Source: Candidatus Rifleibacterium amylolyticum
GTDB taxonomy: Bacteria; Muiribacteriota; Ozemobacteria; Ozemobacterales; Ozemobacteraceae
Direction: 5' to 3'
Assembly: GCA_009917695.1 (NCBI GenBank)
Contig: JAACJG010000013.1
Coordinates: forward strand, 62,001 to 126,000
DNA: 64,000 nt
Of this stretch, positions 1 through 64,000 are shown in pieces; the stretch's first letter is position 1; each line of letters starts with the position of its first letter. The notes beneath the pieces were generated by a model. The model saw only the letters and a program-made list of their open reading frames with translations, was not told where the DNA came from and did no database searches. Made by a program: the position numbers and the translations under genes.

Positions 1-825
1 CACCAGAATACATCCCATCTGAAAATAGCTGTACTTTGAGATTGAAAGCATTTCATCGGCAAGACTTGCGGGCCTCAGCAGCAAAAAATTAACAGCCGCG
101 CCAACCAGCATGGTAGAACCGGCATAATCGAGAAAAATGCTTGAATCTTCAGTATTACGCAGCCAGACGATGAATCCAAACAGGGTCACAAAGAAAAAGA
201 AAAGCGGAGTGCCAGACCAGGTTGCGATAAAAAGGGTTGTTAAAGTTGCCCCAACAAGTTTCCAAAAGGATTTGCCGCTTCTGAGAATAAGCAGATAACA
301 ACACAACCAGCCCCAGATAAAAAAAGAAATGAGAAAATCATAATCAAGACGCATGAAACCGCTTACAAAAGAAGATGGACAGGCAGGCAACATAAAAAAG
401 CCGCAGAAGAGCAGAAAAATCCGGCTCCGGCTCAATTTGAACGCCGTCAGAAGAATTATAGAACCTGTTATCCAGGCGAAAATTATTGGCAGGAAACCCG
501 CCACATGCATTGGATCGATCTGGCTGTCAGGGAAAACCTGAAAATACAAAGCCGTGGTGTTATACAAAAACCACAGGTAAAATGGTCCAAAACCATGTCT
601 GATCTCATAAGGGAAGCAACCATACATATCATACTGTATAATCTCGCCGCGAAGAATAGACTGTTCAAGCAATCTTGCAAAAAGAATCGAATCTGGATCA
701 TATTGAGCAAACTGACCTGCCAGAGGGAAAATTTGCCAAAGATGGGAAGTTAACCAGATCAGCATCAGTGCCGATAGGATAATCAGAATGAAAAAAAACT
801 TTACAGACTGTCTTGATTTGAACAT
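1..825 (-). CDS. STT3/PglB-like oligosaccharyltransferase, N-terminal part (runs off window)
   Basis: The reading frame is open from an ATG at 825 leftward to the window edge (275 codons, no stop), so the gene is cut by the window. The translation is a multi-spanning membrane protein: a first membrane segment near residues 9-30, then an extracytoplasmic loop containing QYDPDSILFARLLEQSI and a GFGPFYLWFLY segment, then several more hydrophobic segments. Around residues 155-165 it reads FMRLDYDFLISFF. The loop DPD and the later Gly-x-x-Arg-x-Asp arrangement resemble the acidic motifs of STT3/PglB/AglB oligosaccharyltransferases, which move lipid-linked glycans onto proteins outside the cytoplasmic membrane. 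The WWD signature would lie in the missing C-terminus, so the assignment rests on topology and these motifs. It is divergent from the pseudopilin gene, and a role in pilin or surface-protein glycosylation is an inference. Another GT-C fold glycosyltransferase is the main alternative. Confidence 0.6.
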   Translation of the reverse strand, partial: MFKSRQSVKFFFILIILSALMLIWLTSHLWQIFPLAGQFAQYDPDSILFARLLEQSILRGEIIQYDMYGCFPYEIRHGFGPFYLWFLYNTTALYFQVFPDSQIDPMHVAGFLPIIFAWITGSIILLTAFKLSRSRIFLLFCGFFMLPACPSSFVSGFMRLDYDFLISFFIWGWLCCYLLILRSGKSFWKLVGATLTTLFIATWSGTPLFFFFVTLFGFIVWLRNTEDSSIFLDYAGSTMLVGAAVNFLLLRPASLADEMLSISKYSYFQMGCILV

Positions 826-851
826 AAAAACCTTGAATTTTAAATTAGAGG

Positions 852-881
852 ATTATACACTAGTTAAACATAATATTCCAA
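852..881 (-). promoter_or_regulatory. Predicted sigma-70-type promoter of the STT3-like gene
   Basis: On the minus strand TTGGAA (881-876) and TATAAT (857-852) are separated by 18 bases. Transcription would start about 20 bases before the ATG at 825. The call rests on hexamer match and spacing only. Confidence 0.4.
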
Positions 882-889
882 ACTTGACC

Positions 890-917
890 TTGACATAATT
901 TTTTGCATGCCTATATT
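890..917 (+). promoter_or_regulatory. Predicted sigma-70-type promoter of the pseudopilin gene
   Basis: TTGACA (890-895) and TATATT (912-917) are separated by 16 bases, followed by a GGGGAGG ribosome-binding site at 937-943. It lies back to back with the promoter of the leftward gene. Confidence 0.5.
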
Positions 918-949
918 GCAGTTAGTTGACCCGGATGGGGAGGTATAAA

Positions 950-1525
950 ATGAAAAACCGTAGATCAGGCTTTACTTTGATGGAAATAATGGTCGTTATC
1001 ATCGTTATTGCAGTTCTGGCATCAGTTGCCGGGCCGATGATCGGCTCGATCACAGACCAGGGCCGCGCATCAGCCACGAAATCAAAGATCTCTGCTCTCA
1101 AAAGTGCACTGTTAACTTACAACAGCGATGTTGGCAGATTCCCGTTCTGTGGCCCCGCCTCAAAAGTAACCTGTGCCGCAGCATATGACGGTGCAGACGT
1201 AGACCTGCTTAGCGTAACCATTGCCTGCAGCGTTCTTGTTAATGACGAAATCGGCAACACAAACTTAGGCTTCAACATCACCAACTATAATCGCCGCTGG
1301 AAAGGCCCATACATGGATTCAGACCCGAGCGACTACATGATGGACTCCTGGGGTACCAAAATCACCTACAAAGCTTATAAGAACAATATATATCTCTGGT
1401 CTGGCGGACCTGACATGGGTCTCGACGTCTGTATAGAGAACGCCCTCTGTACAGCCCTCACAGGCAACGGCGAAGTTGATGATATCATCTCGAGTATTGC
1501 CCGCTTCAGAAAAAAATTCAACTGA
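950..1525 (+). CDS. GspG/type IV pilin-like major pseudopilin
   Basis: 191 aa. The N-terminus is a class III signal peptide: basic leader MKNRRSG, cleavage expected before FTLMEI, the conserved Glu at +5 and a hydrophobic stem of about 20 residues. The C-terminal half has the GspG-type features RRWKGPYMDS, DSWGTKITY and WSGGPDMGLD, which resemble the PWG and SxGPDG signatures of type II secretion major pseudopilins. ATG 950 is chosen because it sits 6 bases after GGGGAGG; the TTG at 926 would put the site inside the gene. The protein is predicted to be processed by a prepilin peptidase, which is not encoded in this window, and assembled by the PilM-Q, PilC and PilB proteins encoded further right. 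It has its own promoter and terminator, as expected for an abundant pilin. A minor pilin is the alternative. Confidence 0.85.
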   Translation: MKNRRSGFTLMEIMVVIIVIAVLASVAGPMIGSITDQGRASATKSKISALKSALLTYNSDVGRFPFCGPASKVTCAAAYDGADVDLLSVTIACSVLVNDEIGNTNLGFNITNYNRRWKGPYMDSDPSDYMMDSWGTKITYKAYKNNIYLWSGGPDMGLDVCIENALCTALTGNGEVDDIISSIARFRKKFN

Positions 1526-1580
1526 TCAAAATCTGATCTGCAAGCCTGATCGAACACAAGACAATATTCTCGTATAACCA

Positions 1581-1617
1581 GAATCGTTCAGAGACAATCT
1601 GAACGATTCTTTATTCT
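1581..1617 (+). terminator. Rho-independent terminator after the pseudopilin gene
   Basis: A perfect 12-bp stem (1581-1592 with 1598-1609) with a five-base loop is followed by a T-rich run, 55 bases after the stop codon. Confidence 0.85.
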
Positions 1618-1673
1618 CACCTTAAACTAGTATATACTTTACTTAGACCTGATAAATCTCGTGAATTGAGCAA

Positions 1674-3545
1674 ATGACAACACCAGAATCAGAAGGCTTT
1701 GAATCCTTTGTTGCCGTAGATGTCGGCTCGTTCTCTCTGAAGTTCGCCTACGCTGAGAAGAACGAGAATGGCGGCTTTGTGCTCAAAACCCTGGCGCAGA
1801 TGAATATTCCGCCTTACGAGCACGAGATAGACGCCGACAAGCGTGAGACCATGAGCAAAGACGATGTGCGCGAACATTGCCTCAAAGAACTTCGCCAGTT
1901 TCTTACCACTCACATAACAGAACTACTTTACGACAACGAAATCGTCACCAAACGCGCCATAACTTTTGCCTCAAACCGCGAAGTTACCATCAGATGCATC
2001 GAAATTCCACCCGTCGTCGAGGCAGACAAACTGGTCGAAGCAGTAACCGCCGAAGCCAATAAACAGATGCCATTCTCGATGGGCAATGCCGTGCTCGGCT
2101 ACAACGTTCAGGGCGATGTCATGAAAGACGAAAAGGCCCTGACTCAGATCATGGTCGCAGCCCTGCAAAAAGATATCATCGACTTCGTTAACATGAATCT
2201 CAAAGGCCCGGGCCTTTCTAACGAAGGCATTCTTACACTGCCCCAGGCGCTTGAGAAGGCTCTCGAAAAACAGATGGCTCCATATTCGTCTGGAGACAAA
2301 AAAGTGGGAATTATTCACTGCGGAAATTCCACTACATCTGTGATGATTTACAAAAATGGCAAGATACAGTTTTTTCGCGACATCAACATGGCCGGCGCAA
2401 CCATCACCGAAGCCATATATGCCGGTGGAGAAGTCGATGGACAGGAGATCAAATTCAAGCATCTCAACGAAGCTACAGAATTAAAGCATAAACTCGGCGT
2501 CATGCCCCCTGACGAGATCCAAGAACTCAAGGGTGCGGAGAAATTCGCCGCACAAAAAATATTTGAGACTGTCGAAAAAATCTTCCAGCACATACAGCTG
2601 TCAATAAGCTTTTACATTTCGCAGTCGGGTGAAACTGGTCTCGACAAGATCATTCTTACGGGCGGATCAGCCGCCATGAGCAATTTTAAAGAGTTTATCG
2701 AAGAGAGTCTCGAAGTATCAACATCGATCGCACAGCCTTATTCCAGCATGAAGATTGGCGAAGTCAAATATGACGAAGAAAAAAGAGAACTTGAGGCTGC
2801 CGCCCTTGCCCCCACTCTAGGCGTCGCCATTTATGACGGCGAAAAGGAGATCATCAATTTTATCGATATCCTTTTCCCGAACCGAAAAAATCAGAGTATC
2901 AATCTTTCTGGAGTAAGCTCCAAATTTGGCGGGAATTTTTCCGCACGGCTGTTTGAGCTCGACGAAAAGAAGCTGCGCATACTTGCCGGAGTGCTGGCCG
3001 CTATTCTCGTGCTCATCGGACTCTATCCAGTATTCAAGATCAGACAAAAAGTGAATGACACCAAAAACATGCAAAAGAAACTGCAAAGAGAACTGGCTGA
3101 CCTCAGCACATCACAGGGTGATATCAATGAAGTTCTGGCAGAGCAATCAAAATTGACTTCCATGCAGAATTTCGGCATAGAAGTTGAACGTATGCGCATA
3201 GTGAATTCTGCGATCATCCTTGAACTCGCGAGCACAACTCCTTCGCAGATTTTCTTGAGTAATGCAACTTTCAACTCGCAGGCTCAGCCGCCAACTTTTC
3301 GCATTCAGGGCACCGCCGACAATTCCGACAGTGTCTTTGAATATCTCAACGTGCTGGCCAAGTCTCCGATTTTTCAGGATCCCGCGCTTGAGTCAACGCA
3401 GGAAATGCCGATAGACGATACCAGATACTTCATAAGATTCGCACTAAATGGTAAAATTAATAAAGCGGAGTTAAGAAAAGCAGCAGGTCTTGAGCCTGAA
3501 CCTGAACTCCTGTCCGACGCTCCGGTTCCCGAAGAAGAATACTGA
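1674..3545 (+). CDS. pilM: PilM-PilN fusion protein of the type IV pilus inner-membrane platform
   Basis: 623 aa. Residues about 10-390 form an actin-like PilM/FtsA fold: FVAVDVGSFSLK (phosphate 1), a GIIHCGNSTTSV segment (phosphate 2) and IILTGGSAAM (adenosine site). Then comes one membrane segment near residues 436-456, a coiled-coil-like stretch, and a PilN/GspL-like periplasmic domain to about residue 600. PilM normally lies in the cytoplasm and binds the cytoplasmic tail of PilN; here one chain supplies both, comparable to GspL of type II secretion. The next three genes supply PilO-, PilP- and PilQ-like proteins, and no separate pilN is seen. Start ATG 1674 has no clear ribosome-binding site. 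A TATACT box lies at 1632-1637 without a good -35 partner. Confidence 0.85.
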   Translation: MTTPESEGFESFVAVDVGSFSLKFAYAEKNENGGFVLKTLAQMNIPPYEHEIDADKRETMSKDDVREHCLKELRQFLTTHITELLYDNEIVTKRAITFASNREVTIRCIEIPPVVEADKLVEAVTAEANKQMPFSMGNAVLGYNVQGDVMKDEKALTQIMVAALQKDIIDFVNMNLKGPGLSNEGILTLPQALEKALEKQMAPYSSGDKKVGIIHCGNSTTSVMIYKNGKIQFFRDINMAGATITEAIYAGGEVDGQEIKFKHLNEATELKHKLGVMPPDEIQELKGAEKFAAQKIFETVEKIFQHIQLSISFYISQSGETGLDKIILTGGSAAMSNFKEFIEESLEVSTSIAQPYSSMKIGEVKYDEEKRELEAAALAPTLGVAIYDGEKEIINFIDILFPNRKNQSINLSGVSSKFGGNFSARLFELDEKKLRILAGVLAAILVLIGLYPVFKIRQKVNDTKNMQKKLQRELADLSTSQGDINEVLAEQSKLTSMQNFGIEVERMRIVNSAIILELASTTPSQIFLSNATFNSQAQPPTFRIQGTADNSDSVFEYLNVLAKSPIFQDPALESTQEMPIDDTRYFIRFALNGKINKAELRKAAGLEPEPELLSDAPVPEEEY

Positions 3546-3557
3546 CAGGATAACCAG

Positions 3558-4211
3558 ATGGCAGAAGAATTCACTATCACCGACTGGCTGAAAAAGGCCA
3601 AAGAAGACCCCAAAGTGGCGGCCCAACCGCTGGTAATTGTTATTGGTCTTGCTTTTGGCGGATACAAGGGGCTATATGCTCCCAAAGTTATTGAACTCAC
3701 CAAAGAAGAAAGAAAAACCAAAGCCGTAGAAGCCCAGATCAGAGATGTACAGGCCGCGGTAGACGACAGAGAAAACATACTTCTGGATATAGAAGAGAAG
3801 AAGGCCAAACTGAACAAAGCCGTCAAACTCTGCTACCGCAAATCTGAGATGACAAGTTTTCTCCGCAGAGTCAGGGAGCTCGCAGCACAGGCCGGAATAC
3901 CGATCAAGACCGTCAAGCCATTGCCGCTGTCACCGGTGACAATCGGCAATGTCGCAGCAGAAAGGTGTACCGTCACATTCGGCTTCAGCGGCGATCTGAT
4001 ACAGCTTGCAACGTTTTTGCGACTGGTTGAAAAAGAAGAAAAAATCACTTTTCTTGACATGCCAAACCTTTCGCCGAATGCCAGTGGCACCTTTGAGGTC
4101 GAGCTCAGCCCGACAACTATTCTGATTCCAGATGAAATGGCGATGCAACAAACCGCCAGCGAAGAAAGCTCTGAAGAAGATGCTGGTGGCGACGGATTTG
4201 TGGAGGAATAA
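3558..4211 (+). CDS. pilO: PilO/GspM-like inner-membrane pilus platform protein
   Basis: 217 aa. There is a short cytoplasmic N-terminus, a membrane segment near residues 22-42, a charged coiled coil of about 60 residues, and a C-terminal alpha/beta domain (about 95-200) containing IPIKTVKPLPLSP and FSGDLIQLATFLRLV. This arrangement is that of PilO, which pairs with PilN in the periplasm. It follows the PilM-PilN gene by 12 bases and overlaps the next gene by one base (TAATG), so the block is cotranscribed. The tail is acidic and poorly conserved. Sequence similarity within this family is generally low, so the call relies on position and architecture. Confidence 0.75.
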   Translation: MAEEFTITDWLKKAKEDPKVAAQPLVIVIGLAFGGYKGLYAPKVIELTKEERKTKAVEAQIRDVQAAVDDRENILLDIEEKKAKLNKAVKLCYRKSEMTSFLRRVRELAAQAGIPIKTVKPLPLSPVTIGNVAAERCTVTFGFSGDLIQLATFLRLVEKEEKITFLDMPNLSPNASGTFEVELSPTTILIPDEMAMQQTASEESSEEDAGGDGFVEE

Positions 4212-4912
4212 TGGGCAAGAAACTGTTCTTTCTAAGCCTGATAGTTCTGTCTGTCGCCATGGGCATGAAGTGGCACAAAACCCGCCCGCCCAAAAAACCT
4301 GGTCAGACACGTCAGCGCGTTGCCCTTAACATTCAGGATCTTCAGCTTCAGGACAATACCGGTTCTGACTCCGGCGAAGAGCCAGTCACAGAGCCAGGCG
4401 AAGAAGGAACCGAACCCACTGAAGGCGAAGGAGAAGGTGAAGGTGAAGGCGATTCTGAAAACAGCGAGAACGCTGGCGATGGATCAGAGAGTGCGGATTC
4501 AGAGTCAGGAGACAGCCAGACTGCTCCGGTAACAACCGACGACCCCATCATACTTGCTCTAAGCAAAATGAAACGTAATCCATTTGAACGCTCACCTTAT
4601 GCAAAGCTGGTCGAAGAGCTTCAGAAAAAAGAAGAGATGGCTGCCATGCCGGTTGAAAAAAAATCTGTTCAACTGTTGCCCGCCAACTTTACAGCAACGA
4701 TTGAAACTCGCAAAGAACTTGTTGCCGTCATAGATTCAAGGCTTTACCGCAAGGGCGATGCGTTTGGCGATAAAAAGATTGCCGAAATCAAGAACGAGAT
4801 CATTTCTCTCGAGAGCGGCAAGGATACTTTCCTGATTCCCAAACGTGGCGTGAATATCAACATTGCTGAAGATGGCTCATACACAGTAGAAGACAGTTAT
4901 CACAAGAATTAG
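4211..4912 (+). CDS. pilP: PilP-like pilus assembly protein with acidic linker
   Basis: 233 aa. An N-terminal hydrophobic segment (about 3-20) is followed by a basic proline-rich patch and then a low-complexity Glu/Gly/Ser linker at about residues 50-112 (repeated GEGEGE). A compact C-terminal domain of about 100 residues (NPFERSPYAKL, then beta-rich VAVIDSRLYRKGD) looks like the PilP/GspC homology domain that bridges the inner-membrane platform to the secretin. PilP is often a lipoprotein; here no lipobox Cys is present, so the signal probably stays as an anchor. The gene is wedged between pilO-like and pilQ genes, the canonical place. The acidic linker is unusual and may span the periplasm. 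Confidence 0.7.
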   Translation: MGKKLFFLSLIVLSVAMGMKWHKTRPPKKPGQTRQRVALNIQDLQLQDNTGSDSGEEPVTEPGEEGTEPTEGEGEGEGEGDSENSENAGDGSESADSESGDSQTAPVTTDDPIILALSKMKRNPFERSPYAKLVEELQKKEEMAAMPVEKKSVQLLPANFTATIETRKELVAVIDSRLYRKGDAFGDKKIAEIKNEIISLESGKDTFLIPKRGVNINIAEDGSYTVEDSYHKN

Positions 4913-5018
4913 TCCTGACTCTTTTTGTCAAACTGATACTTAAGCAAACCGCCCAACCTGCCGATACTGAAACTGACTTATACCTGTCTAAATTTACAGC
5001 AAAAATCGGGAGCAAACA

Positions 5019-6992
5019 TTGGCTAAGCGGCGGGAAAATTTTCTGCGCTACCTTCTGCTGGGCGGCATCTGCCTGTCTGGCATCATGCCCGCTTTCAGCC
5101 AGCAGAGACAGACGTGGCAACCGCTTAGAAGCTCAGCCAGAGGAGCCATCAGTCACCCGCGCGAACCGTCGCCAGCAAACTCATTTTACCCGATCATGCG
5201 TGAACCTGGATCTAATCTGACTGGCGGCTCTTCCTCCAGCAATCAGGGCCCGGGCTGGGTCAATCTTGGCAAAGGCGCAAGAATAAGACTTCCTGACAAA
5301 CAGAACGAAAGCGAAAACAAACTTTCGGCTGAAGTTCTCGATACCATCAGAAGGCTAAGAGAACAGTCACCTGAACCCAGATACCAGCTTGCGCCGCCAC
5401 AGGCGCCGGTCACCGGAGCAACGCCAAATTCCTTACAGTCTCCGGATGAGCCAGAGACAAACGGCAGCAAAGATGACAAACAGCTTGAATCTTATCTAAA
5501 GTTGCCACGCGATAAAAACATCAGAATCACTTCTCTAGATTTTCGAGAAGCGTCGGTAGCAGATGCCTTGCGCTCACTGCTACAGCTTATAAATGTGAAC
5601 TTGATGCTCAGTCAGGGCATCACTGGAAACGTAACCATACTCTTCAGCGACGTCACCATTGAAGAAGCCATCAACACTCTTTTGAATGCCTATAATCTTT
5701 CCTTTGCCTGGGAAGGCTCGATTCTGCGCATATTTCCCAAAGACAGCGCGCCGACTATTACCAGAATATTCAGAATCCAGCATGCCTCACTTTCCGCTCT
5801 CAAAGCTACCATAGATGGCATGATCAGCCCGGCACCCCGGGGAAAATGCGAAATCGACCTGCGCACCAATTCGCTGATGATAACCGATACTGCCGCTAAA
5901 CTGGCAGAAATAAGCGAACTGCTGCCGCAGCTCGATATCAAGGAAACCGCGGTAGATGTCAGCTCGCGACCAGTTACTGAAGTCTATTATCTCAATTATG
6001 CCGATGCTACAGCACTTGCCGACCCGATCAGAATGCTTTCGCCCGATGTACAGATAAAGGAATTTTCTTCAAATCAGGCATCACAGGCCGGCGCGGCCGG
6101 CGGAGCCACCGGCGGAACCGGTCGTATGGACATGATGATCATCACCGATACTCAGAACAATCTCAACCGCATCAGAGAGTTGATCGAAAAGCTCGATATG
6201 CCACCCATACAGGTAACCATAGACGCCCATATCTATGAAATCGACAAAAACGAAGAAGAAAGACTCGGCGTAAACTGGCAGAAGTCGATTCCGATACCAG
6301 GCAGCGAAGACAATATTTTTGACATGTCGATTTCTCCAGAAGAATCGGACGCAGGTGGCACAGGCGTGTTCCGCTTTGGCAGCCTCAACGTTAACCAGTT
6401 CCGAGCTCTGCTGGCCATGCTCAAAACCAAAAACTTTGCAAAAGTATTGAGCAACCCGGTCATAACCACGCTTAACAACCGCGAAGCCAATATCACCGTC
6501 GGGCAGGCCATTCCATATGTGTCTGCCTCGCAGGTAAATGCCGAAACTGGTCAGGTGACCAATACTATAGAACAGGCCAATGCCGATATCACCCTGCTGG
6601 TCACTCCCTCGGTGACGGGCAACGACGAGGTGTTTCTCGATATTCAGCCAACGATATCGAGTGTGCTCGGCTTCTCCGACCTCGGCGGCAATTCGACGCC
6701 CAATATCAGCAACCGTAGCGCAAAAACCCAGGTTATCTGCAAAAACAACCACACAATCGTCATCGGCGGCATGATCAAGACAGATAAAAGCACGACACTG
6801 AGCAAAGTGCCGTTTTTTGGCGACCTGCCCGGTATTGGCAAACTTTTTCAGAAAACCACTTCACGTGAAGTCAGAACTGAGCTGATTATCTTCATCACAC
6901 CGCACATAGTGCGCCGCGAGGCAAATCGCATGGCACAGCCCGGCAGTTACCACGGAGGTTATGCCGCGCCGCGCCTTACCCTGCAACCCTAA
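5019..6992 (+). CDS. pilQ: PilQ/GspD-family outer-membrane secretin
   Basis: 657 aa, starting at TTG 5019, six bases after GGGAG; this start is needed to include the signal peptide (about residues 1-28, ending AFSQQ). A low-complexity N-terminal region is followed by an STN/N0-like domain at about 165-235 (ITSLDFREASVADALRSLL), secretin N1-type domains, then the secretin core at about 455-640. The core contains VLSNPVITTLNNREA, VGQAIPYV and the signature VPFFGDLPGIGKLF. Secretins form the outer-membrane ring through which pili or secreted proteins pass. No LysM or AMIN domain is evident. It is the fourth gene of the PilMNOPQ block. A type II secretion GspD is the alternative, but the PilM/N/O/P neighbours favour PilQ. 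Confidence 0.92.
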   Translation: MAKRRENFLRYLLLGGICLSGIMPAFSQQRQTWQPLRSSARGAISHPREPSPANSFYPIMREPGSNLTGGSSSSNQGPGWVNLGKGARIRLPDKQNESENKLSAEVLDTIRRLREQSPEPRYQLAPPQAPVTGATPNSLQSPDEPETNGSKDDKQLESYLKLPRDKNIRITSLDFREASVADALRSLLQLINVNLMLSQGITGNVTILFSDVTIEEAINTLLNAYNLSFAWEGSILRIFPKDSAPTITRIFRIQHASLSALKATIDGMISPAPRGKCEIDLRTNSLMITDTAAKLAEISELLPQLDIKETAVDVSSRPVTEVYYLNYADATALADPIRMLSPDVQIKEFSSNQASQAGAAGGATGGTGRMDMMIITDTQNNLNRIRELIEKLDMPPIQVTIDAHIYEIDKNEEERLGVNWQKSIPIPGSEDNIFDMSISPEESDAGGTGVFRFGSLNVNQFRALLAMLKTKNFAKVLSNPVITTLNNREANITVGQAIPYVSASQVNAETGQVTNTIEQANADITLLVTPSVTGNDEVFLDIQPTISSVLGFSDLGGNSTPNISNRSAKTQVICKNNHTIVIGGMIKTDKSTTLSKVPFFGDLPGIGKLFQKTTSREVRTELIIFITPHIVRREANRMAQPGSYHGGYAAPRLTLQP

Positions 6993-7011
6993 CTGCGGCA
7001 AGATAAATTAG

Positions 7012-7040
7012 TTGCAGTAGACCAGGCTTGTTATTAGAAT
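7012..7040 (+). promoter_or_regulatory. Predicted promoter giving a leaderless transcript of the HEAT-repeat gene
   Basis: TTGCAG (7012-7017) and TAGAAT (7035-7040) are 17 bases apart. The ATG at 7047 lies only 6 bases after the -10 box, and no ribosome-binding site is visible. Confidence 0.4.
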
Positions 7041-7046
7041 GTCGGC

Positions 7047-9560
7047 ATGAGCGAAGAAAAAGAACTGATTTCGCAACTCAATTCAGACAAGCGCAGCGTC
7101 AAGATTCAGGCCATTGTCAAACTGACAAGGGCAGGAAAAAGCGAGCAGGCAATCAGGGCGCTGCTGCCTTTTCTGAGCTGCGACGACCGCGAACTTTCGT
7201 TCTTTGCCAATCAGGCGGCCGGAAAAATTGCCGAGCGAATTAAAATCGATCTCAAGCAGCTTTCAGGCCGCGAGCCTGTTGTCAGCACAATTGATGAGGC
7301 TTCGACTGAGCAGACCACAATGGCTCCCAGTCGTGAAACGTTCCTCAATGCCCGCAAAGACCAGGCAGAAGAACTGCTCGACCTTATACGCAACTCGCCC
7401 GAGAAAATACCTGACGAAGCAATGCCGGCTGTTGGCGCTTTTTTAAGCCGACACGGCGGTATAAGTGACGCCGGGTTCATCGAAAGACAACTTCTCAAAG
7501 ATAATTCGAATCTGGCATTGCCATTTATCAACGCGGCCGAAAGTATCGCTCCGGCTATTCTCCCCAGAGTTCTCCCTAACCTGCTTGCGAGTAACGAACC
7601 ACTGGTGCGCAGCCGCTCCGTAAGCGCTCTGCGTAAAATCGACCCCGACGAAGCAGAGAGACATTTCTCCGATCTGCTCTCTTCGCGCAACCCAGAAAAC
7701 CGGCTGGCCGCAATCGGCATCGGCTTCCTTTTTCCGTTCGACCGCGTCAAAGGCTACATCCTGTCAATGCTGCCAGACGAAAAAGACCAGGAAGTTCTGA
7801 CCGCATGCCAGACCGTGCTCGCTTCAAACCCCGATGTCGATACAGCCTTGAGTATTCTCGACTGCATCGACGCGGTTGCCACGGCACAAAAGCCGATGCT
7901 GACTCTTATTTTCCGCACGGAATGTCAGGCTCTGGCGGCGACTGGCCTGCTCCCTCCCGAACAGGCCACTCCGGATGCGATGATAAAACTCTGGAAGCAA
8001 CAGCGCCTGCAAAGCTTTCTATTCGACCTCGAAATACAGCTGTCATTCGCCGACGACCAGAAAAAAGCCAGTATAATCTGCTGGATAGAAAAGAACAGAC
8101 AACACACCAAGGTTCAGGAACTGATTGAGCGACTTGGCAAAAATCCCCAGACCGAAGATGTTTTTCGACAACTGAACCGGCACCTTTCGATCGAATCAGT
8201 GACACCGCCATCCGGTCTGCCAGACCCGGTAAAATCGAGCAAAGTAACGACCACCGCTGATAATGAAACTGCTGCTGCGCCTTCCGCACTGTCAGAGAAA
8301 CCTTTAGAAGATAGCCGGCAACGGTCTTATGACCCGGGCATCATTCAGAAATTACGCAGCCTGGAGATCGAAGGCTTCGGTCAGAACAAAGCCTGGATAA
8401 TGAAAGAGGCTCTTTCCGGCGAACCGACAATACGGGCAGAGGCTCTCAACGCCCTGCTTCGCATACATCCTGATGGAAAACTCATAGATCTGGCCAAAGA
8501 AGCTTTCAACTGCGAAAGCATAGAAGTCAGAACCTCAGCCTTTAAAATTCTCGAACGCCTTGACCCTGACTATCTCAAAGATAAGATTTCGCTGTTGTTG
8601 CAGGAAACCGACCCGAACCTGCGGATCAGAGCGGTCAGATTTGGCATTAAATACAAACAGGATGAATCAATCGAGGCGCTCAAGCGCCTGCTTAAGTCTG
8701 AAGAACAGTCGGTAAGATCGAATGCGATCAGCTGTCTGGCAATCTGCCCGTTCAACGCGACTTTCAAGCTTCTCATGGATCAGCTTGACCGCGAAGATCA
8801 CCCGGTAATAGCCAAGCAGATCGCCAGCATACTCTTGAGCAACCCTTCCAAAGCTTTGTTGAAAGCCCTCGACAATATTACCAAAACCGCCAATCCAGCT
8901 GTGTCGATGGTTATCTCACAAACCCGCAACGATCTTTTCGACCTTGTCGCGCAGCTGCCCGAAGTCAGCGAACCAGAACCGCAGCCGGCAGCGCCAGAAG
9001 AAGAAAAGCCCTACTCTGTCAGCAAGGTACGCGAAATCGCGCGCCGCAGCAAAGACTGGAAACCTGGCTATAAAGCCGACAAAGACGGCAAAGGCGACGG
9101 CAAATCCTCTCAGGTAAACTGGCAGATGCTTATATCTGGCAGTGTCCTGCTGATCTTTCTTGGACTTCTGCCAATCATGCTGCTGTCAGACCGAGGACAA
9201 ACGGATATCCCGCCAGGCAAAACCTCACAGGAATGGCGTACTGGCGAGCGGGGCAACCCGACACGCGTGGCAATTCCTGATAAATTCAGAATGAACCGCC
9301 CGTGCTCTCTCTCTGGCACCATTGAAAAACTCGTGTCTGACGAAAGTCTGGTGATGGTTCATGAAAACCAGAAAATCATGATCAAATTCGAATTTGCCGC
9401 ATCAAAAGAGTATAATGTCGGCGACAAAATCAACGTGACCATAATACCCTATCGCGTAAACCCGCATGGAATAATACTTTCCCGCGGCCAGGAAATCTCG
9501 GCAGCAGACGGCGATAAGCAGCAACCCGTAGACACACCCACGGAGGGCGAAAACAAATGA
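7047..9560 (+). CDS. HEAT-repeat membrane protein of unknown function
   Basis: 837 aa. Most of the protein is helical and repetitive with HEAT-like units, for example VKIQAIVKLTRAG, VRSRSVSALRKIDP, IRAEALNALLRIHP, LRIRAVRFGIKY and VRSNAISCLAICP. The repeats run from about residues 10-290 and 430-630, separated by a Ser/Thr/Pro-rich linker. One membrane segment lies near 692-712 and a small beta-rich domain of about 90 residues lies beyond it. The orientation suggests a cytoplasmic HEAT scaffold and an extracytoplasmic tail. It follows pilQ by 54 bases and overlaps the next gene by four bases (ATGA). A role as a docking scaffold for the neighbouring pilus machinery is possible but unproven. 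Confidence 0.7.
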   Translation: MSEEKELISQLNSDKRSVKIQAIVKLTRAGKSEQAIRALLPFLSCDDRELSFFANQAAGKIAERIKIDLKQLSGREPVVSTIDEASTEQTTMAPSRETFLNARKDQAEELLDLIRNSPEKIPDEAMPAVGAFLSRHGGISDAGFIERQLLKDNSNLALPFINAAESIAPAILPRVLPNLLASNEPLVRSRSVSALRKIDPDEAERHFSDLLSSRNPENRLAAIGIGFLFPFDRVKGYILSMLPDEKDQEVLTACQTVLASNPDVDTALSILDCIDAVATAQKPMLTLIFRTECQALAATGLLPPEQATPDAMIKLWKQQRLQSFLFDLEIQLSFADDQKKASIICWIEKNRQHTKVQELIERLGKNPQTEDVFRQLNRHLSIESVTPPSGLPDPVKSSKVTTTADNETAAAPSALSEKPLEDSRQRSYDPGIIQKLRSLEIEGFGQNKAWIMKEALSGEPTIRAEALNALLRIHPDGKLIDLAKEAFNCESIEVRTSAFKILERLDPDYLKDKISLLLQETDPNLRIRAVRFGIKYKQDESIEALKRLLKSEEQSVRSNAISCLAICPFNATFKLLMDQLDREDHPVIAKQIASILLSNPSKALLKALDNITKTANPAVSMVISQTRNDLFDLVAQLPEVSEPEPQPAAPEEEKPYSVSKVREIARRSKDWKPGYKADKDGKGDGKSSQVNWQMLISGSVLLIFLGLLPIMLLSDRGQTDIPPGKTSQEWRTGERGNPTRVAIPDKFRMNRPCSLSGTIEKLVSDESLVMVHENQKIMIKFEFAASKEYNVGDKINVTIIPYRVNPHGIILSRGQEISAADGDKQQPVDTPTEGENK

Positions 9561-10372
9561 CCTGGCTCGACCGCCTCGAAAAACGATACGGGCACTGGGG
9601 CCTCGAAGGCCTTATCCGGCACATTTCATTGCTTATGCTCGTTGTGTTTTTCCTTGACCGATCTGGCATGCTGCCCTACCACATGCTCTACCTGCATCGC
9701 GATTCGATTTTAAACGGGCAGGTCTGGCGCCTTTTCACATTTCTGCTCATACCCTTCAGCACAAATATTTTCTTTCTGATTTTTGAGCTGTCGATTCTGG
9801 TTATGTGTGCTGATGGCCTCGAAGCCAGGTGGGGCACCTTCAAACTGACCGCTTATTATGCTGTCGGCGCCATCTCCAATATCCTTGTCGCCCTGATGCT
9901 GCCAGAAGTACAGTTTGGCAGTTATTTCATCTATATGAGCCTGTTTCTCGGCTTTGCCACCATATACCCCGACTATGAGATTCTGCTTTTCTTCGTTCTT
10001 CCTGTTAAGATCAAATATCTGGCCATGATCTCGGGGGGCATTATGCTCTATAATTTTGCCGTAGCGGCGGTTTATGTAAAAATCGCCATTGCGCTCACCG
10101 TAGGCAACTATCTGCTATTCTTCGCTCAGGATGCAATCTCCTCTATTCGTCACAACCGCCGCCAATATGCGCGCGCCAGCGAATTCGAAAAAGCTTCGAC
10201 CAGAACCGAAGAATTTCGCCATAAATGCAGTGTCTGCGGCATAACCGATACCAGCAATCCTGAAGCGCAGTTCAGATACTGCACCTGCCCTGAGTGTGGC
10301 GAGCATGGCACCGCCTTTTGCCTCGAACATCTAAAAGAGCACAAAGAAAGCGTCTCTTCGTCGCCAACCTGA
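9557..10372 (+). CDS. Rhomboid-like membrane protein lacking catalytic motif, with Cys-rich tail
   Basis: 271 aa. Six hydrophobic segments cover about residues 20-200, and GQVWRLFTFLLIPF followed by a second-loop EARWGTFKL resembles the L1/L2 region of rhomboid-family proteins. The catalytic GxSG motif and the partner His are not found, so it is probably a pseudoprotease of the Derlin/iRhom kind. The last 50 residues hold a cysteine/histidine-rich segment (CSVCG, CTCPECGEHG, CLEHLKEH) that looks like a zinc ribbon. It is translationally coupled to the HEAT gene. The function is unknown; adaptor or quality-control roles are known for other pseudorhomboids. Confidence 0.65.
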   Translation: MTWLDRLEKRYGHWGLEGLIRHISLLMLVVFFLDRSGMLPYHMLYLHRDSILNGQVWRLFTFLLIPFSTNIFFLIFELSILVMCADGLEARWGTFKLTAYYAVGAISNILVALMLPEVQFGSYFIYMSLFLGFATIYPDYEILLFFVLPVKIKYLAMISGGIMLYNFAVAAVYVKIAIALTVGNYLLFFAQDAISSIRHNRRQYARASEFEKASTRTEEFRHKCSVCGITDTSNPEAQFRYCTCPECGEHGTAFCLEHLKEHKESVSSSPT

Positions 10373-10377
10373 TTTGT

Positions 10378-10399
10378 GTAAAAAAGTGTTTTACATTTT
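10378..10399 (+). terminator. Possible weak terminator hairpin
   Basis: A GTAAAA/TTTTAC inverted repeat with a five-base loop followed by ATTTT lies just after the rhomboid-like gene. The stem is AT-only apart from its ends, so termination would be weak. Confidence 0.2.
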
Positions 10400-10442
10400 G
10401 TAAAAACTTGTTCAGCTTCTGTAATGGTTTAATTTTTCTCGC

Positions 10443-10471
10443 TTTACAGGCGGGACCTGTTCTTCTATTAT
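10443..10471 (+). promoter_or_regulatory. Predicted promoter of the Ig-like/Kelch protein operon
   Basis: TTTACA (10443-10448) and TATTAT (10466-10471) are separated by 17 bases. The ATG follows 30 bases later, marking a new transcription unit. Confidence 0.5.
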
Positions 10472-10501
10472 GAATATATCTACAGAGACAGAGGCCTGAG
10501 C

Positions 10502-13500
10502 ATGAGTTTTCTTCGAAAAAGAGCGGCTGTATTGTTTTTTCTGGCACTTGTAATCACCAGCGGTTGCAGAATAATACCATGGTTTGGCGATTACCCGTCT
10601 TTCGACGACGAGTCTGCTGTCAGCGAGCTGATTTTAAGCAGAAACATTGACGCAACTCAGGCCTTCAATTTCAATACGACCGGATTTAAGCTCAGTATTC
10701 CAGCCGGAGCTCTCGAGACTGACAGCAAAATTGAGATCACCAGATACCCGCTGCTTAACCCGGCGATGAATCTGCCCAAAGAATACAAACCACTCAGCGA
10801 GCTTTATGCAATCAAATTCGTGCCGCCAGTAACAACGCTCAGTCAGGCAGCCACGATCAGATTTCAGGTAAATGAATCGTTAGCTGGTCAAACCAGATTT
10901 GCCGCTCACCGCAATGAAAAAGGCGAATGGAAGTTCGCCAGCCCTCTGCCACAGGAATCCGCCACTGAAATCAGCTTTGAAACCCTTAATTTTTCAGACT
11001 GGGTGCTGGTTGAACGGGCCAGAAGCTTCTCTGGCGCCCTCTCACAGGGACTGCAGATAACGGCTTCTCCTTCAGCAGCAATTGCTTCCATTACCGGCTT
11101 TTTTGAAGAAGATATTGAACTAAGCGTCTGTCTCAAAGCTGACCAGCCATTGAACATAAGCCCCGCCAACAGTCAGCTCAAAATACAACTGGCGAACTAT
11201 GATTCTTTCAATATCGATCTGGCAAGCCCCGACTCGCCCGACAGCTCAAGAAATTACACTTCTGATACAGACGGAAATGTCTCCATTGATCTGCTCAGCG
11301 CAAGCCTGGCCAGGACTGCTGCCAGCGGCAACAATGCGACTTATACAACCCTGCTGAAGCTAAAGGGAAAAACGCCAGAAGAATTGCCGACTTTTCTGGC
11401 TCTGAGCGCATTCTATACGACAGAAAGCGGCATAAACTACAGCGCGGTTCAGACACTTACTTTCAGCAAAGCGCCGCCAGTCGACGAAAACACGCCCACA
11501 GCACCACGTATAAGCGACACTATTCCCATAAATGGGGCCGACCAGATTGCAGGTAATACCGGGATAACCATAGTATTCGACAGCAAAATGAACCTTGAAT
11601 CTGTGCAGAACGCTCTGAACATAGCAGACCGGGCTGGCAACTCCGTGAGCGGTTCTTTCAGCTGGCAGGAAGACAGAGTACTGACTTTCACACCAGCACA
11701 GACTCTTCTGCCCGCCACCGAATATGTCATTTCCTTCAGCGATGGTGCTGTTGGCCTGAATGGCCTGGCACTGACGGTAGAAGGCGAATCTGTATTCACC
11801 ACAGCCGGCAGCGATCCAGCTGAGCTTGTCAGCTACACGCCAGCAGACAATGCCCTATCGGTGGCTTTCGACACGCCAATTTTTCTGAAGTTTTCACAGC
11901 CGATCGACCCGGCAAACCTCAAATTTACTGTCAGCCCGGCTATTGCCGGCGATTTCACCGCCACCTGGAACGACAGTAAGACTGAAGTTACCATTCTTTA
12001 TGGCAGTGGCTATACAAGCAATCAGGTTTACGAAGTAAGCGTACTCGAAACAACGCTCGACAGCTATGGCCAGGCAATCAAAACCTCATACAGCTTCAGC
12101 TTTACCAGCGAAACCTACGTAGCCAGCAGGCTTATCGGCATTCAGCCCGCTTCTGGCAGCGTTGACATAATGCCTGATGCGGCATTTGTCTTCACATTTG
12201 ACCAGCCAATGAACGAAGCCGAAACACAGCAACAGATCAGCTTTTCTCCGGTCTTAAGCGGAATTGTCTATACCTGGTCTGAAGGTTCAACCAGACTTGC
12301 GATTGCTTATGCTGACAAACTGCAGACTGGCACAGATTATGTGGTAACCATTGGTAAAACCGCAGAAAATCAGCTTCTGACCAGCTACATCATCAGCTAT
12401 CGGGTAATCGATGCCTTACAGGTTACCAGCACGATACCGGCAGATGGCACTTCTGGCATTTCAGTCGGCCAATCGGTAGAAGTCAGATTCAACAACCCGG
12501 TAGAGACATCGACACTCGCCCTGACAGTCAGCCCATCGCCAGCAGCCGGTTTTACCAATATCTGGAGCGATGAAAACAGGCTCCTCACCCTTGTTCCAAA
12601 TGCTGACCTGCTCGAAGAGCAGATTTATCAGTTCACTATCGGCAAGACTGTTGCCGACACCTTTGGTACAAGCCCAGACAGCAATTACGTTTTCAGCTTC
12701 ACTACCGGTACGGTTACCCCGCCGACGATAACTTCTACTCAGCCCGTCGCCGGGTCATACGACGTGCCGGTCAACCAGCAGATTAAAATTCTGTTCAGTA
12801 AAGCCATGGATCAGACCAAAACCCAGGCAGCTGTTACTGTCAGTCCGGCAGTTACCCCTGCTTTTACCTGGGAAAACGCCGACACCACCATGGTTATCAG
12901 CCTGGGCGAGACGCTTGCTTATGACACCTCTTATCAGATAACTGTCGGAACAGGCGCAACCGACAAATCAGGCCTGGCTCTGGCCCAGAATTATCAGCTC
13001 GGCTTCAAAACCGTTACCAGGCCGGCAGTATTGTCCAGCAAATGCTATCCTACATCGGGTGCCAGCGGCATTCCGCCACAGGCTGTTGTTAAAATCGAGT
13101 TTTCCAAGGCCATGAATAAAGACAGCGCTCAGACGGCCTTCTCGCTCAAACTGGGCAGCACGGCAATAAATGGTAATTTCAGCTGGAGTGGCAACATCAT
13201 GAGCTTCACCCCTGCCGCCACCCTTTCTTATGGTCAGACTTACCAGATCAGCGTTGCTGACACCGCTCTCGACAGCCTTGGAAACAGTCTTTCGGCTGCT
13301 GTGAGCTGGAGTTTTACCACTGCCGCTGATGAAGGCAAGGTATGGGTTCTGGAACAGCAGGAAACCGAAGATACTACAACCTTTTCAAAGAGATCAGAGC
13401 ATGTCATGATCGGGTTCAACAACAAGCTCTGGGTAATTGGCGGCTTTGATGGCACTGATTATCTCAATGACGTCTGGAGCTCATCTGATGGTGGCAACTG

Positions 13501-14287
13501 GACGCGCGAAACCTCTGCAGCAGCATTTGGAGCAAGATCGGGGCACTCCTGCGTCGTCTATGATGGCAAAATCTGGCTGACTGGCGGATATTCAGAAGCT
13601 GCAGGTCTATTTGACGATGTCTGGAACAGCAGCGATGGCAAAAACTGGACTCAAGTAAGCAGCTCTGCCGATTATTACGCCCGCCACACACACTCTATGG
13701 CGGTTTTCGCTAACAAACTCTGGATCATTGGCGGACAAGGGCTCAATGACGGCGGTGCCTCAATACTGCTAGATGACTGCTGGAGCTCAAGTAATGGCCT
13801 GACCTGGACGCAGAATTCCAGTATTGTTACATTCTTTCCGCGCAAACTACACAACTCTGGTGTCGTTAATGGTCGCTTGTGGATCTGGGGCGGATATGGC
13901 GAAGATGCAGACGCTAACGTAAGGGCCCTGAGTGATGCGTGGTCTACTGCTGATGGCGAATTCTGGCGACTCGAGGCAAGCTCTGTGGCATTCCCGGCCA
14001 GATGCGCCGCGGCTGTCACAACATTCAACGACCGCATCTGGATGATTGGTGGAGCCAACGACGATCCTTATTTATTTGGCACAACCTATTACAACGATAT
14101 CTGGGCCAGCGCCGATGGCACGAACTGGGTGCAGATTCTCGGCAACTCTGCCGGAAGCAGCACACAATTCTCACCGCGGGTATTGCATGGAGCGGCAACA
14201 GCAGGCGCGAAACTTTTTGTCAGCGGCGGCGAAAAGGATGCAACAACAGGCTATGAGCTGAGCAATGAGGTCTGGTCGACAGAGTAA
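10502..14287 (+). CDS. Secreted multi-domain protein: ZU5-like, SbsA-type Ig-like and Kelch repeats
   Basis: 1261 aa. The N-terminus is a signal peptide ending ITSGC, a near-lipobox, so it may be a lipoprotein. Residues about 50-170 resemble a ZU5-like module (LSIPAGALETDSKIEI). From about 330 to 940 there are about six repeats of roughly 100 residues of the bacterial Ig-like Big_5/SbsA type, each with STxPxxG, a KAMD-type strand and a LxxxTxYxITVG strand. Residues about 950-1261 hold five or six Kelch-type units (LWVIGGF, IWLTGGY, LWIIGGQ, LWIWGGY, IWMIGGA), probably one beta-propeller. The protein is exported and probably surface-attached, with a binding or adhesive role inferred from the domains. 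It overlaps the histidine kinase start by one base (TAATG). Confidence 0.8.
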   Translation: MSFLRKRAAVLFFLALVITSGCRIIPWFGDYPSFDDESAVSELILSRNIDATQAFNFNTTGFKLSIPAGALETDSKIEITRYPLLNPAMNLPKEYKPLSELYAIKFVPPVTTLSQAATIRFQVNESLAGQTRFAAHRNEKGEWKFASPLPQESATEISFETLNFSDWVLVERARSFSGALSQGLQITASPSAAIASITGFFEEDIELSVCLKADQPLNISPANSQLKIQLANYDSFNIDLASPDSPDSSRNYTSDTDGNVSIDLLSASLARTAASGNNATYTTLLKLKGKTPEELPTFLALSAFYTTESGINYSAVQTLTFSKAPPVDENTPTAPRISDTIPINGADQIAGNTGITIVFDSKMNLESVQNALNIADRAGNSVSGSFSWQEDRVLTFTPAQTLLPATEYVISFSDGAVGLNGLALTVEGESVFTTAGSDPAELVSYTPADNALSVAFDTPIFLKFSQPIDPANLKFTVSPAIAGDFTATWNDSKTEVTILYGSGYTSNQVYEVSVLETTLDSYGQAIKTSYSFSFTSETYVASRLIGIQPASGSVDIMPDAAFVFTFDQPMNEAETQQQISFSPVLSGIVYTWSEGSTRLAIAYADKLQTGTDYVVTIGKTAENQLLTSYIISYRVIDALQVTSTIPADGTSGISVGQSVEVRFNNPVETSTLALTVSPSPAAGFTNIWSDENRLLTLVPNADLLEEQIYQFTIGKTVADTFGTSPDSNYVFSFTTGTVTPPTITSTQPVAGSYDVPVNQQIKILFSKAMDQTKTQAAVTVSPAVTPAFTWENADTTMVISLGETLAYDTSYQITVGTGATDKSGLALAQNYQLGFKTVTRPAVLSSKCYPTSGASGIPPQAVVKIEFSKAMNKDSAQTAFSLKLGSTAINGNFSWSGNIMSFTPAATLSYGQTYQISVADTALDSLGNSLSAAVSWSFTTAADEGKVWVLEQQETEDTTTFSKRSEHVMIGFNNKLWVIGGFDGTDYLNDVWSSSDGGNWTRETSAAAFGARSGHSCVVYDGKIWLTGGYSEAAGLFDDVWNSSDGKNWTQVSSSADYYARHTHSMAVFANKLWIIGGQGLNDGGASILLDDCWSSSNGLTWTQNSSIVTFFPRKLHNSGVVNGRLWIWGGYGEDADANVRALSDAWSTADGEFWRLEASSVAFPARCAAAVTTFNDRIWMIGGANDDPYLFGTTYYNDIWASADGTNWVQILGNSAGSSTQFSPRVLHGAATAGAKLFVSGGEKDATTGYELSNEVWSTE

Positions 14288-16134
14288 TGAGCAAAGAATT
14301 CCCAGCCTATTCGGTAGACCGTTATGTCCGCGAGACAGAATCATCGGTTGAGTTTATCAGTCATGGAATCGAAGACTACAGACAGATAACCAGTCGCCTG
14401 ACAGGTTCTGAAACTCGCTGGCTTTGGGCACCAATGTTCACTTTTGCTGTGATCTATCTTGGCTGCTATCTCGCCGACATCAGATACGGTTCGGCACGAC
14501 ATGCGGGCATAACCTATACCGTCTTTCTGTTTTTCAACATTGCGGCTGCTCTTATCGCTGTTAACAGCTGGCACGCAATTCCCAGTCGAAGCATCGCCAA
14601 AGATTCGATGCTGATGTTGACCCTTTCCCTTTGCAGCGCGGCTATTGGCAACGTTTTCGATACGATTTTCTGGCTTTCAGGTCTCTCGCCCTTTAAACAA
14701 AATGTTTTTACCAATCTCTTTTTTGTTTTTGCGATTCTCTTCGCTATGCCGGGAGTTTATCTGCTTGGTCGCGTCTGCCGCGTCAAGTTTGACAAAAAAC
14801 CCCTGCTCTACAGTATCGGGCTGTCACTTATTTTCATTATTATTCCAATTGCCATGAATCCTGGCATTTTATCGCAATCACCAGAACTCTCTAACCTCAA
14901 GGAGTTCATTTTCGGTCTGGTTTATGCAATCGGAATCGGTTATCTGGCCGCTCTCAGCATACACCTCTGGCATTACGCCCAGGGGCGCCTGCAGAATCCA
15001 GCAAGACTGATCGGCATAGGCCTGATTCTCCTGAGCTTCGGGTGTGCCATCTATTCAGGCTTGTTTACCAGCACGCCTGCTCATGAAATTCCCTCTAATC
15101 CGGTTCATGTAATCATCGCCATGGGCTACGTAATCGGAGCTCTTGGCATTAAACGAACAGAAATGACAATCCGCATCATCTTCAACCTGAAAGACCCGAA
15201 ATTACCGCCTTCTCTGCCACTCATTGAAATTTTTGGGCCGAACCAGGGTCTTGAAGTCTATCAAAAAATGGAATCCCGCATAAAAACGACATTTGAAGAG
15301 CTTCTTCGTGCCAAAGCTGAGACTGAAATGAAACAAAAAATCATCAGCGAACTTGAAACCGAAGTCAGGCTGCGCAAAGAAACCGAGCAGGCATTGATAC
15401 AGGAAAAAGAAAAGGCCGAAGAAGCCAATAAAACCAAATCCCAGTTTCTCGCCATGATGAGCCACGAGCTGAAAACGCCCCTCACGGCAATTAGAGGTTA
15501 CGGCCAGCTTCTTTACAGCCCCCCGGACAAAGTCGCAGCCATGTCGGATGACAAAACCAGAGAAATTGCGGAACAGATAGTCTTCAATGCCGGTCATTTA
15601 CAGACTATGATCGATGGGATACTGCGTTTTTCGCAGCTGGAAAGCGGCAAATTTACTTATCACAAAGAAGAGTTTCTGCTGGCCGAACTTGCCGACTATA
15701 TAGACGCACTGATATTGCAGCAGCAGCAATTTTCCAAAGCAAGATTCAGCCTGGATATCCAGGAACGACAATTGAAGATTTACACCGACAAGCTTTCTCT
15801 TCAGCATATAGTCGTAAACCTGCTGATGAACGCAATCAAATTCTGCAAAGAAGGTGACATTGCCATAAAAGTGGTGAGAAAAGACAGCGATCTGCTGATC
15901 GAGGCCAGAGATACCGGCATTGGCATCTCTGAGCAGAATATTGACAAAATTTTCGATGCGTTTTACCAGGTAAGTCACGGGAACCGTCGCAAATACGGTG
16001 GCGCCGGCCTTGGACTAAGTATTGTCAAAAAACTTACCGAAGAACTTAATGGAAAAATTGTTGTAGAAAGCAAGGTTAACGAGGGCAGCAGATTCGAGGT
16101 GCTGTTGCCTGATGTAATCAGAGAAAGAACATGA
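14287..16134 (+). CDS. Membrane histidine kinase
   Basis: 615 aa. About eight hydrophobic segments occupy residues 38-285, followed by a coiled coil at about 335-385. The HisKA dimerisation helix carries SHELKTP with the phospho-acceptor His393. The HATPase domain has the N box near 511-520 (NLLMNAIKF), the G1 box DTGIGIS, and [13 protein letters not shown]. There is no receiver domain, and no response regulator is adjacent; the nearest CheY-like gene is at 36678. It is cotranscribed with the upstream Ig-like/Kelch protein and with rnhA downstream (four-base overlap). The multi-spanning sensor region is of unknown ligand. Confidence 0.9.
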
Positions 16135-16589
16135 ATCAGGAATTCAAACAGGTAGAATTATATTCAGATGGCGCCTGCAGCGGCAACCCCGGCCCGGGCG
16201 GCTGGGGAGCGATACTTCGCTTCAAGGGCATAGAGAAAGAATTGTCAGGCGGAGAAAAGGCTACAACCAACAACCGCATGGAGCTGATGGGTGTTATTGC
16301 CGGCCTTGAATCGCTTAAAGAGCCTTGTCAGGTCAACATCTTCACCGACAGCCAGTATATTGCCAACGCCTTTTTGAAGAACTGGCTCGAATCCTGGCAG
16401 AAAAACGGCTGGAAAACAGCTGCCAAAAAGCCTGTTAAAAACAAAGAACTATGGGAAAGACTTCTTGTGCAAGCTTCTCGACACAATCTGGCCTGGAACT
16501 GGATCCGTGGACATGCCGGTCACCCTGAAAACGAGCGATGTGACAAGCTGGCAGTATTCGAACGCGACAAGTTCGCCGGTAAAGCTTGA
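16131..16589 (+). CDS. rnhA: Ribonuclease HI
   Basis: 152 aa, the usual length for bacterial RNase HI. Catalytic carboxylates are visible in [14 protein letters not shown], in NNRMEL, in FTDSQY and in NERCDKLA. The handle region [14 protein letters not shown] is present. The enzyme cuts the RNA strand of RNA-DNA hybrids and acts in the cytoplasm during replication and repair. The ATG overlaps the histidine kinase stop by four bases, and its own stop overlaps the next TTG start. Confidence 0.95.
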
Positions 16590-18115
16590 AAAGAACAATC
16601 CTGATATTTTTTCTGGTTCTTCTGATGCCATGGACTGAAGTCATGGCAGAAATCGACCCTGAAGAGATTCTTCGCCAACTGCCACCACCTGAAGTCAACT
16701 ACACACTGCCTGAGATACGTGCCGTAAAGCCGCCGGTTACACTGCCAGACTACTCAACAGTCGAGCATTATGGCCGACCACGGCCTTCTACAAAAGAGCT
16801 CGAGCGCTCACTCGAACAGATAAAATCTGTAACAGAAAACCCCGCTGTCAGCTCAACAATCAAGCTGATCAAAGACCTTTCTGATGACAAAAGAGGCAGC
16901 GACCAGCCATCACAGAGCTCGCAGACAGATAATCCACGAGAGAGCAAAACACAACCCTCTCCAACAGAGTCGTCAACTCAAAAGCCCAGTAGCAATACCG
17001 AGACTACGCCCAGGCCAGAGGTGGTGAAACCACCACCGGTCGAGATAGCGCCAAAAGCCCCGGCCTACCCTCCTCCCACCGGCAAACTTCTGGCATCCTG
17101 GCAGACTTTGCGCAAAAATCCAGGACTGATTGAACTTGAGGAATCGCTCACGCGAGACCGCCAGCTCGTCGAAGACACCTTTGCCATGGCCATTCAGCTG
17201 TCTGCCGACAAATCGGCAGAGCAAGGCGAAGAAGGCGAACAACCTGAGGGTGGTGCCGACGGAGAAGTCGAAGGTGAAGGAGAAGGAGAAGATACAGCGC
17301 CAGCCGGCAGTCATGACGCAGTGCTGGCAACAGCAATGGGACTGCACAAAAAACAGGACTGGAAGGGACTGAAAAATCTGTTCCAGGATAATCCTGAAGC
17401 AGGCGAAACCAAAGATGGCCTGCGCTATATCATCGAGGCTGAAATCAACGAAGCAAAGCCTAACTACATGCAGGTTCGCCGCTATTCAAACCAGCTTCTG
17501 GGCCTGGATGAAAATGACGCCATGGCAAATTACGGCCTGGCAATCTATTATTACAACGCCAGCAAACCAGACACATCGAAGGCGGGTGACCATCTCGCCG
17601 TCGCACTCAAAGCCAAAAATCCGCCAGAAGGAGCCTCAGCATTTTACTGGAAGCTGACCTTCAAAAAGTTCATGATTCCGTTGCTGCTGGTGATTGCCGG
17701 CCTGATTGGCGGCATTTCGCATGTAATCAAGAAAAAGAAAGCTGCCGCGACCATTGATCTCGACAGTCCGGCAAAATCAGAAACCGCCGAAGCAGAAAAG
17801 AAACCACAGGGCAAACTCATGCAAAAACTTGCCCCGTTGCTCGACAAGTTTAAAGGCCTGTTCGCGCGCTTCAAGAAAAAGAAGGCTGCCGAACCAGATA
17901 TCGCCAGGACAACGAGCGAAGCGACAGCCACTGAATCTTCTGAAGAAGAAGTAACAGAGGCAGACGAAGGCGCTGAAGAGTCCGAAGAATCAGCAGAAGA
18001 CGAGGAATCTGACGAAGAAGAAGCTGAAGAAGAAAACGAACTCGAAAGCGAAGACGAAGAAGCAGTCGCAGAAGATTCTGAAGAAGAAGAATCCGAAGAA
18101 GAAGAATCCGCCTAG
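16586..18115 (+). CDS. Single-pass membrane protein with acidic tail, unknown function
   Basis: 509 aa. The start is a TTG overlapping the rnhA stop; the signal peptide ends at about residue 21 (VMAEI). A Pro/Ser/Thr-rich segment (about 90-165) is followed by a Glu/Gly linker (about 210-235). A helical, TPR-like region (about 240-350) contains [15 protein letters not shown] and [17 protein letters not shown]. Next comes a membrane segment near 363-383, then basic KKKK patches, and a final 75 residues made almost entirely of Glu, Asp, Ser and Ala. The helical part would be extracytoplasmic and the acidic tail cytoplasmic. I do not recognise a family. It is the last gene of the operon that starts at 10502. 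Confidence 0.65.
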
Positions 18116-18147
18116 ACTCTTGTCACATAAGAGTTATAGGGTTCACT

Positions 18148-18261
18148 GTCATTGCGAGGAGGGCGTCAGCCCGACGAAGCAATCCCATTATCAGAGAGAT
18201 TAGCTCAGAGCTGGCTTATGCCTTCGGCATACCGCTTCGTCGCTACGCTCCTCGCAATGAC
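18148..18261. repeat. Dispersed imperfect inverted repeat (REP-like), copy 1
   Basis: The element begins GTCATTGCGAGGAGGGC and ends with its near complement GCTACGCTCCTCGCAATGAC. In between are CGACGAAGCAATC / CGCTTCGTCG arms and a small GCC-TTC-GGC hairpin. It sits between two convergent genes. A diverged relative lies at 61580-61663. Elements starting TCATTGCGAGG are common short interspersed repeats in many bacterial genomes. Confidence 0.75.
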
Positions 18262-18330
18262 CGTTTCTAACCATGCAATTCAACTTTGCCAGAGAACTGG
18301 CCCTGATATTCGATTTTCTGACGAAGAAAA

Positions 18331-18358
18331 GGCGGCACCTGCCCGGTGCCGCCTTTTT
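18331..18358. terminator. Bidirectional rho-independent terminator
   Basis: A 9-bp GC-rich stem (18331-18339 with 18345-18353) has T5 on its right side and AAAA on its left. It can end the rightward operon and the leftward 58-aa gene. Confidence 0.85.
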
Positions 18359-18380
18359 CGATCAGGTATGTTGCCGCAGC

Positions 18381-18557
18381 TTATACTTTGCGGTAAACAT
18401 TGAGGCCGACTTTTTCTTCGCGGCCAGGAATAGCATAGTTGCCTTCAGTTGAAGCAATAATGATTGACTTGCCTGAAGAAGACTTGCCGAAATCCTTGGA
18501 AAGATCGACCTTGATGGTAAGGATATTACCTTCGATGTTCATATCAACATTTTTCAT
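18381..18557 (-). CDS. Small 58-aa protein, conserved-looking, unknown function
   Basis: 58 aa, read leftward from ATG 18557 to TAA at 18383-18381. The start follows an exact AGGAGG site at good spacing, and a strong terminator follows the stop. The protein begins MKNVDMNIEGNILTIKVDL and continues with FGKSSSGKSIIIASTEGN and ends GLNVYRKV. It has alternating strands, no signal and no Cys. I recall similar proteins of about 60 residues in other bacteria without a known function; this memory is not checked here. It has the marks of a real, well-expressed cytoplasmic gene. Confidence 0.8.
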   Translation of the reverse strand: MKNVDMNIEGNILTIKVDLSKDFGKSSSGKSIIIASTEGNYAIPGREEKVGLNVYRKV

Positions 18558-18642
18558 TGTTATTCCTCCTGAAATACCGGTGAATTGCCTGAGAGGTTAC
18601 CACAACAGCAAGCACTTGACCAGTTATTAATTCGAACTCGCT

Positions 18643-18670
18643 GCCTGGCAACAAAAAATTGTTGCCAGGC
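18643..18670. other. Perfect hairpin after the LysM gene
   Basis: A 12-bp perfect stem (18643-18654 with 18659-18670) with a four-base loop lies 13 bases beyond the LysM stop codon. Neither side has a clear T tract, so it may protect an mRNA end rather than terminate. Confidence 0.45.
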
Positions 18671-18683
18671 GATGTTCACAGAA

Positions 18684-19370
18684 TCACGGAATTCTCAGAG
18701 TCATACCGACTTTGAGCAGTTTGGGATTGGTGATGCCATTGTGTTCGGCAATCTGCTTCCATTTTGCAGTGGTTCCATAGACCTTCTGGCTGATTTTGCC
18801 AAGAGTGTCACCCGAGGCCACCACATAGGTTTTTTCTTCTTCGACAACCGGTTCTGGTTCATCGTTAGCATATTCGGTTGCATCTTCGACGAAAGGAGCA
18901 TCATCTTCTTCGTCATCGGCAACAGCTACTGGCTCACTCGGAACATAGGGAGCCGGCTCTTCTACCGGTTCTGGTTCAATGTAGGGTTCGGGTTCATAGG
19001 TTGGTTCCGGTTCAGTTGGTTCAACCGGAGCCGGCACTGCTTCAAGAACCTTGAAATTTCTTACCTGAACAGCGCCAGAAGGGTATTTCTGGTCAGGCTT
19101 AACGACATTGCCAAATACTCTGATTTTTACACTTCTGTTTTCGCCGACGCTGGCTGCTGTTTCGCCGATGAGCTGAAGAGTCTGGCCATCGAGAGTCTTG
19201 AACATGACTTTGCCTTCAGCCACAGAATCGACGATACCGGTGATGGTTGTCGATCGGCTCTTTTTGGTAAACCAGTTACTCGGCTTCCACCAGTCGCCAG
19301 ATTTGGCAAAAGCACCAGCAGGCATAGCAAGAATAGCCATAATAACGACCGCAATCAATTTTGTCCTCAT
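18684..19370 (-). CDS. Secreted LysM-domain protein
   Basis: 228 aa. The signal peptide ends near residue 22 (AGAFAKS). A small beta domain of about 70 residues comes next (ITGIVDSVAEGKVMFKTLDGQ). Residues about 112-175 are a repetitive Pro/Glu linker (PEPTYEPEPYIEPEPVEEP). The C-terminal LysM domain is at about 180-228 (YVVASGDTLGKISQKVYG, then ITNPKLLKVGMTLRIP). LysM binds peptidoglycan glycan strands, so the protein should be anchored to the wall in the periplasm. The Pro/Glu linker resembles rigid periplasm-spanning linkers. No catalytic domain is seen. Confidence 0.85.
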   Translation of the reverse strand: MRTKLIAVVIMAILAMPAGAFAKSGDWWKPSNWFTKKSRSTTITGIVDSVAEGKVMFKTLDGQTLQLIGETAASVGENRSVKIRVFGNVVKPDQKYPSGAVQVRNFKVLEAVPAPVEPTEPEPTYEPEPYIEPEPVEEPAPYVPSEPVAVADDEEDDAPFVEDATEYANDEPEPVVEEEKTYVVASGDTLGKISQKVYGTTAKWKQIAEHNGITNPKLLKVGMTLRIP

Positions 19371-19411
19371 GAAAAATGTAGCCCCCTGTAGAGATATAGA
19401 TACTAGAGGAA

Positions 19412-19440
19412 TGTATAATACTTTAACTTCACAATTTCAA
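19412..19440 (-). promoter_or_regulatory. Predicted promoter of the LysM gene
   Basis: On the minus strand TTGAAA (19440-19435) and TATACA (19417-19412) are 17 bases apart, about 40 bases before the ATG. Confidence 0.5.
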
Positions 19441-19482
19441 GTGGCAAAATGAAGATTGTTGTAAAACCTGATTATTACCCTG

Positions 19483-19986
19483 CTATTTCGTCTCGGCAAG
19501 CAGTCTGAAACTGGAAACTGCCTGCCCCATGAGCTTTTCATAGGCCGTATCCGCCTCAGTTCCAATAAAAAAGCGGATCAGATAAAGAACGTCTTCTTCA
19601 AAAACCAGATAATCGACCACTGAAAGCGGGCCGCCACCTGAGTCGATCAGCCAGCGTATGCGATAAGTCCCGGATCTCAGCTGATCGAGCTGTTCGGGCC
19701 CCTTTCGCGATTTGAGGGTTATCTCATCGGCTCCCTCTATTTCCTGAGTTCTCTGAGCGACATATTCTTTCAGCACATTCTCGCGCGAGTCACTGTTCAA
19801 ACCTATGAGAACCGACACTCTTTCGCGAAACGGGCCAACTGCCTCAAGAGAAAGAGCCTTATCCTCCTGCAAATCTTTCTGCCAACCGATGGGAAGTTGC
19901 AAAGAGAAAGTAGACGATGCATTGCTGATTTCTGCAAATTCTCTTATGGTGCGCGGATAAGAACCTTGCGTAACCACATCAGACAT
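19483..19986 (-). CDS. Hypothetical protein with PsbP/DcrB-like fold
   Basis: 167 aa with no signal peptide. FSLQLPIGWQKD near the start and a closing VSSFRLL match the pattern of PsbP/DcrB-like domains, which begin with a strand and a PxGW turn and end with an amphipathic helix. The middle is alternating strands and helices (LKSRKGPEQLDQLRSGTY, VVDYLVFEEDVLYLIRFF). It starts three bases after the rhomboid stop, so it is the last gene of a topB-rhomboid operon. No catalytic residues are apparent. Confidence 0.6.
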   Translation of the reverse strand: MSDVVTQGSYPRTIREFAEISNASSTFSLQLPIGWQKDLQEDKALSLEAVGPFRERVSVLIGLNSDSRENVLKEYVAQRTQEIEGADEITLKSRKGPEQLDQLRSGTYRIRWLIDSGGGPLSVVDYLVFEEDVLYLIRFFIGTEADTAYEKLMGQAVSSFRLLAETK

Positions 19987-19989
19987 CTG

Positions 19990-21681
19990 TCAGACCGAAA
20001 AGCCAGCCACAGCGGAAATCAGAGCGACAGAAACATAGCCAGCCAGATTTTTCAGATGTGACGACCGCATAAGCGGCAACAAAAATAACGCCAGAATTGC
20101 GCCACCAACCAGCCCGCCAAGATGAGCACTGTTGTCTACACCCTTTTCAACAGCGCCGATAATCAGATTGATCACCAGAATAAAGATAAGAGTAGAAAAA
20201 TTGTTTCGCCGAGACAGGCTCTCTGCGCCCTTTACCTTGAAAATTTCAAAAACGATGGACATGGACAGCAGCCCGAGCACGGCAGCTGATGCGCCGGCAG
20301 ACAGAGGCTGTCCGGTATGGACAGCGGCCAGACCGCCGGCTATTCCAGAAAAGAAAAAGGCAGCCAGATATATCGGCCAGCCAACAATGCGCTCGATCGG
20401 TGGCCCGAAAAATTTGAGTGCTATCAGGTTCATGAACAGATGAACCCAGCCAATATGTATGAACTGATAGGTGAAAAGTCTGAAATACTCGCCTTCTTGC
20501 ACCAGAAAAGAGCTGTTGGCTCCCAGATCGATCAACGTCACGATATCTTCAACATTATGAGTAACAATCAAGATTACCGAGACAATCATGACGAGCCAAG
20601 AAAGCACGCTGGTGGCATTTGCCGGCGGCTCAGCCATTTCTTCCTGCTGTTTTACATCCTCTTTTATGGCGGCTTTTAACGCCTCGCGATAGCTCTCATG
20701 CAGCTCCTTGAGATGCGCCAGCACCTTGCGGTCGAAAAATTCCCGGTTCTCAATTAGAGAAAAATAGCGCTTGCGCATGAATGGCAGCCATGCTTCGTTG
20801 TTCTCATCTTCTTCAGCAGTTGCCGAGCTTATTATGCCGGCCATTTTTTTCTCGCCGACCTCGTATTCGCCCGAATTGAAACGGCAGACACCCCACCAGA
20901 AATCCTTGAGACTGTCGGGCAAACGATCGATGCCCTCTTCTGTAGATTCCATAAGATCATCGAATTCTGCACTCCAGCCAAGGAATGCAAAAAAGATCAT
21001 GCGGCTGATGACGAGATTCGCACGCTTTTCCGGCGAAAAATCATCGCCTGTATGCATGGCCTTTTCGAGCGCGAGCTGAGCTGTCACAGCTTCTTCATAT
21101 CTGGTCGTTTCAAGATAGGCACGTACCAGATAGAGCAGTTCTTCAAAAGACTGATGTGAGAGGTCTTTATCTGGCAATCTCAGATCGTCGATCAAACCTG
21201 TGAAGTTGCGGTTGTTAAAATGTATCAGCCCGAGAAACACTCTGGTGACCCCATCGAAAGGCTCACCTCTCTTCAGCATCAAACGCATTTCCTGTTCGAG
21301 CTGTGCTATGTTCTCAGCGAACTTTTCAGCCAGCACAGCCAGTTCATGCAGGTGATGATTCAGCTCTGTCCAGGCGATATGGGCTTTCCAGCGAGCATAC
21401 GGCTCTATTTCGGCAAAACGATTTTCGGCCATGAGAATGTCTATCTGCCTTTGTAGATACATTGGCAGCAGAACAAGTATGCCAATACCGCCCAGCGAAA
21501 CACTTATCGCCAGTCCGCCGCTGACATCGCGCGCAATCATTACCAGCATCAGACAGAACAGAAAAAACAGCTGCGAAATATAACCAGAATAGTGCTTGAA
21601 ACCTTTCTGGAACAGAGAAAACATCATGTAGCCGACATTGGCCATGAGTAGATACATTAACAGTCTGTAGGCTATATCCAT
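19990..21681 (-). CDS. Rhomboid-family intramembrane serine protease with helical N-terminal domain
   Basis: About 563 aa. Two or three membrane segments occur in the first 75 residues, then a cytoplasmic helical region of about 270 residues with TPR-like spacing. The rhomboid core follows at about 365-545: EYFRLFTYQFIHIGWVHLF, FMNLIALKFFG, the catalytic GASA (Ser) and NSAHLGG (His). Both residues of the Ser-His dyad are therefore present, unlike in the relative at 9557-10372. Rhomboids cut membrane proteins within the bilayer. The start may be ATG 21681 or TTG 21687; neither has a clear ribosome-binding site. It lies 47 bases after topB on the same strand. Confidence 0.85.
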   Translation of the reverse strand: MDIAYRLLMYLLMANVGYMMFSLFQKGFKHYSGYISQLFFLFCLMLVMIARDVSGGLAISVSLGGIGILVLLPMYLQRQIDILMAENRFAEIEPYARWKAHIAWTELNHHLHELAVLAEKFAENIAQLEQEMRLMLKRGEPFDGVTRVFLGLIHFNNRNFTGLIDDLRLPDKDLSHQSFEELLYLVRAYLETTRYEEAVTAQLALEKAMHTGDDFSPEKRANLVISRMIFFAFLGWSAEFDDLMESTEEGIDRLPDSLKDFWWGVCRFNSGEYEVGEKKMAGIISSATAEEDENNEAWLPFMRKRYFSLIENREFFDRKVLAHLKELHESYREALKAAIKEDVKQQEEMAEPPANATSVLSWLVMIVSVILIVTHNVEDIVTLIDLGANSSFLVQEGEYFRLFTYQFIHIGWVHLFMNLIALKFFGPPIERIVGWPIYLAAFFFSGIAGGLAAVHTGQPLSAGASAAVLGLLSMSIVFEIFKVKGAESLSRRNNFSTLIFILVINLIIGAVEKGVDNSAHLGGLVGGAILALFLLPLMRSSHLKNLAGYVSVALISAVAGFSV

Positions 21682-21728
21682 GCGCAAAAACTATCTGATT
21701 TCAGCAGGCTGTAAAGCAATATCTGCTG

Positions 21729-23969
21729 TTATTCTTTGATCGCCACCAGCTCGATACCAGTGCGGTCTTCTTTCATGCCCAGGCGGCCGTCAACGACGCG
21801 CCCGTCTTCGAGTTTAAATCCTTTGATCAGACGTGTTGTCCTTCCTTGAATGAGAAGATCGATTGCAGATTGAGTCAGCTTCTTGCCGAAGAATTCTTTC
21901 CAGACAACATAGTTACAACCTTCTTTGAAGCGGTTACAACCATAACCGCGGCTGCCTTCAATAATCTGCCCCTTACCACAGGCCGGGCAGTCGCCATAGG
22001 TTTTGCGCTGAACGGCTGGCGTTGCAGAAACCTGTCTTGCTTCAACCGGTCTAACCGGCTTCTGGCGCCGACTATCAGAACCCTGCCCTCGTTCAGGCGA
22101 CGAATACGTCGACAGATTGCGGGCACTCTTGATCTGCCCGACTATAGTGCTGACAAAAGCTGATATGTCACCTATAAAAGCATCGGGATCATCTTTGCCT
22201 TTCGCCATATCTGACAGTCGTTTTTCCCAGCTGCCTGTCATCTCAGGGCTCTTGATTTCGGCAGCGGCAACTTCCACCAGCTTGATGCCCTTTGGCGTTG
22301 GCACCAGCTTCTTTTTTTCGCGTAACATGTATTCCACCCGAATGAGCTTTTCGATAATTTCAGCACGGGTGGCCGGAGTTCCCAGACCGCTGTCTTTCAT
22401 GGCATCGCGCAACTCTTCGCTGTCGACAAGTTTGCCGGCGGTTTCCATGGCCTGAAGCAGCGTCGCTTCAGTATAAGCAGCTGGTGGCCTGGTCTTGCGG
22501 GTTAACAGCACGGAATCTTCTATCTTACGGGTGTCGCCTTTCTTGAGATCTGGCAAAGACTGTTCGTTCTCATCGTCTTCGGAGCCGGTATCGCCATCTT
22601 TGTCGGCAGCTTTTTCGGCGGTCTTTTCCGCGGCTTTTTCGGCAGCCTGCTGGCGTTTTGGATAAAGCGCCCGCCAGCCTTCTTCGGTCACCACCCGCCC
22701 GGAAGCCTTGAAGTTATCTTTGCCTGAGCGCATTACCACAGTTGTCGACAGATATTCGTGGTCGGGGTAAAACGCAGCAAGAAAGCGGCGCACTACCAGG
22801 TCGTAAATGTTTCTTTCTTCAGCTGGCCACCCGGCCGTGTCAGCCACCTTCTTTTCGGTGGGAATAATGGCGTGATGGTCAGAAACCTTCGAATCGTTGA
22901 AAACCCTCTTGTCTTTTGTAGGCCGGTTCTTGCGCAACCAGCCGAGATATTCGTCATACTGCCCGGGCAGAGAGGCCAGTCGCTTTTCAATAGTCGGGAA
23001 AATGTCTTCAGAAAGGTAGCGACTGTCGGTTCGCGGATAAGTCACGACTTTTCGCTTCTCATAAAGAGTCTGCAGGGCTGCCAGAGTGTCAGCCGCGGTC
23101 ATTGAATATTTTGAGTTCGCCTCGCGCTGCAAAGTCGTAAGATCATAAAGAGACGGAGGCGCCTGCTTTTTTTTAGACTTCTTGACGCTGTGCACGACGG
23201 CCTGCTCACCTTTGAGCCGTTCTGAAAGCTCTCTGGCTTTTTCGAGCTGATCGATACGACTGGGGTATTCGTCAGCAGTCGGGTCGAACCAGAGCGCGCT
23301 GAAATCTGAGAAAACCGCGTTTACTTCCCAGTAGTCCTTTGGCACGAAGTTCTGTATTTCGAGATGGCGGTTAACCACCATCGCCAGAGTTGGCGTCTGC
23401 ACGCGGCCCAAGGTAAACATGCTGTTCATGCGCTTGGTGTAAGCTCGGGTAAAATTCATGCCTACCAGCCAGTCGGCGCGACTGCGACAGACTGCGGCCT
23501 GAGCCAGAGGCTCGTATTTTTCGCCTGGCCGCAGATCGGCAAAGCCCTGCTTTATCGCCTCATCAGTCATACTGGAGATCCATAGACGCCTGATCGGCTT
23601 CTGGCAACCGCTGTGCTGGTAAACCAGTCTGAAAATGAGCTCGCCTTCACGTCCGGCGTCGGCCCCGTTTATAATCTGATTTACATCGTCGCGATTAAAC
23701 AGCTTCGCCACTATTTCATACTGCTGTCGCGAAGAAGGCAGCACCGAAAGCTTCCAATCCTGCGGCAGCATCGGCAAAGTATCGAGGCTCCATTTCTGCC
23801 ATGCCGGGTTCTGAACTTCCGGGTGCCCAAGTGAGACAAGATGGCCAAACCCCCAGGTGACTATGTAGTCCTGACCCTCGAGAAAACCTTCTCCACGTCT
23901 TCCTGCACCAAGAATGCGGGCGATATCTTTGCCTACAGATGGTTTTTCTGCGAATACAAGTGTTTTCAT
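21729..23969 (-). CDS. topB: DNA topoisomerase III (type IA)
   Basis: 746 aa. The N-terminal Toprim domain has LVFAEKPSVGKDIA and GADAGREGELIF (acidic metal site). The type IA core contains the active-site tyrosine in TYPRTDSRYL near residue 310, SRADWLVGMNFTRAY and a LGRVQTPTL motif. A charged Lys/Ala/Glu insert near 440-475 and an acidic stretch interrupt the core. The C-terminus has one zinc-knuckle-like unit (CPACGKG, then YGCNRFKEGC). Topoisomerase III decatenates DNA and resolves recombination intermediates. It is the first gene of a leftward operon with the rhomboid protease. Confidence 0.93.
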   Translation of the reverse strand: MKTLVFAEKPSVGKDIARILGAGRRGEGFLEGQDYIVTWGFGHLVSLGHPEVQNPAWQKWSLDTLPMLPQDWKLSVLPSSRQQYEIVAKLFNRDDVNQIINGADAGREGELIFRLVYQHSGCQKPIRRLWISSMTDEAIKQGFADLRPGEKYEPLAQAAVCRSRADWLVGMNFTRAYTKRMNSMFTLGRVQTPTLAMVVNRHLEIQNFVPKDYWEVNAVFSDFSALWFDPTADEYPSRIDQLEKARELSERLKGEQAVVHSVKKSKKKQAPPSLYDLTTLQREANSKYSMTAADTLAALQTLYEKRKVVTYPRTDSRYLSEDIFPTIEKRLASLPGQYDEYLGWLRKNRPTKDKRVFNDSKVSDHHAIIPTEKKVADTAGWPAEERNIYDLVVRRFLAAFYPDHEYLSTTVVMRSGKDNFKASGRVVTEEGWRALYPKRQQAAEKAAEKTAEKAADKDGDTGSEDDENEQSLPDLKKGDTRKIEDSVLLTRKTRPPAAYTEATLLQAMETAGKLVDSEELRDAMKDSGLGTPATRAEIIEKLIRVEYMLREKKKLVPTPKGIKLVEVAAAEIKSPEMTGSWEKRLSDMAKGKDDPDAFIGDISAFVSTIVGQIKSARNLSTYSSPERGQGSDSRRQKPVRPVEARQVSATPAVQRKTYGDCPACGKGQIIEGSRGYGCNRFKEGCNYVVWKEFFGKKLTQSAIDLLIQGRTTRLIKGFKLEDGRVVDGRLGMKEDRTGIELVAIKE

Positions 23970-24037
23970 GCGTATATGCTAACTCAGGTAAAAATATCTG
24001 TCCAGTTAAAGAGTTTTTGCGATTCTTAATTAAATAA

Positions 24038-24067
24038 TTGCCGAAATTTACCGATTCGTTTTATACT
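24038..24067 (+). promoter_or_regulatory. Predicted promoter of pilC
   Basis: TTGCCG (24038-24043) and TATACT (24062-24067) are 18 bases apart, followed by AAGGAGGAG before the ATG at 24150. The leader is about 75 bases. Confidence 0.45.
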
Positions 24068-24149
24068 ATACTTGAAATAATCAGATTTTAGCCCGAATCA
24101 TCGCAGGGCGTTTCTGTTCGTATGCCAGCATATTGAAGGAGGAGTTTTC

Positions 24150-25355
24150 ATGGCGACCTTCGCTTATAAGGCGAGAAACTGGGATGGAAAAATAGTTTCA
24201 GCCGAAATGGAAGGCGAAAGCAAAGAAGTCTGTATCGCCAAGTTGCGCGAAAAGGGCTATTTCGTCACCAATATTACTGAAAAAAAGGGTTCTGGCGGCA
24301 TTTCGCTGAGTTTTCTCCAGCGCGGCGTCAGTTCTCAGGAAGTCTGTATCTTCGCCCGTCAGTTTGCCACCATGATCGGTTCGGGCGTTCCGCTCGTCCG
24401 CTGTCTGACCATTCTTCAGGCGCAGGCTGAAAATCCGACCTTCAAAAAGATCATCAGTCAGATCAGATCAGACGTTGAGGGTGGTGCTACGTTCTCAAAG
24501 TCTCTTGAAAAACATCCGAGAGTCTTCAGCGACCTCTTCTGCTCGCTGGTCAAGGCCGGCGAAGTCGGTGGTATTCTTGACCAGATTCTCGAACGTCTCG
24601 CCGACTACCTCGAAAGCTCAGAGAACCTCAAATCAAAGGTCAAAGGCGCGTTGACTTACCCGGTAGTCGTATTTGCCATCGCCGGTCTCGTTGTTCTCGC
24701 ACTGGTTCTCTTCGTCCTGCCTCAGTTCAAAGAAATCTTCATGGGTATGAACGTCGAACTGCCCATGGCTACACAGATTCTGCTCGGCACCTCAGACTTC
24801 ATGCTTGCTTGGTGGTTCATTATCATCCCGGCAATTGTGGCTGTTCCGATTCTGATCTATAACTTCTTCCAGACCAAAACAGGTGCCCGCATATTCGATA
24901 CCAACATATTGCGCATGCCGGCAATCGGTCTGATGATGCGTAAAGTTGCGGTCGCCAAGTTTACCCGAACGCTCGGCACGCTTATCGCTTCCGGTGTTCC
25001 GATTCTACAGGCACTCGAAGTTACTTCACAAACCGCCGGTAACGTAGTTATCGCCGAAGCCGTCGATAAGACCCGCGTTTCGATCCGCGAAGGTGAATCA
25101 ATCGCCGACCCGTTGAAAAACTCAGGGGTTTTCCCGCCGATGGTCGTGCAGATGATCGCCGTTGGTGAAGAGACCGGTGAACTCGACAAGATGCTGGCCA
25201 AGATCGCCGACTTCTACGACACCGAGGTTGACAACGCCGTTAAAGGTCTGACCTCGATCATCGAACCTATCGTCATCGTGTTCATGGGGGTCGTAATCGG
25301 TGGTATCGTTCTCGCAGTTTTCATGCCCATGCTCAAACTGGTTAACGCATCCTGA
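24150..25355 (+). CDS. pilC: PilC/GspF-family inner-membrane platform protein
   Basis: 401 aa, the family's usual length. Two T2SSF domains are visible: the first at about 65-190 (FARQFATMIGSGVPLVRCL, SLVKAGEVGG) and the second at about 270-395 (FTRTLGTLIASGVPILQAL, MIAVGEETGELD). Membrane segments lie near 168-190, 212-235 and 375-395. PilC/GspF is the polytopic protein through which the cytoplasmic ATPase drives pilus assembly. It stands alone with its own promoter, a very strong ribosome-binding site and a terminator, about 17 kb from the PilMNOPQ block and 17 kb from pilB. Confidence 0.95.
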   Translation: MATFAYKARNWDGKIVSAEMEGESKEVCIAKLREKGYFVTNITEKKGSGGISLSFLQRGVSSQEVCIFARQFATMIGSGVPLVRCLTILQAQAENPTFKKIISQIRSDVEGGATFSKSLEKHPRVFSDLFCSLVKAGEVGGILDQILERLADYLESSENLKSKVKGALTYPVVVFAIAGLVVLALVLFVLPQFKEIFMGMNVELPMATQILLGTSDFMLAWWFIIIPAIVAVPILIYNFFQTKTGARIFDTNILRMPAIGLMMRKVAVAKFTRTLGTLIASGVPILQALEVTSQTAGNVVIAEAVDKTRVSIREGESIADPLKNSGVFPPMVVQMIAVGEETGELDKMLAKIADFYDTEVDNAVKGLTSIIEPIVIVFMGVVIGGIVLAVFMPMLKLVNAS

Positions 25356-25371
25356 TCCGCTAATACTCAAG

Positions 25372-25402
25372 AACCGCCGGGGCAACCCGGCGGTTTTTTT
25401 TT
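25372..25402 (+). terminator. Rho-independent terminator of pilC
   Basis: A perfect 10-bp stem (25372-25381 with 25386-25395), GCAA tetraloop and a run of T follow the pilC stop by 17 bases. Confidence 0.92.
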
Positions 25403-25445
25403 CACGACAAATATATGCACACAGGTCCAGATAAAACGAGGCATG

Positions 25446-25493
25446 AGAAAAACTCCGCTAATGGCTGCTTAAGCCAGAAGCGGAGTTTTTTTA
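25446..25493. terminator. Terminator of the methionine gamma-lyase-like gene, bidirectional
   Basis: AACTCCGCT (25451-25459) pairs with AGCGGAGTT (25479-25487), with an inner TGGCT/AAGCCA stem. Runs of A on the left and T on the right allow termination in both directions. Confidence 0.8.
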
Positions 25494-25506
25494 ATTGTAA
25501 TCTATA

Positions 25507-26691
25507 TCAGATCTTGTCGAGTGCCTGCCAGAGATCAGCCTTGATATCTTCGTAATCTTCGCAACCAACAGAAAATCTTACGAGACCATCAGAGATACCG
25601 GCCTGTGCCCTTGATTCCGGTCCCATGCTGGCATGGGTCATGCTTGCAGGATGCTGAATCAGGCTTTCGATACCGCCAAGCGAAACAGCGAGAGTGCTCA
25701 GTCCAACTGAATCCATAACGGTTTTGCCGGCCTTGACTCCGCCCTTCAGTTCAAACGAAATCATGGCACCCGGGCCAGCCATCTGCTTCTTAGCCAACTC
25801 ATATTGAGGATGAGATTTGAGCCCAGGATATTTTACCCATTCGATTTTCGGATGTTTCTCGAGCTCTTCGGCCAGTCGCATGGCGCTTGCCTGGGCCGCT
25901 TTAACCCGCAACGAAAGAGTTTTTACGCCGCGCAGAACCAGCCAGGCCTGATGTGGATCAATAGTCCCACCAACCTGACAGAGAACCTGATGCATTCTTT
26001 TGCGCAGACCAGCATCTTTTGTCACCAGCATGCCGGCGACAACATCACTGTGACCGTTGATAAATTTGGTCATGCTGTGCAGAACGATATCTGCGCCCAG
26101 TGCCAGTGGCTTCTGCAAAATCGGGCTGCAGAATGTATTGTCGACTACGAGCAGTATTCCGGCCTTCTTTGCTATTTCAGCTATGGCAGCGATATCGGTT
26201 ATGGCAAGAGTCGGATTCGCCGGCGTTTCTACGTAAATCAGCTTTGTGTTGCTCTTGACTGCATTTTTGACGCTGTCAAGGTCGGCAGTATCGACAAATG
26301 TCGATTCGACTCCGAATCGGCTGAGTTCGTTTTCGAGAAGGGTTCTGGTCGGGCCATACACCGAGCCAGTAGAAACAGCATGCTGGCCAGCTCCAAGAAA
26401 AGTCATGAATACAGTCGAGATGGCCGCCATACCTGTAGCCGTAGCCAGTCCGGCCGCGCCGCCTTCGAGTTCGGCAATACAGCATTCAAGCGCTGCTGTT
26501 GTCGGATTGCCTATTCTGGTATATTTGTAGCCGTTATCTTTGCCGGAAAATCTGGCGGCACCCTGGTCGGCGTCTTCAAAAGCAAAGGTAGATGACTGGA
26601 AAATCGGAACACTGACGCCACCAAAAAGCTTGTCAGGCGCCTGCCCGGCATGGATACAGGCGGTATCCAGATTAGCGGAAGCATGCTTCAT
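25507..26691 (-). CDS. Cys/Met metabolism PLP enzyme, methionine gamma-lyase-like
   Basis: 394 aa, the normal length of the family. Fold type I PLP motifs are present: YTRIGNPTTAALE (substrate and PLP contact), GMAAIS, VYVETPANPT-like IYVETPANP, DNTFCSP and the PLP lysine in SMTKFINGHSD near residue 210. Family members include methionine gamma-lyase, cystathionine gamma-synthase and beta/gamma-lyases, and the sequence alone does not decide between them. The Cys that marks classical methionine gamma-lyases (YGC) is Pro here (YGP). Methionine cleavage would give methanethiol, ammonia and 2-oxobutyrate. AAGGAG precedes the ATG at good spacing. It is a single-gene unit with its own promoter and terminator. 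Confidence 0.85.
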   Translation of the reverse strand: MKHASANLDTACIHAGQAPDKLFGGVSVPIFQSSTFAFEDADQGAARFSGKDNGYKYTRIGNPTTAALECCIAELEGGAAGLATATGMAAISTVFMTFLGAGQHAVSTGSVYGPTRTLLENELSRFGVESTFVDTADLDSVKNAVKSNTKLIYVETPANPTLAITDIAAIAEIAKKAGILLVVDNTFCSPILQKPLALGADIVLHSMTKFINGHSDVVAGMLVTKDAGLRKRMHQVLCQVGGTIDPHQAWLVLRGVKTLSLRVKAAQASAMRLAEELEKHPKIEWVKYPGLKSHPQYELAKKQMAGPGAMISFELKGGVKAGKTVMDSVGLSTLAVSLGGIESLIQHPASMTHASMGPESRAQAGISDGLVRFSVGCEDYEDIKADLWQALDKI

Positions 26692-26730
26692 ATTATGACT
26701 CCTTTTCCTTGTTAAGCATATTGTGCTGCC

Positions 26731-26759
26731 ATAATAGGCTCATCTTTTGAATTTGTCCA
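26731..26759 (-). promoter_or_regulatory. Predicted promoter of the methionine gamma-lyase-like gene
   Basis: On the minus strand TGGACA (26759-26754) and TATTAT (26736-26731) are 17 bases apart, about 40 bases before the ATG. Confidence 0.5.
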
Positions 26760-26779
26760 GAAAGTTTTAGGCTTATGCC

Positions 26780-26813
26780 AAAAACCGCCATCAGTCAAAG
26801 ACTGATGGCGGTT
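26780..26813 (-). terminator. Terminator of the tRNA-Pro gene
   Basis: A perfect 14-bp stem (26783-26796 with 26800-26813) with a three-base loop directly follows the tRNA on the minus strand and ends in a T run. Confidence 0.88.
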
Positions 26814-26817
26814 TCAG

Positions 26818-26890
26818 TCGGGGCGACTGGACTCGAACCAGCGACCACTTGAACCCCATTCAAGTACGCTACCAACTGCGCTACGCCCCG
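26818..26890 (-). tRNA. tRNA-Pro (anticodon GGG)
   Basis: Reading leftward from 26890, the 7-bp acceptor stem CGGGGCG pairs with CGCCCCG at 26825-26819. The D arm is GCGC-AGTTGGTA-GCGT. The anticodon stem CTTGA/TCAAG encloses the loop ATGGGGT with anticodon GGG, reading CCC and CCT proline codons. The T arm has GCTGG-TTCGAGT-CCAGT, and the discriminator is A. The CCA end is not encoded. The gene has a strong terminator. Confidence 0.95.
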
Positions 26891-26981
26891 TAGGTCAGGC
26901 TGATTTAACAGCATTCATAACCTGTCTGCGTATTGTATCAGATTCAGCCCAAATTGGCAACAGATTTCGCCTGATAATACA

Positions 26982-27641
26982 TCAATCAATAAGATTGGCA
27001 CGGCCAAGGGTGTCGCGAATCTTGACACAGCGTTTGAGAAAGTCTTCTTTGCCCTTAACGTTCAGATATAAAGTATCTTGCAGGAACTGTTGTTCGAGAA
27101 GACCCATCGTCTCCATCATCTCGATGATTCCGGTGACTTCTTTGGTTTCAACGAGAAACGCCTGGCTTGCCGTCTTTACCAGACTGTCATATCTGATCAT
27201 CGACAGGGCCGAATTATATTTAACTCCGGCAATCGTATATTGTGCCAGCAGATCGATCATGTGAGCAATACCCATGAACAAATCAGGCGTCTTGCCAAGT
27301 CTTTCGGTAGTTGTGCGCAGCCTGTGAACCAGTGCAGTCAGCGCAACCCCGATCAATTTAGGCGACTTTTCGAGAAACTCATCGAAATCCTGTTTCGAAA
27401 TAACTGCGACCTTCGAATCTGAGCGGGCCACAGCAGTTGCCGTGCGCTTCTGGTCTTTCAAAACCAGCGCCATTTCACCAAACACAGACACCGGTTTGAA
27501 CACAGTGACGACCTTCTTCTTGTCGCCGCTGCCAACGGTTATTTCTACGCTTCCTTCGGTCAGAATGAAAGCGACATTGCCCGGTTCCCCTTCCTGAAAA
27601 ATAACTGAACCGCTGCTGTAGTCTCTCATCCAGGATTTCAT
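26982..27641 (-). CDS. Cyclic-nucleotide-binding domain protein
   Basis: 219 aa. Residues about 8-110 form a CNB domain: SSGSVIFQEGEPGN, VEITVGSG and a phosphate-binding cassette FGEMALVLKDQKRTATA with the Glu and Arg that hold the cyclic phosphate. The C-terminal 100 residues are helical with no obvious CRP-type recognition helix, although a degenerate winged helix cannot be excluded. Binding of cAMP or cGMP is predicted from the cassette. It is monocistronic. The cyclase receptors at 55772-61565 are a possible source of its ligand. Confidence 0.82.
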   Translation of the reverse strand: MKSWMRDYSSGSVIFQEGEPGNVAFILTEGSVEITVGSGDKKKVVTVFKPVSVFGEMALVLKDQKRTATAVARSDSKVAVISKQDFDEFLEKSPKLIGVALTALVHRLRTTTERLGKTPDLFMGIAHMIDLLAQYTIAGVKYNSALSMIRYDSLVKTASQAFLVETKEVTGIIEMMETMGLLEQQFLQDTLYLNVKGKEDFLKRCVKIRDTLGRANLID

Positions 27642-27796
27642 AGGCTGTCAACTCCATACTGCTAATTTATAGTTGGCAATCTTGATCATCTAACTTTGCA
27701 GAAAGCCAGATTATTCAAATATACAAAAACTCATAACCCCGTCTGATTATTACAGGATAATGGGCGTTGGCCGGGCTGCTACACAGTGTTAACAAA

Positions 27797-28981
27797 TCAG
27801 ATAACTTTTGTGGTTCTCAGGTCAGCAATCTGATCCTGTGTATAGCCGAGCATATGCAGAATCTCTTCGCTGTGCTGACCCAGAACAGGGGCTGGCATCT
27901 TCACTTCTGCCGGAGTTTCAGAGAGTTTGACCGGAGAACCCGGGATCTTGACCTTACCGGCAACCGGATGAGTCAATTCTACCAGCATATTACGCGCCAG
28001 CACCTGCGGATCAGAAAGAACATGACTGATCGAGTTGATCGGTCCTGCTGGGACATGCCCTTCTTCGAGTTTTTTCAGCCAGTGCACAGATGTCTGCCTG
28101 CTCATTGACTCATTCAGAGCCGGCAACAGGTCGGGCATGTGCTCGCAACGGCTGTGGTTGCTTTCATAACGTGGATCTGCTGCCAGATCGGGGCGCCCGA
28201 TGATTTCGCAAAGTTTTTTCCAGAGGCTGTCATTGCCACAAGCTATGTTGATGAAACCATCAGCTGTCTTGACTGAAGAAAATGGCGCAATCGACGGATG
28301 ACGGTTGCCTATCGGCACCGGATCGACGCCGGAAACAGTATAGCGCGCCACGGCATTTTCGAGGATCGAAACCATGCAGTCGAGCATGGCAACGTCGACC
28401 ATCTGACCACGACCGGTTTTTTCTCTGGAATAGAGAGCACTCAGGATTCCTATTGCCGAAAAAACTCCGGCAAATATATCGGCTATCGAACTGCCAACCT
28501 TGGTCGGCTGGCTTGCATCAGGCCCGGTGATGCTCATCAGACCGCCCATTCCCTGGATTATCAGATCGTAAGCAGGGCGACTGCTGTAGGGGCCGGTATG
28601 GCCAAACCCGGAAGAAGCGCAGTAGATAAGACGCGGATTAATCTGGCTGAGAGATTCATAGCCAAGGCCCAGTTTTTTCATAACTCCGGGCTTAAAGTTT
28701 TCTACAAGCACATCGGCCTGACTGACCAGCTTGAGCAAGATTTCGCGACCCTTCTCAGATTTGAGATCGAGGGTCAGACTTTTCTTGCCGCGATTAATGC
28801 TCATAAAATAAGCGCTCTCGCCGTGCTGATGCGGGCCAAATGCGCGCGAATCATCACCGCCATCGGGCCGTTCGATCTTGATCACTTCTGCCCCAAGATC
28901 GGCAAGGGTCATTGTACAAAAGGGCCCCGCCAGTACGCGGGTCATGTCTACTACTTTAATTCCTGCAAGTGGACCTGGCAT
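27797..28981 (-). CDS. Family III CoA-transferase (CaiB/BaiF type)
   Basis: 394 aa. Typical motifs are LAGIKVVDMTRVLAGPFCTM at the N-terminus, DLGAEVIKIE, VLVENFKPGVM and the catalytic aspartate in VAMLDCM (near residue 200). AGPINSISHVLSDPQV is also characteristic. Family III enzymes move CoA between carboxylic acids through an aspartyl-CoA thioester; the substrate cannot be read from the sequence. It starts two bases after the nitrilase-family gene, so the two act together, perhaps in sequential handling of an amide-derived carboxylate (inference). Confidence 0.9.
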   Translation of the reverse strand: MPGPLAGIKVVDMTRVLAGPFCTMTLADLGAEVIKIERPDGGDDSRAFGPHQHGESAYFMSINRGKKSLTLDLKSEKGREILLKLVSQADVLVENFKPGVMKKLGLGYESLSQINPRLIYCASSGFGHTGPYSSRPAYDLIIQGMGGLMSITGPDASQPTKVGSSIADIFAGVFSAIGILSALYSREKTGRGQMVDVAMLDCMVSILENAVARYTVSGVDPVPIGNRHPSIAPFSSVKTADGFINIACGNDSLWKKLCEIIGRPDLAADPRYESNHSRCEHMPDLLPALNESMSRQTSVHWLKKLEEGHVPAGPINSISHVLSDPQVLARNMLVELTHPVAGKVKIPGSPVKLSETPAEVKMPAPVLGQHSEEILHMLGYTQDQIADLRTTKVI

Positions 28982-28983
28982 GT

Positions 28984-29877
28984 TTATCTCCAGCGAGTAT
29001 AGGGAATGCGGCGGGCAGGCTCGAACGAAGAGCGCCCGAGCGCCAGAATGCCTTCATAAGCCGCAACGTTACGGTCTTCGAGGTGATCGAATATCTGAGG
29101 CGCCGAGTTATTGGGAACCACGGTTCTTATCGGGTCGGGGTCGAGATTGGCCCAGACATATTCATCGCATGAGCGAGCCTGTGAAAGCTTGACGCCGGTG
29201 GGATGTACGATCATTGACGAGCCAAAGAACCAGGCGCCACTGGCATCTGGCCCAACACTGTTGGTGGCAACCCAGTATACGTGATTGTCATAAGCACGTG
29301 CACGGTTGGTGAGTTCCCAGTGATCGAACGTTCGCATAAAAGCTGACGGGCGGCAGATGATTTCTGCGCCTCTGAGAGCGGTAACTCTGGCAAGTTCAGG
29401 AAAATCGCCGTCATAGCAGATTACGATACCGATCTTGCCAATCGGCGTCTCGACGCAGCATGCGTCAGAACCTGGAGTTGTCCAGCCACCGCCTTCGATG
29501 CGTTCGGTCGGAAATGGATGCGTTTTGCGATAAACGCCAAGAAGGCCTTCCGGGCCGATGAGAGCGGCACTGTTATAAACGATATTTTTCTGTGGGCCAC
29601 GCTCATAAGTGGGAAAGCAGATATAACAGTTAAATTCTTTTGCCCATGCGACCGCTCTGTCGGTAAGTCTGCCGGGAATCTCGTCGACAACATCCCACAG
29701 GTCTTCGGCCTTTCCCTTGGGGGTAAAGCCAGTGGTAAAGCTTTCGGGTAATACTATCAGATTAGCTCCGGAGACTTTATGACATTCAGAAATGAGCTCG
29801 TAAGCCCGATCCATGTTGCGTTCTACGGCCATCGGTTCAACCGAAAACTGCACCGCTGCTGCTACCACTTTTTGCAT
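28984..29877 (-). CDS. Carbon-nitrogen hydrolase (nitrilase superfamily)
   Basis: 297 aa from ATG 29877. The catalytic Glu-Lys-Cys triad is visible in VLPESF, YRKTHPF and VICYDGDFPE. The sequence continues with NRARAYDNHVYWVATNS, typical of aliphatic amidase or N-carbamoyl hydrolase branches. The substrate is not predictable. AAGGAG lies three bases before ATG 29883 and nine before ATG 29877; the latter spacing is better. It is the first gene of a two-gene operon with the CoA-transferase. Confidence 0.88.
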   Translation of the reverse strand: MQKVVAAAVQFSVEPMAVERNMDRAYELISECHKVSGANLIVLPESFTTGFTPKGKAEDLWDVVDEIPGRLTDRAVAWAKEFNCYICFPTYERGPQKNIVYNSAALIGPEGLLGVYRKTHPFPTERIEGGGWTTPGSDACCVETPIGKIGIVICYDGDFPELARVTALRGAEIICRPSAFMRTFDHWELTNRARAYDNHVYWVATNSVGPDASGAWFFGSSMIVHPTGVKLSQARSCDEYVWANLDPDPIRTVVPNNSAPQIFDHLEDRNVAAYEGILALGRSSFEPARRIPYTRWR

Positions 29878-30036
29878 ATTCATAAACTCCTTTGAATCAT
29901 GCGATTCGCTAACTGATAACTGGGTAATAATTGTATCACATTTTTTATGATTTGCACATTATGCAATACGCTCACAGTTTCCCGGCAGGTCTCAGACGGA
30001 GGCCTTCAGGCTTGAAAACGGCTGTTAAAAACAGGG

Positions 30037-30066
30037 TTGATGTTTGACCGGTTTACGGAGTATAAC
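30037..30066 (+). promoter_or_regulatory. Predicted promoter of pgi
   Basis: TTGATG (30037-30042) and TATAAC (30061-30066) are 18 bases apart; ACAGGAGA before ATG 30099 is the ribosome-binding site. The rest of 29884-30098 shows no gene. Confidence 0.4.
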
Positions 30067-30098
30067 TTCACCATAAACAACGACAGGAGAGCATCGCG

Positions 30099-31814
30099 AT
30101 GAAAATGTTTTCAGCAAAAATCGACCAGGAAGTTGAAAAAGGCACACCCCTGACCAAATGCAGAGAATGGCAAGATCTCGCCGCTCATTATGACAAGGTC
30201 AAAAACCTGCACATGCGCGATCTGTTCGCCATGGATGCCAAGCGCTTCGACAAGTTCAGCCTGCAGTTTGAAAATCTGCTTTTCGATTATTCCAAACATC
30301 GCATAACCGAAGAGACAATGTGCCTGCTGGTAAAGCTGGCTCATGCTGCTGGTGTCAAAGAGGCCGCTGAAGCCATGTTCTCGGGCGAGAAAATCAACTG
30401 GACTGAAAACCGGGCGGTTCTGCACATCGCCCTGCGCAACCGCTCCAATAGGCCGATAATGGTTGACGGCAAAGATGTAATGCCAGAAGTAAACGCTGTT
30501 CTGGCTAAAATGAAAAAATTCTGCGAACGCGTTCGCTCGGGCGAATGGAAAGGTTTTACCGGCAAAAAGATCAGATATGTTGTTAACATCGGTATCGGGG
30601 GCTCAGACCTTGGTCCAGTCATGATTGCCGAAGCTCTTAAACACTATGCCGATGGCCCGCAGCCAAGATTTGTGTCGAATGTTGATGGCACTGACTTTGT
30701 CGAAAAAACCAGGGATTTGCCGCCCGAAGAAACGATGTTCATCGTTGCCTCAAAGACCTTCACCACCCAGGAAACCATGACCAACGCCCATACAGCCAGG
30801 GAATGGCTGCTCAGAAAGCTTGGCGATGAAAAAGCAGTGGCCTCTCATTTTGTCGCACTCTCCACCAACAAAAAAGCAGTCGAAGCCTTTGGCATAGACA
30901 GCGAAAACATGTTCGAGTTCTGGGACTGGGTCGGCGGCCGCTATTCATCATGGTCGGCAATCGGCCTGCCGGTTGCGCTGGTTATCGGTTTCGAGCGTTT
31001 CGAAGAACTGCTGGCAGGCGCACACGCACTCGACCAGCATTTCCTCACGACACCATACGAAAAGAACCTGCCGGTAATCATGGCGCTGCTGGGCATATGG
31101 TATAACAATTTCTTTGGCGCAGAAAGCATGGCCATACTCCCTTACGACCAGTATTTACATCGCTTTGCCGCTTACTTTCAGCAGGGCGACATGGAGAGCA
31201 ACGGCAAATACGTAGACCGTGAAGGCAACAGCGTTGACTACCAGACCGGCCCGATTATCTGGGGCGAACCGGGAACAAACGGCCAGCATGCTTTTTATCA
31301 GCTTATTCATCAGGGTAAAAAGTTGATTCCTGCAGATTTTATCGGGTGTGTCGCCAGCCACAACCCGATCGGAGACCATCATCGCAAGCTTATGGCCAAC
31401 TTTTTTGCTCAGACAGAAGCTTTGATGAAAGGTAAAACCGCACATGAGGTCAGAGAAGACCTTGAGCGCAGCGGCGCCTCGGCAGACCAGCAGAAGATGC
31501 TGCTGCCACATAAGGTATTCACAGGTAACCGGCCAACATCCTCATTATTGCTCGACAAACTCACGCCGTACAATCTGGGTATGCTCACTGCCCTTTATGA
31601 AATGAAGATCTTCGTTCAAGGTATCATCTGGCGCATCAACAGCTTCGATCAGTGGGGCGTCGAGCTCGGCAAAGTCCTGGCGCAGAAAATTCTGGCCGAA
31701 GAAGAGAGCCTGTTGGCCGGCAAAGAAGTCGATCTGAGCGCTCACGATTCGTCAACTGCCGGGCTGTTGCGACACTTTGCCGAAACTTCGCAACGTTTTC
31801 AGAGCCGGAAATAG
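30099..31814 (+). CDS. pgi: Glucose-6-phosphate isomerase
   Basis: 571 aa, close to the long (E. coli-type) family members. Signature motifs are present: [44 protein letters not shown] and [12 protein letters not shown] with catalytic Glu390. [11 protein letters not shown] carries the catalytic Lys, and an active-site His lies in the NGQH segment. It interconverts glucose-6-phosphate and fructose-6-phosphate in glycolysis and gluconeogenesis. The gene is monocistronic. Confidence 0.97.
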
Positions 31815-31827
31815 ATTTGTGGCGGGC

Positions 31828-31856
31828 TTGCGTTTTGGGGATGAAACGAATATATT
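31828..31856 (+). promoter_or_regulatory. Predicted promoter of the 64-aa gene
   Basis: TTGCGT (31828-31833) and TATATT (31851-31856) are 17 bases apart. Confidence 0.5.
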
Positions 31857-31887
31857 TTAGGTAGAATAAATTTGGAGGCGGCAAAAT

Positions 31888-32082
31888 ATGGCTACAGATA
31901 AAGTATCTGGATATCAACCACGTCCGGTAGAGTATTCCCGCGAGCAGGAAACTCGGACAGCTGAACGGCCGCGCGAGGAACCCGCCAGACCGACCCCCGA
32001 ACAGGCAAGAGCCGACAGCATTGCCAGAAAGCCAAAACCCGCGGTAAAAACACTTGGCAGTCGCATCGACGTTTACGCCTGA
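31888..32082 (+). CDS. Small basic, proline-rich protein of unknown function
   Basis: 64 aa, with GGAGG at 31875-31879 before the ATG, its own promoter and a strong terminator, so it is very probably expressed as a single-gene unit. The composition is rich in Pro, Arg, Glu and Ala, with no hydrophobic segment, so it is likely disordered apart from the C-terminal VKTLGSRIDVYA. I do not recognise a family. Confidence 0.7.
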   Translation: MATDKVSGYQPRPVEYSREQETRTAERPREEPARPTPEQARADSIARKPKPAVKTLGSRIDVYA

Positions 32083-32104
32083 CTCTAATTTACCTGATAG
32101 ACCC

Positions 32105-32131
32105 TGCCCCGCATTTGCGGGGCATTTTTAT
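32105..32131 (+). terminator. Rho-independent terminator after the 64-aa gene
   Basis: A 9-bp GC-rich stem (32105-32113 with 32116-32124) followed by TTTTTATT. Confidence 0.9.
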
Positions 32132-32171
32132 TGCTCAAAATTCTGGCAAAATTGCAACTCCGCAAATATTG

Positions 32172-32200
32172 TTGCATGGAATGTCAGAATCTGTTAGATT
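32172..32200 (+). promoter_or_regulatory. Predicted promoter of the microcompartment operon
   Basis: TTGCAT (32172-32177) and TAGATT (32195-32200) are 17 bases apart, about 30 bases before the first ATG. Together with the terminators on both sides it isolates the three genes as one unit. Confidence 0.5.
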
Positions 32201-32236
32201 TTCTGGGTAAATCAACGTCGAATAACAGGTAGAACA

Positions 32237-32503
32237 ATGTATCTGGGACGAGTCCTCGGGCGAGCCGTCTGTACCATGAAAGATCCGCAATTGGCGGGTC
32301 TTAAGCTGCTGCTCGTCACCCGTATCGATGCTGCTGGCAAAGCAAAAGGCGCGCCTTTTATAGCCTGCGACTCTATTGGCGCCGGCAACGGAGAAACCGT
32401 ATTTCTCTGCGGTGGCGGCGAAGCGGCATTTCCCTTTATCAAACAGAGGCCGCCCTCAGACGCCTCGATCATTGGCATAATCGATAATCTGGAAGGCAGC
32501 TGA
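32237..32503 (+). CDS. Microcompartment vertex protein (EutN/CcmL, BMC-P)
   Basis: 88 aa. MYLGRVLGRAVCTMKDP, LKLLLVTRID, ACDSIGAGNGETVFLCGG and the C-terminal SIIGIIDNLE are typical of the EutN/CcmL pentamer family that caps the vertices of polyhedral bacterial microcompartments. The last base of its TGA stop is the first base of the next ATG. Two pentamer genes followed by an aldolase fusion suggest a reduced metabolosome locus. No hexamer shell gene is present within this window. Confidence 0.92.
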   Translation: MYLGRVLGRAVCTMKDPQLAGLKLLLVTRIDAAGKAKGAPFIACDSIGAGNGETVFLCGGGEAAFPFIKQRPPSDASIIGIIDNLEGS

Positions 32504-32811
32504 TGGTAATAGGAAAAGTTGTAAAAAAGATTGTGGCGACGGTAAAGAATGAGGCTTTTGCGGCACGGCCGCTGATGCTGGTGCAGCCGCTCACAATGCA
32601 GATGCAGGCCAAAGGCAGTGAAGTTTTGTGCATCGACTTCATCGGCGCCGATATCGGCGAGGTTGTCATGATCATGAAAGAAGGCAGTTCGGTAAACGAC
32701 ATGCTGGGAACAGATGAAGCTCCAGCAGATGCTGCCATAGTCGGCGTCGTCGACCATATTACCATTGACGACAAAAGAGTATTCGAAAAATCAACATTTG
32801 AAATAGCATAA
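32503..32811 (+). CDS. Second microcompartment vertex protein (EutN/CcmL, BMC-P)
   Basis: 102 aa. MVIGKVVKKIVATVKNEAF, LMLVQPLTMQ, CIDFIGADIGEVVMIMKEGSS and AAIVGVVDHI fit the same pentamer family as the preceding gene but with clear divergence and a C-terminal extension of about 13 residues. Microcompartment loci often encode two or three different pentamers. Translation is coupled to the first by a one-base overlap (TGATG). Confidence 0.92.
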   Translation: MVIGKVVKKIVATVKNEAFAARPLMLVQPLTMQMQAKGSEVLCIDFIGADIGEVVMIMKEGSSVNDMLGTDEAPADAAIVGVVDHITIDDKRVFEKSTFEIA

Positions 32812-32826
32812 CAGGGGGCTGTCAAA

Positions 32827-34359
32827 ATGGAATCGATTGTAGAACAGATTGCAAAAGAGGTAATGTTGAAACTCAAGGCTGACTCAGCCAACCGGGGTTC
32901 TGCTTATACGCCTCCCCCGGCCAGAAATCGAGAATCTGGCAAGCCGGCAATAGCTGGGCAAACCGCAGTTCTGTTAACCGCCAACTTCAAGGTCGTCGAT
33001 CAGGTGTTAAGCCAGATCAGCGCAGTCGCTCCCAACGGCAGCAAACTTATCGTTTCCAGCTACCTTTACGATAATTTTGGTAAAGACAGCATCGGCAAGG
33101 GTTTTAATTTGATTCACTCTGGAAACGTGCCAAGTCATAAGGCTCTCGACGGAATTTCTCAGCTGATTGTGCCTTCTCTGTCGATAAACAGCCTTTCAAA
33201 AGCAGCAAGCCTGATAGCTGACACCTATATCACCAGAGTTCTCTGTCACGCCATCGGCGATGGCATAAAGATCGTCGTATGCGATGAATCCATTCTTGAC
33301 AGCGCCAGATACTTTCCGGCGGGAGTTGCCAGAAAGATCGACAAACTGCGCCGCGAGCTTGAAGATATGGGTGTGGTTTTCCAGCGTTTCGGCAGCATTA
33401 AAGTATCGCCCGACACTCAGTGCGCTGGCTGTGCTGCTGGTGAATGCGCGACCTGTACAACCTGCAGTCCCGCTCCTGCCAGACAGCCTGAACCCCAGGC
33501 TCCCCGCAAATTTGCCGAACCGGGTCCGATCAGACCGATGGCCTCTCTGGCCGCAGCCACCGAAGACGCCTGCACCATTGACTGCAGCAAATCTCCTGGC
33601 AGCTGTGTTTCTTACTGTGCTGCCAAGGTAAAAAGTGTTATCGATGCTGGCGCCGCCAGAGTCGAAAAAGGCCTCGATGCGCCGATTCCATCGCGTGATC
33701 TGGCCCGCTATATCGATCACACACTGCTCAAACCCAACGCAACCCGCGACGAAATTGTAAAACTTTGCGAAGAAGCCCGCGAGCATTCTTTTGCTTCAGT
33801 CTGCGTTAATCCGACCTATGTCGGCCTCTCAGCCAAACTGCTCGAAGGCAGCCCGGTCAAGGTCTGCACCGTTATCGGGTTCCCTCTTGGCGCAACCTCG
33901 TCCTTCGTTAAAGCCACCGAAACCCGTGATGCAATAGCAAACGGCGCCAGCGAAATCGATATGGTCATCAACGTCGGTGCTCTCAAATCGAAGGATTATG
34001 AACTGGTTAAACAGGATATAGCAAGAGTTGTCGAAGCAGCCTGCGGTAATACCGTTAAGGTTATCCTGGAAACATCTCTATTGACCGATGAAGAGAAGGT
34101 AAAAGCCTGCGAGCTTTCCAAACTTGCCGGCGCTGATTTTGTAAAAACTTCGACAGGCTTCAGCACCGGTGGAGCTACTCTTGAAGACATCTGCCTGATG
34201 AGGCAGACGGTTGGCCCGAACATGGGTGTAAAAGCCAGCGGTGGCATTCGCGATACCGAAACCGCCGTCAACATGATTCAGCTCGGTGCAACCCGCATCG
34301 GCGCCAGCGCTTCAGTCGGTATCGTCAAAGGTGAAAAAGCCGGAGGAAAAGGTTACTGA
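32827..34359 (+). CDS. deoC: Microcompartment flavoprotein-like/deoxyribose-phosphate aldolase (DeoC) fusion
   Basis: 510 aa, roughly twice the usual DeoC length. Residues 1-18 ([16 protein letters not shown]) form an amphipathic helix of the type that directs cargo into microcompartments, followed by a Pro-rich linker. Residues about 42-175 resemble the HFCD flavoprotein fold ([22 protein letters not shown], then [13 protein letters not shown]). Residues about 198-265 contain a cluster of cysteines (CAGC, CATC, CTIDC, CVSYC). Residues about 285-505 are a class I DeoC-type aldolase with [25 protein letters not shown], the Schiff-base lysine K440 in VKTSTGF and K469 in VKASGGIR. DeoC-like aldolases act in microcompartments for sugar-phosphate or fuculose/rhamnulose-type breakdown. 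The natural substrate here is unknown. Confidence 0.85.
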
Positions 34360-34374
34360 TAAGCCCTTGTCATT

Positions 34375-34419
34375 CGGGGGGGCAGGTTCTCACCAGAACT
34401 TGCCCCCCCGGATGTTTTT
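34375..34419 (+). terminator. Terminator of the microcompartment operon
   Basis: A 16-bp stem (34375-34390 with 34395-34410, one G-U pair) with a CACC loop is followed by GATGTTTTTA. Confidence 0.88.
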
Positions 34420-34489
34420 AGACGCATCCTGTCAACGTGAACATCCAGAACATCGTAACCAGAATGAAAAGCATCGTTCGTTTAACCAC
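34418..34489 (-). CDS. Putative 23-aa micro-lipoprotein
   Basis: Read leftward from GTG 34489, the frame encodes 23 residues, MVKRTMLFILVTMFWMF then TLTGCV. This is a complete lipoprotein signal with an LTGC lipobox and almost nothing after the cysteine. AGGAGG lies six bases before the GTG. The start overlaps the stop of another small frame (34482-34550) in the GTGGTTAA sequence, as expected for translational coupling. Very short lipoproteins (entericidin-like or lysis-type) are known. Expression is unproven. Confidence 0.5.
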   Translation of the reverse strand: MVKRTMLFILVTMFWMFTLTGCV

Positions 34490-34550
34490 GCGCAGCCTCC
34501 TTTAACAGAACCACCATGACAATGGCAGTCAACAACCAGAACATAAGCAT
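34482..34550 (-). CDS. Putative 22-aa hydrophobic peptide
   Basis: Read leftward from ATG 34550, the frame encodes MLMFWLLTAIVMVVLL followed by KEAARG: one membrane helix and a short charged tail. TTGAGG lies about six bases before the ATG. Its last codons contain the AGGAGG ribosome-binding site and start codon of the micro-lipoprotein frame. It lies downstream of the three-gene leftward operon. It could be a small membrane regulator, a leader peptide or a toxin-like peptide; none is established. Confidence 0.4.
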   Translation of the reverse strand: MLMFWLLTAIVMVVLLKEAARG

Positions 34551-34613
34551 CTGCTACCTCAAGTTGCACTAAATCTCCCGCCTGTTTATTATCGGCAAAC
34601 TGGCAACTGCGCG

Positions 34614-35414
34614 TTAAGGTATTGAAGTTGTTGCCGATGCGTCGTCAATTTTGGCATCAGCCGGCTGCTCGTCAGAAATCTCAACATCGCCCGTATCTTC
34701 GTCTGATTCACTCTCTTCGCTGGAGTCATCTTCTTCATCGTCGTCTGCATCTTTTTCAGACATTGAAGTAGAATCGGGTCTACGGCGGGCGGCAGAAAAC
34801 CCGGTAGGTGGATCGTTCCAGAATCCACTCATCCTCTTTTTAAGCTTTGCCTGGCCAAAAAGCGGAAAATGAACTTCCTGACCAGCCTCAAGATCGTAAA
34901 CACTGCGATTCAGGCTTTTGACAAACGCATCGCCCTTATTACGCAATGCGATGAAAGTGCCGTCATCCGGCGTCACCTCAATAAGCAGACGACCGCTTCG
35001 GTAATACAGTTCGAAAGCTCTGCCTGCAAAAACCAGCGGCTCTTTACCTTCTCCGGAAATGATGAAACGACCGGCCAGAGGTATAAAACCTCGGCTCGAC
35101 AACTTAATCGAGGCTCCAGGCAACATGATAACCGTATAACTGCCAACAAGCATCTTTGAATCAGTTGCCAGCGGATGTTGCACGTCAGGGCGGACGGCAA
35201 CGAGTGTTTCTAACGGCACCCCGACAAAATCCTGCTGAAGCACGAAATTGCGAAAGCCCGGCAGACGAAAATAGCAGGGCCCGACGAATGAAACAGAATC
35301 TGTCTTTTCGTCAGCGAATGCGCTGCTGACTGGAAATAGCGCCAAAACCAGCAGGCAGGCAGCAAAAAGGCAACACTGACGAATCGGGTAATCAGCTCTG
35401 CTTTTTTGTTTCAT
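34614..35414 (-). CDS. Secreted beta-rich protein with acidic tail (FecR-like region)
   Basis: 266 aa. A signal peptide (about 1-34, ending SAFAD) is followed by about 160 residues of beta-rich sequence: YTVIMLPGASIKLSSRG, FIISGEGKEPLVFAGR and LYYRSGRLLIEV. This pattern of strands and a GxxxV... PDDGT turn recalls FecR-type domains. The last 60 residues are mostly Asp, Glu and Ser. It overlaps the upstream membrane-protein gene by 23 bases. The function is unknown; exposure in the periplasm or on the surface is inferred from the signal peptide. Confidence 0.6.
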   Translation of the reverse strand: MKQKSRADYPIRQCCLFAACLLVLALFPVSSAFADEKTDSVSFVGPCYFRLPGFRNFVLQQDFVGVPLETLVAVRPDVQHPLATDSKMLVGSYTVIMLPGASIKLSSRGFIPLAGRFIISGEGKEPLVFAGRAFELYYRSGRLLIEVTPDDGTFIALRNKGDAFVKSLNRSVYDLEAGQEVHFPLFGQAKLKKRMSGFWNDPPTGFSAARRRPDSTSMSEKDADDDEEDDSSEESESDEDTGDVEISDEQPADAKIDDASATTSIP

Positions 35415-36129
35415 CTTCTACAGGCTGCGCCGCTTGAGCAGTTGAGTCACTATTTACCTGTTCGATAAATTTGTCGTAATGCTCTTTACGTTTAGCGGTC
35501 TCTTCATCAGATTCAGGCTGCAGCGACTGCCCGATAACGAATATCTCATCGCGAATCGTAAGAATTTCATAATATAGCACCGTCATAAGAAGCATAATGC
35601 CCATGAACGACAGAACCGGCTTATGTGCTGAACTGGCCTTTATATACATGTATGAAAATATGCACATTGCAAAAAAGATGCTGAGAAATTTTCTTATTCT
35701 CTGGCGCCGCAAAGAGGTCTGGTTGAAGAAAATATCGCGCCAGCGCCTGGATTCACGCATACTTCCTTCGATGACCCAGAGATGGTCTCTGATAACGAGA
35801 ATTTCGGCATAAATAATCACCATGAGCAGCATTACGCCCATGTATGACAGAACCGATCTATGTGCTGACATCGTGTAATAAGCATAACCAAAGATTGCCA
35901 GAGCGTATATAAGTGTAAGCACCTTGAGTATTATTCTACGCAGCTCGACAGCCTGCAAGAAAGACACCAAGGCGCCCATCAACCGTCCACGGCGTGGTTT
36001 TTCGGGAGTTTTTGGCGTATCAGCACCTGTGGTCACAGATGCGCTGCCGGCCTCAGCAGTTGGTTGGGCAGAACCGGCAGCAGATTCATCAGATCCGACC
36101 GGTTGTTGATCAGCTGGAAGATTGTTCAT
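35392..36129 (-). CDS. Membrane protein with duplicated two-helix module
   Basis: 245 aa. A Ser/Ala/Pro-rich N-terminus (about 1-48) is followed by two copies of a two-helix unit of about 58 residues. Copy 1 (about 68-125) contains SAHRSVLSYMGVMLLM and EILVIRDHLWVIEG. Copy 2 (about 145-202) contains SAHKPVLSFMGIMLLM and EILTIRDEIFVIGQ. The near-identity of the two points to internal duplication. The C-terminus is charged and probably cytoplasmic. No known family is recognised. It overlaps both neighbouring genes by about 20 bases, giving a tightly coupled operon. Confidence 0.65.
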   Translation of the reverse strand: MNNLPADQQPVGSDESAAGSAQPTAEAGSASVTTGADTPKTPEKPRRGRLMGALVSFLQAVELRRIILKVLTLIYALAIFGYAYYTMSAHRSVLSYMGVMLLMVIIYAEILVIRDHLWVIEGSMRESRRWRDIFFNQTSLRRQRIRKFLSIFFAMCIFSYMYIKASSAHKPVLSFMGIMLLMTVLYYEILTIRDEIFVIGQSLQPESDEETAKRKEHYDKFIEQVNSDSTAQAAQPVEDETKKQS

Positions 36130-36562
36130 GGTTTTTTCCCTCGAAGGCTTTTTTAATCAGATCCGGCTTGCTTTCAAATACAGCCAGAATTTCGGCATCA
36201 AGTCTGAAAGGTTCAGAAGCCAGCCCGGAAATTTCGTAAACCGATGCAGCTTCTATGTCATAGCCCATCCGGAAGGCCTTCAACAGATTCATGGCCTGAT
36301 CCATTGATGACTTCTGAGTTCGGTAAAAAATAAAGCGGTCAATTATTTCCTGAAAATCCCGGGGACTTAGCGACAATGGTTCCAGATCTGCGGCCAGCTT
36401 CTGTTGATCGCCGTGTTCGCGGTACAGACCGTAAATTTCAAGGCAGGCTTCCATACGGCTTGAATCGACAGAACGGGCAGGCGGGCGCGACAGAACCCCG
36501 CCCAGCCAGAATCCAGCGGCAGCGGTAATAAACACGATCAGCAGTGAGCCGATTTTTTTCAT
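36110..36562 (-). CDS. Anchored hypothetical protein
   Basis: 150 aa from ATG 36562 (a GTG at 36574 would add four residues). An N-terminal hydrophobic anchor (about 4-24, GSLLIVFITAAAGFWLGGVL) is followed by a helical domain (MEACLEIYGLYREHGDQ, RDFQEIIDRFIFYRTQ). It is the first gene of the leftward operon and divergent from the CheY-like gene. No family is recognised. Confidence 0.6.
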   Translation of the reverse strand: MKKIGSLLIVFITAAAGFWLGGVLSRPPARSVDSSRMEACLEIYGLYREHGDQQKLAADLEPLSLSPRDFQEIIDRFIFYRTQKSSMDQAMNLLKAFRMGYDIEAASVYEISGLASEPFRLDAEILAVFESKPDLIKKAFEGKNHEQSSS

Positions 36563-36639
36563 AGTATTTTCCACAATCTATATAACATTTATCATTCCTG
36601 GAGGTCAAATGCGCTTTGCTCGAAATCGCCCGAATGCTC

Positions 36640-36668
36640 TTGTTTTTTAGCAGGTAATGTCTTAAAAT
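36640..36668 (+). promoter_or_regulatory. Predicted promoter of the CheY-like gene, near-leaderless
   Basis: TTGTTT (36640-36645) and TAAAAT (36663-36668) are 17 bases apart. The ATG at 36678 is only 9 bases further on, and no ribosome-binding site is visible. Confidence 0.4.
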
Positions 36669-36677
36669 CACTCTGCT

Positions 36678-37052
36678 ATGGGTGAAATGACAAAAAACAT
36701 AATGATCATCGATGATGAAGACGCCATCGTGCTTCTGCTGACGACCATCCTGGGCCTTTACGGGTATACCAGTCACAGCTGCACTCAGCCCCTTAACGCT
36801 GTCCGGATGGCAACTGAACTCCAACCCGACCTCATCATTCTGGACATAGCGATGCCAGACAAAGACGGCTACGAGATATGTCAGGAGCTGAAATCTTCGC
36901 CACAGACGCGCGACATTCCAGTAATCATGCTGACCGCTCTGGCTCTGAATCAGGATCGCAAGCGCGGCATGGAATCTGGTGCCGACGGTTTCGTTTTTAA
37001 GCCTTTCGATCCTCATGTCGTAATGTCAGAAATTGCCAGATTACTTGGCTGA
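36678..37052 (+). CDS. Single-domain response regulator (CheY-like)
   Basis: 124 aa, receiver domain only. The acidic pocket is in IMIIDDEDA, the phosphorylation site is Asp56 in IILDIAMPD, the switch Thr is in VIMLTALA, and Lys108 is in FKPFD. There is no output domain, so it acts by protein contact, like CheY or a diguanylate-cyclase/pilus regulator, or as a phosphorelay intermediate. The hybrid-less histidine kinase at 14287 and the chemoreceptor at 40821 are possible partners in the window. An alternative start is ATG 36687. Confidence 0.93.
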   Translation: MGEMTKNIMIIDDEDAIVLLLTTILGLYGYTSHSCTQPLNAVRMATELQPDLIILDIAMPDKDGYEICQELKSSPQTRDIPVIMLTALALNQDRKRGMESGADGFVFKPFDPHVVMSEIARLLG

Positions 37053-37186
37053 TAGAGCCACGCTGCCGCAAAGACACAACAGCCGAACCCTTGATAATCC
37101 AGTTATTTTACTTGTTACCATACGGCAATTGGCTGTCAGGCAGCATTAATCTGCAAAAATAATTCTACGCAAACCTTTCAAGTACC

Positions 37187-37215
37187 TTGCATCCACTTAT
37201 TGCATGTGCTATTCT
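37187..37215 (+). promoter_or_regulatory. Predicted promoter of ppdK
   Basis: TTGCAT (37187-37192) and TATTCT (37210-37215) are 17 bases apart. Region 37053-37186 holds no gene that I can see. Confidence 0.5.
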
Positions 37216-37229
37216 TTTTCGGTATCAAT

Positions 37230-37244
37230 TGTGGTCAGACCACA
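37230..37244. promoter_or_regulatory. Perfect palindrome, candidate GntR/FadR-type operator
   Basis: TGTGGTCAGACCACA is a perfect inverted repeat about 15 bases downstream of the ppdK -10 box. Its core TGGTCAGACCA fits the FadR-subfamily GntR consensus T-N-G-T-N3-A-C-N-A. A bound repressor there would block ppdK transcription. Confidence 0.5.
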
Positions 37245-37273
37245 TATTTTAACGATTTTCTCAGGAGGCACCG

Positions 37274-40057
<2,784 letters not shown>

Positions 40058-40070
40058 GGAACACAACTAG

Positions 40071-40802
40071 ATGAATTCTCCGCGGCGAAGAGCAAGAGAA
40101 ATGGCGTTGAAAGCGCTTTATCAGTCCGACATGGTTAAATCGGATACCACAGAAGCGCTCGAACAGATTCTGAGCAGCACGCTCTATCAACCAGTTTTCG
40201 AGGCTCTTGCCCGGGAATTTCTCAAGAACACAAAAATAGAACAGGTACTGTCAGGAGAAGTCGAGGAGTTTGTCCTCGACTTCTCCGACAGCCTTTCTGC
40301 TTTTCCGCAGGCCAGAACAGAAGACCTGCCCGAGCAGGTCAGGCTGATAATCGAAAAATATTTTAAGGGCGCCACCAGAAACCAGCAGTCTGAAAATGAG
40401 CTTACAGAGTTCTACAATAAAGTTCAGAGCAGGCACAAAAAGAACCTTCCCGTAGAAGAATTTGCGCGACAGCTGGTTGCGCGGGGAAGCGAAAATCATG
40501 CCAGAATAGACCAGCTTATCGAGAAAACGGCGCAAAACTGGTCACTCGATCGCATGGCAGCAATCGACCGCTGCATTTTGCGCATCGCCATCTGCGAGAT
40601 GTTTTATTTTGAAGAAATACCGGCAAACGCTACTATTAACGAAGCGATTGAACTGGCAAAAAAATATTCAGCTGAACGCAGCTACGAGTTTGTTAACGGA
40701 ATTCTTGACAGAATATGCAAAGAGAATAACTTATCTAAAATTGAGACACCCGTCGCTGTAAAGACCAAAACACTTGACAACAACGATGTCACGAACTCCT
40801 GA
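40071..40802 (+). CDS. nusB: Transcription antitermination protein NusB, enlarged
   Basis: 243 aa against the usual 130-170. The N-terminus RRRAREMALKALYQSDM and the C-terminal half (WSLDRMAAIDRCILRIAICEMFY, NEAIELAKKYS, FVNGILDRI) are standard NusB. Between them an extra segment of about 75 residues (about 40-125) is inserted. NusB binds boxA RNA with NusE to support rRNA antitermination. It lies between ppdK and the chemoreceptor gene with short gaps. Confidence 0.9.
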   Translation: MNSPRRRAREMALKALYQSDMVKSDTTEALEQILSSTLYQPVFEALAREFLKNTKIEQVLSGEVEEFVLDFSDSLSAFPQARTEDLPEQVRLIIEKYFKGATRNQQSENELTEFYNKVQSRHKKNLPVEEFARQLVARGSENHARIDQLIEKTAQNWSLDRMAAIDRCILRIAICEMFYFEEIPANATINEAIELAKKYSAERSYEFVNGILDRICKENNLSKIETPVAVKTKTLDNNDVTNS

Positions 40803-40820
40803 TCAGGGTTTGCCCCGAAT

Positions 40821-42530
40821 ATGGCTCTTCACACACTAATAATCAACAAGAATGCCAGTTCGCAGAGAAATCTGTGGATATTTTCTTTTCTCATCGGCAT
40901 TGCTGTCGGCCTTGGCTGTATCGGCCTCGGCATTTTCATAGGCAAACTTGGGCCAGCCACTAAAACAACTTTCATTCTTGCTTCTGTTGGTCTCGGCGTT
41001 GCTGCCGGAGTTGTCATCGGACTTTTTGGTCGAGAAATTCTGCGCGGTATCATTGCTTTCATATCAAATGACCTGATAAACAAGGTCGGTCTCAAGGCTG
41101 AAGCATTCGTTTCGACCCGCACAGGATTGAGCGGAGAACTCGACATCTTTGACCAGATGTTCAAAATGGTTCTTTCGGTTCTCAAGCGTGTTCTGCTCAT
41201 TTCGCTCAAACTTGAAGAAGCTTCAACCGACCTCGACCGGACATCTCAGACAAGTTCTCAGGTTATCAAGGAAATAGTCGAAGGCGTTGGCGCCATTAAC
41301 CAGAAGGCTGGCGATAACGCTACCAACCTGCGCGAAACCATTTCTTCGCTCGAAAACAGTTTCAGCCTTTCCAAAGATATCAGCTCCAAGCTGATCATCG
41401 CCAAAGAAGACAGTCAGAGCGTTTCAGAAATCGCTTCGAGTACCCAGACGTCGGTTAAGGAAGCGGTTCAGAAAATGCTCAAGATCAAAGAACTCACCGA
41501 CGGTTCGGCCTCTCTGGTCAGCGATCTGAACGATCGTTCGAAGCAGATCGGCACAATTTTGACCGAAATCGCCAATATCGCGGAAAAAACCAACCTGCTG
41601 GCTCTCAACGCAGCGATCGAAGCGGCACGTGCCGGCGAACAGGGCCGTGGTTTCGCCGTCGTTGCCGAAGAAGTTCGTAAGCTGGCGCGCGGTTCTGCCG
41701 AATCTTCAAAGAAAATCAACAACCTGATTAACGACATTCTGCAGAAGACCGAGAACGCAGCCGAAATGATGCAGAACAACACCATTCAGGTTAATCAGGG
41801 CATGCAGGTCGTAAACAATGTAGAATCAAGCCTTGGCAGCATGGTGCAGACCACCAACCAGCTCAATGAAATCATCAAGGATATCAGCCTCTCGGCCGAG
41901 CGCCAGAGCGAAACCTCTGATATCATGTATCAGAAGGTTAACACCATTTCACAGATTACCGACGAGATATCGCTGCAGATACAGAATATCGCCAGCACTG
42001 CGCTGAGTAAGACCGTTATCGTTGACCAGACCAGCAGCTCGGCCAAAGAGCTGCGCACCCTGTCTGATGTCTTCCAGAACGCCCTGGTTCCCTTTGACTT
42101 TCAGGTCGAAGGCGCCAACAAGCGCTCGGCGATTCGTACCGAGACCCGCGTTCCCTGCAAATTCAAAGTATTGCTGTCGGGTGAACTTATCGACGGTACC
42201 ATAAGTGGCAGCGATTTTGAAATGCGTGGCGTCATCATCAACCTTTCAGCCGGCGGCTGCGTCGTCGAAACCTCAGAAGATGTCGAACAGGGCAAATACA
42301 TTATTCTTGCATTCCAGATTGGCAGCAATTTTATCCAGGGCATACAGGGACGCCTGGTCAGACTTAAAGCGGCCCAGATGGACAGCGAACATTTTATGTC
42401 GAGCAAAAAAGCGGTGCATGAGTGCATTGTTTCGTTCAACAACGTTTCGGCTGAACATGAAAAAATCATTGTAGACTTCGTAATGAGCGCACAGCGCCAG
42501 TTTGAACAGAATCTCGGCCTGACTGAATAA
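40821..42530 (+). CDS. Methyl-accepting chemotaxis-type protein with C-terminal PilZ domain
   Basis: 569 aa. Two adjacent membrane segments lie at about 17-40 and 50-72 with almost no loop between them, so there is no periplasmic sensor domain. Long coiled coils follow, with the conserved MCP signalling tip at about 250-290 ([23 protein letters not shown] as the core, then [13 protein letters not shown]). The C-terminal PilZ domain (about 432-555) has the c-di-GMP RxxxR motif at Arg435/Arg439 and the NLSAGG motif near residue 474. It should sense an intracellular or membrane signal and c-di-GMP. It is four bases upstream of pilB, suggesting regulation of the pilus motor. No CheA or CheW gene is in the window. 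Confidence 0.9.
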
Positions 42531-42534
42531 CATT

Positions 42535-44301
42535 ATGGCACGTATCGAAAAGAAACTTCTTGGACAATCTCTCGTTGCCGATGGTCTGGTCACCCTTGAG
42601 CAGTTAAATACCGCGCTGGCTGAGCAAAAAAAGACCAGCGACACTCTTGGCTTCACACTGATCAACCTCAATTATCTCAACGAGCAGCAGTTGCTTGATT
42701 TTCTTGTTACCAAGCTTAATTTCAGCTATGCCAACCTGCGCAACTATGTTATCGACCCTAAAGTGGTCAAGCTCATTCCAGAAAATATTGCGCGCAAATA
42801 CCATTGTATAGCTATTCTGCGCGTGAAGGGCGCGGTGACCGTAGCCATGCTCGACCCGCTCGACAGTTTCGTACTCGACAATCTTGAATACACAACAGCC
42901 TGTAAAATCAAGCCGCTGGTATCGACCAAATCAGAAATACAAACAGCGCTCGACGAGTTTTACCGCGAAGACGCCACGACCCATATTCCTGGCGTATCTG
43001 ACGGCAGCCAGCCAGCTGCTGGTGGCGCATCTCCCAATTCGAGCATCGAAGAATTCGCAAAGCGCATTCAGGGGCATGGTGAAAAGCGCTCTGGCGATCA
43101 GGTTATCGACCTGTCACAGATCAACGTAACCGACAAACAGAGCATTATTCAGCTGGTTAACCTGATCATAATGCGCGCAATCAAAGAGAAGGCCTCCGAC
43201 ATACATATCGAGCCCGACGAAAATGTTCTGCGCACCCGCTTCAGAATCGATGGCATGCTGCAGGAAGTCATGTCTCTGCCCAAAACCTTCGAAGCTGCCT
43301 GTATTTCGCGCTGCAAGGTCATGGCCGAGCTCGATATCGCTGAAAAGCGCATACCACAGGACGGCCGCATCAAGCTGCAGCTGCAGAACCGCGAAATCGA
43401 TCTGCGCGTCTCGACCTATCCGACCCTGCGCGGCGAGAAGGTCGTCATGCGTATTCTCGACAAGAGCACGGTGCTGTTCGGGCTCGAAGACCTCGGATTC
43501 CCTGATGATACGCTGTCCGGCTTCAGTTCATTGATCAAAAAGCCCAATGGCATCATTCTGGTTACCGGCCCGACCGGCAGCGGTAAGACTTCGACTCTGT
43601 ATGCGGCTCTGCAATGTATCAAAGATCCCTCGATCAATATAGTTACCATTGAAGACCCTGTAGAATACCAGCTTTCAAATATCAACCAGGGGCAGATCAA
43701 CCCCAAGGCCGGCTTCACTTTTGCCGGCGGTCTGCGCTCGATTCTGCGTCAGGATCCCGATGTCATCATGGTTGGTGAGATCCGCGATTACGACACGGCA
43801 GAAATTGCAATCAGAGCTGCTCTTACCGGCCACCTGGTGTTTTCGACTCTGCACACCAACGATTCGGCAGGCGCTATGACCCGCCTTATAGATATGAGCG
43901 TAGAACCATTCCTGGTCGCCAGTTCGATCATCGGCATCATGGCTCAGCGTCTGGTCAGAACCATCTGCGAAGAATGCAAAGAAGAGTATCAGCCGCCGCC
44001 CGCTGTTATCAAGCGGTCAAAACTATTGTATCAGGCTGGGAAAACCAGAGTATTTCAGGGCAAAGGCTGCCTGAAGTGCAACCAGACCGGTTATCGTGGC
44101 CGCACTACCATTACTGAGCTTCTCATACCCAATGAGCGCATAAAAGAACTCATCGTCGAAAAGTCAGCCACCAGCGTCATAAAAAATGAAGCGATGAAAC
44201 AGGGCATGCGCACTCTGCGCCAGGATGGTCTGGCCAAGGTTCTGCGCGGCATAACGACTCTTTCTGAGGTCATTCGCGTTTCCGCCGACGACGAAATCTG
44301 A
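42535..44301 (+). CDS. pilB: PilB/GspE-family pilus assembly ATPase
   Basis: 588 aa. The N-terminal MshEN-like domain (about 1-145, KKLLGQSLVADGLVTLEQL) is followed by the ATPase. Walker A is GPTGSGKT with Lys351, the Asp box and Walker B lie in DPDVIMVGEIRD, and the His box is in TALTGHLVFSTLHTND-like LTGHLVFSTLHTND. A tetracysteine zinc site (CEECKEE, then CLKCNQTG) is typical of PilB/GspE rather than PilT. The ATPase powers pilus extension through PilC. MshEN domains often bind c-di-GMP, matching the PilZ domain of the neighbouring receptor. Confidence 0.95.
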   Translation: MARIEKKLLGQSLVADGLVTLEQLNTALAEQKKTSDTLGFTLINLNYLNEQQLLDFLVTKLNFSYANLRNYVIDPKVVKLIPENIARKYHCIAILRVKGAVTVAMLDPLDSFVLDNLEYTTACKIKPLVSTKSEIQTALDEFYREDATTHIPGVSDGSQPAAGGASPNSSIEEFAKRIQGHGEKRSGDQVIDLSQINVTDKQSIIQLVNLIIMRAIKEKASDIHIEPDENVLRTRFRIDGMLQEVMSLPKTFEAACISRCKVMAELDIAEKRIPQDGRIKLQLQNREIDLRVSTYPTLRGEKVVMRILDKSTVLFGLEDLGFPDDTLSGFSSLIKKPNGIILVTGPTGSGKTSTLYAALQCIKDPSINIVTIEDPVEYQLSNINQGQINPKAGFTFAGGLRSILRQDPDVIMVGEIRDYDTAEIAIRAALTGHLVFSTLHTNDSAGAMTRLIDMSVEPFLVASSIIGIMAQRLVRTICEECKEEYQPPPAVIKRSKLLYQAGKTRVFQGKGCLKCNQTGYRGRTTITELLIPNERIKELIVEKSATSVIKNEAMKQGMRTLRQDGLAKVLRGITTLSEVIRVSADDEI

Positions 44302-44307
44302 TTTTTC

Positions 44308-45207
44308 ATGTCAGCAATATACGACGAACTGTTATCGGCTCTTTCGCCACAGGCCCGTGATCTGGCACCAGATTTATCAGGATTGACCGCCAACCAGCCA
44401 GGTTATCTTGACAAGATCAGCCCGACAAGAACACTCAGTATTTCTTTGACAGACCACGGCTGCGAGCAAAATTGCGCACACTGCAATGGTCATTATCTCA
44501 AGGGCATGCAGATGCTGTCAAAACTTCAGACAGATGCGCTGAATGAATACGATGCAGTTCTCATCAGCGGTGGCAGCTCCAGAAATGGCTCTGTGCCTGT
44601 TGCCGCCCACATTGATACTATCTTGGCTCTGCCTGAAAATCTGCAGTTAAATCTGCACCCGGGCTACCAGCCGGTTGAACCACTGCTGCCGCTCAAAAAG
44701 CGCAAACCTGTGGTTTCTTTCGATCTTCCAGGCAGCGATGCAGTTATCAGGAATATCTTCAAACTGCCATACCGGACCGAAGATTACCGCAAGCTGTTTA
44801 TCAGCTATGCAAAGCATTTCGACACAATAGCGCATATCTGCATAGGTATAAACGGTGGCAAAAATTCAGACGAAGAGAGCACTCTCGACTTTCTTGCCGA
44901 ACAGTCTGTCAAGCAGGCTGTTTTTATCATCTTCCGGCCGACGCCGGGCACCGAACTTGCCAGCGCGCAACCGCCGGAATTAAAAAGAGTCTGTGAAGTC
45001 TTCCGTTACGCCAGAAACAGAATGAAATCACAGTTGCTGCTTGGCTGCATGCGCCCCGCCGCCACTTATCGCCGTGACGTCGATATTCTGGCCTGGCTTT
45101 ACGGTATAAGAAAAATCGTACAACCGCACCATGAATTGATCAGCATTCTCGAGCGCCATAACATTGCAATCAATGAATACAAAAACTGCTGCGCCCTCAA
45201 CTTCTGA
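44308..45207 (+). CDS. Radical SAM protein, LipS1-like candidate
   Basis: 299 aa. The iron-sulfur motif CX3CX2C is Cys52, Cys56 and Cys59 in HGCEQNCAHCNGHYLKGMQ. The core continues with VLISGGSS and LNLHPGYQP. Further cysteines occur near the C-terminus (GCMRP, NCCALNF), which could bind an auxiliary cluster. Its partner gene starts one base after the stop. Paired radical SAM proteins of this size and motif resemble the LipS1/LipS2 lipoyl synthase pair of archaea and some bacteria; this is from memory and unconfirmed. No lipoate ligase is in the window. It follows pilB by six bases. Confidence 0.7.
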   Translation: MSAIYDELLSALSPQARDLAPDLSGLTANQPGYLDKISPTRTLSISLTDHGCEQNCAHCNGHYLKGMQMLSKLQTDALNEYDAVLISGGSSRNGSVPVAAHIDTILALPENLQLNLHPGYQPVEPLLPLKKRKPVVSFDLPGSDAVIRNIFKLPYRTEDYRKLFISYAKHFDTIAHICIGINGGKNSDEESTLDFLAEQSVKQAVFIIFRPTPGTELASAQPPELKRVCEVFRYARNRMKSQLLLGCMRPAATYRRDVDILAWLYGIRKIVQPHHELISILERHNIAINEYKNCCALNF

Positions 45208-45208
45208 C

Positions 45209-46141
45209 ATGAAAATACGCGTTTCTTATGGTACGGCGATAGTTCTTGGTCTTGTTCACGCGCGCCAGGATGTAGCGCCGACAACTGCATATCTGCTGTT
45301 CGATCGTGGCTGTATCGGCCAGTGCTCGTTCTGCTCGCGCGCTCATGGCAATGAGCGGTCGCAGAAGCTGGCACGAGTGATCTGGCCCGAATTCGAGCTC
45401 GAACAGGTGCTGGAAAAACTGACAACCCCTCCCCTGCCCTTTGCCCGCATTTGTCTGCAAACCGGTTACAATCCAGCCTCAGAAAATGAACTCAAACGCC
45501 TTGCCCGCCGATTCATCAAGACCGGCATTGCCACTAGCGTTACTCTCAGCCCGTCACAGACGGCACTGGCCGCCGAGATGCTCGAGATGGGGCTCGACCA
45601 TGTCGGGATCGGTCTCGACGCGGCCAGCAAAACAACCTATGCCCTGCACAAAAAGAAAAGCTGGCAACAGGACTGGCCGCCTCTGCTCGATCTGCTGCAA
45701 AAATCTGGCGACAGAATAGAAGTTCACCTGATCTTCGGTCTTGGCGACAGCGAAGAAGCTTTTTGTCAGAGAATTCAAGCGATTATCGACAGCGGCGGCA
45801 AAATCTCGTTGTTCGCGCTGACCCCGGTGAATGGCGGCAATCCGCCTGAATTTGCCGCATATCGTCGAATGCAGGCATTCAGGTTTTTGTGCGAAAAAAG
45901 ATTGATAAGGCTCGAAGACTGCAGTTTTTCAGACGGCAAACTGACGGCTTTGCCTGTCACAGGCGAAACTCTGAACAAGGCGCTCGAAAATGGTGATGCC
46001 TTCAGGACATCAGGCTGTGGCAACTGCAACCGGCCTTATTACAACGAAAGACCCGGGCAGCTTTTTTACAACTACCCCAGACCATTGTCTGCGAAAGAGT
46101 TTTCTGAAGCCATGGCAACAATGAATCTGGCAGAAGAGTGA
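45209..46141 (+). CDS. Radical SAM protein, LipS2-like candidate
   Basis: 310 aa from ATG 45209 (ATG 45164 and others upstream would overlap the previous gene). The CX3CX2C motif is Cys35, Cys39 and Cys42 in RGCIGQCSFCSRA. LARVIWPEFELEQVLEKL and ARICLQTGY follow. A CGNC pair near residue 270 and YNERPGQLFYNYPRP at the end suggest a second cluster or substrate site. Translation is coupled to the preceding radical SAM gene (TGACATG). The pair together resembles LipS1/LipS2, which insert the two sulfurs of lipoate. A biotin-synthase-like or PylB-like role is the alternative. Confidence 0.7.
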   Translation: MKIRVSYGTAIVLGLVHARQDVAPTTAYLLFDRGCIGQCSFCSRAHGNERSQKLARVIWPEFELEQVLEKLTTPPLPFARICLQTGYNPASENELKRLARRFIKTGIATSVTLSPSQTALAAEMLEMGLDHVGIGLDAASKTTYALHKKKSWQQDWPPLLDLLQKSGDRIEVHLIFGLGDSEEAFCQRIQAIIDSGGKISLFALTPVNGGNPPEFAAYRRMQAFRFLCEKRLIRLEDCSFSDGKLTALPVTGETLNKALENGDAFRTSGCGNCNRPYYNERPGQLFYNYPRPLSAKEFSEAMATMNLAEE

Positions 46142-49036
46142 TTATCTTCTGACCAGAATTATAATGGTAAGGTCGTCCTGTGGCTGATTGTCGCCAAGCC
46201 ATTTCAGGTATCTGCCATATATATTGTCATAATATTTTCTGGCGTCGAGATCGTAAGATTCGAGCAATATCTGCTTGAATCCTTCATAGCCGATCTCACG
46301 GCCTTGTGAATTCATGGTCTCGATTATACCATCGGTATAGAATACCAGAGCCTGACCTGCTTTCAGCTTGATATCGAGGTTGGCGAACCTGGACTTTTTG
46401 AACCCGCCAAGAACGGGCGCCTGCAGCGTGATTTCAGCAGTTTCACGACTGGCATGATCGACCAGAATCGGCGAACAGGCGCCGGCATTTGAATAAACTC
46501 CGACACCAGAGTCTGCATCATAAAACAGATACTGAAAAGTCATGATCTTCCGTTGTATTTTTGTGCGAGTTTCATGAACTATCTGATGCAGGCGCGCCAG
46601 TACGGCCGCAGGATCTTTGATACAATCCTGACAGCGCATGACGCCAGCTTTCGCCATGGCCATAATCAGCGAGGCGCCAACTCCATGGCCGGCAACATCG
46701 CCTGCCATTACCACATAGCCACTGCCTTCGACATGAAAATAGTCGAAGTAATCGCCACCCAGCTCTGTCATCGGAATATTTCTGCCGTAAAGGTCGAATC
46801 TGCTGTCACTTATTCCCTGTTGCGGAAGAAGCCGTGATTGAACGATGCCTGCCAGCATCAACTCCTCGAAATCGGTTATGCTGCTGTTAAACACCCTTGC
46901 CATTTCGCCAAATTCGTCGGCAGAAAGTTCCGGCAGCCGGTAAGAAAAATCTCTTTTTCTGATGGCAATGGCTCCGGCCTGCAAAGCCGACAATGGCGAA
47001 ACAAAACTCGATGCGAATACCAGAGCCAGCCCAAGCAACAGAATAACACCGACAGCACCGGCACTCAGCATGAATTTTCTTTCTTCGTTGATTTGATAAT
47101 CGATTTTCGCCAGCGGATAAAATGCATATAAATAGTAATTATTGAGGTTTTGTGAATGAATTCCGGCAAAGATATAGTCTTCACCATCCATGGTTGTGAA
47201 CTGCGGTTCGACGGCAGGGTAACCCCGCGTCTTAGCAAAAATGTCCTTAAACCACGGGCTCTCGGCAACCAGTTGCTTGTCACGCGAAAAAACCATGCCA
47301 TTCGAATAAATGAATTTGAGCCCGAGCGGATTTCTTTCGAGATTGTCTGTTTGTCGTTGCAGGAAATCACGTTGCAGCACACCATCTCGAAAAATCACCA
47401 TGAAGAAGTAGTCAAAAATATTGTTATCATGCAAAGACAGCAGTTTAAGAAGAACCGGGTTGGTTCTGTCACCCCAGCCAAGCGCGAGAATAGTGTCTCT
47501 GGCCATCAACAGATTCTGAATGATTTCATAAAATGGCCTCTGATAGACCATTTCAGCAATAAGTTCAGTTTCATTGAATTTGTCAAAATTTATTGGAATA
47601 CCGTTCACAACAGAGAGATAGTATGTGGCTATGTCCTGAAAAATCTTCAGTTCAAACAGCGCATTACTCTTGTGCCTGGATTTAACACCAGTAACAGGTT
47701 TATACCTGCCGCCGGCATAGCAGCCAGCAATATCCATTACAACCGGGGATGAACTGGCAACAAGCCTGATGTCTTCTAATGTATTAGACATTTGCAGGAC
47801 GATTTCATCAATAAGCTCCTGACTGCCATATTTTTGCGGCAGCAGGCCTTTCATCGCAGAAACGCAGCGGTTAACCCGATGCATCATATATGATCGATTG
47901 ATCAGACTTCTACGGTCGACATGCTGTACATAGGTAATACAGGCCTGATAGGCATTATCTATCAAAGCCGACCTTTTGCGTGCAACATGATCTGAAGCGG
48001 CCACTACAAGGCAAAACAAAGGCAGACCTGTAGTTACCAGCAAAATTGCCAGCAACTGCATCCAGACAGGGCAGCGATTCATTCTCACGCTGCCTCCGGC
48101 GCTCTTTATCAGAATCAGCAGGACAAATGAACTGATGAGCAGCAAAAAGACGGTCAGCTTACCGGGATTGAGCAAAGGCTGATAGTGATTTAAAGCAAAC
48201 AGCGTCTTCATGCCGGCCATACTTCTGCCGGCGAGCATTGTCTGCCCAAGCAGACTGGCCGACCTGCCTTCACGTTCAAGTTGTCGGATTGAGCTGGTCA
48301 GCAAAGCCGGCCAGCCTCTTTCCTGATCTTGCTGCCGGCCATTGAGAAAACCGACGCGCATACCACGGTCATTGAATTCTTTGCAGAATTTGACCAGGCC
48401 GACATCGTCCTTTACGGTATGGCGATCGAAAAAGACCAATGCAGTCAAACGGCCGGATGTAAAAACCCAGAAATCAGGGAAGTTGCCGGCGGCATCAGGC
48501 CTTACCAGCCTGCGATGTCGAGAATACAAAGCTGCTGCCAGCCGATCCCGGTCGAGATGAGGGCCCAGCAGTTGCCGCAAATTGCTTACCGCAACTTCAT
48601 CACTGCTTTTTCCTTTGTTATAAATGTCTTTGTAGCACTGCCACATCATTCTGAGTTCAGCAGCCTCGGTGTGCAGCTCGACAAAATGGTCGTTCAAAAC
48701 AACCCGGCCTTTTTCATCCCAAACTACGCAGGTCAAGGCTTCTCCCGAAGTCTTGCGGTGAACTCTGAGCTTTTCGATAAATTCCTGATGTCCAGAAGAC
48801 CCGAGCGCGTCTTCATTGAGCTGCCTGACCCAGAACTCCTCGACATCGGCATTTAACAGCATCTGTTCGAGAACCCCTGATGCCGTCCGTGAAAATTCCT
48901 GAAGTTTAAAATCCTGGTGGCGGCGCTCAAGCGTCCACAAACCCCAGTACACCAGCAGATAAAAGACCGCCAGCGCAAAAATCGCAGTCAGATAACCAAA
49001 AGTGCGCGTGCTCTGTTTTGTCGAAAAATTAGCCAT
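46142..49036 (-). CDS. Membrane receptor with HAMP and SpoIIE/RsbU-type PP2C phosphatase
   Basis: 964 aa. Architecture: membrane segment (about 14-34), extracytoplasmic domain, two membrane segments (about 285-340), second extracytoplasmic domain, membrane segment (about 655-678), HAMP (SPLSALQAGAIAIRKRDFSY), then the phosphatase at about 745-964. Metal-binding motifs GGDYFDYF, GDVAGHG, YTDGIIE and QDDLTI are all intact. Such phosphatases dephosphorylate anti-sigma-factor antagonists or similar regulators. No antagonist or anti-sigma gene is seen nearby. It follows its paralogue by two bases, as the second gene of a leftward operon. Confidence 0.88.
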   Translation of the reverse strand: MANFSTKQSTRTFGYLTAIFALAVFYLLVYWGLWTLERRHQDFKLQEFSRTASGVLEQMLLNADVEEFWVRQLNEDALGSSGHQEFIEKLRVHRKTSGEALTCVVWDEKGRVVLNDHFVELHTEAAELRMMWQCYKDIYNKGKSSDEVAVSNLRQLLGPHLDRDRLAAALYSRHRRLVRPDAAGNFPDFWVFTSGRLTALVFFDRHTVKDDVGLVKFCKEFNDRGMRVGFLNGRQQDQERGWPALLTSSIRQLEREGRSASLLGQTMLAGRSMAGMKTLFALNHYQPLLNPGKLTVFLLLISSFVLLILIKSAGGSVRMNRCPVWMQLLAILLVTTGLPLFCLVVAASDHVARKRSALIDNAYQACITYVQHVDRRSLINRSYMMHRVNRCVSAMKGLLPQKYGSQELIDEIVLQMSNTLEDIRLVASSSPVVMDIAGCYAGGRYKPVTGVKSRHKSNALFELKIFQDIATYYLSVVNGIPINFDKFNETELIAEMVYQRPFYEIIQNLLMARDTILALGWGDRTNPVLLKLLSLHDNNIFDYFFMVIFRDGVLQRDFLQRQTDNLERNPLGLKFIYSNGMVFSRDKQLVAESPWFKDIFAKTRGYPAVEPQFTTMDGEDYIFAGIHSQNLNNYYLYAFYPLAKIDYQINEERKFMLSAGAVGVILLLGLALVFASSFVSPLSALQAGAIAIRKRDFSYRLPELSADEFGEMARVFNSSITDFEELMLAGIVQSRLLPQQGISDSRFDLYGRNIPMTELGGDYFDYFHVEGSGYVVMAGDVAGHGVGASLIMAMAKAGVMRCQDCIKDPAAVLARLHQIVHETRTKIQRKIMTFQYLFYDADSGVGVYSNAGACSPILVDHASRETAEITLQAPVLGGFKKSRFANLDIKLKAGQALVFYTDGIIETMNSQGREIGYEGFKQILLESYDLDARKYYDNIYGRYLKWLGDNQPQDDLTIIILVRR

Positions 49037-49038
49037 TA

Positions 49039-51984
49039 TCAGCTTCTTTTGATTAGAATCACAGTCTGATCATCAGATTGAGATTCCGCCCATTCATTGT
49101 GATTTTTCAGCAAGGTCTGGAGAAAGCGGTCGACGTCAACATGCCAGCTTGTCGCAAGCATCTGTTGCAAGCCCTGGTAACCGAGAACCTGGCGCTTTTT
49201 ACCTGCCGCCTCGGCAAATCCGTCAGTATGTAAACACAGGGTTTCGCCGGGGTTCAGTTGTATAGTCACTGGCTGATTGAATTCTGGCGAATTATAGCCG
49301 AGTGGAAGCCCGCCAGACTTGACCAGTGCTGAAACCTTACCAGCTGCGTCGATTATGACCGGCATGCAATGGCCTCGATTGATCAACTGGCACCTGCCTG
49401 TTTCTGGTTCGGCCATAAAGAACAATCCGGTCATGTATTCGCGGGTACCGCTTTTGCGGTTAAGAAACACGGTCTGATCTATGGCATCGGCAAGTTTTCG
49501 CATGTCGGTAAAGTTGGCTTTTTCATCGATCATTGTCGCCTTGGCCATTGCCATTATCAGTGCAGCAGAAATTCCGTGTCCTGAAACATCGCCGATAAAG
49601 ACCAGAAGCTGGTTCTCAACTGTAAAAAAATCGTAATAGTCGCCGCCAATGCGCGAGAATGGCTGAGAAAAAGCAACCAGCCTTATATCACCAACGTTGG
49701 CCTCTCCTGGCGGAAAAAGGCTCTCCTGCACGATCCTTGCTGTCTCAAGATCTTTGAAAGTCTCGAGCGTCGCATTGAATGTCTGCGACAACTCGCTGAA
49801 TTCGAGACTTGAATCAATTGCCAGGCGATAAGAAAAATCACGACGGCCAATAGAACTTATCGCATTTTGAATTTCGCCAACCGGAGCGAGAAAATGACTC
49901 GCCAGATACCTGAACATCATGAAGGTGAGCAGAAGAAACATACCGGCAACGGCGGCCATCTGCCAACCAAGTTTTCCAATCAGCTCTTCCATATGCCTGA
50001 CCGGCAGCATGTAAAGCAGACTGATCTGATCCATATTCAGACCTCGCATGCCAACGGCGGTATAATCGCCTGCTGAGAGAGAAAGGTTCCCTTTTCTGAT
50101 GATCTGGTTGTTGTAAGCATACTGGCCTAATGCCTTCAGATTGTCGCGATCGGTATGCTCGCACGAAATCAGGTCATCACTGGGGTAATAAGCAATGATC
50201 TCTGCGCCGGCAGACATGTTTTCGGCGAGATTTGCGGCATGAAAACGCTCAAAAAAGCTGCGCTGCAGGTTTTCCTTGCGCCAGTAAAGCTGGAGCATGG
50301 CAAGATTCTGATACTTCTCAGGAATGCCGAGAAATTCAAAATAAAAATACAACTCATGCGCGCCAAGGCCAATGAAAGAAATCTCTTTTTTCTTCGACAC
50401 AACGTTGACACCGAGCTGGTCGGTCACAATGAAAGATCTGCCAGTATCTTTTCCAACACTTCGGCTCAATGAATGCAGTATTTCCATGGCCAGCTGACTG
50501 GCTAAAGTGTAATCAGAAAAAATAGTGCGCCGGTTATCTGCAACAAGGTTCTGCCCGGTATGATTGTATAATTGAATTGATTCTGGCCGATAATCGCCCA
50601 TCAATTCGGCACGCAGCTGCTTCAGCGTTGGCGACTGCAGAATCTCCAGCCCGAATCTTTTATTGTACCCATTGATCAGCTCGCTCAGGTGCGTTGCATG
50701 ATCTTCGAGAAAAATCTTAAAATTTCTGTCAATGCCATAAAGCACATTTATACCACGGGTCTGCGCCTCATAAACGAGCTGCTGACGCTTCTGCTCAAGA
50801 TATTCGAGACCTATACTGCCCATTATCAATAAGGGAATACCGCCGGCATATAGAAAGATGACGGTCAGCTTGAGCCTGATCGAAACGAAGCCGGACCAGC
50901 GGGTTTTATACCAGACCATCAGCAGAAACAGCAGAGGCAGAAGCACTTTTGCGAAACTGCCAAAATAGTGAAGCCTCTCGCGTTGCTCAGAAAAAAGCAG
51001 ATCTGAAGAGCAGTAACACACAGCCCGCTGGCTTTGCCCTACCATCATGCAGCCAACCAGAATATCTGAAAATTCTTCAAAATCAGCGACGCTCATGCTC
51101 TCAAAACGGCTCAGAGCCTGCACCAGCTTTGGCGCCAGCGCTGCGTCAGCTGGCGGAAAAAAATCCTCTGAGGCCGGGTAATCGGTCAGATGAACCTTGA
51201 AATCCGGCATGTCACGGCGAACAAGATTCAGCGCGTATTCGCTGCCTGCTGAACTCTGAATGAATTCGTCGTTGATAAAACACAAAAAGCCAAATGCATC
51301 ATTGATACGATACCAGATCCGGCTTCTCGGGCCAGGCGGTGAAGTTTGCAGTGGCTTTCCCTGCTGGCCGCTCATCCAGGGATAGCGCAACTGGTAGATT
51401 ACCATCAGCTTGCCGAGAAAATTGCGCAGAATTTTAGCTTCCTTCTCTACGTCGCCAAGCGTTACCAGGCTTACCTCATCACTATTTTCCTCCCATTTAC
51501 CAAGCAATTCAGAGGCCCGCTTCAAGAAATGGTAGGTTTTTCTGATGATGTAACCAAAAGAGGTTTCGTCTGAAACTTCTTTAACCAGATCGCCTCTGGC
51601 GTTCCAGTAAACAAAAGTGAAAGCGCCAGGATATCGGCTTTGCAGCTGTTTTTTTAACGTGCCAAAAGTTTTCTCTGGCTGGCGCGATGCAAGTGCCCGC
51701 CGATTTATCTCAAGCAGCAGATAATGGGAAAAATACTCATTGTCACTGAATTTTTCGACGGTTTTCAGAGCATGTTCCATTTTGCCGGCAATTTCTTCAC
51801 GATTATTCGCTGACCTGATTCTGAAAAGCTGATCAAGCCCCAGATTTATCAGACCGGCCGGGAACAGCACGAAGCAGAGAAGTATTCCCAGCCACGAAAC
51901 CAGCGGGAACCTCTGAAAATATCCTTGAAACGAACTCTTGTCTGACATCGCCATCAATTTAACACAGACATGATTTATCAACAA
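49039..51984 (-). CDS. Membrane receptor with HAMP and SpoIIE/RsbU-type PP2C phosphatase
   Basis: Up to 981 aa; the exact start is uncertain (TTG 51984, or ATG codons some 10-13 codons further in). The layout matches the downstream paralogue: first membrane segment, extracytoplasmic domain of about 300 residues, two membrane segments (SIRLKLTVIFLYAGGIPLLI), a second extracytoplasmic domain, last membrane segment, and HAMP (RRDFSYRLAI). The phosphatase has GGDYYDFF, GDVSGHG, HTDGFAE and SDDQTV, all metal ligands present. The extracytoplasmic regions share little with the paralogue, so the two probably respond to different signals but act on related targets. Confidence 0.88.
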   Translation of the reverse strand: MLINHVCVKLMAMSDKSSFQGYFQRFPLVSWLGILLCFVLFPAGLINLGLDQLFRIRSANNREEIAGKMEHALKTVEKFSDNEYFSHYLLLEINRRALASRQPEKTFGTLKKQLQSRYPGAFTFVYWNARGDLVKEVSDETSFGYIIRKTYHFLKRASELLGKWEENSDEVSLVTLGDVEKEAKILRNFLGKLMVIYQLRYPWMSGQQGKPLQTSPPGPRSRIWYRINDAFGFLCFINDEFIQSSAGSEYALNLVRRDMPDFKVHLTDYPASEDFFPPADAALAPKLVQALSRFESMSVADFEEFSDILVGCMMVGQSQRAVCYCSSDLLFSEQRERLHYFGSFAKVLLPLLFLLMVWYKTRWSGFVSIRLKLTVIFLYAGGIPLLIMGSIGLEYLEQKRQQLVYEAQTRGINVLYGIDRNFKIFLEDHATHLSELINGYNKRFGLEILQSPTLKQLRAELMGDYRPESIQLYNHTGQNLVADNRRTIFSDYTLASQLAMEILHSLSRSVGKDTGRSFIVTDQLGVNVVSKKKEISFIGLGAHELYFYFEFLGIPEKYQNLAMLQLYWRKENLQRSFFERFHAANLAENMSAGAEIIAYYPSDDLISCEHTDRDNLKALGQYAYNNQIIRKGNLSLSAGDYTAVGMRGLNMDQISLLYMLPVRHMEELIGKLGWQMAAVAGMFLLLTFMMFRYLASHFLAPVGEIQNAISSIGRRDFSYRLAIDSSLEFSELSQTFNATLETFKDLETARIVQESLFPPGEANVGDIRLVAFSQPFSRIGGDYYDFFTVENQLLVFIGDVSGHGISAALIMAMAKATMIDEKANFTDMRKLADAIDQTVFLNRKSGTREYMTGLFFMAEPETGRCQLINRGHCMPVIIDAAGKVSALVKSGGLPLGYNSPEFNQPVTIQLNPGETLCLHTDGFAEAAGKKRQVLGYQGLQQMLATSWHVDVDRFLQTLLKNHNEWAESQSDDQTVILIKRS

Positions 51985-52053
51985 ACTCCCGACAGATTGT
52001 TCTAGCAGACAACTTACGAATACAGGAGCTGAATGGTAACAAAATCTGTCAGA

Positions 52054-52755
52054 TCAGCTGGCGCCGACGCCAAAATCGGTGTTTTTCCAGAGCACATCTA
52101 TGCCTTTACGTTCCGGCAGCCAGGCATACTCGCTTTTGAACCAGTTCTGCAGGTCTGGGTCGGCTTCGATACCGGTGGTGTTGTTAACATAAAGGTTGAT
52201 TGTGCCATATTCGAAGTTATCGAGCAGAATCTTGATGTCTCTCGCTATCATTTCTCTGGTCTGGCCTTTGATACCGACCACCAGACAGACTGACTGAAAA
52301 AAACGTTTGATTTCTGCAACCGAATTGTATTCGAAACCTTTTTTGAGCACATCATTGCGAAAGTGCTCGTCAAAAGTTTCGACGCCGGTTATAAAGATTA
52401 TCGGAATGCCAAAAAATTCGCGCATTTCATCGAGGCGATAACGATAGCCCCACCAGGCTTCCATGTAGAGCTTGCGAATCTGCAGTCGATCGACCGTTTC
52501 TTTGACCAGCTGTAAAGTTGCCGGCGGTATTTCAAAGCAGCTGCCAGAATTAATCACCTGCAACACACCGTATCTGCCGGTAATTCTGCCGATTACCTCA
52601 CGGTTGGTAACATTCATCGCCTGTTCGTCTTCGCTGTTGTCATGAATGTAATCGCAGAAACTGCAGCGCCCCCAGCGGCATGGAAAAGCCTTGAGCAGAA
52701 CGATTTCGCGTTTGTCGTGAACGGTTTCGAGACAACTGTAACGAACTATATCCAT
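52054..52755 (-). CDS. Radical SAM-like protein with CX4CX2C motif
   Basis: 233 aa. The N-terminus has FPCRWGRCSFCDYIHDN, giving Cys-X4-Cys-X2-Cys instead of the common CX3CX2C. LQVINSGSCFEIPP and IFITGVETFDEHFRNDVL are consistent with a shortened radical SAM barrel. The reaction is unknown. It is transcribed away from the DUF3147-TldDE operon and ends 70 bases before the phosphatase operon on the same strand. The short length could mean a partial barrel. Confidence 0.6.
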   Translation of the reverse strand: MDIVRYSCLETVHDKREIVLLKAFPCRWGRCSFCDYIHDNSEDEQAMNVTNREVIGRITGRYGVLQVINSGSCFEIPPATLQLVKETVDRLQIRKLYMEAWWGYRYRLDEMREFFGIPIIFITGVETFDEHFRNDVLKKGFEYNSVAEIKRFFQSVCLVVGIKGQTREMIARDIKILLDNFEYGTINLYVNNTTGIEADPDLQNWFKSEYAWLPERKGIDVLWKNTDFGVGAS

Positions 52756-52774
52756 TGTCTTATCCTGTTGTTGT

Positions 52775-52803
52775 TTGCCACTGTGTCAGAGTAATGTTAA
52801 AAT
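52775..52803 (+). promoter_or_regulatory. Predicted promoter giving a leaderless DUF3147-tldDE-cyclase transcript
   Basis: TTGCCA (52775-52780) and TAAAAT (52798-52803) are 17 bases apart, and the ATG at 52811 lies 7 bases after the -10 box. No ribosome-binding site precedes it. Confidence 0.45.
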
Positions 52804-52810
52804 ACGATAA

Positions 52811-53155
52811 ATGCAATACTTCATCAAAATCATCGTTACTGCACTGCTGGTTGTAGGCATAAGCGAAGCCGGCAAGCGCAATCAGTATGCCGGCGCTGTT
52901 CTTGCCGCGCTGCCAATAACAAGCATTCTGGCACTGACCTGGTTCTTTTACGAAACCGGCAGCAAAGAAAAAACCGCACAGCTGGCAGGCGAAATCATGC
53001 TTATGGTGCTGCCTTCGCTGGCATTTTTTATCTCTCTGCCCATTTTGCTCAAAAAAGACTGGTCGTATCCAGCTGCGCTGGTAGCCAGCTCTGGCGTGAC
53101 ATTCGGCTGTTATGTAATGTTCTTTAAAATTCTGAGCGTTTTCAGGCCGGGCTGA
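52811..53155 (+). CDS. DUF3147-like small membrane protein
   Basis: 114 aa with four hydrophobic segments. KIIVTALLVVGISEAGKR, LAALPITSILALTWFFYETG and LPSLAFFISLPILLKK are reminiscent of the DUF3147 family of short inner-membrane proteins of unknown function. It is the first gene of a rightward operon and is predicted to be translated from a leaderless message. Confidence 0.7.
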   Translation: MQYFIKIIVTALLVVGISEAGKRNQYAGAVLAALPITSILALTWFFYETGSKEKTAQLAGEIMLMVLPSLAFFISLPILLKKDWSYPAALVASSGVTFGCYVMFFKILSVFRPG

Positions 53156-53197
53156 CCGGTTCCCGGCCACTCTGAGGCGCCACGACAGGAGACTGAC

Positions 53198-54544
53198 ATG
53201 TTCGATTTTCCCCAAGGTTTTTACTCAGACGTGCGTATTGAAAGGATTTATCGCTCTCTGGTACGCATAGAAATGGGAAAGCTTGAAGAAGTTAAAGAAA
53301 AATCCGACTCAGGTGCTTTCATCCGACTCTATGACGGAAAACGCTGGTATTACGCATCTACCACCGACACCGCATCGATCAATCAGGAACTGGCGCAGCT
53401 GGCCAGGCTGGCCGACAAGCCAGACGAACAGGCAATCAGCCGACTGACCAGCCGAATGGAAAAGAACCTCGGCGATTTTTGCAGATTTGCCGACCAGTCA
53501 GTCGCAAAAACAGGTCTTAAAGACAAAATTTCGCTGCTCGAATCTTATGCCGGTCTCGTGCAGAACGACCAGGAAATCACGCACTGGTCGGCCTCTTACA
53601 GCGACAGCCATATCAGCAAAGATTTCTATTCCAGCCTGACAAAAGCTGACACCGGATTGAAATTTGACACCCAGACCGCCGGGTTGAGGCTTGGCGTGCG
53701 TTTCGGCAGCGGGGCCAACGTCTTCAGCGAAACCTGGTGCAAGGCCGAAACCGGCTTTGATCAGTTAAAACAGCTGCATGCTGAAGCGAAAAAATACATC
53801 GAACAGGCGCGCGACTACTTTCACCGTGCCGAAAGCATCGAAGGGGGAGTTTATACCGTTGTTCTCTCGTCGCTGGCAGCAGGCATTTTTGCGCACGAGA
53901 GCTTCGGTCACAAAAGCGAAGCCGACTTTATGATCGGTGATACAGCCATGCTCAAAGAATGGCAGCTTGGCAAAAAGGTTGGCTCTGAACAGCTGAGCAT
54001 AATCGACGACGGCAATCTTGCCGGCAGCGGCTTCACTCCGTTCGACGACGAAGGCACCGGTGCAAAGCGAACGGCACTGATCGAGAAGGGCATTCTGAGT
54101 GGTCGCCTGCACAGCAGCATTACCGCAGCCGATCTCGGTGAAGCAGTGACCGGGAACGCCCGTTCCATCGGCTTCGAATTCGAGCCGATAGTGCGCATGA
54201 CCGCGACTTTTATCGAACCGGGCGAACTCAGCAAAGATGAGCTCTTCGCCGGCGTCAGCCGCGGAATATTTATCGATTCGGTCAAGCACGGGTCGGGCAT
54301 GTCGACCTTTACGCTGGCGCCATCTATGGCTTATCTGATTGAAGATGGCAGGATCACCAGGCCGGTGCGGTTTTCGGTAATCACCGGCAATGTAATGCAG
54401 ACTCTCGACCACATCGATGCGGTATCGGACAAGCTTGAGATATTGAGCTTCGTTGGTGGTGGCTGTGGCAAGATGGAACAATTCCCGCTCCCGGTCAGTT
54501 TTGGCGGCCCCTATGTGCGGGTCAGGCAGATTAACGTTCAATAG
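53198..54544 (+). CDS. tldD: TldD-family metalloprotease
   Basis: 448 aa. The zinc motif is HESFGH (His233, Glu234, His238). Downstream ITGNVMQTLDHIDAV, GSGMSTFTLAPS and the cysteine-containing GGCGKMEQFPLPVSFGGPYVR are typical of TldD. TldD works with TldE as a heterodimer that degrades unfolded or modified peptides, for example in microcin or RiPP maturation and CcdA turnover. GGAG precedes the ATG. It is followed by tldE and two cyclase genes in one operon, an unusual association. Confidence 0.92.
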   Translation: MFDFPQGFYSDVRIERIYRSLVRIEMGKLEEVKEKSDSGAFIRLYDGKRWYYASTTDTASINQELAQLARLADKPDEQAISRLTSRMEKNLGDFCRFADQSVAKTGLKDKISLLESYAGLVQNDQEITHWSASYSDSHISKDFYSSLTKADTGLKFDTQTAGLRLGVRFGSGANVFSETWCKAETGFDQLKQLHAEAKKYIEQARDYFHRAESIEGGVYTVVLSSLAAGIFAHESFGHKSEADFMIGDTAMLKEWQLGKKVGSEQLSIIDDGNLAGSGFTPFDDEGTGAKRTALIEKGILSGRLHSSITAADLGEAVTGNARSIGFEFEPIVRMTATFIEPGELSKDELFAGVSRGIFIDSVKHGSGMSTFTLAPSMAYLIEDGRITRPVRFSVITGNVMQTLDHIDAVSDKLEILSFVGGGCGKMEQFPLPVSFGGPYVRVRQINVQ

Positions 54545-54554
54545 GAGGCCAGAT

Positions 54555-55775
54555 ATGCGCGAAAAAATAGTTCAACAGGTGAAACAGACATCCTTGAGTA
54601 TAGTTCAGAACTCGATCAGCGCGATCAGGCGCAAGAACATACAAAAGACCGGCTGCCGGGTGATCAAAAACAACAAAATCGGCGTAGCCGGCGGACTTGG
54701 CAAGGTGAAGGATGAAGAGCTTTTTGCCCGTGCCGAAAACGCACTCGAATACGGAGTCGAATACCCGGTAGAGATCAGCAGTAACCGGCAACTACAGGAT
54801 CGTCTGAATGAATTGAGCCTCGATGACTCGCAAATTTGCGCGGCGGTCGAGCATGTGCTCGACGAACTCAAACGGCGACACCCTGATTTTGCGGTAAGCA
54901 ACAAGGTCAATTACAGTAATGCCAGCCTCAGGCTGACGAACGATGCCGGGCTTTCTCTAAGTCACAGTGACAGTTATATCAGCTGGAGCTTTGCGCTCAA
55001 AAGCAGTTCTTCGACCGGTATCATGGACACCTTTTTCGGAATCGTCGATCGCAAACTCGAGCCAGAAAAGGTTATTGAGGCGACTTCGGCCATCATCAAC
55101 GCCTATAACAATAAAATCGAACTGCCCGCAGGCGAACTGCCGGTGATCATTCACCAGTCGGCTTTGACCAGGCTTTTTCAGCGTGACCTCAACGGCAAAA
55201 TTGTCGGCAACAAGGCTTCGTTGCTGCAACAGAAGTTCGGCCAGAAAGTTTTTGCCGACAACTTCAGCGTGGAGATAGCGAATGACCCGGTTGAGACTTT
55301 CAGCCCACGCTTTGACAGCGAAGGCGCCATCTGCGAAGACAGTCTGCGCTGGCTGATTAAAGACGGCGTTATTCTGCGCCCTTACACCGACAAAAGAACG
55401 GCGCTGCGTTACGGCTTCGACCATACCGCCTGCGGCGAAGGCGGCTACGACAGCGTACCCTCGCTCGCCGGCTGCAACATGGAAATACAACATTCCGGCA
55501 AAACTCTGCCCGACCTCCTGCCAGAGGGCCACGGCATATTGATTGCAATTGCCAGTGGTGGTGACTTTACGCCCGACGGCAAATTCGCAACCCCGGTGCA
55601 GGTCTCTTATCTGACCGACGGTGTTAAGCTGCTGGGACGGCTGCCGGAACTCACCATAAAAGGCTCGCTGTTCGACTTTTTCGGTAGAGATTTTATCGGA
55701 GTAAGCTCTGACAAGCTTTATTTGAGCGGAAACGAACGCATGCTCGTCACTCGACTGGCTGCGCAAAAACTTTGA
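54555..55775 (+). CDS. tldE: TldE/PmbA-family partner of TldD
   Basis: 406 aa from ATG 54555, which has AGGAGG seven bases upstream; an upstream in-frame start would lie inside tldD. SNKVNYSNASLRLTNDAG and a C-terminal SGGDFTPDGKFATPVQVSYLTDG-type region (GDFTPDGKFATPVQ) fit the TldE/PmbA family, which lacks the HExxxH motif and supplies the non-catalytic half of the protease. It lies 10 bases after tldD, and its TGA overlaps the TTG start of the first cyclase gene. Confidence 0.9.
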   Translation: MREKIVQQVKQTSLSIVQNSISAIRRKNIQKTGCRVIKNNKIGVAGGLGKVKDEELFARAENALEYGVEYPVEISSNRQLQDRLNELSLDDSQICAAVEHVLDELKRRHPDFAVSNKVNYSNASLRLTNDAGLSLSHSDSYISWSFALKSSSSTGIMDTFFGIVDRKLEPEKVIEATSAIINAYNNKIELPAGELPVIIHQSALTRLFQRDLNGKIVGNKASLLQQKFGQKVFADNFSVEIANDPVETFSPRFDSEGAICEDSLRWLIKDGVILRPYTDKRTALRYGFDHTACGEGGYDSVPSLAGCNMEIQHSGKTLPDLLPEGHGILIAIASGGDFTPDGKFATPVQVSYLTDGVKLLGRLPELTIKGSLFDFFGRDFIGVSSDKLYLSGNERMLVTRLAAQKL

Positions 55776-58705
55776 GAGAACCTGGCAGAACAAGACTGTT
55801 TACCCTTCTGCTGGCCGGCCTGATCGTGCTGGCCGCACCTCTGTGTTTTTTCAACAATCTCATCGAAACTGCCATGCACCGCAGCGAAGACTCAGCGATG
55901 GGTCTGTTGCGCGAAAAACTGCTGCAGGAAAGTGAACGTGTCAAAGAACTGTTGACTCCAACGGCCTACGTCCGGGCAACGATCAAAAAAGCTCACGGTG
56001 AAATTCTGCCAGATGTATCGCAAAATCTCATAAAAATGAAGCCCGCGAAAGATTTCGGGGTCGACCTTTTCGATGAACGATTACCGTCAAAAATGCTGGA
56101 GGCTCTTTGCAGACTGCAGATGAAGCCTCTCTTCATAACCGTTGCCAGCCCGGATTTTTCACGGGTGCATTACTGGTATGCTGACGAACTGCACAAACAG
56201 TGCCCGGAACCAGACAATCTGGCGCGAGTGATGGCTTATGAACTCATGACTATCAGTTCGAGACTTTATCAGCAGTATTATCAAAAAGAATGGTCGATTT
56301 ACCGAATCACTCCAGGTCTGTTAAAGCTCGGTGAATACGGGTTTAATGTTTCAACCCCAATGAACTTCAAATACCTCAATCGCTACGGCGAAATCGTATT
56401 GCCTCACGACACAGTTCTCGAGAGATTCACCGACTATTTCGACAAACAAATGCTCTATTATTATGCCTACAACTGCCTGAGCAGCGTAAGTCTCCATGGC
56501 GGCTATAAAATTGGCGTATTGCAGAACAGCATCGTTCCACGAGAAGTGTTGCGAACAGCTTTAGCATCTGGCTCAAGCGAAATCGAAGCCAGACTGGTTC
56601 GTCTGCACGAAAAGCAATCTGGTTTTTACATAAACGGGAAAACTGTCGACTTTTTCGACAGACCTCCGACCAGCTTCTGGAGCCATTTATCCTTCTATAG
56701 AAGAACTCTTGGCCAGAAAAGTCTGTCAGATCCAGGCAGTTACCATCTACGCCTGCGGGCACCACTCCCTCAAGAAATCATCAACTTTAGAAGAAGTCTG
56801 CAGATTTTTCGCATCATTGCAGGTGCCATGCTGCTTTTTTATGCAATGACCGCCGTATATATCTGGCTGTTCGGATTCAGTCTGCAGTCAAGCATTAGAC
56901 AGAAACTGATTCTACTGCTGGCCGGCATTATTTTTATTCCGGTCGTCGGCTCTGGACTGCTTGCTGTTATCAGCCTTAAGGGCTCAGATCGTGTCATCGA
57001 AAATCACGTTATGGAAAAAACCCGTGAACTGCTCAGGGAGTTCATGCAATATGATGACGAAAATGACAATCGTCTGCAGCTGGCGACTCTTGAAACCAAG
57101 CGTCGTTTCGAAGAATACCAGGGGAAAAGGCTCGATCCGGAAGCAATGCTCTCACGGCCCTACGACGATCTTTTATGGATGCGAAAGTTGAGCGGGCAAC
57201 AAAGCATACTGTTCCAGGATGGCCAAATCATACATTATTCTTCGGCCCTGCAGATTCTGCAAAGAGATTCGCATAAGCTGATCAACATCATACTGCCCAA
57301 ATTTTTTGCAAACCTCGGACTGTTGAACAAACAGGGAAACGCATTTTCGCAAACCCTTGCGCTTGGTCTTTCAGAAGACTACATAACTCCGGAGCGCGAG
57401 GCATCGCGGCTGCCACACGAAAGCACCCTGCAACAGGAAATCTCACACACTCTTGACACCAGTCGCGCATCTATCATCGTCACGCAGACAAAAAAAGGCT
57501 ATTACCTCTTCGCTTTTCCCAGGGCCAACGATGGCGATCTCAATTCTCACGAATACCTCAGCAGATTTTCGCTGCATTCTCAGAAGTGGTTTGCAAAATC
57601 TGATCCCTATTGCGACATAGAACTGGGAGCGAGAACCCGCAGGCACTTCAATGAATCGCTTTATGCGTGGCCTTCCAGTTCATTATTGAACCCGGAAATG
57701 CAGGAAATTTTCAGATGGATAAACGAGCTCAAAGATTCCGGCAGCCGCATCGTTCACGAGAACGACAGGATCAAAACAAACGCGTGGAACATCAGACCAC
57801 ATCGACCGACCATATTAGCTGCCATTGGCCAGAGTCGCAGCAAAGGCATCGGACAGTTCGCCATCAGCATGATATTTCCTGTCTTAGCCGGTTACGCAAT
57901 CCTGCTGGTAATGGTATTATCACTGCTTTTCGCTGAGTTCATAATCAAACCGGTCAATATATTTTCTGAGGGCATTCAAAAGCTCAGTAACGAAGAGTAT
58001 GGCATCATTATCGACAAATTTTCCAACGATGAATTCAGTCTGATGACCTCGGCCTTCAATAAAATGTCAGCAGCTCTGCGTCAACGCGAAATGATCAAAC
58101 GCCTGGTTTCAGAAAAACTGATCGAGCAGGTAGAAAAATCAGACAAGGCTGAGAAAAATAGGACCGAAGAAGTCGAAATAAGCGTTGTCGCTTCTGACAT
58201 CAGAGGATTCACCAGTATAAGTGAGAAGTTTTCACCTTCAGAAGTTGTCGAACTGCTCAACAACTACTTCACCGCCATGGAAAAAGCCATAAGTGAGAAT
58301 CATGGCGTCATCGACAAATACATCGGCGATGCAATCCAGGCTGTGTTCTATGAAAAGCAGGGACTGGCGAAACCCGCCGAGAGAGCCTGTGCTTCAGCAT
58401 TGGCGATGCGCAGACAACTGCAGCAGCTCAATAAGCGGCGGGCAGAGGAAGGTTTTTTTCCACTCGAAAACGGCATCGGCATTGCAACCGGCCGCGCAGT
58501 ATCAGGAAGCATTGGCAGTGAAAACGGGCGAAAGGATTTTACAATAGTCGGCAGAATCACCGAGCAGGCCGCCAATCTGGAGTCTGCTACAATAAATGTC
58601 GAAAGCCGGATACTGTTATGCAACAACACAAAGACGGCGGTTGCTGAGACATTTTCATGCTCGGGCCATGATTCGAACAGCTGGGAGCTGAAAGATGGCA
58701 GCTGA
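55772..58705 (+). CDS. Membrane receptor with class III cyclase domain, C1-like (metal-binding half)
   Basis: 977 aa, starting at TTG 55772 within the tldE stop. Architecture: membrane segment (about 9-29), extracytoplasmic domain, two membrane segments (about 348-368 and 380-400), second extracytoplasmic domain, membrane segment (about 697-722), HAMP, cyclase domain (about 795-960). Both metal aspartates are present: Asp809 in ASDIRGFTSISE and Asp853 in DKYIGDAI; the substrate Lys849 and Thr924 (DFTIVG) are also kept. The usual VNLAAR motif reads TEQAAN, so the transition-state Asn is Glu931 and the Arg is Asn935. A homodimer should therefore be inactive. The next gene supplies the missing residues. 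Confidence 0.85.
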   Translation: MREPGRTRLFTLLLAGLIVLAAPLCFFNNLIETAMHRSEDSAMGLLREKLLQESERVKELLTPTAYVRATIKKAHGEILPDVSQNLIKMKPAKDFGVDLFDERLPSKMLEALCRLQMKPLFITVASPDFSRVHYWYADELHKQCPEPDNLARVMAYELMTISSRLYQQYYQKEWSIYRITPGLLKLGEYGFNVSTPMNFKYLNRYGEIVLPHDTVLERFTDYFDKQMLYYYAYNCLSSVSLHGGYKIGVLQNSIVPREVLRTALASGSSEIEARLVRLHEKQSGFYINGKTVDFFDRPPTSFWSHLSFYRRTLGQKSLSDPGSYHLRLRAPLPQEIINFRRSLQIFRIIAGAMLLFYAMTAVYIWLFGFSLQSSIRQKLILLLAGIIFIPVVGSGLLAVISLKGSDRVIENHVMEKTRELLREFMQYDDENDNRLQLATLETKRRFEEYQGKRLDPEAMLSRPYDDLLWMRKLSGQQSILFQDGQIIHYSSALQILQRDSHKLINIILPKFFANLGLLNKQGNAFSQTLALGLSEDYITPEREASRLPHESTLQQEISHTLDTSRASIIVTQTKKGYYLFAFPRANDGDLNSHEYLSRFSLHSQKWFAKSDPYCDIELGARTRRHFNESLYAWPSSSLLNPEMQEIFRWINELKDSGSRIVHENDRIKTNAWNIRPHRPTILAAIGQSRSKGIGQFAISMIFPVLAGYAILLVMVLSLLFAEFIIKPVNIFSEGIQKLSNEEYGIIIDKFSNDEFSLMTSAFNKMSAALRQREMIKRLVSEKLIEQVEKSDKAEKNRTEEVEISVVASDIRGFTSISEKFSPSEVVELLNNYFTAMEKAISENHGVIDKYIGDAIQAVFYEKQGLAKPAERACASALAMRRQLQQLNKRRAEEGFFPLENGIGIATGRAVSGSIGSENGRKDFTIVGRITEQAANLESATINVESRILLCNNTKTAVAETFSCSGHDSNSWELKDGS

Positions 58706-61565
58706 ATCATCAGGAAGAATCAGCAAATCGATTGAGTTTTCAGCCGTCACAATTATCTGTGCATGGCTTCTGGTTCTCGTAATCCCGGTAGCAGGCTCGC
58801 TGCTGGCAATAGACCGTTTTCTCGCAGAATATGAACTTTTCGCAGCGCCTGGCGAGATGGAAAGAGCCTGCCAGAAGATAGAAGAATGCCGCGACCTGCT
58901 GGTGACCGAAAATTTTCTCACTTCACGACAGAACGCCCTTGAAAACATAGCTCTTCCGACAGACGCACAAAATCTCGATGAACTGCACAAGCATTTTGAC
59001 CATGCCATTGCTGGCAGGTCACTGATGCTGGTGCTGTTCAATGAAGATGGAAGCAGGCTGATGATACGCAAATACAGCCCGCCAGACCTGAACCGGCGCA
59101 TGCCTCCTTCTGCCCTTTTCCGCAAACAGGTGCAGACGCTGATAAAATACAACTACCTTTCACAACCTGATTCAGAACCATCAGAAGATCCAGAAGCGCT
59201 TCGCAATGCCATGCAGCTGCAACAGATGTTCAAAACCATCGCTCCTGTGTTCATAGTGCCCGGCCAGGCAGTAAAGAGCTATTCGGTCGAATTCGGCGGT
59301 GAATTGTATTTTCTCTGGGTCGAATTCAAAACGCCACAGGCCGGACAGAAAGGGGGACTCGCTGTAGTAAGGGGCCGCGACCTTTCGTGGAAAACGAGAT
59401 TTCAGGATATAAGAAAGAAATATCCCGATTTTCGACTGGTTCTGAAAAAACAGAATATTATGAAGGCAATCGAGAACCCTGACAGTTTTTATACCGGGGT
59501 GCGAAAAGTAAATGGAGATGTGATAATCACGACTTCAGCCGACCAGAGATTCATCAGAAGCTGGTTACACAACAGCGGTATTTTGCTTAACCAGAAAAAT
59601 GCTGACTTCAATATTCCTTTCATCGAATACCGTATTGATCAGAAGAGTTTTCAACATGGCTGGCAGAATATTCGCAGGCATCTTGGCCTGGCTGCGAAAA
59701 TACTGATTATGCTGTCGCTGATTCAACTGATTCATATGCTCTTATTTGGCATCAATCTCGATATAAGCTTCAAGCGACGAATTCTGGCCAGCGTAATAAT
59801 GGTATCGCTGTTCCCCTATGCATTTCTAAGTATTGGATTCTACCTGCATCAACAGTATGATGAATTTCTGGCACGCCTCAACATGCTGCAGCATATTGAG
59901 ATCAGAATGGCTCAAACCACCAATGAGCTGAAGCAGTATCTGGAAAGCATCGAAAGCTCATTCATATACTACGCAAAAAAAATCGATCGTCGGATGATTG
60001 ACGACGACGCGGCTCTTCATCGTCTTTTCAAAGAAATAGGCCAGAATCTTCCGATATCGGCAGTCGCAGTTCATCGCCCTAAGAATACTGTTTCAGTTGA
60101 CTTTCCTGATCGAATATCACCAGGAAGCCTTAACAGCACGATATCATTCATCGAGCGCTTTGCCCCAAGACGATCCCTTGAACTGATGATGGAACCAATG
60201 CCTGTGACGAACAGAATTCGGCAGGACATGATATTCGTAGCCGGGAACATGGTTAAGAATTCTTCAATAGCAGAAAGCATGCGCTCAAATGGACAGTTTT
60301 ACTACGTCGATCAGACCCAGAACGTGATCTGGTATTCTACCGCCAAGATCTATGACGAAAGTGATCCTGCAATGCCTTTTATCGGTCTTCTCGGCAGCAA
60401 ATTCGAAGCTGGACCGGTGATGAAAGCTTATCTTTCGCGAACCTCACTTGCGAAAAACGGCTTTACCGAAAATTATGGCAGGTATTCGATAAAGTATGCA
60501 TTTCTGCCGACGCAACGAACAGGCACCAGAAGAATATGGAGCGGCAGCGGCTATAAAAATGAGCCTTTGATAAAACGGGCCGCAAAGGATGAAAGCTCAA
60601 ATATGACCGGCGAAACTGACAGCAGTGGCAATGTCAGCTATCTGATCAGCCGATATAATCATAATTTTCCGCATATAGCCATTGCCATGGCGACCTCAGA
60701 CAGCTCGCAGACTGGTTACCTGCAGGCACTTGGCGGGCTGTTCGCCTATCTCTGCCTTGTATTTTATCTGGTCAGCCAGCTGCTCGAAAGGTTCTTTGTT
60801 GCTCCTGTGATGCAGCTGGCAAAAAGTGCTGAGCAGATCGCCCGCGGGGGCGATGCCTGGAGCCTGCAGCTGAAAACCGGCGACGAATTTGAACGATTGA
60901 ACGACTCGTTCACAGAACTGGTCGTCGGCCTGCAGCAGCGCAACATGTTGCGCGACTATGTTTCTGAAGACGCCATCTCAGAGATCGAAGCGGCTGAGAC
61001 CAGAGACATGGCGCCGGGTGGCGAATACCTCGAAGCTACGATAATTTTCGCCGCCATCAGAAATTATTCTGAGCTCACTGCCGGCTTTACACCGGAACAG
61101 ACAGTTGAGCTGATCAACCGGTTCATTACCTGCGGCGATCGGCTGGTAAAGCAGTATGGCGGCACTATCGACAAGATCATCGACAATACTCTGATGCTGG
61201 TGTTTCGCGACAGCGAGAAACAGGAAGAGTCACACGCTTTGCGCGCAGTCAAAACTGCGCTGGCGCTGGCAGCCGAAATGCATCAGGAGAATCTCGACAT
61301 TTATGCCGGCATCGCTTCGGGGACGGTAATTTCTGGCAGAATCGGCTCTTACAGCGGCAAACTCGACTACACCGTCATCGGCGACCAGGTCAATCTTGCC
61401 GCAAGACTCAAGAATGAAGCAGTAGAAAGCAGTAGCGGCCTTATCATTTCAGGTTCGACCATGCGCATGCTCAAAGGCAAAGGGCGCGTGAACTTTTTGC
61501 GACGTTGCTCGCTCAAGGGCAAATCACGCGAATACAATATCTACGAGCTTTACGAACTGCGCTGA
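58695..61565 (+). CDS. Membrane receptor with class III cyclase domain, C2-like (transition-state half)
   Basis: 956 aa; ATG 58695 lies after GGGAG and overlaps the previous gene by 11 bases. The architecture mirrors the upstream gene: membrane segments near 16-36, 333-352, 362-382 and 675-697, then HAMP and a cyclase domain at about 770-955. The metal aspartates are both replaced: FAAIRNYS has Ala787, and DKIIDNTL has Asn831. The substrate Lys827 and Thr893 (DYTVIG), and the transition-state Asn900 and Arg904 (VNLAAR), are all retained. It therefore looks like the C2 partner of the preceding C1-like chain. The terminal stop is followed by a dispersed repeat. Confidence 0.87.
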   Translation: MAAESSGRISKSIEFSAVTIICAWLLVLVIPVAGSLLAIDRFLAEYELFAAPGEMERACQKIEECRDLLVTENFLTSRQNALENIALPTDAQNLDELHKHFDHAIAGRSLMLVLFNEDGSRLMIRKYSPPDLNRRMPPSALFRKQVQTLIKYNYLSQPDSEPSEDPEALRNAMQLQQMFKTIAPVFIVPGQAVKSYSVEFGGELYFLWVEFKTPQAGQKGGLAVVRGRDLSWKTRFQDIRKKYPDFRLVLKKQNIMKAIENPDSFYTGVRKVNGDVIITTSADQRFIRSWLHNSGILLNQKNADFNIPFIEYRIDQKSFQHGWQNIRRHLGLAAKILIMLSLIQLIHMLLFGINLDISFKRRILASVIMVSLFPYAFLSIGFYLHQQYDEFLARLNMLQHIEIRMAQTTNELKQYLESIESSFIYYAKKIDRRMIDDDAALHRLFKEIGQNLPISAVAVHRPKNTVSVDFPDRISPGSLNSTISFIERFAPRRSLELMMEPMPVTNRIRQDMIFVAGNMVKNSSIAESMRSNGQFYYVDQTQNVIWYSTAKIYDESDPAMPFIGLLGSKFEAGPVMKAYLSRTSLAKNGFTENYGRYSIKYAFLPTQRTGTRRIWSGSGYKNEPLIKRAAKDESSNMTGETDSSGNVSYLISRYNHNFPHIAIAMATSDSSQTGYLQALGGLFAYLCLVFYLVSQLLERFFVAPVMQLAKSAEQIARGGDAWSLQLKTGDEFERLNDSFTELVVGLQQRNMLRDYVSEDAISEIEAAETRDMAPGGEYLEATIIFAAIRNYSELTAGFTPEQTVELINRFITCGDRLVKQYGGTIDKIIDNTLMLVFRDSEKQEESHALRAVKTALALAAEMHQENLDIYAGIASGTVISGRIGSYSGKLDYTVIGDQVNLAARLKNEAVESSSGLIISGSTMRMLKGKGRVNFLRRCSLKGKSREYNIYELYELR

Positions 61566-61579
61566 CATCGGCCAGAACA

Positions 61580-61663
61580 GTCATCGCGAGGCATCCTGCA
61601 AGATGCCGTGGCGATCTCATCGAACAATGAGACTGCTTCGGCGACCAGGTCGCCTCGCAGTGA
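61580..61663. repeat. Dispersed imperfect inverted repeat (REP-like), copy 2
   Basis: It starts GTCATCGCGAGGCATC and ends GGTCGCCTCGCAGTGA, with internal CTGCAAGATGCC and GAGACTGCTTCGGCGACC arms. It is a diverged relative of the element at 18148-18261 and again lies between convergent genes. Confidence 0.65.
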
Positions 61664-61673
61664 AATCAGAAGT

Positions 61674-62411
61674 CTAGAAGCACTGCATTTCCATGCCAAA
61701 CTGGTCGTGATGTTCGTGGCATTGAAACAGATAAACGCAGCCAGCATCTCCCCACATAAGCTGAACTTCCTGCTGTGAGTCGATCTGGCAGATGAATTCC
61801 ATCGGTTTTTTGCAGACCGGGCAGCTCCGCTCAGCCTCACCCTGAATCCAGATCGGGTAACCGCCAATGCTGGTAAAAGGCTCCATTACACAGCCAATCT
61901 CCAGGCCCGCGTCTTCATATACGCTGACCGGGTCTTCAGCGTCTTCGCCTTCGCACATGGCGGCGATGTCTGGATATTTCTCTTCGATAGCCTCATAATC
62001 AGGCAGAACATGAACTTTTTCGGTGCGGCACGAAAATGGCGTAAGATCCTGGTCAACACCTGAACCATCGTTGAATTTGGCAGGTGAAGCAGTATGATAA
62101 GCCTTTAACAGCCACATTCCACGCTCTTCTTTTTCTGTCCCGATGGGAGTGCATTTAAAACAGTAGTAAAACACCAGCAGAGGCGGCGCTGACAACGCCT
62201 TTTTATCAGGCATAGGATAAAACTGAAAAACAAAGCTGAGTTTTTCGCCACAAACCGGACAAACTGGCGCTGCTTCATCGATTTCGGCGTAGGCTGGCCC
62301 GGCAAAACGGGTTTCTGTTGCCATCAGTTTGGCAAAGCCAGGTTTCTCAGGAACGACCCGCAGACATTCTCTTCTGATTCGTTTCAGAGCTTCATTCAGA
62401 GATTCACTCAT
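61674..62411 (-). CDS. DUF1963 (YwqG)-like protein with two zinc knuckles
   Basis: 245 aa. Two CPxC pairs occur, VCPVCGEKL near residue 50 and SCPVCKKPM near residue 195, along with other cysteines (YYCFKC, FQCHEHHD) that could complete zinc sites. IGGYPIWIQGEAE resembles the core of DUF1963/YwqG proteins. The reaction is unknown. GGAGAAGG precedes the ATG, which overlaps the end of the upstream DUF1287 gene by eight bases. It is the last gene of a leftward three-gene group. Confidence 0.65.
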   Translation of the reverse strand: MSESLNEALKRIRRECLRVVPEKPGFAKLMATETRFAGPAYAEIDEAAPVCPVCGEKLSFVFQFYPMPDKKALSAPPLLVFYYCFKCTPIGTEKEERGMWLLKAYHTASPAKFNDGSGVDQDLTPFSCRTEKVHVLPDYEAIEEKYPDIAAMCEGEDAEDPVSVYEDAGLEIGCVMEPFTSIGGYPIWIQGEAERSCPVCKKPMEFICQIDSQQEVQLMWGDAGCVYLFQCHEHHDQFGMEMQCF

Positions 62412-63081
62412 TTAGCCTTCTCCTGGTTTTTTCTGCCGGGTATCGATAATGCCCGGTAATTTTATAAGAAAACAGCATGTCTTCCAGAACAGTGCCGGCG
62501 CCAATATTATGAACGATCAGTGGTCGCAGGCCGTCTGCCGAGCGACGGTCGGTGACAATGCCGATGTGTGGCAGATTCCCTGGCAGCATCCAGGTCACAA
62601 GATCACCTGGTCGGTAATTATCAGCCGCAGAACTTACTTCAACCTGCTGCCCATGGCGTGCAAAATAGGTTTGCAGATTAGGCACGCGACGGTGATCGAT
62701 GTTGGTATCAGGCCTTTTAAGCCCCCACTTCTTCGGATAAAGGGAAAAATGCCGGCGCATGTCTTCGTGAACTTCTTTCTGCAGATCGATGCCAAGCGCG
62801 CGATAGGATCTTACGATCACATCGGTGCAGACTCCGATATTGTCGGGTACATCGCCGCCGGGATAGGCAATCTTGCGATAGCTGCCATCATATCTGACGA
62901 CATGGGTTGTGCGCTCAATCGCCGCAGCAATCAGTTTCTTTGTAAAAGCATCAAAGCCTTCATCGGACTGCGCTGATCCTGGTCTGACGAAGAAAATAAC
63001 GCTGGCCAATATGGCACATAAGCCCGCAATAACAGAGACTTTGGCGAGAACAGGGTTTTGCGCTCTGATGGCCATCTTCAT
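62404..63081 (-). CDS. DUF1287-family secreted protein
   Basis: 225 aa from ATG 63081 (a TTG at 63105 would overlap the upstream gene). One N-terminal membrane anchor or signal (about 12-35) is followed by YDGSYRKIAYPGGDVPDNIGVCTDVI, of which the Cys-Thr-Asp and downstream RPGDLVTWMLPGNLPHIGIV with its His are characteristic of the DUF1287 family (NlpC/P60-like fold). A Cys-His hydrolase acting outside the membrane is suggested by this fold relationship but not shown. It is cotranscribed with the DUF1963-like gene. Confidence 0.8.
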   Translation of the reverse strand: MKMAIRAQNPVLAKVSVIAGLCAILASVIFFVRPGSAQSDEGFDAFTKKLIAAAIERTTHVVRYDGSYRKIAYPGGDVPDNIGVCTDVIVRSYRALGIDLQKEVHEDMRRHFSLYPKKWGLKRPDTNIDHRRVPNLQTYFARHGQQVEVSSAADNYRPGDLVTWMLPGNLPHIGIVTDRRSADGLRPLIVHNIGAGTVLEDMLFSYKITGHYRYPAEKTRRRLNE

Positions 63082-63085
63082 TTTG

Positions 63086-63460
63086 TCAGCGTGGCATCGG
63101 ACCAAAATGCTCGTTAATGATCAACCAGTTGCCATCTTCTTTGATCCAGACAAGAGTTCCACGGCCTGGATTGGTAAATCTCTTGCCGTTTATTGTGCCT
63201 GTCCACTTGAAATTAAAATTGCAGGTGGCAAAAGCATCGGTTTTCAGATTCCAGCGAACATCCTGAATATCAAACAATTCATCCTTGATCAGCGAAAACG
63301 TTTTTTTCATGGCATTGCCAATTGCAGATTTGCCATGATAGGTTCCTTCGGCAAAAACTACTGTTGCGTTCTCATGAAAGAAGACCGAAGCGGCTTCCCA
63401 GCTTTGTGAAGCGAGGGCATCTATATAGTTGTTCAATGTCTGATCAAGTTGATTTGTCAT
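63086..63460 (-). CDS. SnoaL/NTF2-like domain protein
   Basis: 124 aa from ATG 63460. LNNYIDALASQSWEAASVFFHENATVVF, then GKSAIGNAMKKTF and LVWIKEDGNWLIINEHF, is the alpha+beta barrel pattern of SnoaL-like/DUF4440 proteins, which form a small hydrophobic pocket. No catalytic residues can be assigned. It begins a leftward group with the DUF1287 and DUF1963-like genes. Confidence 0.75.
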   Translation of the reverse strand: MTNQLDQTLNNYIDALASQSWEAASVFFHENATVVFAEGTYHGKSAIGNAMKKTFSLIKDELFDIQDVRWNLKTDAFATCNFNFKWTGTINGKRFTNPGRGTLVWIKEDGNWLIINEHFGPMPR

Positions 63461-63525
63461 GATAAATACCTGTTTAGCTGTGATGTTATCTCTAACATCG
63501 GCCAATTAACCTGAATTCACAAGCT

Positions 63526-63933
63526 TCATGTGCCGGCATTGGCACTTAGCAGATAAAAGTCACCGAATTTTCTGTCTTCAACCAGAACATGAGCCTGAAT
63601 CCAGACATACAGGTAGCTGACCAGTTCAGAAAAAGTGCCGCCATTGCCACTCTGCATATCCTTCAGGAAACAGGCGAGATGGTTTACCATCTGATCGTGC
63701 AGTTTGCGGTGAGCCGCAAATTCTGGATACTGCATCTTCTGCATCAGTTCTTCCTCGTCGCGAAAATGCGTGCGAGCGTATTCGACAACAAAAAGTATTG
63801 CATCGGAAAAACTCTCATCATCTGCTTCGCCGCTTTCAAGAAGCCTTTCGAGTTCATTGACCTTTTCGACAAGCTCTTTGTGCTGAGCATCGATCCCCGG
63901 ACAACCTACATTATAATCATCGCTCCATTGCAT
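63526..63933 (-). CDS. Bacteriohemerythrin
   Basis: 135 aa, the family's usual length. Di-iron ligands are in GIDAQHKELV, THFRDEEELM, HRKLHDQMV and HVLVEDRKFGD, matching the His/Glu/Asp set of hemerythrins. These cytoplasmic proteins bind oxygen reversibly and deliver or sense it, which would suit a microaerobic or anaerobic organism exposed to oxygen. No promoter is confidently seen in the remaining 67 bases to the window edge. Confidence 0.93.
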   Translation of the reverse strand: MQWSDDYNVGCPGIDAQHKELVEKVNELERLLESGEADDESFSDAILFVVEYARTHFRDEEELMQKMQYPEFAAHRKLHDQMVNHLACFLKDMQSGNGGTFSELVSYLYVWIQAHVLVEDRKFGDFYLLSANAGT

Positions 63934-64000
63934 TTTTTTCTCTCGCTTATAGCTTTAATCAATAACACAACTATCTTAACCCGCAATTGCAGAAAAAACA

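Follow-up and report, generated by a model that had tools for sequence, protein, structure and literature searches.

Bacterial class III cyclases have been described as homodimers that carry all catalytic residues on one chain (PMC4174876, PMC9552081), and CyaC, CyaB, and Rv1625c are bacterial homodimers. The C1/C2 pseudoheterodimer of the mammalian membrane adenylyl cyclases has one active site and one pseudo-site (PMC4174876), and the duplication and fusion behind this type of cyclase have been placed in an early eukaryote (PMC4174876, PMC9552081). A heterodimer is also formed in soluble guanylate cyclase, whose alpha and beta chains are homologous and separately encoded (PMC3591389). The latter enzyme is eukaryotic, soluble, regulated by haem and NO, and guanylyl-specific.

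Here, we describe two adjacent receptor genes in a stretch of 64,000 nucleotides from Candidatus Rifleibacterium amylolyticum, the whole of which is referred to as the window. The two receptors, named A (metal-donor receptor) and B (substrate-donor receptor), share the catalytic fold and motifs of CyaC, CyaB, and Rv1625c, but each of them holds only half of the residues. As in the mammalian C1/C2 cyclases, the metal-binding Asp residues lie on one domain and the substrate and transition-state residues on the other, and the single-chain layout of the mammalian enzymes is matched by eight fused A-B chains. However, the A/B pairs are bacterial and mostly encoded by two separate genes, they are two-module HAMP receptors with four predicted transmembrane (TM) segments per chain instead of hexahelical membrane domains, and they have Thr, not Asp, at the second substrate position. 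Moreover, all A/B pairs come from one bacterial lineage and reflect a full-length duplication, which is consistent with an independent origin. Thus, as far as the mechanism can be inferred from the sequence, the pairs are C1/C2-like, but they fall outside the mammalian family, since they do not have two hexahelical domains on one polypeptide. With soluble guanylate cyclase they share the two separately encoded homologous cyclase chains, but the sensor and substrate residues of that enzyme are unlike those of A and B. The open-access literature that we searched yielded no description of a heterodimeric class III cyclase from bacteria, nor of any cyclase of Riflebacteria, and although this does not prove that none exists, the A/B arrangement appears to be a class III cyclase variant that is new for bacteria.

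Results

Two overlapping genes encode receptors of the same layout

The features of the locus are listed in Table 1. The open reading frames, their coordinates, and their overlap of 11 bases, which had been claimed in an earlier note based on the DNA only, were all confirmed. The TTG start codon of A overlaps the stop codon of the tldE-like gene upstream. Chain A consists of a TM segment (residues 9-27), an extracytoplasmic module, two further TM segments (345-363 and 379-397), a second extracytoplasmic module, and a last TM segment (701-719), and its cytoplasmic end carries a HAMP domain (721-771) and a class III cyclase domain (approximately 802-964). In chain B, the TM segments are located at 20-38, 332-350, 363-381, and 676-694, the HAMP domain at approximately 698-747, and the class III cyclase domain at approximately 778-945. 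The predicted topology of both chains is therefore the same in outline: a TM segment, about 315 residues outside, two close TM segments, about 300 residues outside, a TM segment, HAMP, and cyclase. The membrane side of the modules is inferred, and they were assigned to the extracytoplasmic side because the output is cytoplasmic.

Table 1. Positions in the window of the A/B locus, its upstream genes, and the active-site residues.
Feature	Position	Strand	Remark
Two tldD/tldE-like metalloprotease genes	53198..55775	+	directly upstream of A
Gene A (metal-donor receptor)	55772..58705	+	977 aa; start codon TTG at 55772
Gene B (substrate-donor receptor)	58695..61565	+	956 aa; start codon ATG at 58695
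Overlap of gene A (3' end) with gene B (5' end)	58695..58705	+	11 bases
A, metal Asp809, motif SDIRGF	58196..58198	+	Asp in 97/97 A chains
A, metal Asp853, motif IDKYIGDA	58328..58330	+	Asp in 97/97 A chains
A, lost transition-state positions, with Glu931 in place of Asn and Asn935 in place of Arg	58562..58576	+	
B, Ala787 at the first lost metal site, motif FAAIRN	61053..61055	+	
B, substrate Lys827	61173..61175	+	
B, Asn831 at the second lost metal site	61185..61187	+	
B, Thr893, Asn900, and Arg904 (YTVIGDQVNLAARL)	61371..61406	+	invariant in 97/97 B chains
B, Lys941 of the LKGK hairpin	61515..61517	+	retained in B

The cyclase family PF00211 matched A with 56.2 bits and B with 65.1 bits (curated cut-off 21.9), and the HAMP match was weak in both window chains. 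Among 26 family members, HAMP preceded the cyclase domain in 13 of the 13 A chains and in 10 of the 13 B chains, and no Pfam sensor family was found in the outer modules, since only PF00211 and HAMP-type models matched. Structure models of A and B (mean pLDDT 80.5 and 78.6, respectively) kept the class III fold in both chains, and a Foldseek search with these models matched CyaC, CyaB, and Cya2, with a best target-normalised TM-score of about 0.8. The best 50 whole-chain Foldseek matches were cyclase-containing structures only and provided no identity for the sensor.

Each chain has lost catalytic residues that the other retains

Catalytic residues were placed by HMM alignment against the intact cyclases of the same genome and P. 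aeruginosa CyaB. Neither chain has all six catalytic residues, as A is without Asn and Arg, and B is without both metal Asp residues (Table 1). Since Lys849 and Thr924 are also retained in A, Asn and Arg are the only ones of the six that are gone from this chain. The C-terminal LKGK hairpin is absent from A of the window and from nearly all other A chains. The earlier note had listed which of these residues are kept and lost in either chain, and this list held residue by residue in the HMM alignment, with Lys and Thr of A as an addition. Misalignment as the cause of the missing ligands was ruled out, as the motifs align unambiguously and orthologues show the same losses.

The split is conserved in related genomes

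We fetched 80 regions from relatives, added loci found by name, and read the sites. The collection was made with A- or B-like profiles, so other kinds of pair would be under-sampled, and the residues of the partner played no part in choosing it. This gave 102 pairs, 97 of which were readable at all sites and were all of the A+B type; four others could not be read completely because of contig ends or fragments, and the remaining one, G038, is described below. The 97 pairs come from at least 25 genomes, with several loci of a genome counted as one, and these genomes belong to two families within the phylum. The pairs comprise paralogues and orthologues, perhaps 10-15 old lineages judging from the clade structure, and are not independent events. 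The gene order was A-B in 67 pairs and B-A in 30, and the open frames overlapped in 86 of the 89 unfused pairs.

Both metal Asp residues were present in every A chain, and Lys, Thr, Asn, and Arg in every B chain (97/97 each). When the sites of the possible dimers were compiled, a complete site was found in none of the 97 AA, BB, or reversed AB combinations, and in all 97 when the metals were taken from A and the rest from B. A chains never carry Asn and Arg together, and Lys is often kept. In B, the Lys or Arg of the LKGK hairpin was present in 95 of 97 chains, and one metal Asp was still there in 64 of 97, the first metal Asp being lost in most. Column variability gave the same picture: the metal columns of A are invariant, and the columns of its missing Asn and Arg are among the more variable ones (155th and 144th, respectively, out of 158), and in B the Lys, Thr, Asn, and Arg columns are invariant. 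Chance, or a sequencing error in one metagenome-assembled genome, was ruled out by the occurrence of the same split in relatives of two families.

Two loci with Riflebacteria-type A/B pairs, L112 and L114, are located on contigs labelled Erysipelotrichia and Candidatus Methylomirabilis. These labels are likely wrong, as the cyclase matches of the genomes equal those of genomes placed in the family of the window.

Multiple A/B units in one genome, some of them fused

The 5.39 Mb genome (G000) contains 61 PF00211 matches, 36 of which are arranged in 18 A/B units, namely 13 adjacent gene pairs and five fused open reading frames. The latter are single frames of about 2,000 residues with the A domain followed by the B domain. 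Including these five, eight in-frame A-B fusions were found, with approximately eight predicted TM segments per chain, corresponding to two whole receptors in tandem. Fused receptors of approximately 1,850-2,320 residues occur, for instance, at L161 and L162 (G027), L164 (G006), and L034, L035, and L044 (G000). Among the 25 unpaired cyclases of G000, 23 have all six residues or nearly so, thus the residue decay is specific to the pairs. A lone cyclase-like domain at L015 (C6:152394-152885) has Glu, Tyr, Asn, Asp, Arg, and Gln at the six sites and is, with nearly all catalytic residues replaced, likely a pseudo-cyclase.

The pairs go back to the duplication of a whole receptor

A tree built from 124 domains places the A domains in a single clade (support 99/96) and the B domains in either one group or two. 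The tree of A is mirrored by that of B: within G000, their distance matrices agree with a Mantel r of 0.74 for the catalytic parts and 0.91 for the sensor parts, and none of 5,000 permutations gave a value as high. Alignment of the A profile with the B profile spans 919 columns (E 6e-74), so the chains are homologous over their full length, and paralogues among the pairs share only 33-39% identity in the cyclase domain. The single A clade, the mirrored trees, and the full-length homology together indicate that a whole receptor was duplicated, that the copies divided one site between them, and that the pair then multiplied as a unit. Sequence comparison further suggests that the A-B fusions are later than the duplication of the pairs and arose once or a few times. 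It is likely, again by inference from the sequence, that the split arose independently of animal C1/C2.

The pair of G038 (L156, 2439-5267 and 5271-8030, minus strand) belongs to another family and has one chain with all six residues. In the partner chain, the second metal Asp is replaced by Gly, and a metal residue is lost in this chain only. This pair was rejected as a refuting case for the A/B split, as it forms its own clade (100/100) among the homodimeric cyclases, outside A and B. It therefore represents an independent and milder case, and possibly resembles a separate, early step towards asymmetry.

Gene neighbourhood and possible effectors

The same order, tldD-tldE-A-B, is seen at orthologous loci in several other genera, with 48-80% identity (L106, L107, L108, L110, L111, L097, L101, and L114), which suggests an operon and a functional link of the peptidase pair to the receptor. 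In most of the tldDE-linked orthologues, Glu recurs at the Asn position of A.

Another receptor in the window (49039-51984, minus strand, 981 residues) has the same TM layout and HAMP, with a SpoIIE/PP2C phosphatase as output. A relationship to the A profile is detectable in its central TM segment, so several outputs may share a common receptor scaffold. The genome encodes 19 cNMP-binding domains as possible receivers of a cyclase signal. One of them belongs to a CRP-like protein in the window (26982-27641, minus strand), a candidate effector of the cyclases.

Discussion

The split of the catalytic residues, its conservation, the linkage and fusion of the genes, and the co-evolution of A and B are established by these data. 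From this we infer that A and B very likely combine, as its two subunits, into an obligate heterodimeric class III cyclase receptor with one composite site, which probably makes cAMP. Heterodimerisation, activity, product, and ligand sensing are all inferences, with neither an experiment nor a heterodimer model behind them, and without a structure of the complex the physical heterodimer is supported indirectly, by the fusions and the mirrored trees. In the proposed mechanism, the two cyclase domains would pair head to tail, with A supplying the two metal Asp residues and B supplying Lys, Thr, Asn, Arg, and the Lys of LKGK, so that the dimer would have one complete and one dead site. Signals perceived by either chain would be relayed by a HAMP coiled coil to which both A and B contribute, and would determine the cyclase output. 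The purine-specifying positions of B are Lys and Thr in 97 of 97 chains, which we take to be the class IIIb adenylyl-type signature, and this pair would point to ATP as substrate and cAMP as product, which is suggestive but not decisive.

The earlier note had predicted a heterodimer with exactly one complete site, and at the level of the sequence this held for all 97 pairs; the fused chains and mirrored trees support it further. It had proposed checking whether homologues always occur as adjacent pairs with the same residue pattern, which they do, either adjacent or fused, and it would have been refuted by a homologous pair in which one chain has all six residues, which was not found among the pairs of the A and B clades. 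The claim that either chain would be inactive as a homodimer is nearly certain for B of the window, which has lost both metals, but only likely for A. In other class III cyclases, mutation of Asn or Arg can leave some residual activity. With one metal Asp left in many B chains, and Lys and Thr in A of the window, weak homodimer activity remains possible. The suggestion that the pseudo-site binds a regulator found no support, at least for a conserved one, because the pseudo-site columns drift freely and are mostly highly variable.

The alternative that survives best, although we consider it doubtful, is that A and B do form the heterodimer but that its product is cGMP or some other cyclic nucleotide, or that A and B swap between units. 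The Lys/Thr pair leaves room for the former and the presence of 18 A and 18 B chains in one genome for the latter. However, CyaB of P. aeruginosa, an adenylyl cyclase, has the same Lys/Thr pair, and the gene overlaps, the fused chains, and the mirrored trees all argue for pairing within a unit. A bolder version, which we regard as improbable, is that these chains form combinatorial receptors, in which each dimer would be a coincidence detector for two ligands, one per chain, fused units would be insulated, and exchange among separate units would widen the repertoire. Much weaker is the possibility that the role of B, as a pseudo-cyclase, is limited to regulating A, with A acting as a weak homodimer or with complete cyclases as partners, and that the retained residues are incidental. 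In its favour, A has both metals and often Lys, the first metal Asp is gone from most B chains, and regulatory pseudo-enzymes are common; however, a mere regulator would not need the Lys, Thr, Asn, and Arg found in every B chain, nor the nearly invariant Lys or Arg of LKGK, and no A chain has Asn together with Arg. That both chains are decaying pseudo-cyclases used for scaffolding or sensing without catalysis is highly unlikely, for although the losses in both chains are real and activity of the pair is only inferred, random loss would not leave the exact complementary set in 97 pairs with domains as diverged as these.

If A and B form the heterodimer that we favour, a C1/C2-like split seems to have evolved in a bacterial lineage as well, with the two halves encoded separately or fused into one chain, and to have been multiplied to 18 units in one genome. 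The A/B pairs would then provide a bacterial system for testing why cyclases become asymmetric and what a pseudo-site does, and they may also allow a test of how two receptor chains govern one active site.
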